This document shows, one piece after another, positions 1 to 64,000 of a stretch of DNA of 64,000 nucleotides. The position numbers were made by a program, and so were the translations under genes. Position 1 is the stretch's first letter. Every line of letters starts with the position of its first letter. The stretch comes from Bacteroidales bacterium (lineage in GTDB: Bacteria > Bacteroidota > Bacteroidia > Bacteroidales > Tenuifilaceae). The notes under the pieces were generated by a model that searched no databases, was not told where the DNA came from, and was given only the letters and a program-made list of their open reading frames with translations. The DNA lies in NCBI GenBank assembly GCA_028680705.1, contig JAQUJY010000003.1:1-64000 (forward strand). The letters run 5' to 3'.

Positions 1-603
1 AGGTTCATCAATAACTGTTTGATTGGTTACAAGCTTTCTTAAAAACTTGCCATAGTATGCCTGAGTTGTTGTTGAAAAAAGACTAGAATAAGCTTCATCC
101 CAACTTAAGCCTGAACTCATGGTCAGCAAATGTCTTATGGTAATGTTGGCTTTGTCTCCTTGTGCAAACTCAGGAATAAAATCAGAAACTGGTTGGTCAA
201 GGCTTTCGATAAACCCGTCGTCGAGAGCACAACCAACTAGCAGACCAACAATGCTTTTAGCCATCGAAAAAGAGTTTGAATAGGAATCTGGTCCATATCC
301 GTCCCAATACGACTCAAAAAGCAGAAGCGAATCACGAGCAACCAAAAAAGCAACTGTTCTATACTTTTCAAGTGCTTTTAGCTGGTTGTCGGTTAAATGG
401 TAGGCATCAAACAAAGAATCGGTTTGCCATGGCTCTGGCTCTCCAGCAGTTACAAGCCTATTGGCAAAAATGGTGTTGTGATAAATTTTGGGTTTCTGAT
501 GTATTAACGCTTTAACAATATACTGATTTTGAGGAATTGAAAGGTAAATTGTAAGCGCAACCATTACCGTTAGGCAAGCGGTAATAACAATCCTTCTCTT
601 CAT
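1..603 (-). CDS. serine hydrolase, beta-lactamase/class C family (3' truncated by window edge)
   Basis: Reverse-strand reading from ATG at 603 stays open to base 1: MKRRIVITACLTVMVALTIYLSIPQ...SYSNSFSMAKSIVGLLVG...ITIRHLLTMSSGLSWDEAYSS. Contains the SxxK motif (SMAK) and the HLLTMSSGL signature. Absent from the ORF track because it runs off the edge. Confidence 0.85.
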   Translation of the reverse strand, partial: MKRRIVITACLTVMVALTIYLSIPQNQYIVKALIHQKPKIYHNTIFANRLVTAGEPEPWQTDSLFDAYHLTDNQLKALEKYRTVAFLVARDSLLLFESYWDGYGPDSYSNSFSMAKSIVGLLVGCALDDGFIESLDQPVSDFIPEFAQGDKANITIRHLLTMSSGLSWDEAYSSLFSTTTQAYYGKFLRKLVTNQTVIDEP

Positions 604-678
604 GATTTTAGGGTTTTAAATTGCAGGCAAGTTAAAAAAAACCTAGTAATTATCAACCCCATAAAAGTGGAAAACAAT

Positions 679-721
679 ATAGCCCAAAACCTTAGGAAGA
701 AATATTAAGGTGTTGGGCTAT
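679..721 (-). terminator. probable intrinsic terminator downstream of the OmpA-family gene
   Basis: ATAGCCCAAAACCTTA (679-694) pairs with TAAGGTGTTGGGCTAT (706-721) with one mismatch. It lies just 3' of the minus-strand CDS ending at 751 and is followed on the minus strand by a T-rich stretch. Confidence 0.6.
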
Positions 722-750
722 TTAAAACCAAATTTAAATGCAAAGATTGA

Positions 751-1782
751 TTAGTTGGCCTCTAGTATCTCAAACAGTTCATCGAGTTTTGGGGTAAGAA
801 TAATCTCTGTTCTACGGTTCTTTTGTCTTGCTGCTGAGGTTTTCTGTGAGTCTACAGGATGGTATTGGCTTCGACCTGAAGCCGAAATACGTGCGGGTTC
901 AATTTTTGATTTATCGAGAAGGATACGGACAATTGACGTAGCCCGCTTAACACTCAAGTCCCAGTTGTCTTCCAATTCTCCCCTTTTAGGGAATGATACG
1001 TCGTCAGTATGGCCTTCAACAACAATATTGATATCCTGATTTTGCTCCAGCACAGGAATTAGTTGCCTTAGCGCTTTTATTCCATTTGCATCTACAACAT
1101 GGCTCCCCGATTTAAACATCAGCTGCTCATCAAGCGACACATATACCTTCCCATTCTTAAGCTGCACGCTTAAACCTTTTCCCTCGAAGCCAAATAGGGC
1201 ATCGGAAACCTTACGGCGAAGAGCCATAACAGCAGAATCCTTGCGCGCCAATATGCTCTCCATTTCCTGAATTCTTGTGTTCCTTTCGTCAAGATCGCTT
1301 TTTAGCTCGCTTAGGTATGATTGGAGTTCCTCAAGATTTTTTCGCCTTAAGTTCAGCTGACGCTCAAGTTCCTTTAAAGCATCGCCCTTTTCTTGGAGTT
1401 CTTCTTGCGTTGCCTGCAATTGAGCCAAAACCCTTCGAGACTCTTTTTGGGTACCTGCCATAAAACTCTCTTGAACACTTTGTAAGTCATTATAACGATT
1501 TGTTAACTTCGCATTATCATCCTTTAACCTTGACAACTCTATTGCCCTTGATGTACTATCGGCCAAAAGTTGCTCAAGTTCATCTTTACGTATCCTAAGC
1601 TCCGACTCCAACTCCTTATTCTTCTTCTCCAACGTCTCGTTTTCGGTAAAATAGCGTTCGCGTTCCTCCTCACATTTAATATTCCTATCCTGTAGCGCCT
1701 GAAACTCTTTAGCGGGCACACATGATTGAACAAATATGCCTATTAGAACAATCACTATTATTTTATGTCTTGTGAAATTCAT
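751..1782 (-). CDS. OmpA family lipoprotein with long coiled-coil N-terminal region
   Basis: Lipobox-like N-terminus (IGIFVQSC), heptad-rich middle, C-terminal OmpA peptidoglycan-binding motif (NIVVEGHTDDVSF...LSVKRATSIVRILLD...RISASGRSQYHPV...NRRTEIILTP). Confidence 0.88.
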   Translation of the reverse strand: MNFTRHKIIVIVLIGIFVQSCVPAKEFQALQDRNIKCEEERERYFTENETLEKKNKELESELRIRKDELEQLLADSTSRAIELSRLKDDNAKLTNRYNDLQSVQESFMAGTQKESRRVLAQLQATQEELQEKGDALKELERQLNLRRKNLEELQSYLSELKSDLDERNTRIQEMESILARKDSAVMALRRKVSDALFGFEGKGLSVQLKNGKVYVSLDEQLMFKSGSHVVDANGIKALRQLIPVLEQNQDINIVVEGHTDDVSFPKRGELEDNWDLSVKRATSIVRILLDKSKIEPARISASGRSQYHPVDSQKTSAARQKNRRTEIILTPKLDELFEILEAN

Positions 1783-1976
1783 CGCTGTGTTTTTAGTTTA
1801 TTATTTGAATGAAGCAAATATATCAAAAATGACAGTGATACCGTTTTTTTATTGCTAATCCTTATAAAGATTTTATCAACAAGCCATTATGCCAAAATAA
1901 TTGTTAAACCGTTAAACCATAAAGCACAAACCTACGCACCAATTCTTTTTGAAACTTTATTTTGATAAATTTGTTT

Positions 1977-1984
1977 TAACTTTG
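1977..1984 (+). promoter_or_regulatory. Bacteroidota-type -7 box (TAACTTTG) for dxs
   Basis: TAnnTTTG consensus 22 nt before the dxs ATG. No well-spaced -33 box seen. Confidence 0.4.
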
Positions 1985-2006
1985 CACTTCTTAAAACAAC
2001 CTTGAA

Positions 2007-3920
2007 ATGCAGTTCCCACTTCTGAGTCAAATTAATTCACCTGATGATCTTAAAAAACTTAAGGTTGAAAATCTTGTGGACTTAAGCAACGAGCTCAGAC
2101 AATTTATTATCGATGTTGTTTCATCAAACCCCGGACATTTTGGCGCAAGCCTAGGTGTGGTTGAACTTACCGTTGCTCTTCACTATGTATTCAATACACC
2201 TAACGATAGGCTAATTTGGGATGTTGGCCATCAAGCCTATGGGCATAAGATACTTACTGGCAGAAGAGACCAGTTTTATACGTACCGGAAGTATAATGGC
2301 ATTAGCGGATTCCCCAAACGAAGCGAGAGTAAATATGATGCTTTTGGTACTGGTCATAGTTCTACGTCAATTTCTGCGGGTTTGGGAATGGCTATTGCAT
2401 CGGAACTAAAAAATGAGGATAGGCAAACTGTTGCAATTATTGGTGATGGATCGCTTACAGCTGGGTTGGCCTTTGAGGGGCTTAATAACGGGGGGTCGCT
2501 TAATTCTAACCTATTGGTTATTCTCAATGATAACAACATGGCTATCGACCCCAACGTGGGTGCACTAAAAGAATATCTTCTCGACATTACAACATCGCAA
2601 ACCTACAATAGGGTTAAGACAAATGTTTGGGACCTACTTGGCAAGTTTAATAAGATAGGGCCAAGCGCACGGTCAATGGTGCAAAAGTTAGAAAATGCTG
2701 TAAAATCAACACTATTAAAACAAAGTAACCTTTTCGAATCGCTTGGCTTTAGGTATTTTGGTCCAATTGATGGCCATGATGTAGTTTACCTTACACAGGT
2801 GCTTAATGATCTAAAAAATATTCCTGGACCTAAACTGCTACATTGCGTTACCGTAAAAGGTAAAGGATTTAGCCCCGCTGAAATTAACCAAACCGCTTGG
2901 CACGCTCCTGGCCTCTTCAACAAAATAACAGGCGAACGAATTATTGTATCCACTAATAAACCAACTCCACCAAAATTTCAGGATGTTTTTGGACATACCG
3001 TACTAGAACTTGCCAAACTAAATAAGCGCATAGTTGGTATTACCCCAGCAATGCCAAGCGGTTGTTCACTAAATATTATGATGAAAGAGTTACCGGAGCG
3101 AACCTTTGATGTGGGCATTGCCGAACAGCATGCTGTAACTTTCGCTGCGGGTTTAGCTACAGAGGGTTTAGTTCCGTTTTGCAATATTTACTCATCGTTT
3201 ATGCAACGTGCTTACGACCAGATAATTCACGATGTAGCCTTGCAAAACCTCAACGTTGTTTTTTGCCTAGATAGAGGAGGTATTGTTGGTGAAGACGGAG
3301 CCACGCATCATGGCTTATTCGATATTGCCTATATGAGGGCTATACCCAACATCACCATATGCTCCCCTTTGAACGAGGAGGAACTTAGGAACATGATGTT
3401 CACTGCACAGCAAAATGACATGGGCACATGGAGCATTCGGTATCCAAGAGGTAGGGGCTCAATGGTTGATTGGAAGAAGCCTCTCAAAACTATTGAAGTG
3501 GGCACAGGTAAAATGCTACGAGAAGGTAACGACATCGCAATCCTCACACTTGGCCCCATCGGTATTAATGCTGCTGAAGCGGTAGAAAAATTATCCGAAG
3601 ATGGAATAAGCATTGCACATTACGATATGCGATTCGCAAAACCCTTAGATGCCAAACTATTGGCCCATATTGGCAAACGATTTGAAACAATTATTACCGT
3701 TGAGGATGGAACTGTACAGGGTGGATTTGGCTCTGCCGTTCTGGAATGGTTAAACGACAATGGTTTTTCATCCAGAGTACTCCGATTGGGCATACCCGAT
3801 AGATTCCTCGATCATGGAACCCCCCAAGAATTATACAAAGAGTGTGGCATTGATGCGGATGGAATATACAAGGCCGCCAAAAGAATTGCTGAACCAAAGC
3901 TTATTGGCAAAGTAGTATAA
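2007..3920 (+). CDS. dxs: 1-deoxy-D-xylulose-5-phosphate synthase
   Basis: 637 aa. TPP-binding region (GDGSLTAGLAFEGLNN), GHSSTSISAGLGMA, DVGIAEQHAVTFAAGLA, DRGGIVGEDGATHHGLFDIAYMR. Confidence 0.97.
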   Translation: MQFPLLSQINSPDDLKKLKVENLVDLSNELRQFIIDVVSSNPGHFGASLGVVELTVALHYVFNTPNDRLIWDVGHQAYGHKILTGRRDQFYTYRKYNGISGFPKRSESKYDAFGTGHSSTSISAGLGMAIASELKNEDRQTVAIIGDGSLTAGLAFEGLNNGGSLNSNLLVILNDNNMAIDPNVGALKEYLLDITTSQTYNRVKTNVWDLLGKFNKIGPSARSMVQKLENAVKSTLLKQSNLFESLGFRYFGPIDGHDVVYLTQVLNDLKNIPGPKLLHCVTVKGKGFSPAEINQTAWHAPGLFNKITGERIIVSTNKPTPPKFQDVFGHTVLELAKLNKRIVGITPAMPSGCSLNIMMKELPERTFDVGIAEQHAVTFAAGLATEGLVPFCNIYSSFMQRAYDQIIHDVALQNLNVVFCLDRGGIVGEDGATHHGLFDIAYMRAIPNITICSPLNEEELRNMMFTAQQNDMGTWSIRYPRGRGSMVDWKKPLKTIEVGTGKMLREGNDIAILTLGPIGINAAEAVEKLSEDGISIAHYDMRFAKPLDAKLLAHIGKRFETIITVEDGTVQGGFGSAVLEWLNDNGFSSRVLRLGIPDRFLDHGTPQELYKECGIDADGIYKAAKRIAEPKLIGKVV

Positions 3921-4007
3921 AGAACTCATTGTTGGCTATAATTAAAAAGAAACTATTGCCTAGAAGAAAAAAACCCACTATATTCGCAGACCAAAATATT
4001 CTATCTC

Positions 4008-4091
4008 GCCCGGATGGCGGAATTGGTAGACGCGCTGGTCTCAAACACCAGTGGTAGCAATACTGTGCCGGTTCGATCCCGGCTCCGGGTA
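4008..4091 (+). tRNA. tRNA-Leu (anticodon CAA)
   Basis: 84 nt. Acceptor GCCCGGA/TCCGGGT, anticodon arm CTGGT-CTCAAAC-ACCAG, long variable arm (class II), T arm GCCGG-TTCGATC-CCGGC. CCA not encoded. Confidence 0.95.
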
Positions 4092-4100
4092 CAAATTTCA

Positions 4101-4138
4101 AACAAGCCTTAAACCATTTTTGGTTAAGGCTTGTTTTG
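4101..4138 (+). terminator. intrinsic terminator after tRNA-Leu
   Basis: AACAAGCCTTAAACCA-TTTT-TGGTTAAGGCTTGTT hairpin (one bulge) followed by T-rich TTTTG. Confidence 0.75.
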
Positions 4139-4167
4139 TATTGTAGCCACAATAATTAATATCTTTG
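4135..4167 (+). promoter_or_regulatory. Bacteroidota-type promoter (TTTG-N21-TATCTTTG)
   Basis: -33-like TTTG at 4135-4138 and -7-like TATCTTTG at 4160-4167, upstream of the deaminase CDS at 4210. Confidence 0.5.
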
Positions 4168-4209
4168 ATAGTTTCAACTATATCTTACAATAAGGTTAAT
4201 CGATAGAAT

Positions 4210-4656
4210 ATGGACAAATCTGAGAATCTACCTCCCTACGGAGAAAAACAACCCGAGTTTGATAGACGATACCTTGAGATGGCTCACATATGGGCAAAAA
4301 ACTCATATTGCAAGCGCAGACAGGTTGGTGCGCTTATAGTGAAGAACAAAATGATTATATCCGACGGTTATAATGGAACCCCTAGCGGATTTGAAAATAT
4401 TTGTGAGGATGAGAATGGTCGTACTAAACAGTATGTTCTCCATGCCGAAGCAAATGCAATTACGAAAGTGGCAAAATCGAATAATAGTAGCGAGGGTTCA
4501 ACCCTTTATGTAACCTCTGCTCCATGCATTGAGTGCTCAAAGCTAATTATTCAGGCCGGTATCAGAAGAGTGGTTTATAGCGACGACTACAGGGCGACTG
4601 AAGGGATTGAACTTCTTCAAAGAGCAGATATTGAAATTATTAAACTTGAGAGTTAA
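4210..4656 (+). CDS. dCMP deaminase family protein (ComEB-like)
   Basis: Zn-dependent deaminase motifs LHAEANAI (HAE) and PCIECSKLIIQAGI (PCxxC); 148 aa. Confidence 0.92.
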   Translation: MDKSENLPPYGEKQPEFDRRYLEMAHIWAKNSYCKRRQVGALIVKNKMIISDGYNGTPSGFENICEDENGRTKQYVLHAEANAITKVAKSNNSSEGSTLYVTSAPCIECSKLIIQAGIRRVVYSDDYRATEGIELLQRADIEIIKLES

Positions 4657-4731
4657 CAACAAAAAACGTTAAATAATAGCTAACGGCTATGTTGCAGGTT
4701 TTTTATGGATTACTTTTGAAAGGAAATACCA

Positions 4732-6456
4732 ATGGCTGATATGGAATACAATAATAGAAGAAAGGATATACTCTACCCTCTTGCAATAGCAGCAGTTCTT
4801 GCGATCGGATTATTTTTAGGCTTCTCACTAAAAAAACAGTCTGGCAGAACCAGCCTAACGGTTTACCCAAAAACCGATAAACTCTCAAGCGTACTTAACT
4901 TCATCGAAGATCAGTATGTGGATACCGTTGCAATGGAGGTACTGGTAGAGTCTGCTATCCCTACGCTTCTTAAGAATCTTGACCCGCACTCTGTCTATAT
5001 ACCAGCCTCCGATCTGAAAGCAGTAAACGAACCTTTAGATGGAGGATTTGATGGCATTGGCGTAACCTTTAACATGCCAAACGATACAATTGTTGTTGTT
5101 ACAACAATTCCTGGTGGCCCCTCGGAACGTGTTGGCATTATGCCCGGCGATAGAATTGTTAGTATTGACGACTCGTTAGTTGCCGGCGTTAACATCCCAC
5201 AGGATGATATAGTTAAGATGCTCAAAGGACACAACGGGACCAAGGTAAAACTTGGAATCGGTAGGTCTGGAGTACCAGATGCTATCTATTTTGATCTAAT
5301 TCGCGACAAAATCCCAATCTACAGCATCGATATCAGTTTTATGGTCGAGCCTGGGATAGGGTACATCAAGATTTCGCGCTTTGCCAGAACTACTTATACC
5401 GAGTTTATTACTGCTGTAGAAAAACTACAGAAGCAAGGCATGGAAAGGATTGTTATCGACCTCAGGGGAAACAATGGTGGATACCTTGATGCAGCAACAA
5501 ACATAGCCAACGAATTTTTGCCCGAAGGTAAACTAATCGTTTACACCCAAGGAAAGGCTCGTGCCCGTCAGAATGTATACTCAAACGCCAAAGGGCGGTG
5601 CGTGAATACCCCCGTGGCAGTTCTAATTGATGAGTTTTCTGCCTCAGCTAGCGAAATTTTAGCCGGAGCGATACAGGATAACGACAGAGGAGAGGTTATT
5701 GGACGGAGATCGTTCGGCAAAGGTTTAGTTCAGGAACAGGTTCTGTTTTCTGATGGTTCTGCTTTAAGGCTAACCATTGCAAGGTACTATACCCCAACCG
5801 GTCGGAGCATACAGAAACCCTATGATCTTGGAAGCGAAGATTATTACCACGATATTAGTAACAGATTCCTACACGGTGAATTTCAGGAAAAGGACAGCAT
5901 AAGGCTCGATGATTCACTTAAATATACTACACCTAAAGGGCGTACCGTTTACGGCGGCGGTGGCATAATGCCCGATCACTTTATCCCATTGGACACAACA
6001 GGTACAAGCCCTTATTTTAATCTGGTTGCCCGCCGAAACCTAATTTTTCGATTCGCCTTTCAATACTCCGACCGAAATAGAAAAAGTCTTTCGCCCCTTA
6101 AAACACCTACAGATTTTACTGGTTACCTAAGGGGGGTTAACATAATGGAACAGTTTATTAGTTTTGCTGATAAACAAGGAGTTAAACCAAATCGGAGCCA
6201 GATAAATACATCAAAACTTATAATTGAAACTCAGCTGATTGCCTATATTGCTCGTAATATTATCGATGACGAAGGGTTTTATCCTATAATCACTCAAATT
6301 GATAATACCCTACTAAAAGCCATTGAAATTATAAAGCAAGAGGATAGCGAATCTATTACGGCAATGGTCACACCATTAAAACCATCGATGAGAGTGTTTT
6401 ACCTTTCGCACAGCAGAAGTCAAGTTACAAAGGATTTGGTCGCCGATATGGTATGA
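4732..6456 (+). CDS. S41 family C-terminal processing peptidase with PDZ domain
   Basis: N-terminal TM segment, PDZ (GGFDGIGVTFN...GPSERVGIMPGDRIVSID), S41 core (VIDLRGNNGGYLDAA, IDEFSASASEILAGAIQDNDRGEVIGRRSFGKGLVQ). Confidence 0.95.
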   Translation: MADMEYNNRRKDILYPLAIAAVLAIGLFLGFSLKKQSGRTSLTVYPKTDKLSSVLNFIEDQYVDTVAMEVLVESAIPTLLKNLDPHSVYIPASDLKAVNEPLDGGFDGIGVTFNMPNDTIVVVTTIPGGPSERVGIMPGDRIVSIDDSLVAGVNIPQDDIVKMLKGHNGTKVKLGIGRSGVPDAIYFDLIRDKIPIYSIDISFMVEPGIGYIKISRFARTTYTEFITAVEKLQKQGMERIVIDLRGNNGGYLDAATNIANEFLPEGKLIVYTQGKARARQNVYSNAKGRCVNTPVAVLIDEFSASASEILAGAIQDNDRGEVIGRRSFGKGLVQEQVLFSDGSALRLTIARYYTPTGRSIQKPYDLGSEDYYHDISNRFLHGEFQEKDSIRLDDSLKYTTPKGRTVYGGGGIMPDHFIPLDTTGTSPYFNLVARRNLIFRFAFQYSDRNRKSLSPLKTPTDFTGYLRGVNIMEQFISFADKQGVKPNRSQINTSKLIIETQLIAYIARNIIDDEGFYPIITQIDNTLLKAIEIIKQEDSESITAMVTPLKPSMRVFYLSHSRSQVTKDLVADMV

Positions 6457-6471
6457 ACATTTTTAATCTTT

Positions 6472-6505
6472 AAAAAAGCCCAAGCAAGTCCGCTGGGGCT
6501 TTTTT
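6472..6505 (+). terminator. intrinsic terminator downstream of S41 protease
   Basis: AAAAAAGCCC(A)AGC...GCT(G)GGGCTTTTTT hairpin with poly-T. Confidence 0.8.
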
Positions 6506-6539
6506 ATTTTTAGGCTTACTCAAAAGCAGAGCCATAAGG

Positions 6540-6570
6540 TTGACCTGCAAGGTAAAAATATGTATATTTG
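6540..6570 (+). promoter_or_regulatory. Bacteroidota-type promoter (TTG-N20-TATATTTG)
   Basis: TTG at 6540-6542 and TATATTTG at 6563-6570, 30 nt before the ATG at 6601. Confidence 0.6.
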
Positions 6571-6600
6571 ATAAAACCCTCATACTAAACCTTAAATGCC

Positions 6601-7320
6601 ATGAAAACGTCTGATATCATTGAACGCTATGGTGGGGTACTAAAGGAAGAGCCCCTTTCGTGTATTACCAACGATATACTTATGAAAAACACTTGCGTTT
6701 TGGAGGCAGTTTCGCCGTACTTTGGTTACTACGATGAAACACCCAGAACCAATAGGCCAAAAATGCTTTACCTTATCCTAGCAGAGTACTTCCCTCTGGA
6801 AAAGTTAATAAGAGCAACCGTTAAAGTACAGGAAAAAGTAAAGTTCCCAATAGATGCTGTTACTGGTACTGTCACATTATTTAATCAAACCTGCTATGTT
6901 ATTAGGCTAATTAATCTTCAGAATTACAGCCAGATACATATGGTACAAGAGCTTTACGACAAGGAGGGAGTTCAATTTAAATCGCCTGGAAAAAAATTTG
7001 AAAATGAAATGGCAATGATAAAAATGCGTTGCTTTTTCTGTCTACACCCATACAACGATGAAATCTATATAGACCAGGATAAGCCTAATATCGGCTTTTT
7101 TAAGCTCCCTTACTATATACCATGGGATGATTTTAGAAAAATAACATCGGAGGTGAAATTTGATACAAAACTTATCTATTTTGATGCTGCCACTGCATAT
7201 TTTTACCACAACAAGGGCGTTGATGATTTGGTGAGAATATACCGAGAGAACCTTGACGAGGAAAAACTCAGAATGATAAAAGATAGATACTTGAAGGTAC
7301 TAAAAACTATTCGTACATAG
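6601..7320 (+). CDS. hypothetical protein, 239 aa
   Basis: Complete ORF with an upstream promoter match and coding-like composition. No family recognised. Confidence 0.75.
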   Translation: MKTSDIIERYGGVLKEEPLSCITNDILMKNTCVLEAVSPYFGYYDETPRTNRPKMLYLILAEYFPLEKLIRATVKVQEKVKFPIDAVTGTVTLFNQTCYVIRLINLQNYSQIHMVQELYDKEGVQFKSPGKKFENEMAMIKMRCFFCLHPYNDEIYIDQDKPNIGFFKLPYYIPWDDFRKITSEVKFDTKLIYFDAATAYFYHNKGVDDLVRIYRENLDEEKLRMIKDRYLKVLKTIRT

Positions 7321-7558
7321 GTACCCATTGTGTTTGCAACAAGAATCATAACTACTTGCAAGAGTTAAGATAAAATTCAAGAAAGCGAAAGGAAAATATT
7401 ATGCTTCCTTTTATTACTCAACACAAAAAACACACAAAATACTGGTGGTATGAAATGGTTCTTTACTAAAATTTGACAATTCATTAATCAAATAAGAACA
7501 AACTCCAAACGGTTAACCCTTAGTTCAATCTGCTAAATAACACCTAAACTTTAAGCCT

Positions 7559-7584
7559 ATTTATTGGCTCTCATACCAATAAAT
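7559..7584. repeat. 9-bp perfect inverted repeat upstream of sdhC
   Basis: ATTTATTGG-CTCTCATA-CCAATAAAT, centred about 50 bp before the likely sdhC start at 7622. Confidence 0.6.
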
Positions 7585-7621
7585 GACCTATATTGCCTAC
7601 CCAAACACAAATCATATTTCT

Positions 7622-8299
7622 ATGAACGGTATTTTTAATTCTTCGCTGGGGAGAAAGTTGATTCTGAGTATCTCTGGTCTTTTTCTCATGATATTCCTTT
7701 TGGTACATCTGGGAACAAACCTACTACTTTTAGTTGGCGATGGTGAACTCTACAACGAGGCCGCCCACTTCCTTTCTACCACTCCACTTCTTAAGGCAGT
7801 TGAAATTATGTTGGCATTAGGTTTTATTTTCCACATAATTTATGCAACAATCATAACGCTAAAGAATAGGAAAGCCCGTCCGGTGGGATACGCCAAAAGC
7901 GGTACAAACGAACTTACCAGCTGGGCCTCGAAAAACATGTACATCCTTGGCTTTACCATTCTGGCATTCCTGGTGCTCCACCTCATCAATTTTTTCCTAA
8001 AACTTAGGTTTGGCGAAGTACCCACCATATCGTATGATAATGGGATTACCCAAGTGCTCAACTCATACGAGTTAGTCTCCGAATTTTTTGTAGCCTATTG
8101 GTGGTACAACCTAATCTATATTGCTTCGGCAATATTGCTTGGGCTTCACCTAAGCCATGGATTTTGGAGCGCATTTCACACCATTGGGTTAAACAATATT
8201 AAGTGGATAGAGCGCCTTCAGGTTGCATCGTATATTTATGCAGCCGTTATTGCAGCTGGATTTACCATTATACCTCTCTATTTTTGGTTTATCCATTAA
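7622..8299 (+). CDS. sdhC: succinate dehydrogenase / fumarate reductase cytochrome b subunit
   Basis: Multi-TM protein MNGIFNSSLGRKLILSISGLFLMIFLLVHLGTNLL... immediately before sdhA and sdhB. The ORF track begins at 7583, but the conserved start MNGIFNSSLGRK is at 7622. Confidence 0.93.
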   Translation: MNGIFNSSLGRKLILSISGLFLMIFLLVHLGTNLLLLVGDGELYNEAAHFLSTTPLLKAVEIMLALGFIFHIIYATIITLKNRKARPVGYAKSGTNELTSWASKNMYILGFTILAFLVLHLINFFLKLRFGEVPTISYDNGITQVLNSYELVSEFFVAYWWYNLIYIASAILLGLHLSHGFWSAFHTIGLNNIKWIERLQVASYIYAAVIAAGFTIIPLYFWFIH

Positions 8300-8338
8300 A
8301 ATCCACAAAACACTATTAAAAAATAAACATCAACAGAT

Positions 8339-10258
8339 ATGATTAAGCTTGATGCAAAGATACCGGAAGGACCACTTGCCGACAAGTGGACAAAGCATAA
8401 GAACTCGCTTAGGCTTGTAAACCCTGCCAATAAGAGTAAACTCGACATTATTGTTGTGGGTACTGGCCTTGCAGGGTCAGGCGCAGCGTCAACCCTTGCC
8501 GAACTTGGCTATAATGTAAAGGTTTTCAGCTATCAGGATACACCCCGACGAGCACACTCAGTTGCAGCACAAGGGGGAATTAATGCGGCTAAGAACTACA
8601 AAAACGATAACGACAGTGTCAATCGTCTATTTAACGATATGATAAAGGGCGGCGACTATAGGTCGCGCGAGGCAAACGTTTACCGTGCAGCCGAGGTTAG
8701 TAATCAGGTTATTGATCACTACACGGCAATGGGTGTTCCCTTTACCCGCGATTACGGAGGCTTACTCGACAATCGCTCTTTTGGCGGTGTTCAGGTAAGC
8801 CGTACATTCTATGCCAAAGGGATAACAGGGCAACAATGCTTACTTGGAGGCTATAGCGCCCTAATTAGGCAAATGCAAACTGGTAAAGTAACCATGTACT
8901 CAAGGCGCGAGATGCTCGACTTGGTTGTTGTTGACGGTAAAGCAAGAGGGATTATTGTACGGAATCTTATAACTGGAGAAACCGAGCGCCACTCTGCCCA
9001 CGCTGTTGTACTCGCTACAGGTGGCTATGGTACAATCTACTACCTTTCAACCCTTGCAGTAAACTCCAACGGTTCTGCCGCTTGGAATGCCCATAAACGC
9101 GGAGCACTTTTTGCAAATCCGAGTTTTATCCAAATTCACCCAACGTCAATTCCCGTTCTTAACGATTATCAATGCAAACTCACCCTTATGAGTGAATCGC
9201 TTAGGAATGATGGCAGAGTTTGGGTTCCCAAAACAAAGGGCGATAAGCGCAAACCAATCGAGATCCCCGATGATGAACGTGATTATTACCTAGAGAGACG
9301 ATATCCTGCATTTGGTAACCTAGTTCCCCGCGATGTGGCCTCGAGGGCTGCAAAGGAGCGCTGTGATGCTGGATTTGGAGTTGGCGACTCAGGATTATCA
9401 GTTTACCTCGATTTCCGCGATGCCATTAACAAACAAGGAGAAAAGGTAATTGAGGGTAAGTACGGTAACCTTTTTGAAATGTACGAAAAGATAACTGGTG
9501 AATCTCCATATAAAACACCAATGCGTATTTACCCCGCAGGACACTATACAATGGGAGGCCTTTGGGTTGACTATAACCTAATGACTACCATACCAGGCTT
9601 ATTTGCCATTGGAGAGTCTAATTTTTCCGATCATGGTGCAAACAGATTGGGAGCAAGTTCGCTTATGCAATGCGCTGGCGACGGTTACTTTATTCTTCCC
9701 TTTACAATAACCGATTATCTAGCCGATGATATAAAAACACCCAAGATTTCAACTGATAGCCCTGAGTTTGAGACTGCAGAAAACGATGCAAATGATAGGG
9801 TTAACAAGTTACTTTCGGTTAAGGGAACAAAAACGGTTACATCGTTTCACAAAAGGCTAGGCAAAATTATGTGGGATTATTGTGGCATGTATCGCAACGA
9901 AGAAGGTTTAAAAAAGGCCTTACCCCTTATTGAGGAACTTGAAAAAGAGTTTTGGAAAGATGTAAGGGTTCCTGGTAAAGCCAACGACCTTAACCAAGAA
10001 CTTGAAAAAGCAATAAGAGTTGCCGATTATTTTGAACTTACCAAACTACTTTGCAAAGACGCTCTTAACCGAGAGGAGAGCTGCGGGGCACACTTTAGAG
10101 AAGAGAGCCAGACCGAGTCGGGAGAAACGAAACGCAACGACTCCAAGTTCTCGTACGTTGCTGTTTGGGAATACAATGGACCCGAAAAACAGCATACAAT
10201 GCACAAAGAGGATTTGAAATTTGAGTTCGTTAAACCTCAAGAGCGCAGCTATAAATAA
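8339..10258 (+). CDS. sdhA: succinate dehydrogenase / fumarate reductase flavoprotein subunit
   Basis: FAD-binding [69 protein letters not shown]. Confidence 0.97.
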
Positions 10259-10285
10259 ACTGTATCAACCTCAACAACAATTGGT

Positions 10286-11029
10286 ATGAATATTAAGTTA
10301 AAAATATGGAGACAGGAAAATCCTAAGGCAAAAGGAAAATTTGAAACATATAACCTTAGCCAAGTCTCTACCGAAATGTCTTTCCTCGAGATGCTTGATT
10401 ATCTCAATAACAAGTTAATAACCGAAGGGAAAGAGCCCGTTGCCTATGAGCACGACTGCCGCGAGGGTATTTGTGGTTGCTGTAGCCTATATATCAACGG
10501 ACGACCTCATGGTAAACTAGGCAGAACCACAACCTGCGAACTATACATGCGTGAGTTTAAAGATGGCGAAACAATAACCATTGAACCTTGGAGAGCTGCT
10601 GCATTCCCTGTTATTAAGGACTTAATTGTAGAACGAAACGCTTTTGACAAGATAATGCAGGCTGGAGGCTTTGTGTCTGTAAATGCTGGCGCGGCCCAAG
10701 ACTCAAATGCCATTCCCGTATCAAGAGCTAATTATGATTTAGCCATTGATGCAGCATCATGCATTGGATGTGGTGCCTGTGTAGCAGCCTGTAAAAACTC
10801 ATCAGCAATGCTGTTTGTTGCCGCAAAGGTTTCGCAACTCGCACTATTTCCACAAGGGAGAATTGAGGCCAAGGAGAGAGTGAAAAACATGGTTGCAAAA
10901 ATGGATGAATTGGGTTTTGGTAGTTGTACCAATACCAGAGCATGCGAAGCAGAATGCCCAAAGGGCATATCCATAACGTACATAGCCAAGATGAATAGGG
11001 AGTACATTAGCGCCAAGGTGAGCGATTAA
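10286..11029 (+). CDS. sdhB: succinate dehydrogenase / fumarate reductase iron-sulfur subunit
   Basis: 2Fe-2S motif [19 protein letters not shown], ferredoxin motif [28 protein letters not shown]. Confidence 0.97.
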
Positions 11030-11101
11030 GCCAAACTGACAATTTTATCGCTATAGTCTTTTATCTCGCTGCTTTTAATTATTTTTGTTAAAAAATATAC
11101 C

Positions 11102-12343
11102 ATGAGAAAGTTAGCCATTGTCCTATTTGTTCTTATTGTTGCCGCTGGTGTTGCATTTGTGCTATTACGTCCACACCTTGCTACTAAGCAATACGAAAAC
11201 GGTTTATCGCTAACTGACTCCGCACAGTACGAGCAAGCTATTAAAAAGTTCAGCAGTGCCATTTGGTTCAACAAAAAGGATGCTAATTTTTATAATGCTA
11301 GGGGTATTGTTCACACGCTACTGCAAGATAATTCGGCTGCCATTGCTGATTTTAATAAGGCCATTGAGCTAAATTCTGAAGAATCAGATTTCTTTTTAAA
11401 TAGAGGGAAATCATACCGCGAACTTAAGTCCATTGACAAAGCGCTGGACGATGTAAACAAGGCCATTGAACTAAACGACTCAAGTTCAAACGCATACTAC
11501 CAACGAGGTTTAATTATGGCCTCTCAGGGTAAATTCGATGAGGCAGTAGACAATTACAATAAAAGTATTGAATTGGACGGTTCGAATCTCGAGGCTTTTT
11601 ACAGCAGAGGTGAATCAAGGGGTAATCTTGAAGATTTTATGGGAGCCATTTCCGATTATGACAAGATGATTGAGAACGAAGAGTCTCCCGTATTGGCCTA
11701 CAAACAACGAGGAGTTTTTAAGCTTAAAATTCAGGATTACAAAGGTGCCGAAGATGATCTTGAGCAAGTTCTTGAACTTGATAAAAACGATAAGGAAATC
11801 TTCTATCATCTTGGACAGGCAAAGTATAATCTGGACAAGATTGACGAATCGGTTGCACTATTTAATAGTGCTATAAAGCTTGACCAAAACTACGAGTTGG
11901 CTTACGGAGCCCGAGGTGGTGCCTACCTTAAAAAGAACAGTTTTAAGCAGGCTATAAATGATTTTACCAAGGCAATAAGCTTAAACGACAGCTATAAAAG
12001 AGCATACTACGGAAGGGGAATTGCCAAAGCACTTGCCAAGGACTACAAAGGTTCCATAGACGATTTTACCAAGGTAATTGAGCTCGACAATGATTTTGCA
12101 CAGGCATACTACAACCGGGCAGTTTCTAAGGCTATTCTTGGGAACCATCAGAAAGCTCTTGAAGACTATAATGTAATTTTAAAGTTTGACCCAAGGAATG
12201 CGGAAGCATACTACAACAGAGGAATATCGCGAATCAACGTGCAGGACACAGAAGGTGCGTGCAGCGACTTTAGTCGTGCTGTTGAACTAAAATATCAGCC
12301 TGCTGAGCAAATGCTTAAGCTATACTGTGGTTCTCGGAAATAA
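11102..12343 (+). CDS. tetratricopeptide repeat protein
   Basis: N-terminal signal/TM segment, then about 10 TPR units (e.g. AYYQRGLIMASQGKFDEAVDNYNKSIELD). Confidence 0.92.
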   Translation: MRKLAIVLFVLIVAAGVAFVLLRPHLATKQYENGLSLTDSAQYEQAIKKFSSAIWFNKKDANFYNARGIVHTLLQDNSAAIADFNKAIELNSEESDFFLNRGKSYRELKSIDKALDDVNKAIELNDSSSNAYYQRGLIMASQGKFDEAVDNYNKSIELDGSNLEAFYSRGESRGNLEDFMGAISDYDKMIENEESPVLAYKQRGVFKLKIQDYKGAEDDLEQVLELDKNDKEIFYHLGQAKYNLDKIDESVALFNSAIKLDQNYELAYGARGGAYLKKNSFKQAINDFTKAISLNDSYKRAYYGRGIAKALAKDYKGSIDDFTKVIELDNDFAQAYYNRAVSKAILGNHQKALEDYNVILKFDPRNAEAYYNRGISRINVQDTEGACSDFSRAVELKYQPAEQMLKLYCGSRK

Positions 12344-12363
12344 AAGTATATAAACATTCTTTC

Positions 12364-12396
12364 GTAAAAGCGTGGCTACAAACCACGCTTTTTTAC
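12364..12396. terminator. bidirectional intrinsic terminator between TPR gene and EamA gene
   Basis: GTAAAAGCGTGG-CTACAAA-CCACGCTTTTTTAC perfect hairpin between convergent genes. It includes the last codons of the minus-strand CDS. Confidence 0.85.
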
Positions 12397-13287
12397 TTGC
12401 CAGTTTAGGGCAACCAACGATAGGGCAATAAGCACCATGCCTACTATAGCCAAAGAAGTGGGACTTTCGTCGGGCAACAATATCCAACTAAGTACAGCAC
12501 CCAGCAAAGGAATTATAAACTTCCACATATTCAAATCGGAGACTTTAACCCCGGGGCGCCGTAATAGTGTATACCATAAAGAAAACGCTGCTGCCGAAAG
12601 GAAACTTAACCAGCCCAGCGAAAAATAATACTCTACGGGGAAAGGACCTGCCTGATATCCCTCGGTTACTAAACCAAGTATAAAGAGAGAGGCACCACCA
12701 ATTATCATTGATAGTGAGCTAAATACCATGGGAGGTATTCTACGTTTATCGGTAGCAACAAGAATATTCCCCAATCCGCCAAGTATATTATTCCCGATTA
12801 AGATTAGAATTCCCACTCCAACAAAAGGACCCGCAGCACCCATTTTGTTCCTTCCTAAGCTGATAACAACTACTCCCATTAGCCCTAAGGCTATGCTGAT
12901 ATTCTTTCGTCTTGTTAACTTATCGTTTGGCAAAAGTAAGTGCGCAACAATTGCAACAAACAAAGGACCCGACCCAATTACCATTGCCCCCAACGCACCT
13001 GGAACCAAATTAATTCCTTTGTAAAAAAGCGCATACTGTAAAAAGGTTTGTACAAAACCTACCAGTAAAATCTTTGGAAAATTCTGCTTAGCTATTAGCA
13101 TGCTCGCCTTTAAATTTGGAATAAATGGGATTATCAACAACCCCGAAATAAAAAACCTTATACCTGCAAACTGAAATGGGTGGTTATATTTTAAGCCAAT
13201 TTTAATGGCCACAAAGGCAGTTGACCATAGCATACTAGCAAGAATAGCCAAAAAAGGGGTTGACTTTAATATCGTTTTTATTTTCAA
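12376..13287 (-). CDS. EamA/DMT family transporter
   Basis: 10-TM pattern, MLWSTAFVAIKIGLKY...PFQFAGIRFFISGLLI. Confidence 0.9.
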   Translation of the reverse strand: MKIKTILKSTPFLAILASMLWSTAFVAIKIGLKYNHPFQFAGIRFFISGLLIIPFIPNLKASMLIAKQNFPKILLVGFVQTFLQYALFYKGINLVPGALGAMVIGSGPLFVAIVAHLLLPNDKLTRRKNISIALGLMGVVVISLGRNKMGAAGPFVGVGILILIGNNILGGLGNILVATDKRRIPPMVFSSLSMIIGGASLFILGLVTEGYQAGPFPVEYYFSLGWLSFLSAAAFSLWYTLLRRPGVKVSDLNMWKFIIPLLGAVLSWILLPDESPTSLAIVGMVLIALSLVALNWQVKKRGL

Positions 13288-13321
13288 CGGTTACGTTTTT
13301 AAAGTAAATAAATTGATGAAA

Positions 13322-14392
13322 TTAGACCCAGGGTGATGGGTTAATGTTCAAATCGGGCAGTGAATCTGCATAACGCTCGGCAACCAGATTGAGTATGTCA
13401 TTTAGCTCATCAGCGCTGTCGGAGGTAACAAGCCTTAATCTCAACTCCTTAAAATTCGCTAAACCCTTAAAATAGCATGTAAAGTGCCTTCGCATCTCAA
13501 GAATTCCTCTTCTTTCGCCTTTAAACTCCATTGATTTTGAAAGATGTTCCTTTGCTATGGAAACTCTCTCCTCCACCGTAAAAGGCTTCATTAGTTCACG
13601 CTTCTGCATATAGTGCTTAATCTCCTGAAAAATCCAGGGTCTACCGTAGGTTGCACGACCTATCATAATACCGTCAACCCCATACCGGCTGAACATCTCC
13701 ATTGCTTTTTCAGGGCTGTCAATATCGCCGTTTCCTACAATGGGAATATGCATTCGGGGGTTAGACTTTACTTCACCTATAAGGGTCCAATCGGCTTGTC
13801 CTTTGTAAAGTTGTACCCTTGTACGACCATGAATAGTCAATGCTTGAACACCTACATCTTGTAGTTGTTCAGCAATAGAAACAATATGCTTTGATTCATC
13901 ATCCCAACCTAAACGTGTTTTTACTGTAATAGGGATTGGAGTAGCGTTCACAATTTGCCTTGTCATCTCCACCATTTTGGGAATATCCTTCATCATTCCC
14001 GAGCCTGCTCCCCTGTTGGCAATCTTTTTAACTGGGCAGCCAAAGTTGATGTCAATTACCTCGGGGTTTGCTAAAGTGGCTATTTTACATGCCTCAACCA
14101 TACTCTCAATAATGTGACCATATAACTGAATACCAATTGGTCGCTCGTGTTCAAAAATATTAAGTTTAACCTGACAGCTCGAAGCATCACGAATAAGTCC
14201 ATCGGAATTAACAAACTCGGTGTACATCATATCGGCTCCAAATCGTTTACATAGATAACGAAACGAAGGATCGGTAACATCCTCCATTGGAGCCAGAAGC
14301 AAAGGCTTTTCGCCTAAATCTATAGATCCTATCTTCACTGTTCCCTTTAAAATTTGACTACAAAAATATACAGACTTCTGAATAAAACACAA
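13322..14392 (-). CDS. dusB: tRNA-dihydrouridine synthase, DusB type
   Basis: LLAPMEDVTDPSFRYLCKRFGADMMYTEF, DINFGCPVKKIANRGAGSGMM, PITVKTRLGWDDES, GNGDIDSPEKAMEMFSRYGVDGIMIGRATYGRPWIF. True start is probably about 20 codons inside the ORF (VKIGSIDLGEKP). Confidence 0.94.
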   Translation of the reverse strand: MCFIQKSVYFCSQILKGTVKIGSIDLGEKPLLLAPMEDVTDPSFRYLCKRFGADMMYTEFVNSDGLIRDASSCQVKLNIFEHERPIGIQLYGHIIESMVEACKIATLANPEVIDINFGCPVKKIANRGAGSGMMKDIPKMVEMTRQIVNATPIPITVKTRLGWDDESKHIVSIAEQLQDVGVQALTIHGRTRVQLYKGQADWTLIGEVKSNPRMHIPIVGNGDIDSPEKAMEMFSRYGVDGIMIGRATYGRPWIFQEIKHYMQKRELMKPFTVEERVSIAKEHLSKSMEFKGERRGILEMRRHFTCYFKGLANFKELRLRLVTSDSADELNDILNLVAERYADSLPDLNINPSPWV

Positions 14393-14409
14393 TTTGAAGC
14401 ATAAGCAAA

Positions 14410-14440
14410 TTGCTTCGAGAAAAAACCTTAACTATATTTG
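14410..14440 (+). promoter_or_regulatory. Bacteroidota-type promoter (TTG-N20-TATATTTG)
   Basis: TTG at 14410-14412, TATATTTG at 14433-14440, CDS at 14454. Confidence 0.6.
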
Positions 14441-14453
14441 ACAAAAAAATATA

Positions 14454-15377
14454 ATGATAAACCATATCCGTTCCAGAATCACACCCCAAAAAGGAATTAT
14501 ATTTTCATTTGTTTTCCTTACCCTAGGTTTTATTCTTTTCCTTTTTATGGGAGCAATTACTGCTGGACTAATTACGGGAAGTTGGGATATCGCTCAAAAC
14601 CTTTCGCCTACCTCTGACACAGCTGGTGGGCTAGCTACAATCCGCATTATGCAGATGTTCCAAACCACTGGAATGTTTATTTTCCCGGCAATACTCATTG
14701 CCCTTTTGGCCTCTAAAAATCCGCTGTCATTCCTTGGTTTTAATCAAGTAAACACAAAGCATATGCTTTTAGCCATAGCTATGATTGCTATATTACTCCC
14801 CGGAATAAATCTAATAGCCTCGCTTAACGCTGATATTTCAGTACCTCAGTGGATGATTCAAATGGAGGAGTCGGCAGAAGAATTGATGAAAAGACTACTG
14901 ATTACGGATAAGTACAGCGTTTTAGCACTTAACCTTTTTATGGTGGCTGTTCTTCCCGCCATTGGCGAGGAACTTTTTTTCAGATCGGTTCTTCAAAAAT
15001 ATTTTATCAAACTAACCAACAATAGCGCTGCGGGAATTATTATTACCTCGCTAATATTTAGCGCAATACATATGCAATTTTTAGGGTTTATCCCAAGATT
15101 TATATTAGGTGTAATATTTGGATACCTATACCTTTGGACTGGCTCAATTAAAATACCAATACTAGTTCATTTCGTGCACAATGGCCTTGCAGTATTTCTT
15201 TACTACTTAGTTGGCGTAGGCGTTGTTCCTATGGATATTGAGAACATTGGAGAACCATCGCACAGTTGGTTTCTAGGAATAGCAAGTTTAATACTTTCAG
15301 GTTTCCTTCTGTGGACTCTTTGGAAGGATAGGGTTAGAAATCAAGTTCTACCCGATCAAACATCTGAAGGTCTTTAA
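14454..15377 (+). CDS. CPBP family intramembrane metalloprotease (CAAX/Abi type)
   Basis: Multi-TM. Motifs GEELFFRSVLQKYF (EExxxR), FSAIHMQFLGFIPRFILGVIFGYLYLWTGSI, HFVHNGLAV. Confidence 0.93.
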   Translation: MINHIRSRITPQKGIIFSFVFLTLGFILFLFMGAITAGLITGSWDIAQNLSPTSDTAGGLATIRIMQMFQTTGMFIFPAILIALLASKNPLSFLGFNQVNTKHMLLAIAMIAILLPGINLIASLNADISVPQWMIQMEESAEELMKRLLITDKYSVLALNLFMVAVLPAIGEELFFRSVLQKYFIKLTNNSAAGIIITSLIFSAIHMQFLGFIPRFILGVIFGYLYLWTGSIKIPILVHFVHNGLAVFLYYLVGVGVVPMDIENIGEPSHSWFLGIASLILSGFLLWTLWKDRVRNQVLPDQTSEGL

Positions 15378-16068
15378 TCTCATTTTTCCGGTACACATAC
15401 ACTAACCCATACTCCTGAGCCTGCTCGCGTCTTTCGTGGCCGGGAAGGTCCTTTAATGTATCCTCAACCTCATTCCATATATCTAAGATAATCTCATCGG
15501 CTTTTTGGCGAAGATCTTCAAGTTCAGCTTGGCATCGTTGCGTATTTTGCTGAAGTATCCGCTGATGATTAAAGGCCTCAACAAAGTTTTCGTACCTGAC
15601 TTTTACAACGGCTATAGTTGGATTTGTAATGGGAGTCTGCCCCATGCCCATTCGCTGAGTCTCACCTTGAATAATTCTTTTACCCCATTCGGATAAATCC
15701 TTGTCTGTAGAAAGGTTTGGCAACCTTCTCTCATCCTCATCCATACCAAAAGTTAGGCGGACCTTTTCGGGTAGTTCACCCCTCGCAATGGCCATGTTAA
15801 GCACTTGGATAAAATGCGAAAGGTAAAGCCTTGCTTTCTTTGTTATTTCATTATACTCCTTATTTCTCTCAACCTGCGTGTCATATACAGCTCTATAGTT
15901 GAGAATTGCCTTCTCAAAGTTATTTACAAAAAACTTAACTTTAGAGAAAGAACTCTGAGAAAATGCTAATTTGAAGGGATGTAACTCTTTACCCTTTATA
16001 GCAGCTGCTTTAAGTGCTCTTAAACGGGCAGTATCGGTGTTGGGAAGGCGTCGGTAGGGCATAAGCAA
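15334..16068 (-). CDS. conserved hypothetical protein, 244 aa, helical
   Basis: Long ORF (MPYRRLPNTDTARLRALKAAAIKGKELHPFKLAFSQ...) with coding-like composition. 3' end overlaps the CPBP gene by 44 bp. Confidence 0.8.
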   Translation of the reverse strand: MLMPYRRLPNTDTARLRALKAAAIKGKELHPFKLAFSQSSFSKVKFFVNNFEKAILNYRAVYDTQVERNKEYNEITKKARLYLSHFIQVLNMAIARGELPEKVRLTFGMDEDERRLPNLSTDKDLSEWGKRIIQGETQRMGMGQTPITNPTIAVVKVRYENFVEAFNHQRILQQNTQRCQAELEDLRQKADEIILDIWNEVEDTLKDLPGHERREQAQEYGLVYVYRKNEIKDLQMFDRVELDF

Positions 16069-16570
16069 TATGGAATTACGGTGATGACGTTAATAACGTG
16101 TTCACAAAGTACGAATATACGAATTTAATAAAACAAGACAAGCGCATTCGCAATATTTTCCCAAATTCTTTCAATCTGTCTATTAATGGATTACGCTGCG
16201 AACGCTAATGCTGACGCACAATATTTGTTACATTCTCACGCAACATAGTAACTTTATAAGACTAAATCAATTTAGGAACAAAGGTTTTGACCCATGAATG
16301 AAATTTACCTTTTAAAGAAATAAGGATTATTGTATCAACTCTAGAAGGCAAGATTAAAATTGGTGCAAGGCAATAGATTCTCAATCTTTGGACTAGCAGG
16401 TTAAACTACCTAACAATACATCGGTTATAGCTGGGAATAAGATATCCTCACTAGGCTAAAAAATTAGTATATTGAAGAACTTGGCTAAAGTAAGTAGGTG
16501 ATAAAAAATATTCCCTTAGGCAACAACCATAAGTGACTGAGGATAAAAGGAGCCAAACATAAAGATTGTA

Positions 16571-17146
16571 CTAAGGCTTTACATGCCCCCAGTTCTCTCC
16601 TCTTTTAATTCTGTAAAGCTGCATTTCGCTTACCCCAAAATTTCGTGCAATCATCTTTATTCTAGTTTTGCGCTTAGGATCTAAAAGTTTTCGTTTAAGC
16701 ACTTTAACCTCAGGCTCACTAAGTTTATAATGATGTAATCTGTTGTGTTTATGTAATCGTTTATAATCGCTCACAGCACGAGGATTTGATCTTTGATGCT
16801 CATTGAGTTCCTCTTGGCTTGCCCACCTAAGGTTAACCACCCTATTATCGTCCTTAACATAATTAAGGTGAATAACATATATTTGGTTTGGACTTCGATT
16901 AGGAATAAATTTATCGGCAACTAACTTGTGAACATAGACCGCTTCTGACCTATTCTTTCCATCCTTACTAAAATTCCTTCTAAATATTTTATATCCCTTA
17001 TTTGTGCCACAACCAAGTAGGTTTCCCTGCTCTATAGTGGTATTAAAACTTACTACTCTTCCATAACTAGATACAGCATAACTTAATCCAGTTCTGCTCT
17101 TAAATTCTAACACTTCCCACTTCTCGTTCGGATAGCTATTAATCAT
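16571..17146 (-). CDS. NUMOD4/HNH-like endonuclease family protein
   Basis: NUMOD4-like N-terminus (EKWEVLEFKSRTGLSYAVSSYGRVVSF), HNH-like core (YVHKLVADKFIPNRSPNQIYVIHLNYVKDDNRVVNLRWASQEEL), C-terminal helix-turn-helix-like segment (RKTRIKMIARNFGVSEMQLYRIKRGENWGHV). Confidence 0.8.
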   Translation of the reverse strand: MINSYPNEKWEVLEFKSRTGLSYAVSSYGRVVSFNTTIEQGNLLGCGTNKGYKIFRRNFSKDGKNRSEAVYVHKLVADKFIPNRSPNQIYVIHLNYVKDDNRVVNLRWASQEELNEHQRSNPRAVSDYKRLHKHNRLHHYKLSEPEVKVLKRKLLDPKRKTRIKMIARNFGVSEMQLYRIKRGENWGHVKP

Positions 17147-17168
17147 AAACTTATTTTAAAAAAATTAA

Positions 17169-18476
17169 TTATTTAACTAAATCGTCCAGTAAATCCGCAA
17201 TACGTTTTGCCAAGGTTTTTCGCGAATAATTTTTGTACCCTCTGGGATTAAACCCTATAAAATCATCTTGGTACCATTGCCATAATTTGTCAACCCCCTG
17301 TTTAATTTGGTCAATATCTGTAAAATCGACAAAAATGCCAGTTTGTGTTTCACTAATTAAATCATGAGAATTGCCAGCTACTGGTCCTACGGCTAGTATG
17401 GGTCGCTTTGCTGCCATATACTCAAAAACTTTACCCGTTTGGATACCTAGCGCATTTGGACTATTATTCACTAATAATAAAAGGGCACTGGATCTTAACT
17501 GTAAATTTACTGCCTGATCATGCGGCAGGTAACCCAAAAACTCAGCATAAGGTAATAACCCGTTAAGGTTAATTGCGTTATATGCAGAGGAATCAACACT
17601 ACCAACAAACCTAAGTCTAAAATGTTTGGCAAACTCTGCCTCGGTTTTCACCTTTTCGCCAAGCACCTGCCATAGTAAATTGCAGTTGCGGTTTGGCGAC
17701 AACGTCCCAATATGGGTTAGCGTAAACCCCTTATCCATTTCCACCTCAACGTTATCGAAATCTTCGGGGTCGTAGCCATTTTCGACCACAATTACCCTAG
17801 TTTTGCTAATTAATGAAAGATCGTCCGCCCAACCCTTTGTTACAGTTACTACACTTTGAGCCTGAGATAAGACATTTTTCTCCAATCCCCTGTGGATTTT
17901 TTTTGCAAAATACGTTGGTTTTAAATCATCGAAAAAATCAATATTTGTCCACGGATCCCTAAAATCAGCCAACCAAGGAGTGGAAAATCGTTTGCTAACC
18001 CGTTTTGCAATTAGGTGTGTGGTATGAGGCGGCCCAGTTGAAATAATAGCATCTACAGGGTTATTTGCAAGATACTTTGTAAGATACTTCACTGAGGGTC
18101 TAATCCAGAACATACGAGCATCGGGTATAAAAAAGTTTCCTCTAATCCAAATAGCAAGTTTATTCAGAGCATCTTTATTCGACTTGCCCTTTGAGGCAAG
18201 ACCTGCACCAAACTTTTGCCCTTTACGACCCGATATTACCCTAAAAAGATTATAGGGTTCCCACACGGACTTCTTTAAAACCTCAATCCCTGCAGGCACC
18301 TCATTAAGAAGTTTATAATCCATTGCAGGAGCTTCGGGATTAGCTGCAGTATAAATTACGGGTTCCCACCCAAAAGAACGCAAATACTTTGTGAACTTTA
18401 GCCAACGCTGAACACCACTGCCTCCTGCCGGAGGCCAGTAATACGTAATTATTAAAACCCTTTTCCTCACCACCAA
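17169..18476 (-). CDS. glycosyltransferase (GT4-like)
   Basis: ITYYWPPAGGSGVQRWLKFTKYLRSFGWEPVIYT...ISTGPPHTTHLIAKRV...TLTHIGTLSPNRN...TGKVFEYMAAKRPILAVGP. Confidence 0.9.
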   Translation of the reverse strand: MVVRKRVLIITYYWPPAGGSGVQRWLKFTKYLRSFGWEPVIYTAANPEAPAMDYKLLNEVPAGIEVLKKSVWEPYNLFRVISGRKGQKFGAGLASKGKSNKDALNKLAIWIRGNFFIPDARMFWIRPSVKYLTKYLANNPVDAIISTGPPHTTHLIAKRVSKRFSTPWLADFRDPWTNIDFFDDLKPTYFAKKIHRGLEKNVLSQAQSVVTVTKGWADDLSLISKTRVIVVENGYDPEDFDNVEVEMDKGFTLTHIGTLSPNRNCNLLWQVLGEKVKTEAEFAKHFRLRFVGSVDSSAYNAINLNGLLPYAEFLGYLPHDQAVNLQLRSSALLLLVNNSPNALGIQTGKVFEYMAAKRPILAVGPVAGNSHDLISETQTGIFVDFTDIDQIKQGVDKLWQWYQDDFIGFNPRGYKNYSRKTLAKRIADLLDDLVK

Positions 18477-18546
18477 TGGAGTTTGATTTTAGAAAACAGT
18501 TAATCGGTTGGAACAAACCAACTATTAAAAAAGAATAGTTCTGTTG

Positions 18547-20097
18547 TTAAATGCTCCTAAGCAAACTTTTCATGCTCACCTTCTCCTCCATAATCTCACG
18601 CAAACGAGAAGCATCAACCCTCTCCTGCTCCATGGTATCGCGATGGCGAATGGTAACCGTGTTATCCTCAAGAGACTGATGGTCAATAGTCACACAAAAT
18701 GGTGTACCAATAGCATCGTGACGACGGTAGCGTTTGCCAATGCTATCCTTTTCCTCGTACTGGCATTTAAAGTCAACCTTAAGGTCGTCCATTATCTGGC
18801 GGGCTTTATCGGGCAAACCATCCTTATTAACCAAAGGGAAAACGCCCAGTTTAATCGGGGCAAGGGCAGGGGGAATTCGGAGCACAACGCGCTCATCAAC
18901 TTTACCGTTATCCCTAGTTATTTTCTCCTCGGTGTAGGCCGCCGACAAAACCATCAAAAAAGTACGGTCCAATCCTATTGAGGTTTCAACCACATAGGGG
19001 ACATAGTTTTTGTTTAACTCGGAATCAAAATACTGCAATTTCTTACCCGAAAGTTTTTGGTGACTAGCTAAATCAAAATCGGTACGAGAATGAATACCCT
19101 CAACCTCTTTGAAACCAAATGGAAATTTATACTCAATATCGAAGGCGGCATTAGCGTAGTGAGCCAGCTTAGCGTGCTCGTGAAAACGATAATTATCGTC
19201 TCCAAACCCAAGGGCAGTGTGCCAACGCATGCGTTTCTCCTTCCAAAACTCGAACCACTCCAACTCCTCACCAGGTCGAACAAAGAACTGCATCTCCATC
19301 TGTTCAAACTCACGCATACGGAAAACGAACTGTCGTGCAACAATTTCGTTACGAAAAGCCTTTCCTATTTGGGCAATACCAAAAGGAAGTTTCATGCGAC
19401 CAGTTTTCTGCACGTTCAAATAGTTAACAAAAATACCCTGTGCAGTTTCAGGGCGAAGGTATATCACATTTGCATCGTCGCTAACGGAACCCATTTTGGT
19501 ATCAAACATCAGGTTGAAATGCCGAACCTCAGTCCAGTTACGGGTTCCCGATACGGGACAAGCAATCTCGCAATCCTCAATAATTTTTTTAACCTCGGCT
19601 AAATCATCTTCTCCCAAAGATGTTGCCATACGGTTGCTCACAGTATCAATCTTCTCCTGTGTTTCGAGAACTCTAGGATTAGTTTTTATAAACATTGCCT
19701 CGTCAAAACTGTCGCCAAAGCGTTTTTTTGCCTTGGTTACCTCTTTTGATATTTTCTCGCTCTGCTTTTCTATCCACTCCTCAATTAGCACATCGGCGCG
19801 GTATCGCTTTTTACTATCCTTATTATCAATAAGGGGGTCGCTAAAAGCCCCAACGTGACCCGAAGCAGTCCAAACCTTAGGGTGCATAAATATAGCTGAG
19901 TCGATGCCCACAATGTTCTCGTTTAGGCGAGTCATTGCTTCCCACCAGTACTGACGAATATTATTCTTTAATTCAACACCGTTCTGTCCGTAATCGTAAA
20001 CTGCGCTAAGGCCATCATAAATCTCGCTACTCTGGAAAACAAATCCATACTCCTTGCTGTGCGCAATCAGTTTTTTAAAAAGTTCTTCTTGGGTCAT
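18547..20097 (-). CDS. glyS: glycyl-tRNA synthetase (single-chain type)
   Basis: Class II motifs: YLRPETAQGIFVNYLNVQKTGRMKLPFGIAQIGKAFRNEI, FRMREFEQMEMQFFV, VVETSIGLDRTFLMVL; 516 aa. Confidence 0.96.
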   Translation of the reverse strand: MTQEELFKKLIAHSKEYGFVFQSSEIYDGLSAVYDYGQNGVELKNNIRQYWWEAMTRLNENIVGIDSAIFMHPKVWTASGHVGAFSDPLIDNKDSKKRYRADVLIEEWIEKQSEKISKEVTKAKKRFGDSFDEAMFIKTNPRVLETQEKIDTVSNRMATSLGEDDLAEVKKIIEDCEIACPVSGTRNWTEVRHFNLMFDTKMGSVSDDANVIYLRPETAQGIFVNYLNVQKTGRMKLPFGIAQIGKAFRNEIVARQFVFRMREFEQMEMQFFVRPGEELEWFEFWKEKRMRWHTALGFGDDNYRFHEHAKLAHYANAAFDIEYKFPFGFKEVEGIHSRTDFDLASHQKLSGKKLQYFDSELNKNYVPYVVETSIGLDRTFLMVLSAAYTEEKITRDNGKVDERVVLRIPPALAPIKLGVFPLVNKDGLPDKARQIMDDLKVDFKCQYEEKDSIGKRYRRHDAIGTPFCVTIDHQSLEDNTVTIRHRDTMEQERVDASRLREIMEEKVSMKSLLRSI

Positions 20098-20297
20098 TTG
20101 AAAATCGCATTATATTAATATCCAATTAAGTAAAAACATCTACAAAAATAGTGGAATTAAATGAATTAAAACTCATTTTTGGGATGGAACAAGGAATAGG
20201 GTACAATTAGATGAATTTTAAATGGGAGTAAATTCAGAAAAAATCAACCTAACCCTAAAAACAGGAAAACTTATGGTCTTCAGTATCGAATGCCGAT

Positions 20298-21551
20298 TTA
20301 CCTAAGCGATGCATTAACATGGCATACAAGCCTTGTGAGAAAGTTCACGTAGCTGCCATACTCGTTATCGTACCATCCAAAAACCTTAAGGTGCGTAACA
20401 GGAATGTTTATGGCACTGTCTGCCTTCACCCCATATTTGGCTAGAGCTTCAACGGGCAATTTAATGAAACCCGTACGGGTATGCGTTTCGTGCCCCTCAA
20501 TAACCGCAGCGGCTCTGTAGCCAATTAAATCCGAAGACACATTTTGCCTTTCAGAAAAAATCACCATGTCGCGCTGTGCCCCTGCTGCTGCATCTTTGTA
20601 GATATTGTTAATAAGGCTTCGGTTAATGGTTGGGTTACCCTTGGCATCAATCTCACTATAAAATGTTAGGTTAAGGGTAATAAGCGATACGGTACTAGTG
20701 GGAATTCGAACCGAGTCAGCCATAAACCCAATCTCCTGAATTTCGGGGATTATTGAATCGAGTGCTTTGGCTGCCCCAGTGGTTGAAAGTATAATATTAT
20801 TGAGTACGGATCGGGTTTTACGTAAATCGGATGTTCCCATACTTGGTATGGTATCGAGCACCGATTGGGTGTTAGTTGAAGCATGTACTGTTGACATTGA
20901 AGCCGTAAGGATGTTTGAGGTTGCCTCATTCTCGAGCAAAGGCTTAATCATATGTGCTAACCCAGTTGTGGTGCAGCTTGCTGCTGAGACAACATGATGC
21001 TTAAGTGGGTCAAAATTCAAATGGTTAATACCATATACCATCATTAAACTATCGTCAGGCATTTTCTTCGCCGAATCCTTAATCTTGAAGGGTGCTGATG
21101 CTACCACTTTTTTTGCACCTCCCATTAAGTGACCCCTAATGCTTCCTCTTCCTGAATCGATATCTGCTGTTGGGTCGAGAAATTGGCCTGTACAATCAAC
21201 CACAATTTGCACCCCTTCCTTAGCCCAAGGTATATTCTTTGGGTTGCGCTCCTTGGTAAGTATCTTAACGTACATCCCATCGATATCGAAAACAAAATTT
21301 TCGGCATCTATCAACTTAAATATCACCTTTTTACCTGAGTGCCCATAAAGAAAATGCTCAAGTCGACCGTAAGATGAGTCCGTCTCAAGGGCACAAATTA
21401 CATCCTCGGGCTTTTTACCTACTTCGCGACCAAGGTTTACCACAACTCCATCGAAATCACGGCTAACCAACTGATTCCAAAGCATTAACTTGCCTATTCG
21501 GCCTAAACTATTGATTCCAAGGTAATTTTTTCCTTTCACTACGGGCTCCAT
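20298..21551 (-). CDS. divergent glyceraldehyde-3-phosphate dehydrogenase paralog (417 aa)
   Basis: GINSLGRIGKLMLWNQL, catalytic AASCTTTGLAHMI, STVHASTNTQSVLDTIP...STTGAAKALDSIIPE, VRIPTSTVSLITL, WYDNEYGSYVNFLTRLV. Confidence 0.88.
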   Translation of the reverse strand: MEPVVKGKNYLGINSLGRIGKLMLWNQLVSRDFDGVVVNLGREVGKKPEDVICALETDSSYGRLEHFLYGHSGKKVIFKLIDAENFVFDIDGMYVKILTKERNPKNIPWAKEGVQIVVDCTGQFLDPTADIDSGRGSIRGHLMGGAKKVVASAPFKIKDSAKKMPDDSLMMVYGINHLNFDPLKHHVVSAASCTTTGLAHMIKPLLENEATSNILTASMSTVHASTNTQSVLDTIPSMGTSDLRKTRSVLNNIILSTTGAAKALDSIIPEIQEIGFMADSVRIPTSTVSLITLNLTFYSEIDAKGNPTINRSLINNIYKDAAAGAQRDMVIFSERQNVSSDLIGYRAAAVIEGHETHTRTGFIKLPVEALAKYGVKADSAINIPVTHLKVFGWYDNEYGSYVNFLTRLVCHVNASLR

Positions 21552-21638
21552 TATTTTTGAGAATTAGATTTACACTTAAATATCCACTTTATTTTTGCAG
21601 CATCAAAAAATGGCTGGATGTTAATTAACATCATAAGG

Positions 21639-22655
21639 CTACACTAAACCCATTTGGTTTGCCATAATCAGAACAAGGTCAACCAGTCTGTTGGAGTAGC
21701 CAATCTCGTTGTCGTACCAAAGGATAATCTGCGCAGTGTTGTTACTTACAACTTTAGTGGCCAACGAATCGAAAATACAGGAGTATTCGCTACCAATTAC
21801 ATCGCTCGAAACAATTGGGTCGGTTGCATATTTAAGGATACTGCTCATGCTTCCTTGTGCATACTTCATTATAAGACTATTTATCGACTCCTCAGTAATT
21901 TTTTCGGGAAAAGTAATAACCAACTCCGAAAGTGCACCACAAACAATAGGCACGCGGGTTGATATTCCGTTAAACTTATTCTTTAATTCAGGAATAATGG
22001 TATGTATGGCACCAATTGCACTGGTTGAAGTTGGGATAATATTGTTGGCCGAAGCACGCGACCTGCGAAAATCGTGATGAGGCGAATCGATGATGCGCTG
22101 ATTATTGGTATAAGGATGAACCGTATTTAGGAATGCTGATTCAATGCCAATTTCATTGTTTAGCAAATTCAAAACTGGCGCAACGCAGTTGGCTGTACAA
22201 CTGGCATTGGAGATTATTCTGTGTTCAGGGAGTAATTTATCTTCGTTTACCCCTATCACTACCGTAAAATCTAGCTCATCGGATGTTGGACTCGAAAGGA
22301 TTACCCGTTTTGCTCCTGCATCAATATGCTGCTGTAAACTTTCGCGTGTGGTAAAATGACCCGACGATTCAACAACTATATCAACATCCCACTCTTTCCA
22401 AGGAATTTCCGATGGGTTTGTATGGTGCCCAATGTTCACATGCCATCCGTTAATATGTAACTGGCCATTATTTACCTCAACTTCTTTCCCAAACCTTCCG
22501 TGCACGGTATCGTACTTCAGTAGGTAAAGAAGCATTTCATCGTCCATTAGGTCATTAATTCCAACCAACTCTATTTCTGGGTGATGAGCCAATAATCGGA
22601 AGAACATCTTACCAATCCGCCCAAAGCCGTTAATCCCAATTCTTACCTTATTCAT
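21639..22655 (-). CDS. glyceraldehyde-3-phosphate dehydrogenase family protein (atypical substrate loop)
   Basis: VRIGINGFGRIGKMFFRLL, SNASCTANCVAPVL, TVHPYTNNQRIIDSPHHDFRRSRASANNIIPTSTSAIGAIHTIIPEL, WYDNEIGYSNRLVDL. Confidence 0.93.
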   Translation of the reverse strand: MNKVRIGINGFGRIGKMFFRLLAHHPEIELVGINDLMDDEMLLYLLKYDTVHGRFGKEVEVNNGQLHINGWHVNIGHHTNPSEIPWKEWDVDIVVESSGHFTTRESLQQHIDAGAKRVILSSPTSDELDFTVVIGVNEDKLLPEHRIISNASCTANCVAPVLNLLNNEIGIESAFLNTVHPYTNNQRIIDSPHHDFRRSRASANNIIPTSTSAIGAIHTIIPELKNKFNGISTRVPIVCGALSELVITFPEKITEESINSLIMKYAQGSMSSILKYATDPIVSSDVIGSEYSCIFDSLATKVVSNNTAQIILWYDNEIGYSNRLVDLVLIMANQMGLV

Positions 22656-22739
22656 TGTAGCTTATTTAGGCTACAAAATTAGCATTATGAAACTTATAAT
22701 AGGCAAAGAGTGTCTAAAAACACTAAAGCACATTTATTT

Positions 22740-25700
22740 CTAACCATGCTGTAGCTCGTAATGACCTGAATAAATACTGCCTGTATGTGCATCAACCGAA
22801 ATGGCATCGCCAGTGGTTAAATTGAATTTGCCAAAGATGCAGGCCTTTTTATGGCTCAAAACAACCATATCATTGCAGTTTACAATGCAAATTTTCCCTA
22901 GTCGCCCTGCAGTAACTGCCGCATGCGAGGTTGCTCCTCCGCGAGAAGTAATTAGGCCATCACATTCAAAAATAATTGGGAGGTCATCGGGTGTGGTATC
23001 GGAGCTAACGTAAATAAACTTACCGTCGGGGTTTAGCTCCTTTTGCTTTGCCAAATCTTTTTGGTCGAACACAATTACACCATTCAGTATGGATGCTCCA
23101 ATGGGAATCCCCTTGCCTAGCAACTTTGTTCTAGCAGGAGGTGCTTGGTACATGATTTTTACTTCTGGCTTATAAATCTGCTGGTCACGGGTTTGCAGAA
23201 CATACAAATCGTAGGGGTTGTCCGACTCAAAGGTAAACTCAATTTCCTGATGACCAAAATGCAACTCGTTCACCAGCCTTTCGGCAAGTTTAAACAGGCG
23301 CTGATATATTCTTGGCAGCTCCGTCTGTAGCGATTTGCTTTTTGAACCTTTTTTGCCCTTTCTCTGATGCTCCGAAATTGGTAGTACGTTGATTATCCCT
23401 CCTACCACATCATCGCCCTGACTTAATAGCGAGTAATCGCCGTTTAATCTCAGCCCAGGATTTTCGGTGGTAGCATCATAGGTAAAAACCACACCCGTTC
23501 CAGACGAACGGTGAATATTCCCCAGAACCATGCACTGAATAATTACAGCAGTTCCCCACTCATCGGCAATCTGTAAATGTTTACGATAGAGTTGAGCCCT
23601 TGCTCCGTCCCAGCTATCGAAAACAATATTTATTGCAGCAAAAAGTTGCTCATAGATATCGTCGTACAACGGAACTTTGCGCTTTGTAAGTAGTTCCTTG
23701 TATTCCATTGCAATTTCGCGCATCTGTTTGGGGTCAAAAAAGTCTTTAATCTCAGCACCAACGCTATCCTGATGCCTTGAAACTATGCTATCGAAAACTG
23801 CACGCTCAACCCCAAAAGCCTGCCCCCACGATTGCAAAAACCGCCTATAACAATCCCACGCTGTCCAAGCCATGTTTGGCTTTTTACTAAGGGACTCAGC
23901 AATACTGTCGTTCATTCCCACATTTAAAAAAGTGTTCATTGCCCCAGGCATCGATATGGGTGCACCCGACCTAACCGAAAGGAGTAGTGGGTTTTTGATG
24001 TCGCCAAACTGCTTACCCTCAACATGCTCAATCTTACCTAGATATTTTTTTACAGCTTTCTCAAAATCAGATTTTAAGGGTTTATAATCCATTATGGTGC
24101 TACGCCTACGAAAAAGTTCAGTGGTAAGAATAAAGCCTGGTGGTACAGGGAATTCTTCTTGATAAATACTCTTTAGAAAATAGCCTTTTGAGCCCAAAAA
24201 CACTTTATTATCAAGTTTAGGATTTGGCGTTTGTAGGGATGTAATCAGCATTTGAATATCAAAATCCACAATATCCCTTAACTTTTCTTCTGTATAAAGA
24301 AGAGCCATTTCGTTAAGGCAGCTTAGTACATCCGCAATAAAATTATCGAGGTTCTGAAGCAGAAACGAGGACGATAGCATATCGCGGTAGAACGACTCCG
24401 ATTGCTTATGAAATGAGAATTGGGTATCGGTTTCATCGGTTTCGCTAAGGTAGCGAGGAACAGTATCCTTAAGTATGCCATCGAACCGACGATAAAACGA
24501 GTTGCCAATAATCTCCTTTACGTTGTTGCTCAGAAACTGGAAGATATTAATGTACTGATTAAGCGAAAAGCTATATGAACTTAGGCTAAAACGCAGCATC
24601 TTTAGGTTTGATTCAAATCCCTTGTTGGTTATGCCATCGAGATTGAGCCCCTGATAGAAAAGCGACAACACCTCAACTATTTGTTTTAGCGTATTGGCGG
24701 TTATGTAGGATAGGTTAATGCTAGCAACAATCTGACGCATAATCTTTGAGGCTGCCTTCTCCATTTTAAAAATTCGCCCCAGTGCCTCAAATTTTGGCTC
24801 GTGGTACTGTCCATACATCGAAGGAATGCCAAATGCCACATGACGCTTATAGTATATTGTCTCCCACCCCTCAGTTTTTTTCTTGTCGGTAACAATAGTA
24901 TTCAGGTTAGTCATGCACTGGTATATAACCCTCAGCATGGTTAAATTATCGGCTGTTTTCTCTGCTTTCTCATAATCACTAATATCCTGTTGTTCAACGC
25001 ATCCACACATACGCATTTCCTGTGCAATGTCGGCTGCATCATCCAAATACTTGCTGCGTAGTATATGCACCAGATGTACAAATAGTTTCAACTTATTTTT
25101 ATGCAAATCCTCAACGCCTGAAACTTGGCCAATAGCCTTATCAATACTCTGCCTTGTTTCGCTTAAAAGGTCATATGGCGATATGTATAGATGCTCGGAA
25201 GCCTCGGTTATAAGTTTGCGCATGGGCATTAGCCACTGGTCGTCGCTCGATACAGCATCTTTAATATCCGGAGGCAGTAATGGCGATAGCTGCTCAAACT
25301 TGCCATTTATCCAATAGTCCAAGATTTTTTCTACAAAATCTAGGTGCATATTATTACTATCCACATGAATCTGTTTCCGCAAAAAGTGCATCAGCTTATC
25401 CTGCCTATTGGAGAGCGTATCAATTTCGGTTGATACATCACGAAGTTCACCCTCAGCACCAATCTCATTAAAAAACACAGGGAATAGCCTACAAAGTTCT
25501 TTTACAGGTTTAAATACCCTGCCGATATCTGCATTTAGTAAATTTGATACATTTCGCTGAAAAAGGTCAGTGTCGAAAATAAGAACACCGCCAAGTTTTA
25601 AGTTGATTATTAGGGCTGGTAAAAGTTTCTCGAAACGATTTGGGGCAATCTCTATCAGGTCGAGCCAAACGCGTAAACTTTTTAGGTGATTTGGGTCGGC

Positions 25701-26822
25701 TTTTAGCTGCCAGTCGGCACTCATAAAAGTAGTACCTGGGGGCGTAAAGCCTATTCGAATAACATTATCCTCGAACTGCGACAGCAAACTTTTGTTGTAA
25801 AAAAGTGCAAACTCCTTCCCCATTGTGGCTATGCAGTCGAGCACAATAGATTTATGCTCATCCAACAACTCCTCAAATAGCTTAAAAATGTCATCAACAA
25901 ACTCGTGTATCTCCCGAGTAGGAACTTCGCTAAGAATGCTAGCCAGTAACTTGTTTAAATCCCAAATTAAGTACTCCTTGAGATGTTCCATTGCCGACAT
26001 CCGAAAAAGATATATTATATAATAGAATTGACTAATGGGGCTGATAAATTCTGAGATTATTCCCCTATGATAATCGGCAATATCAGAAAAGAGCATCACC
26101 TTTTCAGAAAAATCATCCCATGTTTTAGCAAGGGTAACCTGCCGTTTTAGCTGGGTATAAAAATTGCTTCCAACCTTTTTAACGATGTCGATATTCTCGT
26201 CGGGAAAAAAACGCACATTAGTCATTGCCCACTCATCAATATTCGACTCACTCTGCCATTCTTCAATGGTTTTGTTGGCTATGCTCTTAAATAAGTTGAA
26301 TACTGTATCGGCCTGTGAACCTTTTTTAACCAGTGCCACCAACCTCTTTTTAAGATTATTGGCATTTCTAATAATAGACTCCTGATTTTCAGAAAAAACC
26401 TTCTCCAGTATACCTACACCTTTACTCAGAATTTCATCATGGTTAATCTCCTCAGCACATACCGATTCGAGAAAAAATGCAAGAGATTGGATGAGGCTAT
26501 CGGTATTCTCTGGTTTTTTACTTACGGATAAAAGGCTTTCATGGATATCAAGAAGCACGTCAAAGGCCTTATCTGATTTGGGTAGAGCGGCATAAAACCA
26601 AAAATCAGAAATGGCAATCTTTTTAAGATTATCACAAAGAAAATCTAGATTTTGATAAGGGTGATTTAGCTCATGGATAAATTCGACAACGCGTTGATTT
26701 AGTCCAAACTGGTCTGCAGACAATGATATAAACCAAGCATGACGCTTAGGAATAACTATATCGACATTACTGGTTTGCTGTAAATTAACTTCGAGTGCCT
26801 TTGATTCTAGTTTTTTACCCAT
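22740..26822 (-). CDS. PPDK/PEP-synthase-like phosphotransferase: large N-terminal region, PEP/pyruvate-binding ATP-grasp domain and C-terminal phospho-histidine domain
   Basis: 1360 aa. FPVPPGFILTTELFRR and LLSVRSGAPISMPGAMNTFLNVGMND (PPDK ATP-grasp signatures), CDGLITSRGGATSHAAVTAGRLGKICIVN (phospho-His domain), then ends about 45 aa later (GDAISVDAHTGSIYSGHYELQHG). No TIM-barrel PEP domain. Confidence 0.88.
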   Translation of the reverse strand: MGKKLESKALEVNLQQTSNVDIVIPKRHAWFISLSADQFGLNQRVVEFIHELNHPYQNLDFLCDNLKKIAISDFWFYAALPKSDKAFDVLLDIHESLLSVSKKPENTDSLIQSLAFFLESVCAEEINHDEILSKGVGILEKVFSENQESIIRNANNLKKRLVALVKKGSQADTVFNLFKSIANKTIEEWQSESNIDEWAMTNVRFFPDENIDIVKKVGSNFYTQLKRQVTLAKTWDDFSEKVMLFSDIADYHRGIISEFISPISQFYYIIYLFRMSAMEHLKEYLIWDLNKLLASILSEVPTREIHEFVDDIFKLFEELLDEHKSIVLDCIATMGKEFALFYNKSLLSQFEDNVIRIGFTPPGTTFMSADWQLKADPNHLKSLRVWLDLIEIAPNRFEKLLPALIINLKLGGVLIFDTDLFQRNVSNLLNADIGRVFKPVKELCRLFPVFFNEIGAEGELRDVSTEIDTLSNRQDKLMHFLRKQIHVDSNNMHLDFVEKILDYWINGKFEQLSPLLPPDIKDAVSSDDQWLMPMRKLITEASEHLYISPYDLLSETRQSIDKAIGQVSGVEDLHKNKLKLFVHLVHILRSKYLDDAADIAQEMRMCGCVEQQDISDYEKAEKTADNLTMLRVIYQCMTNLNTIVTDKKKTEGWETIYYKRHVAFGIPSMYGQYHEPKFEALGRIFKMEKAASKIMRQIVASINLSYITANTLKQIVEVLSLFYQGLNLDGITNKGFESNLKMLRFSLSSYSFSLNQYINIFQFLSNNVKEIIGNSFYRRFDGILKDTVPRYLSETDETDTQFSFHKQSESFYRDMLSSSFLLQNLDNFIADVLSCLNEMALLYTEEKLRDIVDFDIQMLITSLQTPNPKLDNKVFLGSKGYFLKSIYQEEFPVPPGFILTTELFRRRSTIMDYKPLKSDFEKAVKKYLGKIEHVEGKQFGDIKNPLLLSVRSGAPISMPGAMNTFLNVGMNDSIAESLSKKPNMAWTAWDCYRRFLQSWGQAFGVERAVFDSIVSRHQDSVGAEIKDFFDPKQMREIAMEYKELLTKRKVPLYDDIYEQLFAAINIVFDSWDGARAQLYRKHLQIADEWGTAVIIQCMVLGNIHRSSGTGVVFTYDATTENPGLRLNGDYSLLSQGDDVVGGIINVLPISEHQRKGKKGSKSKSLQTELPRIYQRLFKLAERLVNELHFGHQEIEFTFESDNPYDLYVLQTRDQQIYKPEVKIMYQAPPARTKLLGKGIPIGASILNGVIVFDQKDLAKQKELNPDGKFIYVSSDTTPDDLPIIFECDGLITSRGGATSHAAVTAGRLGKICIVNCNDMVVLSHKKACIFGKFNLTTGDAISVDAHTGSIYSGHYELQHG

Positions 26823-26866
26823 GGGATTATCATTTTACCAACAACATAGCCCAAATGTAGTGAATA

Positions 26867-28093
26867 CTAAGGTATGCCCAATCTGTTTGGTAACACAATG
26901 CTACTTTGGCGCAATATTGGTGTTAAGCGAGTAAGTGTAATTTCAGGACTATCTTGCCACGGAACAATCCACTCATTATTTCTCATGCCAATTTCGGGAA
27001 AATTATAGTTCTCCCTTTCGAGCAATGTTCGCGAGTCGGTAACAAACTCATCGAACAGTTCCTTATCCGCATCATTAAAATAATGGCTGTGTCTTTCGTA
27101 ATCGGCAACGGGTAACACACGGTATAGTTTTTTACCGTTTACAATAGGAGTGTGTACCCACACCAAAGCATGTGCAGCGTTGTTAATTAATGTTTTACCA
27201 TTTTCTTTTACAATATTTAGGGCAACTAGTGCCCCGCCATTTCGGTACTGCTGACGTTGGTTCGACACAAAATTTCCCAATGAGTAAACCGCCACACGCC
27301 CCTCGGTGGTATCGGTATCAAGCGAAGCCTCCATGCGCTGTATTACGTGGGGATGCGAACCTATTACCAGCCTAATGCCCAAATCGTGCATAAACCTTGT
27401 GAGTTGTAACTGCTGAATTGCAGGGGTACGCTGATACTCATTTCCCCAATGGATACATACAATCACCTCATCAACATTTAAGCTTTGTGTCTTATTATAA
27501 TCGGCTCTAATAAGAGCCGTATCAATTAAATTAACAACAGTGGGGCTCGGTACAGGGATTCCATTTGTTCCGTAGGTATAATTAAGTAGCGCTAAGCGGA
27601 TTCCATTCTGCTCAATAATAAGCGGGTAGGTTGTATCTTTATGCTGGGCATCGTAGTATGAACCTGCATAGGGAATTCCCTTTTCGGTTAACACATCAAT
27701 GGTTCGGATAATGCCATGCTTACCTCTGTCAACAGTATGATTATTGGCGGTAACAAGCACGTTTACCCCAGAACTGGTAAGCCCGTCAACCAACTCGTCG
27801 GGCGAACTAAACTGCGGATAACCCGTGTATGGCTCACCAGCTAGAGTAACCTCAAGGTTTGCAATGGTAATATCGGCTAAGCCAAAAAGAGGCGATACTC
27901 TTGAGAAAACATCTTCATAATCGTAACTGTTAGTTTCGTCATTGTATGCGCTCCTTATCTGGGGACCATGCCCCATTACATCACCAATAAACATAAGCGT
28001 AAGGCTTTGCCTTTGAGCAACATTTTTATCCTGAGCCTGAACAGATAAAGCGATTAAATGGACAAGTAAATAAAGCGCTGTGAATTTTCGCAT
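26867..28093 (-). CDS. CapA family protein (poly-gamma-glutamate synthesis/metallophosphatase-like)
   Basis: LTLMFIGDVMGHGPQIRSAY...TIANLEVTLAGEP...VLVTANNHTVDRGKHGI...VCIHWGNEYQRTPAIQQ...VIGSHPHVIQRME...YSLGNFVSNQ. Start chosen at the signal peptide MRKFTALYLLVHLIALSVQAQ (28093); ORF track starts at 28159. Confidence 0.92.
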   Translation of the reverse strand: MRKFTALYLLVHLIALSVQAQDKNVAQRQSLTLMFIGDVMGHGPQIRSAYNDETNSYDYEDVFSRVSPLFGLADITIANLEVTLAGEPYTGYPQFSSPDELVDGLTSSGVNVLVTANNHTVDRGKHGIIRTIDVLTEKGIPYAGSYYDAQHKDTTYPLIIEQNGIRLALLNYTYGTNGIPVPSPTVVNLIDTALIRADYNKTQSLNVDEVIVCIHWGNEYQRTPAIQQLQLTRFMHDLGIRLVIGSHPHVIQRMEASLDTDTTEGRVAVYSLGNFVSNQRQQYRNGGALVALNIVKENGKTLINNAAHALVWVHTPIVNGKKLYRVLPVADYERHSHYFNDADKELFDEFVTDSRTLLERENYNFPEIGMRNNEWIVPWQDSPEITLTRLTPILRQSSIVLPNRLGIP

Positions 28094-28369
28094 ACCAATA
28101 AGGTTTATGTTCAAAGATAGAAAAAGGACAAACAAATACAATTGTTGCGTTATCCCCATTTTTATTATTCCCTATTTTCATCCATTTTTGTAGTCTGAAT
28201 AACTAGAGATATGGAACATCAACTGTAGAAAAAAATATTCTATGGGTTTTTTCAGTCTCTTTAAAATAAATAGGCGCATGAAACGGGCCATGAGAAATAT
28301 TTTTCACAAAGGAAAGATGATTATTTTGGCGAGTTCCATGTGTTCCTTTGAAAACAAATAAATAGACAC

Positions 28370-29272
28370 ATGAAACCAACTCTTATCGTACTTGCTGCTG
28401 GAATGGGAAGCCGTTACGGAGGCATAAAACAAATTGACGCCGTTGGCCCCAATGGCGAAACCATTATCGATTACTCTGTTTTTGATGCGCTTCGTGCAGG
28501 CTTTGGAAAGGTAGTTTTTGTTATCCGTAAGGATATTGAAAAGGATTTTCGGGAAGTATTCGGTAAGCATTTCGATGATAAGGTGCCATACGAACTAGTT
28601 TTTCAGGAACTTGACAACCTACCAAGTGGCATTACATGCCCTGCCGATAGGGTAAAACCATGGGGAACAGCCCATGCCGTTTGGGTATGCCGCAACGTGG
28701 TAAAGGAACCATTTGCCGTAATTAATGCCGACGATTTTTACGGGGCCGAATCATTTGAGGTGCTAGCAAAGGAGCTTATGAATCCAGACCTTAAGGAGGG
28801 CGAGTATTTTATGGTTGGCTATCGTTTGGCCAATACGCTAAGCGATGAGGGTTCCGTTTCGCGTGGAGTTTGTACTGTAGATGCTAAATCGAACCTTAAC
28901 GATGTGGTTGAGCGCACACACATTGAAAGAGTTAACGACAAGGTAATGTATAAAGATACAAATGGCAAACTGGTTAACGTTGATGACAAGTCGCTTGTAT
29001 CGATGAACTTCTGGGGCTTTACGCCTAACTTTTTTGGGCACATAGATTCAATGCTCAACGAGTTTTTAAGCGGTTCGTTGGCAAACCCAAAGGCTGAATT
29101 TTACATACCAACAGTGGTAAATTCGCTCATAAAATCGGGTAAGGCTTCCTGCAATGTTCTGCCCACTAGTTCGCAATGGTTTGGCGTTACCTACCCTGGC
29201 GATAAGCCTATTGTTGCAAGCAGCTTGGCAAAATTGGTAAGTAAGGGCATCTATCCATCCCCACTATTCTGA
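28370..29272 (+). CDS. nucleotidyltransferase family protein (sugar-phosphate NTP transferase)
   Basis: LIVLAAGMGSRYGGIKQIDAVGPNGETIIDYSVFDALRAGFGKVVFVIR...PWGTAHAVWVCRNVVKEPFAVINADDFYG. Confidence 0.92.
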   Translation: MKPTLIVLAAGMGSRYGGIKQIDAVGPNGETIIDYSVFDALRAGFGKVVFVIRKDIEKDFREVFGKHFDDKVPYELVFQELDNLPSGITCPADRVKPWGTAHAVWVCRNVVKEPFAVINADDFYGAESFEVLAKELMNPDLKEGEYFMVGYRLANTLSDEGSVSRGVCTVDAKSNLNDVVERTHIERVNDKVMYKDTNGKLVNVDDKSLVSMNFWGFTPNFFGHIDSMLNEFLSGSLANPKAEFYIPTVVNSLIKSGKASCNVLPTSSQWFGVTYPGDKPIVASSLAKLVSKGIYPSPLF

Positions 29273-29279
29273 TAACAAA

Positions 29280-29570
29280 ATGTTTACAGTACTAATCGTA
29301 ATGGTAGTTGGGGTTGGCTTTGGTTACTTTTTACGTAATCGAAAGAGAGTGGTAAAGTTTGCCGACAAATTTACAATGTGGGCTATTTACCTGCTACTTT
29401 TTTTACTGGGAATTGCCGTAGGTGCAAACGACATAATTATGAAAAACCTTCCCAAACTTGGAGCTAAAGCTCTAGTAGTTTCACTTGGAGGGATTGCTGG
29501 TAGCGTTCTGATTGCTTGGGCTGCTTACGTAATTTGGTTTAAACCCAAAAATGATAGCCATGAGGAGTAG
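29280..29570 (+). CDS. LysO-family transporter, N-terminal half
   Basis: 96 aa, three TM segments (MFTVLIVMVVGVGFGYFLRNRKRVVKFADKFTMWAIYLLLFLLGIAVGAND), directly overlapping the gene for the C-terminal half. Confidence 0.8.
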   Translation: MFTVLIVMVVGVGFGYFLRNRKRVVKFADKFTMWAIYLLLFLLGIAVGANDIIMKNLPKLGAKALVVSLGGIAGSVLIAWAAYVIWFKPKNDSHEE

Positions 29571-30165
29571 CCTCACAATACTTTCTTTTTTTGTACTGGG
29601 CGTTCTGCTGAGCATGTTTAGGTTTGTTCCCGAATTGCTAATACATAACGACTACAGCCAATGGGCATTATACCTTTTAATGTTTCTTGTTGGCATTAGC
29701 ATTGGAGCAGACCCCAACTCGCTTAAAGCCATTAAGCAGCTCAACTTTAAAATACTACTGGTACCCATTGTTACAATTATTGGAACTACGCTGGGCGTAG
29801 CCGTTATCTATTTACTACTATCCGACGACAAATTTCTCGATTTGTTGGCCGTAGGGTATGGTTTTGGTTACTATAGCCTTTCGAGCATCTTTATTACAGA
29901 ACTAAGAGGTGATGAACTGGGGGTTATTGCACTGCTAGCAAACATAATGCGCGAAATAATTACCCTTGTTGCCGCACCAACATTTGCGGTCCTTTTTGGT
30001 AAACTTGCCCCTATCTCAGCGGGTGGTGCAACTAGCATGGACACAACCCTGCCAATAATTACCAAATCTTCTGGAAAGGAATATGCAATGATTTCAATTT
30101 TTCACGGTATTGTTCTTTCAGTCCTCGTTCCCTTTTTAGTAACTTTGGTTCTTAGCTGGGGGTAG
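29551..30165 (+). CDS. lysine exporter LysO family protein (DUF340-like), C-terminal half
   Basis: 204 aa. LLMFLVGISIGADPNSLKAI...AVGYGFGYYSLSSIFITELRGDELGVIALLANIMREIITLVAAP...GGATSMDTTLPII. A start at 29560 is equally possible. Confidence 0.87.
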   Translation: MIAMRSSLTILSFFVLGVLLSMFRFVPELLIHNDYSQWALYLLMFLVGISIGADPNSLKAIKQLNFKILLVPIVTIIGTTLGVAVIYLLLSDDKFLDLLAVGYGFGYYSLSSIFITELRGDELGVIALLANIMREIITLVAAPTFAVLFGKLAPISAGGATSMDTTLPIITKSSGKEYAMISIFHGIVLSVLVPFLVTLVLSWG

Positions 30166-30186
30166 CTGCCGTAGCCTAATTTTATT

Positions 30187-30723
30187 ATGAAACGTATATT
30201 TATAGTAGCACTATTTTCGGTCACCTTGCTAACGGCGCATGCACAGATTAATCCCGTTGACCTGTCGGGTGAAGTTTTACAACTAGCTATACCCGGAGCG
30301 GCTTTCGCTTCTACCCTAATATGGAGCGAGGAGGAATATAAAGGAACTTGGCAATTTATTTGGGCGGCTGGTATTTCAACCGTTGTTACCTACGGGCTTA
30401 AGTATGCAATAAACAAGGAACGACCAAATGGCGAAAAACATTCGTTCCCCTCGGGGCACGCATCGCGAGCTTTTATGGGTGCAGCATTTGCTCAACGTAA
30501 ATTTGGGTGGAAAGTAGGAATCCCAGCCTACGCCCTAGCAGCCTACACAGGCTATACCCGACTTTATGCCAATAAGCACGATTACTGGGATATTATTGGG
30601 GGAGCAGCTGTTGGGGTAGTTAGCTCTTATATTTTTGCCAAGCCGTATAATAACGAGAAGATTAATGTGTCATTTGGTCGGCAACAGGAAGCATACGTAC
30701 TAAATTTGAACCTAACCTTTTAG
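30187..30723 (+). CDS. phosphatase PAP2 family protein
   Basis: PAP2 motifs KYAINKERPNGEKHSFPSGHASRAFMGAAF and YTRLYANKHDYWDIIGGAAVG; signal peptide. Confidence 0.93.
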   Translation: MKRIFIVALFSVTLLTAHAQINPVDLSGEVLQLAIPGAAFASTLIWSEEEYKGTWQFIWAAGISTVVTYGLKYAINKERPNGEKHSFPSGHASRAFMGAAFAQRKFGWKVGIPAYALAAYTGYTRLYANKHDYWDIIGGAAVGVVSSYIFAKPYNNEKINVSFGRQQEAYVLNLNLTF

Positions 30724-30799
30724 TAAAAAGAGGTGTGGTATTCGTAAAAATATCAGCCAACCAAAATATATTGCACAAATTAAAAGTTTTCCCTGAATA

Positions 30800-31134
30800 T
30801 CAATAAAAACTACTTTAGCAATAGTACTTTCAACCCTTACCGTCGCCTTTGCACTTTTACACTAATTCCTAAATATCAGATATTAATGGCTTTAAAGAAC
30901 TAAAGGACGATAACCAATTTCTTGAATCGAATAAGTTTCTCAATACAAATCAAAATAGCATAGGGTACAACTTTGATTTTTGACAATGGAGTAGCCTACT
31001 CTGCTCACAAATTACTGGTGCTTCAACTAGCGTTGAGAAGGTTGTTAGCCACTTAATCAACGTTGCTTCATTTACCTTTATTGAAGATAGCGGCGTTGGT
31101 ACTCTTGTATTCCACATCACAATGATTTATCTTT
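30800..31134 (+). pseudogene. possible remnant of a secreted FMN-binding-domain protein
   Basis: Degenerate pieces: a signal-peptide-like IKTTLAIVLSTLTVAFALLH (about 30803-30862), stops and frame changes, then an open stretch QITGASTSVEKVVSHLINVASFTFIEDSGVGTLVFHIT resembling the ITGAT-S-V motif of FMN-binding/RnfG-NqrC-like domains. Confidence 0.3.
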
Positions 31135-31140
31135 GTGAAA

Positions 31141-32730
31141 ATGCACTCTATGGCTACTCACTCATGCGATTTTTTAGTAATTGGCTCAGGCATTGCAGGT
31201 TTAAGTTTTGCACTTAAAGCCGCCGAACATGGTACTGTTGTTATAATAAGCAAGGCGAATCTGGAAGAGACAAACACCGTTTACGCCCAAGGAGGAATAG
31301 CTGCAGTAACCTATGACCCCGATAGCGTTGAAAAGCATATAAACGATACCCTAATCTGTGGCGATGGGCTATGCAACAAGCAGGTTGTGAGAATGATTGT
31401 TGAGGAAGCACCAACCCAAATAAAGCAACTGATACAGTGGGGCGTTCTGTTTGACAGAGACACATCGGGGCAATACGATTTGGCCAAAGAAGGAGGACAT
31501 TCAGAGCATCGGATTTTGCACCACAAGGACAATACAGGCCATGAGATACAGCGAGCCTTAACCAGTAGGGTAAAAAATCATAAGAACATTGAAATTTTCG
31601 AAAACTACTTTGCTGTCGAGATTATCACCCAGCACCACATGGGCATGAAGGTTAAAAGGGGGAGTCCAGAAATAAAATGTTTCGGTGCATTTGTTCTCAA
31701 CCTTAAAACCCAGAAGGTAGAAAAATTTATATCCAAAACTACCATAATGGCCACGGGGGGAATAGGTAACATTTACCACACTACAACCAATCCGCTAGTG
31801 GCCACAGGCGATGGCATTGCCATGGTTTACCGCGCTAAAGGCGAGATTGAGAATATGGAGTTTATCCAATTTCACCCCTCATCGCTCTTCTATCCTGGCG
31901 AACGGCCATCATTTTTAATTACCGAAGCAATGCGAGGGTTTGGGGCCATCCTAAAAACAACCGATGGCAAAGAGTTTATGCACAAATACGACGAGAGAGG
32001 CTCACTGGCCCCACGCGATATTGTTGCCCGTGCCATTGACAACGAGATGAAGACCAGGGGCGACGATTTTGTTTACCTCGATGCAACCTTTAAGGACGCT
32101 ACCGAAATAAAAAATCACTTCCCAAACATTTACCAAAAATGCCTTAGCATTGGCATTGATATAACCAAGGATATGATTCCTGTTGTTCCCGCTGCGCATT
32201 ACCTATGTGGAGGAATAAAAGTTGATATGAACGGCGAAAGCACAATAAAGAACCTTTACGCTGTGGGCGAATGCTCATCAACTGGCCTGCATGGTGCAAA
32301 CCGACTTGCATCAAACTCGCTTATTGAGGCCCTTGTTTATGCCGAAAAGGCATTCCAAAATGCCCATAAAACTATTAATGGGATTGAAATTAACCATGCA
32401 ATACCCGATTGGGACTACGAGGGAACAACCCACCCCGAGGAGATGGTACTTGTTACGCAAAGTTATAAGGAGATGCAGCAGATTATGAGCAACTACGTTG
32501 GCATTGTTCGTTCGAACCTAAGGCTGGAAAGAGCTCTTATCCGCCTTGAGACCCTGTATCGCGAAACAGAGGAACTCTACAAAAAGTCGATACTGACCCA
32601 AAACCTTTGTGAACTTAGAAACATGATAAACGTTGGCTACCTAATTATCAAGAACGCCCAAAAAATGCGCGAGAGTCGTGGCCTACACTATTCACTCGAT
32701 TACCCCAAAGTGAAAGGAACTGAGTTTTAA
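31141..32730 (+). CDS. nadB: L-aspartate oxidase
   Basis: CDFLVIGSGIAGLSFALKAAEHG, TNTVYAQGGIAAV, EGGHSEHRILHHKDNTGHEIQRAL, HPSSLFYPGE, ITEAMRGFGAIL, PAAHYLCGGIKVDMNG, GANRLASNSLIEALVYA. ORF track uses GTG at 31135; ATG at 31141 or 31150 is likelier. Confidence 0.96.
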   Translation: MHSMATHSCDFLVIGSGIAGLSFALKAAEHGTVVIISKANLEETNTVYAQGGIAAVTYDPDSVEKHINDTLICGDGLCNKQVVRMIVEEAPTQIKQLIQWGVLFDRDTSGQYDLAKEGGHSEHRILHHKDNTGHEIQRALTSRVKNHKNIEIFENYFAVEIITQHHMGMKVKRGSPEIKCFGAFVLNLKTQKVEKFISKTTIMATGGIGNIYHTTTNPLVATGDGIAMVYRAKGEIENMEFIQFHPSSLFYPGERPSFLITEAMRGFGAILKTTDGKEFMHKYDERGSLAPRDIVARAIDNEMKTRGDDFVYLDATFKDATEIKNHFPNIYQKCLSIGIDITKDMIPVVPAAHYLCGGIKVDMNGESTIKNLYAVGECSSTGLHGANRLASNSLIEALVYAEKAFQNAHKTINGIEINHAIPDWDYEGTTHPEEMVLVTQSYKEMQQIMSNYVGIVRSNLRLERALIRLETLYRETEELYKKSILTQNLCELRNMINVGYLIIKNAQKMRESRGLHYSLDYPKVKGTEF

Positions 32731-32745
32731 ATACATTAATGCCAA

Positions 32746-34197
32746 TTGATTACCATGAGTTTATTCCAAGGACAATTTCTTTTCACAAAACAAATACCCG
32801 AATCCCACCTAACCGATTGGAACAAGGTGGAGATAGATGACTACACACTTTTATCGCACCCAAGTTTAAACATCACCTCTGCCAAGGGTAACAACTTTGA
32901 ACTTCATCTCATTGGGGATGTTTACGAATGGGTTAACCCATTCCAAACCAACCAGCAAATCCTCAACTCGTTAGTCAAAAACCCTACATTTGATAAGGTT
33001 CTTGAAGAGTTAGCTGGCTATACAGGTCGATTTTTACTATTCTACCTTTCAAGTGATGCTCTACATATTGTTAACGATGCATGCGCACAGCATGAGGTTT
33101 ACTACAACAATAGTTTTACAGCCTTTGGCTCACAGCCAAAAATAATTGAACTTGTAGACAAGCACTCCCCTCTCACCAACAAAGCAGCAAATAACTTCTT
33201 TAAATCTAAGAGCTTTTTAAGCAAAAAAGTGTTCTACGGCAACAAAACTCACGTACATAACATTAAGCATTTGCTGCCAAATCATCATCTGGATATAAAA
33301 AACAAAAGAATAGTTCGCAACTACCCCTTTGAACCGCTCAACCATCTGTCGCTAAACGAAGCTGCTGGCAGAGCAAGCTTAATGCTAAAAGGTTTTTTAA
33401 AGGCCATTGCCCATAGGGAGAGAATAGCGCTAGCGGTAACTGCAGGGTACGATAGCAGGGTACTATTTCTTGCTAGTTTGGAATTGCCATGCAATTACTT
33501 TGTACAAAAACATTTGTACATGACTAATACACACCACGATATTACCATTCCAAGCCAGCTAACAAAAATGTTTGGTAAAGAGTTTACCATCATCCCCGAC
33601 ATACCCAAACAGCAAACAGTTTATCCAGAGGGTTATGAAACCAGCATTGATTTTCCAAGGTTCTTAAATATCCCCAGTGTGCTTTATCAAGATTACACCT
33701 ATGTCAACGGAAATATTAGCGAAATTGCCAGAAACTACTATGGGTACCTAAAAAAACCATCGGCTCGAAATCTGGCTTTTTTAAATGGATATAAAAACGC
33801 TAGAGCCGTAATAAACGAATACCAGGATTGGATTGATAGCAACGAGAACCTATTCAAAACCAATGGTTACAATCTGCTTGATATGTTTTACTGGGAAGAA
33901 AGAATGGGCAATTGGGCCGCAAAGGCAAAAACAGAGGGTTGTGCAATGGGGCAAAAATTTATTTCGCCATTTAACTCAAGGCTCTTGCTTACCATACTCT
34001 TAAGTACAGACCGTAAACTGCGCGACTCTCACAGTAATGTTCTCTACAACCGAACCATCGAACTGCTTGAACCAGAGGCTTTGAATATTCCCATAAACCC
34101 ATGCCGAAAGCGTAAGATAATTGAATTTATGAGAACACTCCGTATATACAATACTTACAGATACATTGGCATTAAGCTTCAAATGCTAAAACCATAA
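32746..34197 (+). CDS. asparagine-synthetase-like protein (PP-loop domain, degenerate N-terminal amidotransferase-like domain)
   Basis: RIALAVTAGYDSRVLFLASLELP resembles the PP-loop SGGxDSR of Asn synthases. The N-terminal part is reminiscent of the GATase II fold but lacks an N-terminal Cys. Confidence 0.65.
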   Translation: MITMSLFQGQFLFTKQIPESHLTDWNKVEIDDYTLLSHPSLNITSAKGNNFELHLIGDVYEWVNPFQTNQQILNSLVKNPTFDKVLEELAGYTGRFLLFYLSSDALHIVNDACAQHEVYYNNSFTAFGSQPKIIELVDKHSPLTNKAANNFFKSKSFLSKKVFYGNKTHVHNIKHLLPNHHLDIKNKRIVRNYPFEPLNHLSLNEAAGRASLMLKGFLKAIAHRERIALAVTAGYDSRVLFLASLELPCNYFVQKHLYMTNTHHDITIPSQLTKMFGKEFTIIPDIPKQQTVYPEGYETSIDFPRFLNIPSVLYQDYTYVNGNISEIARNYYGYLKKPSARNLAFLNGYKNARAVINEYQDWIDSNENLFKTNGYNLLDMFYWEERMGNWAAKAKTEGCAMGQKFISPFNSRLLLTILLSTDRKLRDSHSNVLYNRTIELLEPEALNIPINPCRKRKIIEFMRTLRIYNTYRYIGIKLQMLKP

Positions 34198-34257
34198 TAT
34201 CAAGCATAACCATCCGTTACTTAGTTGTAATTGATATAGATGTAGTTATAAAATTGC

Positions 34258-34265
34258 TACATTTG
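34258..34265 (+). promoter_or_regulatory. Bacteroidota-type -7 box (TACATTTG)
   Basis: TAnnTTTG match 28 nt upstream of the DUF2723 CDS; -33 spacing is imperfect. Confidence 0.35.
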
Positions 34266-34293
34266 CCAACTTAAATTAAAAAAACGCATACCC

Positions 34294-37200
34294 ATGCAAC
34301 ACCTAAACCAGAAACAGCTTTCAAAATTAAATATCATTTTCGGATGGTTAGCCTTTCTCATAGCGGCCATTGTTTACATTATGACCATTCAGCCAACTGC
34401 AAGTTTTTGGGATTGCGGTGAGTTTATAGCCAGTGGCTATAAAATGGAGGTTGGCCATCCCCCAGGAGCACCATTCTTTATGCTACTTATGCGCCTTTTT
34501 ACCATGCTGGCCCCAACCACAGAGCTAATCCCTGTTTTTGCTAATACACTTTCGGCACTTGCCAGCGCATTCACCATACTATTCCTATTCTGGAGCATTA
34601 CACACCTCGCTCGCAAAATGGTAGATATTAAAAACGATACCATTACCTATACGCAGACAATACTTATAATTGGAGCAGGATTGGTGGGAGCACTTGCCTA
34701 TACCTTTTCTGATTCTTTTTGGTTTTCGGCTGTTGAGGCTGAGGTTTATGCAACATCATCGCTATTTACTGCATTAGTTTTTTGGGCAATACTTAAATGG
34801 GAGAACGTTGCCCATGAACCCCATGCAAACCGATGGCTTGTCCTTATTGCCTACCTCATGGGACTTTCAATTGGGGTTCACCTGCTAAACCTGCTGGCCA
34901 TTCCTGCCATTGTTATGGTTTACTACTTTAAAAAGTATACAGTTACACCATGGGGCATTGTTAAGGCTCTTGCTATTAGCGTTTTACTTTTACTGATTAT
35001 GATGTATGGGGTCGTACAAGGATTTATTGTACTTGCCTCAAAATTTGAGTTGTTATTCGTTAACGTCTTTGGATTACCCTATAAGTCGGGGGTGCTCTTC
35101 TATCTTATGGCTATTATTGCAGCAATCGTTTGGGGAATTATATACTCGCATAAAAAAGCTAAGCCCGTACTCAACACTATCCTGGTTAGCTTTGCAGTAA
35201 TCATAATCGGATATAGCTCATTTGCGGTTATCGTTATTCGCTCATCGGCTAAACCGCCCATGGACCAGAACAGTCCAAACAACATGTTCTCGCTGCTATA
35301 CTACCTTAACCGAGAACAATATGGCGACCGCCCACTAGTTGTGGGTCAAGCCTTTGATGCTCCCGTTGTTGACCGAAAGAACGGAAAACCACAGTACATC
35401 CAAAAGGATGGCAAATATGCTATTGCAGCATACAAAACAGAAGTTAAATACGATAGCCGTTTTACAACCCCTTTCCCAAGAATGTATAGCTCCGAATCGT
35501 CGCATATTGATGCCTATAAAAAATGGAGTAATTTCTCTGGACGGTCTATCAGGATAACCAACCGAAGCGGGGAACCAGAAGTTAAACAGATTCCAACATT
35601 TGGTGAAAATCTACGATTCTTCTTCTCGTACCAGATAGGGCATATGTACTGGCGATACTTTATGTGGAACTTTGCTGGCAGGCAAAACGACCTACAGGGT
35701 CATGGCGAAATAACCAAGGGAAACTGGATTAGCGGAATTCCGTTTATCGATTCCGCAAGACTTGGCCCACAGAGTGAACTGCCATCTACCCTAAAGGGCA
35801 AAGCCCATAACCGATACTTTATGCTGCCATTCATACTAGGACTGGTTGGTATATGGGTTCATTATATGAAGAACAAAAAAGATTTTTGGGTGGTAACCCT
35901 ACTATTTGTTCTTACAGGCATTGCAATTGTAGTTTACCTAAACCAAACACCCTACCAACCCCGCGAGCGCGACTATGCTTATGTTGGTAGTTTCTACGCT
36001 TTTAGTATATGGATTGGTCTAGGGGTAATTGGTCTTTACCAAGTTATTAGGCGAGCATTAAGCGGCCCAGCTGGCGCAGTGGTAACAACAGCCGTTGCAC
36101 TAGTTTTTGTACCTGGGCTTATGGCTGCCGAAAATTGGGACGACCACGACAGGTCAGGCAACTACATACCAGTTGATTTTGCCTACAATGCCCTAAAAAC
36201 ATGTGAACCAAATGCCATCATTTTTTCGTATGGCGATAATGATACATTCCCACTATGGTATGCGCAAGAGGTTGAGGAATACCGAACCGATGTTAGGGTT
36301 AGCAATCTAAGCTATCTGAGAGCCGATTGGTATGTTAGCCAAATGCTCCGAAAGGCATACAGTTCAGACCCTCTTCCCGCCAGCATGACCCTTGACAAAT
36401 ACGTTAACGGAACACGTGATGTTGTTCTTGCCACCGACAGGCTAAGCCAACCGCTTGACGTAAAAAGGGCTGTCGACTTTATGCTAAGCGATAAAGCAGA
36501 GACAAAGATGAACTCACCCTTTGAACGGGACCAAACAATTGACTTTTTCCCAACTCGCAATCTATATCTACCGGTTGATAAGGAAATCATCGAAAAGAAA
36601 AAGGTTGTAAGCCAAAATAAGCTAAGCCAAGTGGTTGATACAATGAGCTGGCGATTACCAAGCAACTACATGTTTAAGGATGGGCTCTTCCTTATGGATC
36701 TTATGGCCCACAATAACTGGGAAAGACCAATGTACTTTGCCGTTACCGTTAGCACCGATACCTACCAGAACCTGGATAAATACTTCCAAATGGAAGGGTT
36801 AGCCTATCGCATTGTACCCATTGAAGCACCCAAAGTGGGAGGGAAATATGGGAGCGTTGATACCGAAAGGATGTACAATAACCTAATGAATGAGTACAGT
36901 TATAGGAGCATTGCCGATGAGAAGGTTTATATCAATGAGAATGGCGGCCGAATAGTATCAAACTATAGAAATATTTTTGGCCGATTGGCACGCGATTTGA
37001 TTGCCGAGGGCAAGGCCGATTCAGCCATAGCCGCTCTTGATAAGTGTATGGAAGTAGTACCCCAAAAAACAATGCCCTTTAACTTTTTTGTACTGTCGTT
37101 AATTGAATCGTACTACAAGGCAGGGAGCATTGAAAAAGGTACGCAGCACTCGAGGGTTTACATGGAGCAGTGCGCCGAGGAACTGGTATACTACCTATCA

Positions 37201-37362
37201 TTACCTGCCAAATACTCAGCAAATATTAGGCGCGATATGGAGTTGAACCTATACATACTGCAAGAGCTATACAGCATGGCTAACGCCTACGAAAGAGGAG
37301 AGCACAAAACGGAACTAGAGGAACTCTTTAGCATATTAGAAACTAACTTAGGAAATGTTTAA
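34294..37362 (+). CDS. DUF2723 family membrane protein (protein O-mannosyltransferase-like)
   Basis: 1022 aa, N-terminal multi-TM (QPTASFWDCGEFIASGYKMEVGHPPGAPFFMLLMRLF), C-terminal soluble region with helical repeat-like end (DRDYAYVGSFYAFSIWIGLG; ERDYAY motif). Confidence 0.9.
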   Translation: MQHLNQKQLSKLNIIFGWLAFLIAAIVYIMTIQPTASFWDCGEFIASGYKMEVGHPPGAPFFMLLMRLFTMLAPTTELIPVFANTLSALASAFTILFLFWSITHLARKMVDIKNDTITYTQTILIIGAGLVGALAYTFSDSFWFSAVEAEVYATSSLFTALVFWAILKWENVAHEPHANRWLVLIAYLMGLSIGVHLLNLLAIPAIVMVYYFKKYTVTPWGIVKALAISVLLLLIMMYGVVQGFIVLASKFELLFVNVFGLPYKSGVLFYLMAIIAAIVWGIIYSHKKAKPVLNTILVSFAVIIIGYSSFAVIVIRSSAKPPMDQNSPNNMFSLLYYLNREQYGDRPLVVGQAFDAPVVDRKNGKPQYIQKDGKYAIAAYKTEVKYDSRFTTPFPRMYSSESSHIDAYKKWSNFSGRSIRITNRSGEPEVKQIPTFGENLRFFFSYQIGHMYWRYFMWNFAGRQNDLQGHGEITKGNWISGIPFIDSARLGPQSELPSTLKGKAHNRYFMLPFILGLVGIWVHYMKNKKDFWVVTLLFVLTGIAIVVYLNQTPYQPRERDYAYVGSFYAFSIWIGLGVIGLYQVIRRALSGPAGAVVTTAVALVFVPGLMAAENWDDHDRSGNYIPVDFAYNALKTCEPNAIIFSYGDNDTFPLWYAQEVEEYRTDVRVSNLSYLRADWYVSQMLRKAYSSDPLPASMTLDKYVNGTRDVVLATDRLSQPLDVKRAVDFMLSDKAETKMNSPFERDQTIDFFPTRNLYLPVDKEIIEKKKVVSQNKLSQVVDTMSWRLPSNYMFKDGLFLMDLMAHNNWERPMYFAVTVSTDTYQNLDKYFQMEGLAYRIVPIEAPKVGGKYGSVDTERMYNNLMNEYSYRSIADEKVYINENGGRIVSNYRNIFGRLARDLIAEGKADSAIAALDKCMEVVPQKTMPFNFFVLSLIESYYKAGSIEKGTQHSRVYMEQCAEELVYYLSLPAKYSANIRRDMELNLYILQELYSMANAYERGEHKTELEELFSILETNLGNV

Positions 37363-37966
37363 TCTTAGTCCACCAAAGTTTTTCACCGACCTCTTCCCGG
37401 GTCTAACCTGGAGATACCCTGAAGAGGACAACAAGGTATATATAACCTTTGATGATGGACCAACCGAGGCTATTACACCCTGGGTTCTCGATACGCTTAA
37501 ACAGCACAATGCCAAAGCCACTTTTTTTTGCTTAGGCAAAAAGGCTGAGATGCATCCCGAGATTTTCGAGCGCATTAAAGCAGAAGGGCATGCTGTTGGC
37601 AACCACAGCTACAGCCACCTTAAAGGCTGGGAAAACGGAACAGGGCAATACGTTCAGGATATTGACTTGGCCAACGATATTATTGGTTCTACCCTATTCC
37701 GCCCGCCCTACGGGCGCATAAAGATAAATCAGGTGCGCATACTTAAAAAGCGTTACAAAATAATTATGTGGAGCCTGCTGAGCATGGACTATAGTCGTTG
37801 GATTACCCCCAAACGATGCGCCAAAATTGTTGTCAACAACTTACGCGCTGGCTCCATCGTCGTTTTCCACGACTCAATAAAGGCCGAAAAGAACATGAAA
37901 TATGCACTTGTAAAACTCCTTGAAGAGGTGGAAAGAAGGGGGTTGGAGTTTGGGGTGGTGGATTAA
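37355..37966 (+). CDS. polysaccharide deacetylase family protein
   Basis: NodB-like: KVYITFDDGPTEAITPWVLDTLKQHNAKATFFCLGKKAEMHPE...AVGNHSYSHLKGW...LFRPPYGRI. Overlaps the preceding gene by 8 bp. Confidence 0.93.
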   Translation: MFNLSPPKFFTDLFPGLTWRYPEEDNKVYITFDDGPTEAITPWVLDTLKQHNAKATFFCLGKKAEMHPEIFERIKAEGHAVGNHSYSHLKGWENGTGQYVQDIDLANDIIGSTLFRPPYGRIKINQVRILKKRYKIIMWSLLSMDYSRWITPKRCAKIVVNNLRAGSIVVFHDSIKAEKNMKYALVKLLEEVERRGLEFGVVD

Positions 37967-39036
37967 AAGCCGCCAATTATCTCTAAATTTTGCTTTATAA
38001 AAGTTTCCTCATTAAAAAAGCGCACCTTATTTAATGTACTTTCAGACATTCTTTTATATATATCCTTGTTTGTAAGGATCAAATTTAAGTAGTCACTAAC
38101 TTTTTCTCTCTCTTTTGAATCAACTTGATAACCATTTACATCATGTTCAACAATTTCTGTGATTCCGCCAACTTGGGGTACTATTGCTGGTAAACCATAC
38201 GCCATACCTTCTAGTACGGTTAGACCAAAGGCCTCAATACAGTTATCACTATGCGATAGGTTTACAACTAAATCGGCCCATTGATAATGTTTGTTAAGAT
38301 TTGACGAGGGCCCATACACTTCAATATTTGATTGTAGGATAGTTTTAGTAAAATCTTTAACCTGCTGTTTAGATGTATTTAAAACTAAACGGAACTCAAA
38401 ATATGGGTTATCACTTGCTAGAGTAATAAATTGATCAAGTCCTTTATAATACTTGAGCGAGGAAACCATCAAAACATTTTTATGCTCATTTGTTAACTTT
38501 TTAAACCCCTTAGAACTTTCAATAAAACTTTTCTCAAGTGCGTTATAAACAACGTGTGCTCGCCCTTCTCCTTTATGTTCCTGATGCTTAAGGAATTCGG
38601 ACACATAAATTGTATCGCTGGCTGTTATTCTAGCAATTTTAAATAAGAATTTTTTAAATAATTTTGGATTAACTGACGTCTCGTGAATATGGTATATTAC
38701 CCTGCAGCCCTTTAACTTACCTGCAAGAGCTGCAGCAAAAGGTAAAACGGTATTAACATAAATAATTTCATTTTTTTTTGCTCCCCAACAAATTCTACAA
38801 AATAAATTTATCTGATTTAAAAAGTAAACTAAAAGCCTCACAAATGAATTATTGTAAAACCTATAACGCACATTACAGTAGGCAACATCCTGTATATTTG
38901 AAAGGAAACCTACACGTTTAATGTTTGTATAAACAACAACCTGATGGCTATGCTGAATCCATATCTTAATTAATTGTGAAAGAACCTTAGGGCTTCCACT
39001 AAAATCATTTAAAAGATGAACAGCATAAATCTTCAT
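37963..39036 (-). CDS. glycosyltransferase family 4-like protein
   Basis: VLMVSSLKYYKGLDQFITLA...ADLVVNLSHSDNCIEAFGLTVLEGMAYGLPAIVPQVGGITEIVEHDVNGYQVD. Confidence 0.92.
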   Translation of the reverse strand: MKIYAVHLLNDFSGSPKVLSQLIKIWIQHSHQVVVYTNIKRVGFLSNIQDVAYCNVRYRFYNNSFVRLLVYFLNQINLFCRICWGAKKNEIIYVNTVLPFAAALAGKLKGCRVIYHIHETSVNPKLFKKFLFKIARITASDTIYVSEFLKHQEHKGEGRAHVVYNALEKSFIESSKGFKKLTNEHKNVLMVSSLKYYKGLDQFITLASDNPYFEFRLVLNTSKQQVKDFTKTILQSNIEVYGPSSNLNKHYQWADLVVNLSHSDNCIEAFGLTVLEGMAYGLPAIVPQVGGITEIVEHDVNGYQVDSKEREKVSDYLNLILTNKDIYKRMSESTLNKVRFFNEETFIKQNLEIIGGF

Positions 39037-39039
39037 AAT

Positions 39040-40197
39040 TTAAGAATTGAGTATAAAACGGATGAATTTTTCTGCTATTAAAGTAGCATTAAAATGTTCC
39101 TCAGCAAATATGCGTGCATTATGCCCAAGTTCACGTCTCTTTTCAAAATTTAAAAGAAGAAAAATAATTTTTTCACTTATCTCATTGGGTGTTTCAGCAA
39201 AAAAGCAATGAATATTATTTTTAAGACCTAGAGAAACTATAGCCTCAATAGGTTTAACAATACACGGCAACCCACAGGCCATCGCTTGTAAAACAACATT
39301 TGGTGTTCCTTCCGCTTTTGCAAAATGAATGAATATATCACTCGCTACAAGATAATCTTCCGGGTTTTGTTTTTGACCTATTAGTTTCAGCTTCGTTTTA
39401 TTGTTATTTATCAGGTACTTTTTCACAGAATATATCTCTTCTCCATTAGCCTTACTCCCCCATAAATAGGGATTAGGCTCATCTGAACCGAGAATAATCC
39501 AATTATAATCCAAATCTATTTTACTCAAGACATCAGATACTTCAAAATATCCTTTTCTTATGCATAAGTCCCCAATACTGCAAATTGTTGGTATGTTTTT
39601 GGGCAGGTTTTCTCTCTCTTTTATTGTGGATTTTAGATTATCATCAAAACACGGCTTGAAAACAGTTAGATCAACACCCTGAGGGCTAGCAAATACTTTT
39701 GATGGCAATAATCCCGATTTTACCCACATATCCTTTAGCGCTAAATTAATAGCAAAGTAAAAGTCAATTTTTTTAAGGAGTAATCTAAAAAATATAGGAT
39801 GTTTTCTTTTTAATGTTAAACTGTCATCTAACCCTATTAGTGTAGATCTGTATACGAGCTTTTTTTTATAAAACAATCCTACTAGTAAGATCAACCAAAA
39901 GCCTAGCATACGACCATATACTATAATCAAATCACATTCATTTATAATAAATAAAAGATTTTTTACATAAAAATATCTTGATTGAAGTTTATTAAAAAAA
40001 CTATTTTTTAAATAATAAGATCGAATAATCTCTATATGATTAACTATAGATTTAGGAGGATATACATTATTCGGATTTAAACTAAGGATTGTTATGCGGT
40101 TACCCAACTTACTTAATTCCTGTGCAAGTGTATAAGCACTGTTTCCATCCCCTGAAATTATTGGGGGAAAAAAGGAGCAACATATAATAATCCTCAT
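39040..40197 (-). CDS. glycosyltransferase family 4-like protein
   Basis: ISGDGNSAYTLAQELSKLGNRITILSL...ICSIGDLCIRKGYFEVSDVLSK...DIFIHFAKAEGTPNVVLQAMACGLPCIV. Confidence 0.92.
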   Translation of the reverse strand: MRIIICCSFFPPIISGDGNSAYTLAQELSKLGNRITILSLNPNNVYPPKSIVNHIEIIRSYYLKNSFFNKLQSRYFYVKNLLFIINECDLIIVYGRMLGFWLILLVGLFYKKKLVYRSTLIGLDDSLTLKRKHPIFFRLLLKKIDFYFAINLALKDMWVKSGLLPSKVFASPQGVDLTVFKPCFDDNLKSTIKERENLPKNIPTICSIGDLCIRKGYFEVSDVLSKIDLDYNWIILGSDEPNPYLWGSKANGEEIYSVKKYLINNNKTKLKLIGQKQNPEDYLVASDIFIHFAKAEGTPNVVLQAMACGLPCIVKPIEAIVSLGLKNNIHCFFAETPNEISEKIIFLLLNFEKRRELGHNARIFAEEHFNATLIAEKFIRFILNS

Positions 40198-40207
40198 TTT
40201 AATATAC

Positions 40208-41353
40208 TTAGTATAGTCCTTCTATAATTTTATTGTATAACCTCTCAAACGAGAAACTTTCCACTGCAATCATCCTTGATTTAACTCCTATAGTTTCCCT
40301 TTCAGCCTGAGAATCAAGAAGTTTTTCAATCTGCCGCTTAAAATCATTCGTTTCCTCGCAAAAGTAAGCATTATCAAATAATGGCCAGTTGTCAACTCCT
40401 TCCATCTTTCTACTTATAATTGGCACACCGCTTGACATAGCCTCTAAAAAAGAATTTGGAAGTCCCTCTTGCTGGGAAAATGACAGAAAAATATCTGCAA
40501 TCTGATAAAAATAGTGCGGATTATTCTGGTATCCCATAAATAGTATCTTGTCTCCTAGTAATTTTTTTCCTCCCATATGGTGATCTGTAATATCATTGTT
40601 CTTATTCCAAAAATAAAATTTGGAGGAGGAATCCAACTCCCCCAAAATAATATAAATAAAATCCTTTTTAATACTGCTTAATACTCTAAATATCTTATCG
40701 TAACCCTTTCTTAAAGTTAAATTGCCAACACTTAATATTATGGGAACCTTATTCGATATACCCAAACATGATTTAACATGTAGTTTATTTTTAGCCACCA
40801 ATGGTGAATACTTTTGTATATCAACTCCCTGAGGAGTAGTCAAAATTTTAGTTTTATGATTCTTGTATTTATCAATCCACCGCTTTTCAAATTCTTTGTT
40901 AATAGCAATGTACAATGAAATTTTTCCCAGCAAATTGTACCTAAGTTTACGTTTTATATATGAGCCAGCACTGGTTAAAGACTCAACATCATCTGCATTT
41001 AGTAAAGTAGAACTGAAGATTATTTTTTTATTTAAAATCCAAGAAATAAAAATAACAATTAAAAAATTTGAAAAGGAACCAATAATGTAGACAATATTAG
41101 TTTTGTATATTGCAGGCAATGCTTTAATAATGAATGATATTTTAAAAAGAGCATTATTAATAACCCCCTTTTTCCTTAAACGGATTCTAATATCGTAATG
41201 ATTGGTTTCTTCAGGTTTATAATTAGTGAATGAAATAGTTCTTACTTCTTTGTTTATTGATCTTAAAAAACCAGCAAAGTTTTGGGCATTTTCTCCAGCC
41301 CCTGCTCTAAAAGGTGGAAGAAATGATGTGAATATTAACCAATGATGTTTCAA
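40208..41353 (-). CDS. glycosyltransferase family 4-like protein
   Basis: FLPPFRAGAGENAQNFAGFL...ILSVGNLTLRKGYDKIFRVLSS...DIFLSFSQQEGLPNSFLEAMSSGVPIISRKMEGVDNW. Confidence 0.92.
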   Translation of the reverse strand: MKHHWLIFTSFLPPFRAGAGENAQNFAGFLRSINKEVRTISFTNYKPEETNHYDIRIRLRKKGVINNALFKISFIIKALPAIYKTNIVYIIGSFSNFLIVIFISWILNKKIIFSSTLLNADDVESLTSAGSYIKRKLRYNLLGKISLYIAINKEFEKRWIDKYKNHKTKILTTPQGVDIQKYSPLVAKNKLHVKSCLGISNKVPIILSVGNLTLRKGYDKIFRVLSSIKKDFIYIILGELDSSSKFYFWNKNNDITDHHMGGKKLLGDKILFMGYQNNPHYFYQIADIFLSFSQQEGLPNSFLEAMSSGVPIISRKMEGVDNWPLFDNAYFCEETNDFKRQIEKLLDSQAERETIGVKSRMIAVESFSFERLYNKIIEGLY

Positions 41354-41363
41354 TATATTATAT

Positions 41364-42293
41364 TTAAATGGGGTATTTGTGCTCTTCTATACCTTTAATA
41401 TTGTGCTTTATTATAAGATTTCTATTTGTCTCCCTATAATAGTCTAAGACAGTATTATAATCCTTTTTTGAAAGATGATTATGAATTTTAATCGAATCCC
41501 CAAAAATTTTGAATCGATTAAGAATTTTAATCGTTCTAAATGAAATAGATAGCATATGAGGTATATGCCAAATGTAATGTTTTTCATACTTAGGCCCTGC
41601 TGTGAAGCTATTTAAAAATCTTTGTAAAAAAATCAAGCCACTTCTAATCCCCTCATTTTTTTTCCCGTAGGATAATTTGTTTAGATCAATTTGAAAATTA
41701 AATTTTTTTGAAAATTCTTCACAAAACTTTTTTGGATCCTTAATAAAGTCCTCGTATAAAAATATGTGAATGTTGGATTTACCAAAAAGTTCTTTATAAA
41801 ACTGAATAATTACATCATATTTAAGTAGGGACATATTATCAAAAGATGTTGCATTAGTCCATTTAGTAACCCTAGGATGTCCAAATAAGTAATATTTTAA
41901 ATTATAAGTCCCCCCATTTGACTTTAAATACTGCGAATACATTGATGATAACATAGTTTTCTGATTTCTAATAAAGATAACAATCTGAGGATTCTCAACT
42001 AGACTCTTAATCCTATACGCAAAATCCTTTATTTGAAAAAAATTACGGGCTAGGAATCCTTCATCGGAAAGTATAAATAATTCTTTCTGGTTTTGTGTAA
42101 ATTGCTTATTTATTACCTTCTTTACTTCTTCACCTGAAAACAGCAGTGGATTCTGACTTAAAACTAAAGGCCTTAAAATTTCTGCTCTTGGCAGAAAAAA
42201 AGCATTAGAAACATATGGAAAAAAATTATACTGAAACCAAGTTGTAGCTGTCTTAGGAAAACCAATGTGAATTATTGTATTTGGATGAGGCAT
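41364..42293 (-). CDS. sulfotransferase family protein
   Basis: 5'-PSB-like loop IIHIGFPKTATTWFQYNFFPY; IVIFIRNQKTMLSSMYSQYLKSNG resembles the 3'-PB region. Confidence 0.85.
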   Translation of the reverse strand: MPHPNTIIHIGFPKTATTWFQYNFFPYVSNAFFLPRAEILRPLVLSQNPLLFSGEEVKKVINKQFTQNQKELFILSDEGFLARNFFQIKDFAYRIKSLVENPQIVIFIRNQKTMLSSMYSQYLKSNGGTYNLKYYLFGHPRVTKWTNATSFDNMSLLKYDVIIQFYKELFGKSNIHIFLYEDFIKDPKKFCEEFSKKFNFQIDLNKLSYGKKNEGIRSGLIFLQRFLNSFTAGPKYEKHYIWHIPHMLSISFRTIKILNRFKIFGDSIKIHNHLSKKDYNTVLDYYRETNRNLIIKHNIKGIEEHKYPI

Positions 42294-42485
42294 ATTAAAT
42301 AAATTGATGAAAGTTATAAAACTTTTGACTCCCTGCCTTTTTTAGGCTACTAACAGTCAAATCTGTTCAATAAAGCATATATTGAAGCCAACCCTAAACT
42401 AGCCGTAACCTACTGCATGTCAGGTGGCTGGTTTTGCGCAATACTTGAACTATTTTGAACAATAACAACTTAAGATAAAATTCGT

Positions 42486-42493
42486 TACCTTTG
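42486..42493 (+). promoter_or_regulatory. Bacteroidota-type -7 box (TACCTTTG)
   Basis: TAnnTTTG match 61 nt upstream of the CDS at 42554. Confidence 0.35.
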
Positions 42494-42553
42494 ATATGCG
42501 TAATGAGTTTACTTTAAATTTATTATTCACATATCAAAAGTAACATAGAAAAA

Positions 42554-45500
42554 ATGATAGTACAAATAAAAACTGCTAAAAACAGAATGATGAAAATACT
42601 TCTGTTTTCATTAATTTTTTTCTGTATTGCATTCCAAGTGACTAGGACTTCTGGAAGCAATTGGGATTTTGCTCTGCACTTAAGTGGGGATGGCAATACC
42701 GAAATAAATACTGTCGAATATTTTTTTGATGCCCAATTTATAGCAGGGCAGTTCTCTGGTAATCTGAATTTCTCAAATTCAAGCATTGTATTAAATTCCA
42801 CTACAAATGCTGCATTTGTAGCTAAAGTTCAAGGAGGTAACTTGATCTGGGCAAATAAAATTGGAGGAACAATAGGTACAATAAACGGATCAACTATTGA
42901 TACTGAAGGAAACTTTTATGTTATAGGCGCTTTTGACGGAATATGTACATTCTACAGCCAAAATCCTGCTGATAACGTAGATTTAATTAGTGCGGGTGAC
43001 AATGATGGTTTTATTGCTAAATATGATGGCAATGGTAACCTTATCTTTGCATGGCAGGTTGGGCAATCAGCAACCAGGAATAGAAGTTATGATGCAGTAA
43101 TTGATGATAATGGAAATATTTATGTAGGTGGCTTTTGGCGAGGGGGTACAATAACCTTTTCTCCAACTATAACTTTAGATTATAGTTCGTCTTACACCTG
43201 GAGTGAGGGTTATTTGGTAAAATATTTACCAGATGGTCAAATTGACTGGGTAAAACACCTAAAGGGTGGTGACGGAGGAGCTGCAAGAATTGATGGAGGA
43301 TTATCAATAGGTTATAATCAAGATATTATAGCATCAGGAGCTTTTAGAAAATCTATGATTGTTGATGCCATTGAGGTAACAGCAAATCTATCTGGCACTC
43401 AAGATCAGTTTTTAATAAGTTTTTCTCAAAATGGGACAACTAACTGGATTAGGACAATTACCAATGCTTCAGTTGTATCTCCTGGAAACACCATCTGTAC
43501 TGATCCCTCTGGTATTTATGCATCTGGTACTTTCAATTTAGTCGCCCTTTTCAATAACTCAACTGGTTTAGATCCATATTCAGTTACCACACGCGGTGCT
43601 TACGATGGATTTATTGCTAAATATAACTATAATGGAGATATTATTTGGTTAAAACAAGTTGGAGGTACTGGTAACGACAAAGTTCTTTCTCTTAACGCAA
43701 AAAATAGCGTTCTAAGTTCTTCGGGTTATTTTAGTGGGACTACATTAATAGGAGAATCTATACCAACACAGGACACCTTAGTAAGCCAGGGCTTTCAAGA
43801 TGGTTTTCTTATTAACTATTCCACAGACGGAATACCACTTAGTAGCGTGTCACTTGGGGGCTCAAAAGATGACGAAACAGACGTTACCAAACTTACTCCC
43901 GAAGGAAACTCAATAATTGGAGGCTATTTCCTCTCACCTTTAATCTCTTTTGGATCTGATGAGTTTGAGAATACAACAGGTACCTCAGATGGTTTCCTCG
44001 CCCAACACATCAACATTCATATCCTACCAACAATTTCCGAGATTACATGCAGCGATGCAAACGATGGAGCCCTTAGGCTCGAAGTATTTGGTGGTGGACA
44101 AGAACCCTACACATACGAACTAAACAAAGTAGATGATACCGTAATTGATGCTGGAACATACACAGGTACTCTTAACTTTACTGACCTTGAAAGTGGAGTA
44201 TACAGATTTGTGGTTACTGATGCCTTGGGCCGAATTGTTACTAAATTTTATCACCTTGTAGCACCTGAGCCCATAGTAATTGATGGAACGATTACCAATG
44301 TTACGGGCTGCTATGGCAATGAGAATGGCGAGATTAGCTTATCCGTTTCAGGTGGGGTTGGCGACTACACTTTCTTCTGGGATACACCCAATGGCTATGG
44401 TCTTGTTCCCAATGCTCAAAACCAAGGCTCATTAGCAGCAGGTAATTACGTAGTTACCATTACCGATGCTAATGGATGTATAAGTTCTGAGAGTTTTGAA
44501 ATTCTCCAACCAGATAGAATTAACTTTGAAGGAAGCATTGTAACCAAAAATACTAGTTCAGACCCAGAAAATCCGAATGGTTCCATTACCCTTACAGTCA
44601 ACAATGGAATTGAACCCTACACTTGTAGTTGGAAAGGACCCAATGGATTTACATCTTCCAGTCAAAATTTAGCTAGCATAAGAGGCGGAACCTATATTCT
44701 TAGTTTTGAAGATGCAAATGGATGTCAAACTGACACAAGCTTTAACATTGGCGATGAAAAACTCTTTAATGCTATAATTACACAAACCACAAACCCTAAA
44801 TGCAAAGGAGGCAATGATGGCACTGCAACGGTTGACTTTGAAAATATTACTGGTGGTATATCTATAGTTTGGAGCAACGGACAAACAGATGTGCTAACCG
44901 CAACAAACCTAAGTGTTGGTCACTATTCTGTAACGCTTACTGACGATATGGGAACTCCTGGCGATACCAGCGATGATGTTGTGATTACGCTTATGCCTGT
45001 TCTTATCGGAGAACCCGATTTTGCGCTTGGAGTAACTCCAACAGTCACAAAAACTACTTGTCCTGCAGATAACAATGGATCTATACAGCTCACTGTAAAC
45101 GGATGGTCTCAACCCTATGAATACGATTGGAGCACTTCCGATGGCAGTGGGGTTATCAATGGGATTAAGGATCAATTTGGATTAACTGTGGGTTCATACT
45201 CTTACGCTGTTACCGATAAGTATGGTTGCGCAGTTGGCTCATCTGTAAATCTATCCTCAAATTATTCCGCTCCGTCGTTTACTTTTGATGTAAGCCCGAG
45301 CAATAATGTTTGCGAAGGCACTGAAGTAGTCTTTAGTACTTCAGTCGGATTCAGCTACCAATTCTACATCAACGATGTACCACAAGGTGACTTTAGCTCG
45401 ACTAACACATTAACCATTACTGAACCTGCTGATGGCATGCGGGTAAAGGCAGTGGGCATGAATACAGCAGGATGCACTGGCGAGAGCGAAGAGATTGTCT

Positions 45501-46738
45501 TAACCGTTACGCCAAATGTTGGCATTCCAACCTTCACTAGCGGAGCTACAACGCTTTGTTCAGGAACAACTGAAACATACGTTGCCACTGCCGATGATGC
45601 AGAATCAATTGTATACTCAATTGAAAGTGGCACAGCAGTGGTTGATTTCACTACGGGAGTGGTTACCAATATCAACAGTGATTTTACCATTAGGGCAACT
45701 GCCCATGGTTACAACGGATGTGGCGAAGAGCTTGTTGATTTAGAGGTTACTGTAAACCCAATACCTGAGCCAGTTATTTCAACAATTGACAATCTTAGTA
45801 TTTGCACAGGCGATGATATTAACGTAGAGTTTACGTCAAACATTTCTGGTGCCGAAAACTACCAGTGGTTTAAAAACAATGAAGTAATTACTGGAGCAAA
45901 TGAATCCTCATACACCGCTACCACAATTGGAATCTATTCTTTAGAGGTTACTGAAAATGGTTGTTCTGGCCTTAGCAACGAGCTAGAAATTATTCAAATC
46001 GATCGACCTGAGCCTATCATTAGCACCGCTGATCCCCTTGAGTGGACCGAAGGCGAAACTATAAGCGTGAACTTTACGGTTGATATTGCTGCTGCAGATG
46101 CATATCAATGGCTACTCAACAGTAATCCAATTACAGGGGCTAATGCCGATAACTATTTGGCCTCCGAGGCGGGAAGTTATTCGGTTGAGGTAACCCAACT
46201 GGGCTGCCTAGGCACAAGTAACAGCCTTGAGATTACTACAGTACCCATTGAAACCTTCATAGTGGCTTTTACCGTAACCAACTCCGACAATAATGCTGTT
46301 GAAAACGCTGAGATTACGGTTACAGGTTTCAATCCAATTTTAACCGATGCCAGTGGCGAAGCCACAATTAGCTTACCGAACGGAGTTTATACATTCGAAG
46401 TTACAGCAAGTAACTATAAACTATACTCGGGTGAGTTTGAGATAAACAATACGAATCTCCCTGTAGACATTCAACTTATCGAGGTGGGTATCAATCCAGA
46501 CCAAATACTTATGGTAAACACATACCCTAACCCATTCAAAAACGATATCTATATAACTAATGCTGAGTTGGTAAAAAGGGTAATTGTACTGAATATTGCC
46601 GGACAGAGAGTTCTAGAGATTAACCTTGATGGTGCTAATAAGGTGAATGCGCAAAATATTAAGCCAGGCATTTATATCGTTAAGCTAATTGAACATGACG
46701 GAAAAACAACTATCCATAAAATGATAAAAAGATATTAG
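42554..46738 (+). CDS. large secreted multidomain protein: SBBP-like propeller, SprB-like repeats, Ig-like modules, carboxypeptidase-regulatory-like domain, T9SS C-terminal sorting domain
   Basis: 1394 aa. Repeats such as NDGFIAKYDGNGNLIFAWQVG / YDGFIAKYNYNGDIIWLKQVGG; SprB-like VTGCYGNENGEISLSVSGGVGDYTFFWDTPNG; C-terminal VNTYPNPFKNDIYITN...GIYIVKLIEHDGKTTIHKMIKRY. Confidence 0.9.
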   Translation: MIVQIKTAKNRMMKILLFSLIFFCIAFQVTRTSGSNWDFALHLSGDGNTEINTVEYFFDAQFIAGQFSGNLNFSNSSIVLNSTTNAAFVAKVQGGNLIWANKIGGTIGTINGSTIDTEGNFYVIGAFDGICTFYSQNPADNVDLISAGDNDGFIAKYDGNGNLIFAWQVGQSATRNRSYDAVIDDNGNIYVGGFWRGGTITFSPTITLDYSSSYTWSEGYLVKYLPDGQIDWVKHLKGGDGGAARIDGGLSIGYNQDIIASGAFRKSMIVDAIEVTANLSGTQDQFLISFSQNGTTNWIRTITNASVVSPGNTICTDPSGIYASGTFNLVALFNNSTGLDPYSVTTRGAYDGFIAKYNYNGDIIWLKQVGGTGNDKVLSLNAKNSVLSSSGYFSGTTLIGESIPTQDTLVSQGFQDGFLINYSTDGIPLSSVSLGGSKDDETDVTKLTPEGNSIIGGYFLSPLISFGSDEFENTTGTSDGFLAQHINIHILPTISEITCSDANDGALRLEVFGGGQEPYTYELNKVDDTVIDAGTYTGTLNFTDLESGVYRFVVTDALGRIVTKFYHLVAPEPIVIDGTITNVTGCYGNENGEISLSVSGGVGDYTFFWDTPNGYGLVPNAQNQGSLAAGNYVVTITDANGCISSESFEILQPDRINFEGSIVTKNTSSDPENPNGSITLTVNNGIEPYTCSWKGPNGFTSSSQNLASIRGGTYILSFEDANGCQTDTSFNIGDEKLFNAIITQTTNPKCKGGNDGTATVDFENITGGISIVWSNGQTDVLTATNLSVGHYSVTLTDDMGTPGDTSDDVVITLMPVLIGEPDFALGVTPTVTKTTCPADNNGSIQLTVNGWSQPYEYDWSTSDGSGVINGIKDQFGLTVGSYSYAVTDKYGCAVGSSVNLSSNYSAPSFTFDVSPSNNVCEGTEVVFSTSVGFSYQFYINDVPQGDFSSTNTLTITEPADGMRVKAVGMNTAGCTGESEEIVLTVTPNVGIPTFTSGATTLCSGTTETYVATADDAESIVYSIESGTAVVDFTTGVVTNINSDFTIRATAHGYNGCGEELVDLEVTVNPIPEPVISTIDNLSICTGDDINVEFTSNISGAENYQWFKNNEVITGANESSYTATTIGIYSLEVTENGCSGLSNELEIIQIDRPEPIISTADPLEWTEGETISVNFTVDIAAADAYQWLLNSNPITGANADNYLASEAGSYSVEVTQLGCLGTSNSLEITTVPIETFIVAFTVTNSDNNAVENAEITVTGFNPILTDASGEATISLPNGVYTFEVTASNYKLYSGEFEINNTNLPVDIQLIEVGINPDQILMVNTYPNPFKNDIYITNAELVKRVIVLNIAGQRVLEINLDGANKVNAQNIKPGIYIVKLIEHDGKTTIHKMIKRY
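45778..46240 (+). repeat. tandem duplicated Ig-like module within the T9SS protein
   Basis: IDNLSICTGDDINVEFTSNISGAENYQWFKNNEVITGANESSYTATTIGIYSLEVTENGCSGLSNELEI is closely followed by ADPLEWTEGETISVNFTVDIAAADAYQWLLNSNPITGANADNYLASEAGSYSVEVTQLGCLGTSNSLEI. Confidence 0.8.
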
Positions 46739-46757
46739 CGCATAGTACATTTAACTA

Positions 46758-46786
46758 AAGGCCTCTGTTTTGCAGAGGCCTTTTTT
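46758..46786 (+). terminator. intrinsic terminator after T9SS protein gene
   Basis: AAAGGCCTCTG-TTTT-GCAGAGGCCTTTTTT. Confidence 0.9.
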
Positions 46787-46867
46787 ATTAGTCCATAATC
46801 TTCATCCATTAATGTTTGACAATAAAAACATAAGGCTTATTTTTACACAAAATAACCCAAACACTTA

Positions 46868-48157
46868 ATGAATATTCTTTTACTTGGATCGGGGGGCAGA
46901 GAGCATGCATTAGCCTGGAAAATAAACCAAAGTCCACTTCTAAAAAAACTCTACATCGCTCCTGGAAATCCAGGAACTCAAAATTTAGGCGAGAATATCA
47001 ATCTTTCTCCCAACGACTTTCAGCAGGTAAAGCAAGCCGTAATTAAATACGGTATTTCAATGGTAGTTGTTGGGCCCGAAGATCCTCTGGTAAATGGTAT
47101 TCACGATTTTTTCCTGTCCAACAATGAACTAAAACATATCCCTGTTATTGGCCCAACTAAAAAAGGCGCCATGCTAGAAGGAAGTAAAGATTTCTCGAAA
47201 GGTTTTATGGTTCATCATGGAATACCTACAGCTCGCTACCAAAGCTTTAAGGCACAGCATAAGAATGAGGCCATACGCTTTTTAAGCGAACTAAAATCGC
47301 CATACGTACTTAAAGCCGATGGTTTAGCAGCTGGTAAAGGAGTGGTTATCTGTGAAAGTTTAAGCGAAGCAAAAGAAAATTTAAACTATTTTTTTGATGG
47401 TGCTTTTGGCGAGGCTGGTAAAACAGTGATAATTGAAGAGTTTTTACATGGTGTCGAGGTTTCGGTATTTGTGCTAACCGATGGGAAATCGTACGTAATT
47501 TTGCCCGAGGCAAAGGATTACAAAAGAATTGGCGATGGCGATACCGGCCTAAACACGGGTGGTATGGGTGCTGTTTCGCCTGTGTACTTTTTCGATTCAA
47601 ATTTCAGGTTAAAGGTTGAAGAGAGAATTATTAAACCAACCATAAAAGGGCTTAAAAACGAAGGTATTGATTATAAAGGATTTATTTTTGTTGGGATAAT
47701 GAACGTAAATGGCGAACCTTACGTAATTGAATACAACGCGCGAATGGGCGATCCTGAAACTCAGGCTGTAATGCCTAGGCTTAAAACCGATTTGCTTGAA
47801 TTATTTGTAAAAACAGCAAATCAAGAATTACATAACGCCACAGTTGAGTTTTACGATAACGCCACAGTTGCGGTCATCCTTGTTTCTCAAGGATATCCAG
47901 GTACATACAAAAAAGGGATTGAAATATCATCTACAAACAGCGAACCTCAAGCGATAACATTTCATGCCGGAACGGTAATCAACCCTAACGGAACCTTGGT
48001 TACCTGCGGTGGTAGGGTAATGGCCTCAGTGGGCATTGATAAAGACCTAAAGGCTGCACTTAACATTGCATATAGCAATGCTAGAGGAATAAACTTTGAC
48101 GGGAAATACTATCGTACCGATATTGGAAAAGACCTTCTCAAACAAGACCTACCATAA
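46868..48157 (+). CDS. purD: phosphoribosylamine--glycine ligase
   Basis: MNILLLGSGGREHALAWKI, VVGPEDPLVNGIHDFF, VLKADGLAAGKGVVIC, GGMGAVSPV, EYNARMGDPETQAVMPRL. Confidence 0.97.
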   Translation: MNILLLGSGGREHALAWKINQSPLLKKLYIAPGNPGTQNLGENINLSPNDFQQVKQAVIKYGISMVVVGPEDPLVNGIHDFFLSNNELKHIPVIGPTKKGAMLEGSKDFSKGFMVHHGIPTARYQSFKAQHKNEAIRFLSELKSPYVLKADGLAAGKGVVICESLSEAKENLNYFFDGAFGEAGKTVIIEEFLHGVEVSVFVLTDGKSYVILPEAKDYKRIGDGDTGLNTGGMGAVSPVYFFDSNFRLKVEERIIKPTIKGLKNEGIDYKGFIFVGIMNVNGEPYVIEYNARMGDPETQAVMPRLKTDLLELFVKTANQELHNATVEFYDNATVAVILVSQGYPGTYKKGIEISSTNSEPQAITFHAGTVINPNGTLVTCGGRVMASVGIDKDLKAALNIAYSNARGINFDGKYYRTDIGKDLLKQDLP

Positions 48158-49140
48158 TGCTGCTAAAATTTTTCAAAGGTTTGACTCCTGCCATTCTTGC
48201 AACAATAATACTCACTTCACTTCTGATCTGGGGCAAATCACTATTCTCACCGGAGGTCTTTAGTTTCTACTTCGATAATTACCCAATGCCTCTCTATGTG
48301 CTCATCAAAAGTCTGATGGGTGAACATACCCTGATTGAAAAAATTGTAGCACTAATAATTACAATAGCATCGGCATTATACCTTATCCAGCTAAACACAA
48401 AGCATATTCTTATTAAATACAGAACCTATCTTCCTGTTTTGCTTTATATTATTTTCACATCGAGTTTTATACCCTTGCAGCGTATTAACCCCGCTGTTTT
48501 CGCATCGCCATTTCTCATTCTAGCAACAGACAACCTATTAACTTCGTACGAGAACAAAAACTCCTTAAATTACTTTTTTAGAGCCAGTTTTTATATAGGA
48601 ATTGGGTCGATGATATACTTGCCATTAACGGTCTTTATTGTTTTGGCCTTTATTTCACTTATTATACTCAACAACACGGGAATACGACAGTGGTTCGTCG
48701 TGCTATTCGGGTTTATCACCCCTTGGACTTTCGCATTTATCTACTATTTCATATGGCACAATTCTGGCACAATTCTTTTCAAAATTATCGAACAATCGCT
48801 ACTTCCCATAGGCGAAAACATTTTTCACGGAGTAGCATTTACTATTTTCTACTCTTTTATTGGTCTTCTGTTAGTTATTTCGCTGCTCTTCCTTTTGGGA
48901 AATCTGCCTACACAAAAAATAAATATTCGTAAGTACTATAGCCTTTTTATTTGGATGGTTCTCTTCTCTGCAATAATTTTTCTGTTCTCATCCTTCAGCT
49001 CTATTGAGATGGTTTACTTAGCAGCTATCCCATCAACGTTTATTGTTGCAAACTACTTTACATTCGCAAAAAACAAATTTTGGCCAGGGCTATTCTTTTC
49101 GGTAATGCTTGTTCTGGTCATACTTATTCAGTTCTTCTAA
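48157..49140 (+). CDS. hypothetical multi-TM membrane protein (DUF6427-like)
   Basis: 327 aa, strongly hydrophobic. TAATG stop/start overlap with purD. Confidence 0.78.
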   Translation: MLLKFFKGLTPAILATIILTSLLIWGKSLFSPEVFSFYFDNYPMPLYVLIKSLMGEHTLIEKIVALIITIASALYLIQLNTKHILIKYRTYLPVLLYIIFTSSFIPLQRINPAVFASPFLILATDNLLTSYENKNSLNYFFRASFYIGIGSMIYLPLTVFIVLAFISLIILNNTGIRQWFVVLFGFITPWTFAFIYYFIWHNSGTILFKIIEQSLLPIGENIFHGVAFTIFYSFIGLLLVISLLFLLGNLPTQKINIRKYYSLFIWMVLFSAIIFLFSSFSSIEMVYLAAIPSTFIVANYFTFAKNKFWPGLFFSVMLVLVILIQFF

Positions 49141-49198
49141 TAAAGCAAAAAGGCCACCGATACTTCGATAGCCCTTATTTTATTGTATTTTAATACCT

Positions 49199-50248
49199 CT
49201 ATATAATAAGCATGGCATCGCCATAGGTTCCAAACCTGTACTTCTCCGCTATGGCCACTTTATAAGCATCGAAAAGAAAATCATACCCCGCAAAGGCAGA
49301 AACCATCATTAGCAACGTAGAGTATGGTAAATGAAAATTGGACACCATTGCATCGGGCACACTAAACTCATAGGGAGGAAAAATAAATTTATTGGTCCAA
49401 CCAGAAAAAGGCTTTAAATAACCCTCCGTTGAAACCGAACTTTCGAGGGTTCTAAGAACTGTTGTCCCTACAGCACAAATTTTGTTTTTCCGCTCCTTTG
49501 CCTCATTAACTATCTTTACAGCATCATCGAGTATACTAATCTGCTCCGAGTCCATTTTATGCTTGGTTAAATCCTCAACATCTACGCTACGGAAGTTACC
49601 AAGACCAACATGAAGAGTTATTTCAGCAAAATCAATCCCTTTAATCTCGAGTCTTTTAAGCAGTTCGCGACTAAAATGCAAGCCAGCGGTTGGTGCTGCA
49701 ACAGCCCCCTCGTGCTTAGCAAATATTGTTTGATATCGTTCTTTATCCTCGGGTACAACGTCTCTTTTCAGAAATTTTGGAAGAGGAGTTTCACCCAATC
49801 GGTGGAGGATATCCTTAAACTCCTCGTACGGACCATCAAACAGAAACCGCAAGGTCCTTCCACGGCTTGTTGTATTATCAATTACCTCGGCAACCAGTAC
49901 ATCATCCTCACCAAAGTACAACTTATTACCAATCCTAATTTTTCGGGCAGGGTCAACCAGAACATCCCATAAACGTTGCTCTTTATTGAGCTCTCTAAGT
50001 AGAAAAACTTCTATTTCGGCTCCTGTTTTCTCCTTGTGGCCATGTAACCGTGCAGGAAATACCTTGGTATTATTGAAGACCATCACATCGCCATCATCAA
50101 AAAAGTTGATAAGGTCTTTAAACAGATGGTGCTTAATTGACTTGTCTTTGCGGTTAATTAACATTAAACGCGACTCATCCCTATTCTCTGAGGGAAACTT
50201 GGCAATAAGCTCTTGGGGAAGGGTGTACTTAAATTGGGATAATTTCAT
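49199..50248 (-). CDS. queA: S-adenosylmethionine:tRNA ribosyltransferase-isomerase
   Basis: [111 protein letters not shown]. Confidence 0.96.
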
Positions 50249-50268
50249 TTACTAAAAAATTTGGTTTG

Positions 50269-50276
50269 CAAAGGTA
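50269..50276 (-). promoter_or_regulatory. Bacteroidota-type -7 box (TACCTTTG) for queA
   Basis: CAAAGGTA on + strand, 20 nt upstream of the queA start. No clear -33. Confidence 0.35.
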
Positions 50277-50384
50277 GCTATAAAACCTTAAAAAAGCATC
50301 TTAATATCACCTATAATTCTAACGGGACTTCGCTGATAACTAGGAAAATCGAACAGAAATGTTGACATATAGGCACTGTGCCCC

Positions 50385-51119
50385 TTATACGTAACAATTT
50401 TGTTTTTGTTGCAAAAAGTCTATTTTTTTCTCAAAAGCGTCTAGGGTCATTGCGTTTTCCACCTTCATGTCCCCTATTGCGGTTCGCTTTAAGCCCACCA
50501 AATGCGCTCCCGAGTCTAGTGCTACACCCAAATCACGGGCTAATGCTCTGATGTAGGTCCCTTTACTGCATCGTACCCTTACAGAAATTAGTGGAAGGTT
50601 AAGGCTAATAAGTTCGATTTCGTGTATAACAATTGGTGAAGGATTGAGCTGCATATCTACCCCTTTACGGGCAAGCTTGTAGGCTCGTCCTCCATTAACA
50701 AATTTAGCAGAGAATAGCGGTGGAATCTGCATCTGATTTCCGATAAATTCCTGAAGGGCAATTTTTATCTTATCCTCATCAATATGATCAACCGGGAACT
50801 CTTGGTCGATTTCTGTTTCCAGATCGTAAGAGGGAGTTGTTGCACCAAGGCGAATATCTGCCACATATTCCTTTTCCATTTCTTGGAGTTCGGACACCCT
50901 TTTAGTAGCCCTGCCAGCACATACTATCAGCAATCCAGTGGCTAAGGGATCGAGCGTACCAGCATGGCCTACCTTAATCTTTTTGTACCCAAGCCTATGG
51001 TATAGCAAGGAACGTACTTTACTTACCACATTGAATGAGGTCCACTCTAGGGGTTTGTCGAACAGCAAAACCACCCCCTCTCTCCAATCAGTATCTTTAT
51101 CGAATGTAAACCTCATCAA
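50385..51119 (-). CDS. truB: tRNA pseudouridine(55) synthase
   Basis: FDKPLEWTSFNVVSKVR, KVGHAGTLDPLATGLLIVCAGRATK, RCSKGTYIRALARDLG. Confidence 0.96.
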   Translation of the reverse strand: MMRFTFDKDTDWREGVVLLFDKPLEWTSFNVVSKVRSLLYHRLGYKKIKVGHAGTLDPLATGLLIVCAGRATKRVSELQEMEKEYVADIRLGATTPSYDLETEIDQEFPVDHIDEDKIKIALQEFIGNQMQIPPLFSAKFVNGGRAYKLARKGVDMQLNPSPIVIHEIELISLNLPLISVRVRCSKGTYIRALARDLGVALDSGAHLVGLKRTAIGDMKVENAMTLDAFEKKIDFLQQKQNCYV

Positions 51120-51127
51120 CTATTAAC

Positions 51128-51919
51128 CTAAAGGATAAATGAAACAATGGCAATTGTTGCCACAACCACACAGTATAGCGCAAACCAAATTAAACGATTC
51201 TGGTTAATGAGCTTTATCATAATTTTACATGCAAAAACCCCTACTACAAATGCGGATATAAAGCCCACAAAAATTGGAAGCACACCAGCGCCTGCCTCAG
51301 ATGAGAAACTACCTGACATAATATCAAGGAAATTTGCACCAAGTATGGGGATAAGCACCATTAGAAAAGAAAATCTGGCAACTTCTGGTCGACGCTTTCC
51401 CAGCATTAATCCGGTAGCAATTGTTGCTCCCGAACGTGAGATGCCAGGTATTACAGCAATTGCCTGGGCAACTCCAATAATAAGAGCATCACGAAAAGTT
51501 ATATCTGTTTCCCGCTTACGCTTAATTACCGTTGCTAAAGTAAGTAGGATAGCGGTTACCAAAAGCATAAAACCCACCAGTAGTATTTTACCGCTAAAAA
51601 GACTCTCGACACTATCCTTAAAAAAGACTCCAACAATTCCAACTGGAATCATTGAAACAGCTATGAGTGCAATAAACTTGGTTTCCTCGTTCCACCTAAA
51701 TTTGAAAAATCCTTTAATAAGCGATACAATATCTTTCCAGAAAACAACTATAGTACTTAGTACGGTTGCACCATGAACCGCAACTGAGAAACTGAGACTT
51801 TCCTCAACGTCAACACCAAGTAATACTTTGCCAATTTCGAGGTGTCCGGAGCTGCTAACGGGCAAAAACTCTGTTAGCCCTTGGATTATTCCAAGAATCA
51901 ATGCCTGAATTACATCCAT
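51128..51919 (-). CDS. uppP: undecaprenyl-diphosphate phosphatase
   Basis: ALILGIIQGLTEFLPVSSSGHLEIGKVLLG; AVIPGISRSGATIATGLMLG. Confidence 0.96.
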   Translation of the reverse strand: MDVIQALILGIIQGLTEFLPVSSSGHLEIGKVLLGVDVEESLSFSVAVHGATVLSTIVVFWKDIVSLIKGFFKFRWNEETKFIALIAVSMIPVGIVGVFFKDSVESLFSGKILLVGFMLLVTAILLTLATVIKRKRETDITFRDALIIGVAQAIAVIPGISRSGATIATGLMLGKRRPEVARFSFLMVLIPILGANFLDIMSGSFSSEAGAGVLPIFVGFISAFVVGVFACKIMIKLINQNRLIWFALYCVVVATIAIVSFIL

Positions 51920-51928
51920 AAGTTTTGA

Positions 51929-52195
51929 TTATTTTTTAGTTTTGGGCTTCTTCATTATGGCATAAATCTGAAAGATGAACCCAAAAAGCACCATTAAAGG
52001 AGCTAGGGTAATCCGCCTAAAGCTGAAAATTCTTTCATCAAATACATTTGGGTCATCGGACCCTCCGCCAATCATAAGTATAAAACCAACAACAATTATT
52101 AGCAAACCAATAAGCATTAGCTTATAGTTCTCTTTTGCCAACGGGAAACGCCCATGTAACTCCTCTGTGGGTTGGTTTTGGTTTTTCTTAGTCAT
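51929..52195 (-). CDS. DUF3098 family protein
   Basis: 88 aa, two TM segments. FPLAKENYKLMLIGLLIIVVGFILMIGGGSDDPNVFDERIFSFRRITLAPLMVLFGFIFQIYAIM; conserved position between ftsX and uppP. Confidence 0.88.
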   Translation of the reverse strand: MTKKNQNQPTEELHGRFPLAKENYKLMLIGLLIIVVGFILMIGGGSDDPNVFDERIFSFRRITLAPLMVLFGFIFQIYAIMKKPKTKK

Positions 52196-52212
52196 ATTTT
52201 ATCTTTTAATGC

Positions 52213-53088
52213 TTAATAGTACAAATCGTCAACCTTTAACTTAAGATATTTTCTTACAGCAAAGAAAGTTGAAAAGGAATTAATTACAAGACCAGCTAAC
52301 ACAACTAGTCCAAAAATTATTGCTAAAAGTTCTACCTGTCCAAAATTAATCACCTCATAAAACTCATTCTGAATTAAGTAGATAACCCCAGAGAGTAGAG
52401 CAATTGCCAGTATTGATGCATAAAAGCCATGCGCTAATCCCTTTATGAGGAATGGACGGCGAATAAAGCCCCATGTGGCACCAACTAACTTCATGGTATT
52501 TATCAAAAATCTTTTTGAGTAAACCGATAACCTAATGGTATTGTTTATTAAAACCACCGCGATAAAAAAGAGCAAAAGTCCAAAAAGTAAAATAATACCA
52601 CTTATTTTCCTTACGTTATCATTTACAAGGTTTACCAACGACTTTTGGTAAAACACCTCCTTTACTGGGCGCAGCGCCATAAGTTCATCCTCAATTAACC
52701 TGATACTATCGGGGTTTGCATAATCGGCGTTTAGCCTAACCTCAATGGATGAGGATAGTGGGTTATAACCCAAAAATCCCATAAAATCTTCGCCCAGTTC
52801 TTCCTGAAGTTCCTTTGCTGCCTGGTCCTTTGAAATAAATTCAGTTAGCCTGACGTATGGCGAGGCATCGAGAGTTTTGCGCAAAAAATTGGCGTCAACC
52901 TCGCGCATATCATCATGAAGGATAACCGAAAAGCCAATGCTTTCTTTTACAAAATCGGACAACCTTTTGGCGTTAAACAGCAAAAGCATTAGTATGCCCA
53001 ACATGAACAATACCAAAGAATTGCTAATTATCGACGATAGGTAAGAACTCCGTATCCTCCATTTAGTGCTTCTCTTTTCGAGCTTCAT
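52213..53088 (-). CDS. ftsX: cell division protein FtsX (permease-like)
   Basis: Four-TM FtsX topology; ISFxVILHDD-type extracellular region (SVILHDDMREVDANFLRKTLDASPYVRLTEFISKDQAAKELQEELGEDFMGFLGYNPL). Confidence 0.92.
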   Translation of the reverse strand: MKLEKRSTKWRIRSSYLSSIISNSLVLFMLGILMLLLFNAKRLSDFVKESIGFSVILHDDMREVDANFLRKTLDASPYVRLTEFISKDQAAKELQEELGEDFMGFLGYNPLSSSIEVRLNADYANPDSIRLIEDELMALRPVKEVFYQKSLVNLVNDNVRKISGIILLFGLLLFFIAVVLINNTIRLSVYSKRFLINTMKLVGATWGFIRRPFLIKGLAHGFYASILAIALLSGVIYLIQNEFYEVINFGQVELLAIIFGLVVLAGLVINSFSTFFAVRKYLKLKVDDLYY

Positions 53089-53139
53089 AGTAAGTGCAAA
53101 GTTAGCTTATCAAATACAAAGAGGTTCAGTTTATTGAAT

Positions 53140-55560
53140 TTAATTTTTACGACTCCACTCTTCAAACAATCCTTTTCCGACGCAGCCCAAAGCAGCCAAA
53201 ATAATTAGCAGCGATGCTGCCATATCGATGCGATAACCAATGGCAAACATTTTTGGTTTAAACTCAAAAACCACCTCATTGGAACCCGCTGGTAAAAGCA
53301 TTGCCCGCAAAACATAGTTTGCCCTAATGTGCTCAATCTCTTCCCCGTTCACTGTTGAAACCCATCCTTTAGGATAGTAAATATCTGAAAATACGGCAAG
53401 CCGGGGCTCCGAAAGCGTATAATTATAAACTAATCGATTCGCTCTATAATCTGCCAGATAAATGGTATCCCCAAGGCTAGCAGGTGCATTATACTGCTCA
53501 AGTTCTTCAGCAAAATCACGATTAACAATGGCCGTTTCTAGTGGCTTAAAGTTATCCAGTGCAACTATTTCCTCATCGGCAGAACCTACAATAAGAGCAG
53601 AGTTTACAAACCATGCATTACCCAAAGCACCTGGGTTATACCTAGCAATAGGCCCCTCATCGATTAAGTAGCGGGTATTTAGCATATTGAGCACTGCGGG
53701 ATTATTTCTAGAAATATGATAATCAATTAGCTCTTGGAATCGCCTTAGTTTTGCACCGTGATACCCTCCAATTGACTTGTGATAATAGGACGTGCTGGCA
53801 TCGTTAAACGTGCTAACCGCTCTATTGTACACACGGAAATAGGTTGTTGTATCGGCCAAAATTTGCCTATCGGCACTGGATGCCACAAAAGGGTTGGTTA
53901 CCTTCGATTTTGGCACAAAATTATCGTCACTCAAATAGCGCTTGTCAACAGTCCACATATCAGCAATAACCAGTACACCCAGCAGCCCAATAAAGTATGC
54001 AGGTTTAATCTTCTTGAGGTAAAAAAGAAGAACAGCACCGCCAGTTAGGAGCACAAATACCAACGAACGAAAAGCATCAGCTCGCATCATGGATTGCCTG
54101 TCTAACCTCACAGCATCAAACATCTCGGCAGGGAAACCAGAAGCAATGTATCTGCTATCAATATCAGCCTGAAAACTGAATAGCGAACCTCCCAGCACTA
54201 TAAATATCAAGCACAAGCCAGCCACAATACCCAACGACCATTTAAAGCCATTCATAAACCGTTCTTTGCTTACTTTACCATTAAAAATCTCTCTAAGTCC
54301 AAGAAATGCTAAAAGCGGCATGGTAAACTCTGCTACATAAAGTATCATTGAAACTGTTCGGAACTTGTTGTATCCGGGGAAATAATCAAGAAAAAAATCT
54401 GTGAGGGGCATAAAATTCCTACCCCAAGCCAGCATAATTGTTAGTAAGGTAACCCCAAGTAAATACCATTTCAGCTTATCATCTATCACGAACATGGAAA
54501 GCGCAAACAGAAAAATTACTATGGCTCCAATATAAACAGGACCCGATGTCATTGGCTGAGGACCCCAGTAAGCTGGCATCTGCGAAACCATAGACCTTGC
54601 TTGCGATGGCGGTACCCCGTTCTGTTTTAGGAACTTGTATGTATGCGAATCGGTTCCAAAATCAGCTGCCGACGCCCCTCCCATTAAATTTGGTATCAGC
54701 AAATTTAATGTCTCAACTTTACCGTAACTCCAAGCTGTTGCATACTCCTTATCAAGGCCTGATGTTCTGTCTTTCTCTTGAGAAGTTAATTCGCTTGCAC
54801 CCCTAATTGAGTACTTACCTGACTCCCAACTAAAGTAAAGCCTTGAAAAGTTTGCACCTACCGCTAGCATTAACGCCAACAAGAGAACTCCCACTCCTTT
54901 AGAGAACCTTAAAACTGTTTTCTCTTTTATTGCCTTTACAAAAAAGGCTATACCCAACGCTAACATAATAAAACCTGCGTAGTAGGTAATTTGCAGATGC
55001 CCTGCATTTAGGTTGAGTCCCAGAAAGAGAGCAAAAAGTGCAAAGCCGCCAATATACTTGCCCCTAAAGGCAAGGAAAATTCCTGCAATCATTGGGGCAA
55101 CATAGCTTATAGCATGTATTTTAGCGTTGTGCCCTGCGGCTATAACAATAAAAAAGTACGATGACAAACCATAGGCAAAAGCTCCCACAATACTAAGCCA
55201 AGGATTAACCCCAAGAACAATAAGAAGTATGTAAAATCCCACTAACGTAAAGAATATGAAACCGGCGGGTTGCTTTGCCAGTTGCAAAACCTTATCAACC
55301 TTTACTAGCAAATTTCCTTTGTACACCGTTGATATTAGGTAAGCAGGCATTCCCCCAAACATAGAGTTGGTCCAAAGAGGCTCCTCTTCAAATTCAGCCC
55401 TATGGTCAACTATCTCTTTTGCAGAACCTCTAAACTGTTCAATATCGTGTTGGGCAACCCCTTTATCGTATAGCAGTGGAGAAAAATATATGTAAGTGGC
55501 TGCAAAAAATAAAATAACTGCAACTACGTGAGGTATCGTTTTTTTAAAGAAAATATTCAT
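53140..55560 (-). CDS. YfhO family membrane protein
   Basis: 806 aa, multi-TM; LLPAGSNEVVFEFKPKMFAIGYRIDMAASLLIILAAL C-terminus, N-terminal GT-C-like TM region. Confidence 0.88.
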   Translation of the reverse strand: MNIFFKKTIPHVVAVILFFAATYIYFSPLLYDKGVAQHDIEQFRGSAKEIVDHRAEFEEEPLWTNSMFGGMPAYLISTVYKGNLLVKVDKVLQLAKQPAGFIFFTLVGFYILLIVLGVNPWLSIVGAFAYGLSSYFFIVIAAGHNAKIHAISYVAPMIAGIFLAFRGKYIGGFALFALFLGLNLNAGHLQITYYAGFIMLALGIAFFVKAIKEKTVLRFSKGVGVLLLALMLAVGANFSRLYFSWESGKYSIRGASELTSQEKDRTSGLDKEYATAWSYGKVETLNLLIPNLMGGASAADFGTDSHTYKFLKQNGVPPSQARSMVSQMPAYWGPQPMTSGPVYIGAIVIFLFALSMFVIDDKLKWYLLGVTLLTIMLAWGRNFMPLTDFFLDYFPGYNKFRTVSMILYVAEFTMPLLAFLGLREIFNGKVSKERFMNGFKWSLGIVAGLCLIFIVLGGSLFSFQADIDSRYIASGFPAEMFDAVRLDRQSMMRADAFRSLVFVLLTGGAVLLFYLKKIKPAYFIGLLGVLVIADMWTVDKRYLSDDNFVPKSKVTNPFVASSADRQILADTTTYFRVYNRAVSTFNDASTSYYHKSIGGYHGAKLRRFQELIDYHISRNNPAVLNMLNTRYLIDEGPIARYNPGALGNAWFVNSALIVGSADEEIVALDNFKPLETAIVNRDFAEELEQYNAPASLGDTIYLADYRANRLVYNYTLSEPRLAVFSDIYYPKGWVSTVNGEEIEHIRANYVLRAMLLPAGSNEVVFEFKPKMFAIGYRIDMAASLLIILAALGCVGKGLFEEWSRKN

Positions 55561-55611
55561 GTGAAATGTTTTACAATATACTTAGCTGTAATAATAATGG
55601 GACTGAATTAA

Positions 55612-56226
55612 CTAAAAGAGACCATGAATTTTGGCATCTATACCATTAATTACTGTTCTTAAATCGGCTGGCTTTTCCGAGAAATTTAGATTATCAACCT
55701 CAATAATAAGCAGCTTATCATGATTGTAGCTGTTAATCCATGCCTCGTAACGCTCATTAAGGCGTTGCAGGTAGTCAATTCTGATGCTCTTTTCGTATTC
55801 ACGGCCACGTTTCTGAATTTGATGAACAAGAGTAGGCACATTGGCTCTAAGATAAATCAACAAATCGGGTGGTTGAATAAGGGAACACATTAAGTCGAAA
55901 AGGCTAAGGTAATTGTTAAAGTCACGGGTTGACATTAGCCCCATATCGTGCAGGTTAGGTGCAAAAATACGTGCATCCTCGTATATAGTTCTATCCTGTA
56001 TTATATTATCGCCAGTTCGCCTAATCTCAACAATTTGATTAAACCTACTATTCAAAAAATAGATTTGGAGATTAAAACTCCAACGCTGCATATCATCGTA
56101 AAAATCGTTGAGGTAAGGATTATCATCAACATCCTCGTAATGGGGTTTCCAATTGTAATGCTTTGAAAGCAACCGGGTAAGGGTGGTTTTTCCTGAACCA
56201 ATGTTTCCTGCTACAGCAATATGCAT
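55612..56226 (-). CDS. deoxynucleoside kinase
   Basis: P-loop HIAVAGNIGSGKTTLTRLLSKHY; IIQDRTIYEDARIFAPNLHDMG; PPDLLIYLRANVPTLVHQIQKRGREYEKSIRIDYLQRLNERYEAWI. Confidence 0.95.
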   Translation of the reverse strand: MHIAVAGNIGSGKTTLTRLLSKHYNWKPHYEDVDDNPYLNDFYDDMQRWSFNLQIYFLNSRFNQIVEIRRTGDNIIQDRTIYEDARIFAPNLHDMGLMSTRDFNNYLSLFDLMCSLIQPPDLLIYLRANVPTLVHQIQKRGREYEKSIRIDYLQRLNERYEAWINSYNHDKLLIIEVDNLNFSEKPADLRTVINGIDAKIHGLF

Positions 56227-56304
56227 TATGTAAAATATTTAATGGTTACTAACACTTCTGATAAACCTTAAAAGTACAAATAATATGGGGTAGAATTAGG
56301 CCAA

Positions 56305-57072
56305 CTAATTAAATTTTTCACAAAAGTTAAATTGTTGTCCATCATAACATGCCAATAAGCTATGAGTTATAGTTATATAATCTGCACAATCACATTTGTA
56401 TTTTGCCAACAGTTCTTGGCTATTGAAAAGTGAATACTCAAAAACCTCACCTTTTTTTGCAATAAACACCCTGTTTTTATCAATTAAAAAATTACTAAAA
56501 GGCTCATAGGTATACTCATGTACTAATGCGCCATAGGTATCGAATGCAACTACAGAACCATCTTCCAAACCAACATATAATTCTCCGTTATACTCAGTTA
56601 TTTGAATCACAGCAAATTTAGCATACCTACTGGGCAGTTTTATGGTTTGCTCAGTCTGCTTTAAATGCTTATCGAGCCTAATAATTTTTTGCGCACCCTG
56701 GATGGCTAACCAGATTCCCCCTAAGGATGAGCGAGTTGAACAGCTAGCCTCTCCAATATTAAACTGGAAAAGTTCTACGGGTTTCCCTATCAGAACGGCA
56801 TCATTGCTAATTATGGCCACAGTTTGGGTGTTCTGATAGAAAACTAATATTTTGAAAGGATCACTAGCATCAACTGAGGTTGGATTTCCTAAAACAATCC
56901 TCGAAAAAGTAGGCTTTAACCTATCTGATTCTGATACACAAACGATTCTATTGTCCTCAATAAGCCAATATTTCCCTAGGTTATCATATGATACTTTCTG
57001 GCTAAACAAAGTTCCACTAAAGCAGAACAGCAAAAGAGCATAAAACACTAAATATCGAATTGACCTATGCAT
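56305..57072 (-). CDS. hypothetical secreted protein, 255 aa, possible beta-propeller fragment
   Basis: Signal peptide (YLVFYALLLFCFSGTLFSQ) then beta-rich repeats; no family recognised. Confidence 0.75.
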   Translation of the reverse strand: MHRSIRYLVFYALLLFCFSGTLFSQKVSYDNLGKYWLIEDNRIVCVSESDRLKPTFSRIVLGNPTSVDASDPFKILVFYQNTQTVAIISNDAVLIGKPVELFQFNIGEASCSTRSSLGGIWLAIQGAQKIIRLDKHLKQTEQTIKLPSRYAKFAVIQITEYNGELYVGLEDGSVVAFDTYGALVHEYTYEPFSNFLIDKNRVFIAKKGEVFEYSLFNSQELLAKYKCDCADYITITHSLLACYDGQQFNFCEKFN

Positions 57073-57083
57073 AAAACAAACGG

Positions 57084-58595
57084 CTAATTTATCATTTCAA
57101 GAATTGAATCGACATACTCACGGGTATTACTCAATCGAGGCACTTTATTCTGCCCACCAACTTTCCCCCTTTTACGCATCCAATTAAAGAATGTACCTGA
57201 TTTTACGGCATGAACAATTGGCTCCGATAAAGTAATCCCTTTATATCGTTTTGCCTCATAGTCTGAGTTGTTGGCACATAACGCATTGTCTAAAGTGGCT
57301 GTAAAAAAACTCAAATCGTTAGGTTCTACCTCAAACTCAATTAACCACTCGTGAGCCCCTTTGGCGTTATCGCCCATATAAATGGGTGCAGCGGTATACT
57401 CATTTATTTGAGCACCCGTTTTTTTGCAGGCAACTCTCAGGGCTTCTTCTGCATTATCTATAATAACTTCCTCACCAAAGGCATTGATAAAGTGTTTTGT
57501 ACGACCGCTAATTTTTATTTTATGCGGAAAGGTGGAGGTAAAAGTAACGGTGTCGCCAATAAGGTATCGCCACAAACCTGAATTGGTAGTAATAACTATT
57601 GCGTAATTTTTATTCAGTTTGATATCGGAAATGGTAAGTGCCGATGGATTAGGCGAATCTAACTCATCAAGGGGAATAAACTCATAGAATATACCATAAT
57701 CGAGCATGAGCAGCATATCGTCGGATTGTGGATTGTCCTGAATGGCAAAAAAACCCTCACTTGCATTGTAGGTTTCCAAATAACGCATATCTGGCGAGGG
57801 GATTAGCTTTTTAAATTGCTCTCGATATGGAGTAAAATTAACCCCCCCATGGGTAAACAGTTCAAGGTTTGGCCAAACCTCCAGTAGATTATTTTTTCCT
57901 GTGTAATCAAGGATATGCCTAATCATTACAAGGTTCCACGAGGGAACGCCTGCTATATTGGTTACATTTTCTTTTAATGCCTCGTGGGTTAACTGCTCCA
58001 GTTTAACCTCCCACTCTGGGATAAGCGCCACTTTTTGGCTAGGTGTTCTAATAATGTCAGCCCACCAGGGAAGGTTCTCAATCAGAATTGCCGATAAATC
58101 ACCATAGTACGATTGGTTGTTAAAATTATCTATCTGATGGCTACCTCCAAGGGTTAACCCTTTTCCTGAGAAAACATTGGTATCAGGATACAAATCAGTA
58201 TATAGAGCCAAGATATCTTTACCCCCTCTAAAGTGACAATCTTCAAGAGCTTCGAAACTAACAGGAATAAACTTGCTTTTATTACTGGTTGTACCAGACG
58301 ATTTAGCAAACCACTTTACTTCCGTTGGCCATAGCACGTTTGCTTCACCCTCTCGCAATCTATCGATATAGGGCTTAAAGGCCTCGTAATCCATAATTGG
58401 AACCCTCTGCTGAAACTTCTCAATTGAATCTATTGAATCAAAGGAATATTGTTTTCCAAACTGGGTGTTTTTGGCTTTTGCTATGAGTTTTGTTAGTGTT
58501 TCTTCCTGCACCTGTAGGGGAAACTTTCTGAATAGGTCAATCTGATGTAACCGTTTTATGTTAAACCAGTTTACAAGTGAAACAAATATGGGCAT
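57084..58595 (-). CDS. GH3 auxin-responsive promoter family protein (acyl-amido synthetase-like)
   Basis: WFAKSSGTTSNKSKFIPVS, YNASEGFFAIQ, YAIVITTNSGLWRYLIGDTVTFTS, KISGRTKHFINAFGEEV. Confidence 0.93.
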   Translation of the reverse strand: MPIFVSLVNWFNIKRLHQIDLFRKFPLQVQEETLTKLIAKAKNTQFGKQYSFDSIDSIEKFQQRVPIMDYEAFKPYIDRLREGEANVLWPTEVKWFAKSSGTTSNKSKFIPVSFEALEDCHFRGGKDILALYTDLYPDTNVFSGKGLTLGGSHQIDNFNNQSYYGDLSAILIENLPWWADIIRTPSQKVALIPEWEVKLEQLTHEALKENVTNIAGVPSWNLVMIRHILDYTGKNNLLEVWPNLELFTHGGVNFTPYREQFKKLIPSPDMRYLETYNASEGFFAIQDNPQSDDMLLMLDYGIFYEFIPLDELDSPNPSALTISDIKLNKNYAIVITTNSGLWRYLIGDTVTFTSTFPHKIKISGRTKHFINAFGEEVIIDNAEEALRVACKKTGAQINEYTAAPIYMGDNAKGAHEWLIEFEVEPNDLSFFTATLDNALCANNSDYEAKRYKGITLSEPIVHAVKSGTFFNWMRKRGKVGGQNKVPRLSNTREYVDSILEMIN

Positions 58596-58626
58596 TGGGC
58601 AACTTTTTAAATTGTTTTTTAAACTA

Positions 58627-58677
58627 TAGGGTAAATATAGCTCAAAGAGCTATAAACTAAACGATTTGTTTACCCTA
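58627..58677. repeat. nested inverted repeats in intergenic region upstream of GH3 gene
   Basis: TAGGGTAAA ... TTTACCCTA (9 bp, outer) enclosing TATAGCTC-AAA-GAGCTATA (8 bp, inner) and TAAAC-GATTT-GTTTA. Confidence 0.7.
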
Positions 58678-58704
58678 ATTACAGTAAAAAAAGCTTTTTT
58701 AACT

Positions 58705-59832
58705 TTATAGTTTTGCGAGTCGCTTCGCAGCTAGGTTCAAATCCTGCTCATCTTTACCAAAACACACCCTAATCATCGACTGATCGATTTTATCATGATA
58801 AAACAGGGATAAGGGATAAGCGCTTACCCCATGCTCATTTGCCAACCTGTAGCAGAAATCCACATCAGACTCTGTAGAGATATTCTTGTAATTCAAAATC
58901 TGGAAATACCCCCCCTCAACCTTATCAAAGGTAAACCTTGTTTTAGCAAGCAAGGAACTAAAGTAATCTCTCCTCTGCTGGAATTCAAGGCGGAACGGTG
59001 ACCAGCACTGGTGTCCGCTAAGATAATCGGCAAGTGCCAGCTGAATGGGTAAGTTTACTGAGTATATTAAATATCTGTGAACCTGCCTAATTAAATCCAT
59101 AATCGGCTCTGGTGCTAGGCAGTAACCTATTTTCCATCCGGGTACGCATAAAGCCTTGCCTAATGAACCAACTATTATTGAACGCTCTGCAAGCTTTGGG
59201 TAGCGGGCGATACTGAATGCGGGTCTATCGTCGTAAATCAAATCGGCAAAAGCTTCATCGCTTAAAATGCTGATTTTAGTCCCATTTAAAATGCGTTGCA
59301 GATGCTCAAGCGATTCATCGGGCATTATTTTACCCGTGGGATTATGCGGACAATTCAGTATAATCAGCTTTGTTTTACTTGTAATAAGCTTTGTAAAAGC
59401 AGTCCAATCAACAGAAAAATCGGAAGGGTTTAGCTGAAAAAAAATTGGCCGTGCACCACGAGCCTCAATAGCTGGCACATAAGTTTCAAATGCAGGTTCA
59501 AAAACAATAACCTCGTCGCCCTCTTTAATTAATGAAGAGATAGCGGTATAAATTGCCTGTATTGCACCAGCAGTAATTGTAACTTCGGTTTCGGGGTTGA
59601 AACTTATGCCAAAATCTTTCTCATATCTTTTTGCAATTAATTCCCTAAGAGCATAAACACCCTCGCTTGGAGCATACTTATTCCTCCCATCGGAGATGTG
59701 CTTGACTAATGATTCAAGAAGTTCAGGCTGGCAAGGAAAATCGCTATGATCGTTCGATAGATTAACCGCCTTTTTCTCTGCAGCAATCTGCGCAAAGGTT
59801 GTAACTAAATTTGTACTTGATAGTTTTGACAT
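58705..59832 (-). CDS. pyridoxal phosphate-dependent aminotransferase (class I/II, methionine-aminotransferase-like)
   Basis: ALRELIAKRYEKDFGISFNPETEVTITAGAIQAIYTA, LNCPHNPTGKIM, SDEAFADLIYDDRP, VGSLGKALCVPGWKIGYCLAP. Confidence 0.94.
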   Translation of the reverse strand: MSKLSSTNLVTTFAQIAAEKKAVNLSNDHSDFPCQPELLESLVKHISDGRNKYAPSEGVYALRELIAKRYEKDFGISFNPETEVTITAGAIQAIYTAISSLIKEGDEVIVFEPAFETYVPAIEARGARPIFFQLNPSDFSVDWTAFTKLITSKTKLIILNCPHNPTGKIMPDESLEHLQRILNGTKISILSDEAFADLIYDDRPAFSIARYPKLAERSIIVGSLGKALCVPGWKIGYCLAPEPIMDLIRQVHRYLIYSVNLPIQLALADYLSGHQCWSPFRLEFQQRRDYFSSLLAKTRFTFDKVEGGYFQILNYKNISTESDVDFCYRLANEHGVSAYPLSLFYHDKIDQSMIRVCFGKDEQDLNLAAKRLAKL

Positions 59833-60006
59833 ATAATTTACACCTTTCTTAAGAAGGAGTGCAAATATAGAAAAATGAACTGATGATCTTTAGGAAATGC
59901 TTTAAAGCTTTTTAAAGTTGGGCTATAAATATGACCAAAAGGCAATTTAAGAGGATAAAGATTATGTCTAAAGAATAATCGACCCTAAGCAGGAAAACTT
60001 CTATTA

Positions 60007-60735
60007 TTACATAAATACTTGTTGGAGTACTGAAAGCGATTGAAAAGTAGTTGACGAATCAGTATGGTACTGATAATAGCTCAACATTAAATCGAGAAAA
60101 GATGACCGTTGGGTTCCGTTAAGACTAAGCTGGCTTGCGCTATCATAATTAAGAATCAGCGTATCGTATAGTATTTTAGTGTACGCTGATGAGAAGAAGA
60201 AAGCATGCTTCGGTTTTTGCCCAACAAAAATTCCACTACGAAAATCGAAGTAGGGTGTTTGTTCAGAAAACCCTCCATGTGGATAAAACCCAAGGTACTT
60301 AGAAAGATGGGATAAAAATATTAAATGAAAATTGGCCACTCCACTATCCATTGCATCTAACGACTTAATGGACAGTTCAAGAAAGGTAAACAAAGGGCGA
60401 TTGCCTTCCTCCTCTCGCACAGTTCTGTAAATTACCTCTCCAGTAAATAGTGCAATGGCCGACTTTGCAGGAGAATTAGAGATAGAAACACTCACGAATG
60501 ATGATGAAACCTCTTTTAAACGACCCATACCCTGGTTTTTACCAGGATAAAAAACAATATCGATTAGCGAAAGGGGCTGAAAAAAGACTGCTTTCCCTGC
60601 CTTCTTCCCTTTGCTATATGCACCATTTACCATAAGAGTTAGTCGGCCAAACTCGCAACTATAGAGGTATGAGACTAAACTATTATCACCATACCTTACC
60701 GAGTGCAAAGCAATTGCCCTTGCTTTTTGTAGCAT
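60007..60735 (-). CDS. recO: DNA repair protein RecO
   Basis: ARAIALHSVRYGDNSLVSYLYSCEFGRLTLMVNGAYSKGKKAGKAVFFQPLSLIDIVFY; typical RecO N-terminal OB fold. Confidence 0.88.
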   Translation of the reverse strand: MLQKARAIALHSVRYGDNSLVSYLYSCEFGRLTLMVNGAYSKGKKAGKAVFFQPLSLIDIVFYPGKNQGMGRLKEVSSSFVSVSISNSPAKSAIALFTGEVIYRTVREEEGNRPLFTFLELSIKSLDAMDSGVANFHLIFLSHLSKYLGFYPHGGFSEQTPYFDFRSGIFVGQKPKHAFFFSSAYTKILYDTLILNYDSASQLSLNGTQRSSFLDLMLSYYQYHTDSSTTFQSLSVLQQVFM

Positions 60736-60737
60736 GT

Positions 60738-63035
60738 TTATCTGATAAAGAGTATTTTGCCTACGGCTGACTCCTCTCCTTGTTTATCGGCACAAAAATA
60801 GAGATAAACTCCCGTTGCTACCCTATCGCCATACCTGTTCTTACCATCCCATGTGGCTTGCCCCCCAAGACTTTCTGTTTCATATACCAGGTTACCTGAT
60901 ACATCGGTTATTTTAACAACCGTTTTATCAACCAGTCCGGTAATCGTAATTATACCATTGTAATCGGGACGAATGGGGTTTGGAAAAGCATAAACTTTAC
61001 CAAACTTGCTTGTTGGCTCGGTTGCATCACTACGATACGATACTAACCCCTTATCTGTTGCAATAAAAACCTCCCCAGTTTTTGGATGAATTCCAATACT
61101 CTGTATATTATTTGATGGAAGAGGACTATTGTTTTTTGTGAAGTGCTTTATTTGAGTTGAACCATCGGCAGTCTGAAGAAAAACACCAGAGCGCTGCGTC
61201 CCAAACCATTTTCTATTAGCACCATCAATAGCAATACTGGAAACCGTTTCGTTTTCGAGCAAGAAAACAGCTAACCCATCAACAACATCCGGAATTTTAA
61301 CCTTTTGCATATAAAACGCTGAGGTTTCAAAAACCCTACTAGGGTTATAGCTCACCAACACCCCCTCTGTTGTTCCCACCCAAAGATATCCATCTCTATC
61401 AAAAGCCAAACTGTAAATATCGTTTGGTAAGCTAGCACCATCGGCATCGTATGGTTTAAATGCTCTCACAGTATGGCTCTCCTGAGACAGAGGATTATCA
61501 CCTGGGTCAATCACAAACAAGCCTCCACCAGAAGGAGCAATTACCCATAGAGTACCCGAGGGTGATACAATGATATCTGAGATACGCTCCGAACCTATAA
61601 GAGTTTGATAGGGAAAACCTTTCCAGTTCCCCTCTGGAGATCGAACAGATATCGTATTGGGTACGCCAGCATTAGTTGCCCAAAGATTACGGCTTTTATC
61701 GAAAGCCAAACCGCCAATTCGACAATATCGGCCTGGAATAATTGATTGCAGTGAACTATTATCAGGACTGTAGTGCTCTATTTCTACACCATCACGATAA
61801 GCTACAATACCATCTCCCCAAGTGGCAACATAGTACTCGTTGGGTGCAAAAGGGCTATCAATAATCCTAACAGCATCCATATAATTATAGTTAAACTTGG
61901 TTGACCAGCTATTTGCAGCAAAATAGTGCAGAGCAAAATTGTTGTACTTATTACCCCAAGTATCGGTTCTGGCACCTGCGGTTACCAATAGCTCATCGCT
62001 TGTTGGAAGTACAAAGTAGGTATTATTAGTATATGGCGCATTTGGGAGCACTCCTTTCCATGCCTGATTTTGCCTAAACATCATTCCGTAATCGGTGTCG
62101 GCTATCGCAAGATCCCCAGAATTAAATATATAGATATCGTTTGGCTTAAAACTATTACGGTTTGGGTACGATGTTGTTACCTCAGGGTACCCATTAAGAT
62201 TACTATATAAAGCTACTCCTTGCCTTGAACATACGCCAAGGCGATTACCGCTTGATGTTAGTGCAGATACAGTAAGATACGGTAGATTAAGGGTAGACCA
62301 TTGTTCACCATCAAAAACACGAATAACATCGGCAACCTCCTCACCGGTTGATTGGTTAACAATTAGGCTACCATCAAAAACACCCATGGTATTATACTGA
62401 ATACCCACTGATGGAATAGCATCTTCCAAAATCCAATTGGTATAAAGGATTAGCAATGGACTATTGATATCGGCACTGTAAACCCCATTATCAGTTACAG
62501 CATAAATTCTGTTTTTATACACCTGTGTTTGCCAAACCCTCTCCTCAGAGCCCCCGTTACCAATATAATAGGTATCGGCTATTTCGTTCTTACTCACATT
62601 AATTACTACAATGCCAAATCCGGTTGATATGAATATTCTGTTCTCATCAATAAAGTAAAAATCATTTATTTGCTTTGAACCCTGCATGGGCTTTTGCATA
62701 ATGTATGGAATATTCACCACCTTATCATTATACACAAGGTCTATGTTCCCGTTTTCATATCCAACAGCAAGTAGATTGATAAATGGCGAATAGCCTATGG
62801 CGGAAACGCCAATATCGCTTAACCCTGTAACCGTGGTTAACTTGTCAATTGTGCCATCAGCAATATCATACCAAAACACTCCATTGTCTGAGGAGGTAAA
62901 AACCTTCTCTTGAGATGCTGTTACCTTTTTACCTGGGCGAAACGAGAAATGTTCGCGCCAACCACCAAGGGGTACCTGGCTTATTGCAACAAACGGAAAA
63001 TAAAAAACCAAAGCAATAACAAATAACTTTTTCAT
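60738..63035 (-). CDS. porZ: type IX secretion system PorZ-like two-component-regulator-propeller protein
   Basis: MKKLFVIALVFYFPFVAISQVPLGGWREHFSFRPGKKVTASQEKVFTSSDNGVFWYD (PorZ N-terminal type), propeller repeats, C-terminal VYAFPNPIRPDYNGIITITGL...GVYLYFCADKQGEESAVGKILFIR. Start chosen at 63035. Confidence 0.85.
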   Translation of the reverse strand: MKKLFVIALVFYFPFVAISQVPLGGWREHFSFRPGKKVTASQEKVFTSSDNGVFWYDIADGTIDKLTTVTGLSDIGVSAIGYSPFINLLAVGYENGNIDLVYNDKVVNIPYIMQKPMQGSKQINDFYFIDENRIFISTGFGIVVINVSKNEIADTYYIGNGGSEERVWQTQVYKNRIYAVTDNGVYSADINSPLLILYTNWILEDAIPSVGIQYNTMGVFDGSLIVNQSTGEEVADVIRVFDGEQWSTLNLPYLTVSALTSSGNRLGVCSRQGVALYSNLNGYPEVTTSYPNRNSFKPNDIYIFNSGDLAIADTDYGMMFRQNQAWKGVLPNAPYTNNTYFVLPTSDELLVTAGARTDTWGNKYNNFALHYFAANSWSTKFNYNYMDAVRIIDSPFAPNEYYVATWGDGIVAYRDGVEIEHYSPDNSSLQSIIPGRYCRIGGLAFDKSRNLWATNAGVPNTISVRSPEGNWKGFPYQTLIGSERISDIIVSPSGTLWVIAPSGGGLFVIDPGDNPLSQESHTVRAFKPYDADGASLPNDIYSLAFDRDGYLWVGTTEGVLVSYNPSRVFETSAFYMQKVKIPDVVDGLAVFLLENETVSSIAIDGANRKWFGTQRSGVFLQTADGSTQIKHFTKNNSPLPSNNIQSIGIHPKTGEVFIATDKGLVSYRSDATEPTSKFGKVYAFPNPIRPDYNGIITITGLVDKTVVKITDVSGNLVYETESLGGQATWDGKNRYGDRVATGVYLYFCADKQGEESAVGKILFIR

Positions 63036-63141
63036 TGGAAGATAAATGTGAGTTACAAAAGGAAAACCCTTCAATAGCAAATATAGTATTTCGGCACGAA
63101 GGAAAATTTAATAATAAAGTTTTTTACACAGAGAATAAACT

Positions 63142-63732
63142 TCAAACTGACTTTAAGTAAGACACCAATTTCTGAATAGCTATGGCTCTATGACTAATCC
63201 TATTCTTAATGCTTAGGTTGAGTTCGGCAAAAGTTTTGCTATAACCTTCGGGCACAAAAATTGGGTCGTAGCCAAACCCGTTCTCACCTCGTAGGTCATC
63301 AATAATCTGCCCCCTAATTATTCCTTCAAACTGCTTCTCTGTCCCATCTATTATTAATGAAATTACGGTCCTAAACTGTGCTTTTCGGTTTGACTCGCCT
63401 TTTAGGTCAGCCAGAAGCTTTCTTACATTATCTTTGGTACTCTTATGATCTCCTGCATAACGTGCTGAGTGCACTCCAGGGCTTCCGCCCAAGGCATCTA
63501 CCTCAAGCCCTGTGTCATCAGCAAAACAGTTTACGCTAAACCGATTATGGATAAACCTAACTTTTTGGGAGGCATTCTCCTCTAGGGTGTCATGATCTTC
63601 GGGGATATCATGATTAAAACCGATATCATTTAGCGACAACAGAAGAAAATGATTCCCAAGAATATGCTGAACTTCACTTAACTTATGTAGGTTGTTTGTG
63701 GCAAAAACTATTTTTTGCTGGTTATCCTGCAT
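63142..63732 (-). CDS. rdgB: RdgB/HAM1 family non-canonical purine NTP pyrophosphatase
   Basis: [75 protein letters not shown]. Confidence 0.95.
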
Positions 63733-63733
63733 C

Positions 63734-64000
63734 TTATCTTGGATTGATGCTCATTACTGGGATATGACCTGCGTTGCCAATAATAAACTGCTCGTGCGGC
63801 TCAAGTACAAATATTGACTTATCTGTAACCCTAGCTGTCATTACCACAATAAGATCTGCTCGAATATTTACAGCCAGATCTAAAATCTCTTCTTGGTAGG
63901 AATTCTCACCAGGAACTGTATATATTGAATACTTTGCTCCTTTCTCATCGAGATATCTCACCGCTGAAGCCATATTTAGATCTATTTTGGCAACAAGTTC
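63734..64000 (-). CDS. universal stress protein family, C-terminal part (5' truncated by window edge)
   Basis: Reading frame stays open upstream of the ORF-track ATG to the window edge ([21 protein letters not shown]...). C-terminal [10 protein letters not shown]...[17 protein letters not shown] is Usp-like. Confidence 0.75.

Follow-up and report, generated by a model that had tools for sequence, protein, structure and literature searches.

The described enzymes closest to the protein reported here combine an ATP-grasp domain with a phospho-His domain. In PPDK (e.g., 1KBL) these two domains are accompanied by a PEP/pyruvate TIM barrel, and in the glucan and phosphoglucan water dikinases (GWD) dikinase chemistry is combined with an N-terminal acceptor region and a carbohydrate-binding domain, in a module order that differs from ATP-grasp followed by His. 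Rifampin phosphotransferase (RPH) and HpeHI couple ATP-grasp and swivelling His modules to a separate acceptor domain, which in RPH lies between the two, and small-molecule dikinases as a group have diverse acceptors (PMC4844700, PMC12167813). VadK of M. tuberculosis (Rv1127c) is a barrel-less PPDK descendant of ~50 kDa without further domains, which is tied to the methylcitrate cycle and for which a regulatory role with the enzymes of that cycle has been proposed (PMC13400623).

In a 64,000-nucleotide stretch of a Bacteroidales genome (contig JAQUJY010000003.1; hereafter the window), we identified a 1360-aa dikinase, encoded by an uninterrupted ORF with an ATG start (Table 1), which belongs to the ATP-grasp/phospho-His dikinases and which membership tests place outside PPDK, RPH, GWD, and VadK. 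Its ATP-grasp and phospho-His domains align with those of PPDK over their whole length and at all catalytic residues tested, including the TSHAA phospho-His (H1300), but the barrel is absent, an 868-aa N-terminal domain is present instead, and PPDK D321 is represented by Glu (E1193), a conservative change, in all 49 members of the family. As in VadK, the chain ends after the His domain and there is no barrel, whereas the N-terminal extension, conserved across the dikinase family, has no counterpart in VadK. With RPH and HpeHI it shares the ATP-grasp and swivelling His modules and a separate, presumed acceptor domain, but this domain matches neither protein by sequence or fold, the order is acceptor, ATP-grasp, His, there is no RIF-binding domain between ATP-grasp and His, and the RPH model NF041857 scores 13.6 bits against a cut-off of 999. 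Dikinase chemistry and an N-terminal acceptor region are also features of GWD, but in the window's dikinase the His domain comes after the ATP-grasp domain, and a search for a starch-binding (CBM45-type) N-terminus gave no carbohydrate-binding Pfam match in 11 family members. A literature search found no paper on such a dikinase.

Table 1. Features of the dikinase locus, with positions in the window
Feature	Position	Strand	Evidence
Barrel-less PPDK-like dikinase, 1360 aa	22740..26822 (stop codon included)	-	ORF and full-length homologues
All-helical N-terminal domain, presumed acceptor domain, residues 1-868	24219..26822	-	Nothing credible in Pfam, PDB sequences or fold search; AF2; ~75 invariant residues
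Invariant basic helix RQDKLMHFLRKQIH, residues 473-486, candidate anionic-substrate site	25365..25406	-	Conservation in 49 sequences
Conserved hairpin and loop WETIYYKRHVAFGIPSMYGQYHE, residues 653-675, candidate catalytic loop	24798..24866	-	Conservation and AF2
PPDK-type ATP-grasp domain, residues 869-1215	23178..24218	-	Pfam, NCBIfam, PPDK alignment; catalytic counterparts invariant
Swivelling phospho-His domain, residues 1231-1358	22749..23132	-	PF00391 3e-15; aligned to PPDK and to solved carrier domain 2fm4
H1300 codon, equivalent of PPDK H455 (GGATSHAA)	22923..22925	-	PPDK alignment; invariant 49/49
GAP1, type I GAPDH paralogue starting 84 bp after the dikinase stop	21639..22655	-	TIGR01534 386.4 bits, over cut-off
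GAP2, divergent 417-aa GAPDH with insertions	20298..21551	-	Catalytic residues kept; restricted to dikinase genomes in the Bacteroidales sample

An intact PPDK-type catalytic core without a barrel

Pfam searches of the dikinase matched PPDK_N (2.9e-24) and, at residues 1269-1348, PEP-utilizers (3e-15) and did not find PEP-utilizers_C, i.e., the PEP/pyruvate TIM barrel. The best NCBIfam match, TIGR01828 at residues 869-1214, reaches 339.7 bits, far under its full-length cut-off of 843, and PRK05878, a 534-residue PPDK-annotated model, matches the C-terminus with 272.7 bits, also under cut-off. PPDK chains in the PDB align to residues 874-1215 and 1233-1359, and in the NCBIfam and PDB searches no alignment extended to the barrel of PPDK. 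A short linker alone separates the ATP-grasp from the His domain, the C-terminal end lies directly after the latter, and no split barrel was found next door, the flanking genes encoding a GAPDH and a PGA_cap protein. These results bear out the initial annotation, which from the bare sequence had described PPDK-type ATP-grasp and phospho-His signatures (GGATSHAA) and a missing barrel.

Ten homologues (40-82% identity) match the protein in length and layout, and the layout recurs in all 49 full-length homologues, which come from Bacteroidales and Clostridia and measure 1355-1420 aa. The catalytic His and ATP-grasp positions checked are all invariant: K879, R951, E1193, E1195, Q1210, R1212, and H1300 in 49/49, with the counterparts of PPDK K22, R92, E323, Q335, R337, T453, and H455 invariant over the same members. 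Three other PPDK_N proteins are encoded in the same genome, in frames of 913, 997, and 1028 aa (the latter two at G000:C71:8279-9397 and G000:C125:11329-12444), and the 913-aa frame has the length of an ordinary PPDK; the 1360-aa protein is thus not the PPDK of this genome. The absent barrel could be taken to indicate a truncated or decaying PPDK with no function of its own, a reading which we consider wholly implausible and which is refuted by the layout shared in 49 homologues, the invariant catalytic residues, and the separate PPDK-length protein. Carriage on a plasmid and an anti-phage role were likewise rejected, with no match in the plasmid search and none in PADLOC.

A conserved helical N-terminal domain

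Residues 1-868 gave no credible match in Pfam, PDB sequences or a Foldseek fold search, in agreement with the earlier statement that the first ~850 aa belong to no recognized family. An AlphaFold2 model built from a 10-sequence alignment (mean pLDDT 82, pTM 0.68) is elongated and all-helical, with a single hairpin (residues 653-674) bearing the invariant KRH and GIPSMYG residues and with a low-confidence loop (658-669) between its two strands. When residues 345-1360 were modelled separately (pLDDT 77, pTM 0.61), the C-terminal half superposed on PPDK crystal structures (1KBL, ~4 A), and again no structural relative was found for the remainder. Fold matches to karyopherin/HEAT-type or designed helical repeats are not meaningful (TM <= ~0.3, rmsd mostly >20 A), and matches to DUF3802 (E 0.012), UBA_SIK3, APG12, and Melibiase were under cut-off or chance matches in single members. 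Weak matches to N-terminal stretches (around residues 180-350) also occur in open frames of 877-1100 aa in three genomes (G045:C87:2205-2516, G833:C2:67259-67492, and G1095:C10:40844-41074), and these reflect either chance helices or distant kinship with the domain.

The 49 members share 159 invariant columns, ~75 of which lie within residues 1-868, where they cluster around 371-386, 417-490, and 654-688, and many are R, K, H, D, E or W. Within the basic helix, R473, D475, H479, F480, R482, K483, and H486 are invariant in 49 sequences, as are E654, K659, R660, H661, I666-G671, Y673, and E675 of the hairpin and loop. This pattern looks like an active site, and its preservation in two phyla appears more in keeping with a small-molecule site that accepts an anionic substrate than with a scaffold for loose docking. 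The helical N-terminus is the natural place for the acceptor, which it presumably binds, and small-molecule dikinases would in this way gain an acceptor domain without a known fold.

Linkage to GAPDH genes in two phyla

A profile of the N-terminal domain matches 34 of 392 Bacteroidales genomes, in 18 of the 204 genera, while in a phylum sample of 393 genomes, six of them listed as belonging to the same order with the window's own genome included, the sole match is that own genome. The profile also matches 12 of 291 genomes from the class of G803 (recorded as Clostridiaceae), and these clostridial dikinases are full length except in G803 itself, where the gene is cut off by a contig end. We rejected contamination as an explanation of the clostridial match, since 11 further Clostridia carry the dikinase, three of them in megabase-length contigs.

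Downstream of the dikinase and on the same strand lie GAP1 and, 87 bp beyond it, GAP2. GAP1 and the housekeeping GAPDH fall in separate clades of a GAPDH tree. GAP2 has conserved insertions and keeps the catalytic Cys (SAASCTT) and His (STVHASTN), the phosphate-site motifs TGAAK and VR.PT, and WYDNE; where NAD-type GAPDH has its acidic cofactor residue (IND-L), GAP2 has by alignment the Arg from a conserved GR pair. This alignment is moderately certain and suggests that GAP2 may be NADP-type. It represents a GAPDH subfamily that would be misread as a spare glycolytic gene. In one close relative, several short, repeat-bearing ORFs are present between the dikinase and GAP1/GAP2 (L008:12325-15600), genes that are elsewhere adjacent.

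Scoring separates GAP2 relatives (at least 510 bits) cleanly from other GAPDHs (at most 116 bits), and on this basis 19 of the 392 Bacteroidales genomes contain GAP2, each of them among the 34 with the dikinase. This co-occurrence gives Fisher p values of ~2e-23 by genome and 2e-15 by genus, which are too optimistic owing to relatedness, and the robust count is the 12 families (12 genera) over which the GAP2 genomes are spread. In Clostridia, 10 of the 12 dikinase genomes contain GAP2, directly downstream in nine (often <150 bp) and on another short contig in the tenth, and the remaining two have a single GAPDH and no GAP2. Distances between dikinases and between GAP2 proteins correlate at 0.85 over 25 pairs, as co-inheritance predicts. 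Barrel-less dikinase and divergent GAPDH form a predicted operon, which is conserved at ~40-60% identity in two phyla. At the 41 dikinase loci outside the clostridial set, a GAPDH is the immediate neighbor in 24 and lies within 5 kb in 30, with none within 5 kb at 11.

The Bacteroidales without GAP2 form one clade of the dikinase tree, i.e., one clade has lost GAP2. In this clade a GAPDH is often found beside the dikinase, usually divergently oriented, and according to the GAPDH tree it is the housekeeping enzyme and not the GAP1 paralogue; the link therefore arose at least twice, with different GAPDHs, and the GAPDH partners of the dikinase fall in three separate GAPDH clades. Most of the GAP2-less dikinase genomes (families f104, f126, f128, and f151) have a long GAPDH, in a frame of 483-529 aa, instead.

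Repeated linkage with different GAPDHs points to GAPDH function rather than to one protein partner, and this bears on the main rival to a small-molecule acceptor, namely that the dikinase is a VadK-like, protein-level regulator whose phosphorylated H1300 signals to or phosphorylates GAPDH (GAP1/GAP2), with the helical N-terminus as a GAPDH-binding scaffold. GAPDH as one recurrent partner, the elongated helical model with its weak matches to helical-repeat scaffolds only, the C-terminal match to PRK05878 below cut-off, and the behavior of VadK, whose PPDK-type His is autophosphorylated and which also interacts with enzymes of metabolism (PMC13400623), are all consistent with such a regulator. 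We nevertheless consider it unlikely, in that the partner varies among three GAPDH clades while the N-terminal invariants stay, which is more like a shared metabolite, and in that ~75 invariant, mostly polar or charged residues are many for a docking surface.

A possible role at the 3-phosphoglycerate step

Sequence comparison establishes the domain layout, the intact catalytic residues, the conserved N-terminus, and the GAPDH linkage of what is a real, uncharacterized dikinase family, whose acceptor domain and module order are new and which is functionally tied to GAPDH in two phyla. Given this consistent pairing, the dikinase probably performs an unrecognized step, or controls a step, in mid-glycolysis, and its acceptor is narrowed to the triose/glycerate-phosphate level or to GAPDH itself. 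The initial annotation had proposed a dikinase with an unknown acceptor bound by the N-terminus. Its barrel-less machinery and helical N-terminus stand, the catalytic residues are intact, and we found no barrel either in the protein or in its neighbors, no recognized N-terminal domain, and no loss of ATP-binding residues; what it missed is the GAPDH linkage, which narrows that acceptor. It did not state the strand or notice the adjoining GAPDH genes.

To our knowledge, no gap is recognized in lower glycolysis, where PGK is the one enzyme placed between 3-phosphoglycerate and 1,3-bisphosphoglycerate, and the conserved dikinase-GAPDH operon implies an unrecognized reaction or control point there. 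We tentatively favor the reading that the dikinase transfers phosphate to 3-phosphoglycerate and that the product feeds GAPDH. The ATP-grasp domain would pass the beta-phosphate of ATP to H1300, leaving AMP and Pi or PPi, and the His domain would then swing to the 868-aa N-terminal domain holding the acceptor, an order derived from PPDK, RPH, and HpeHI in which the N-terminal domain takes the role of the pyruvate barrel. We consider 3-phosphoglycerate the most likely acceptor; it would become 1,3-bisphosphoglycerate, which the neighboring GAPDH (GAP2, or GAP1 or the housekeeping enzyme) would reduce to glyceraldehyde-3-phosphate. Such a route uphill past PGK would form AMP and be strongly driven, like those that PEP synthase and PPDK provide past pyruvate kinase. 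We infer the phosphate transfer to a small molecule, its identity as 3-phosphoglycerate, and the direction of the reaction. Bacteroidales and Clostridia might then possess a third way across this step, an AMP-forming phosphoglycerate dikinase with a dedicated GAPDH2, a suggestion made with the same reserve.

Among the acceptors considered, 3-phosphoglycerate best accounts for the GAPDH genes, the NADPH-like site of GAP2, and the neighbors of several clostridial loci, and a housekeeping GAPDH beside the dikinase in the GAP2-less clade is expected if the shared element is a metabolite used by GAPDH. Transfer between an acyl-phosphate and His has a precedent in the ADP-forming acyl-CoA synthetases. 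Among the clostridial neighbors, a phosphoglycerate-dehydrogenase-like gene follows GAP2 at three loci (L160, L161, and L164; best model TIGR01327, e.g., 3.7e-75, under the NCBIfam cut-off), and at a fourth (L163) a glycerate kinase (TIGR00045, 528 bits, over cut-off) and a GntP-type transporter precede the dikinase; these enzymes converge on 3-phosphoglycerate, in four clostridial loci only. The PGA_cap neighbor was rejected as a partner, since outside the window it was seen at the closest loci alone. Counted against 3-phosphoglycerate are that PGK does not need replacing, the clostridial genomes without GAP2, the loci with no GAPDH nearby, the restriction of 3-phosphoglycerate neighbors to those four loci, and an N-terminal fold that gives no functional hint.

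The acceptor could instead be a different C3/C4 compound close to GAPDH (glycerate, glyceraldehyde, DHAP, or erythrose-4-phosphate and its acid), with which the glycerate kinase at one locus would agree, or something unrelated, GAPDH being linked for some other reason. GAPDH-family enzymes can use other aldehyde phosphates. The acceptor diversity of small-molecule dikinases would also allow for this (PMC4844700, PMC12167813), but GAP2 keeps the usual GAPDH phosphate-site motifs and the linkage recurs with ordinary GAPDH, and we rate such a substrate as improbable, on a par with the protein-level regulator.

PGK is present in 52 of the 53 dikinase genomes, the window's own included, so that the dikinase is not a needed replacement for PGK and, if it acts on 3-phosphoglycerate, would be a driven, directional addition to it. 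The same GAPDH linkage would suit the reverse direction, in which phosphate from 1,3-bisphosphoglycerate serves to make ATP from AMP and PPi and energy is conserved, as by PPDK from PEP in anaerobes. The sampled hosts belong to mostly anaerobic groups. ATP formation by PPDK is described for bacteria and protozoa (PMC5371819). Yet PGK already makes ATP in these genomes, and GAP2, as far as its uncertain alignment goes, looks NADP-type, which suggests reductive flow; we regard the reverse direction as distinctly less probable than either a regulator or another substrate. The one dikinase genome without PGK is a draft (G574), and G644 has a divergent PGK only. A second, divergent PGK (~265-390 bits) was seen in some dikinase genomes (G052, G498, G631, G644, G836, G915, G969, and G985), and in the four Clostridia among them (G836, G915, G969, and G985) the divergent PGK adjoins another GAPDH that scores low for Gp_dh_C.
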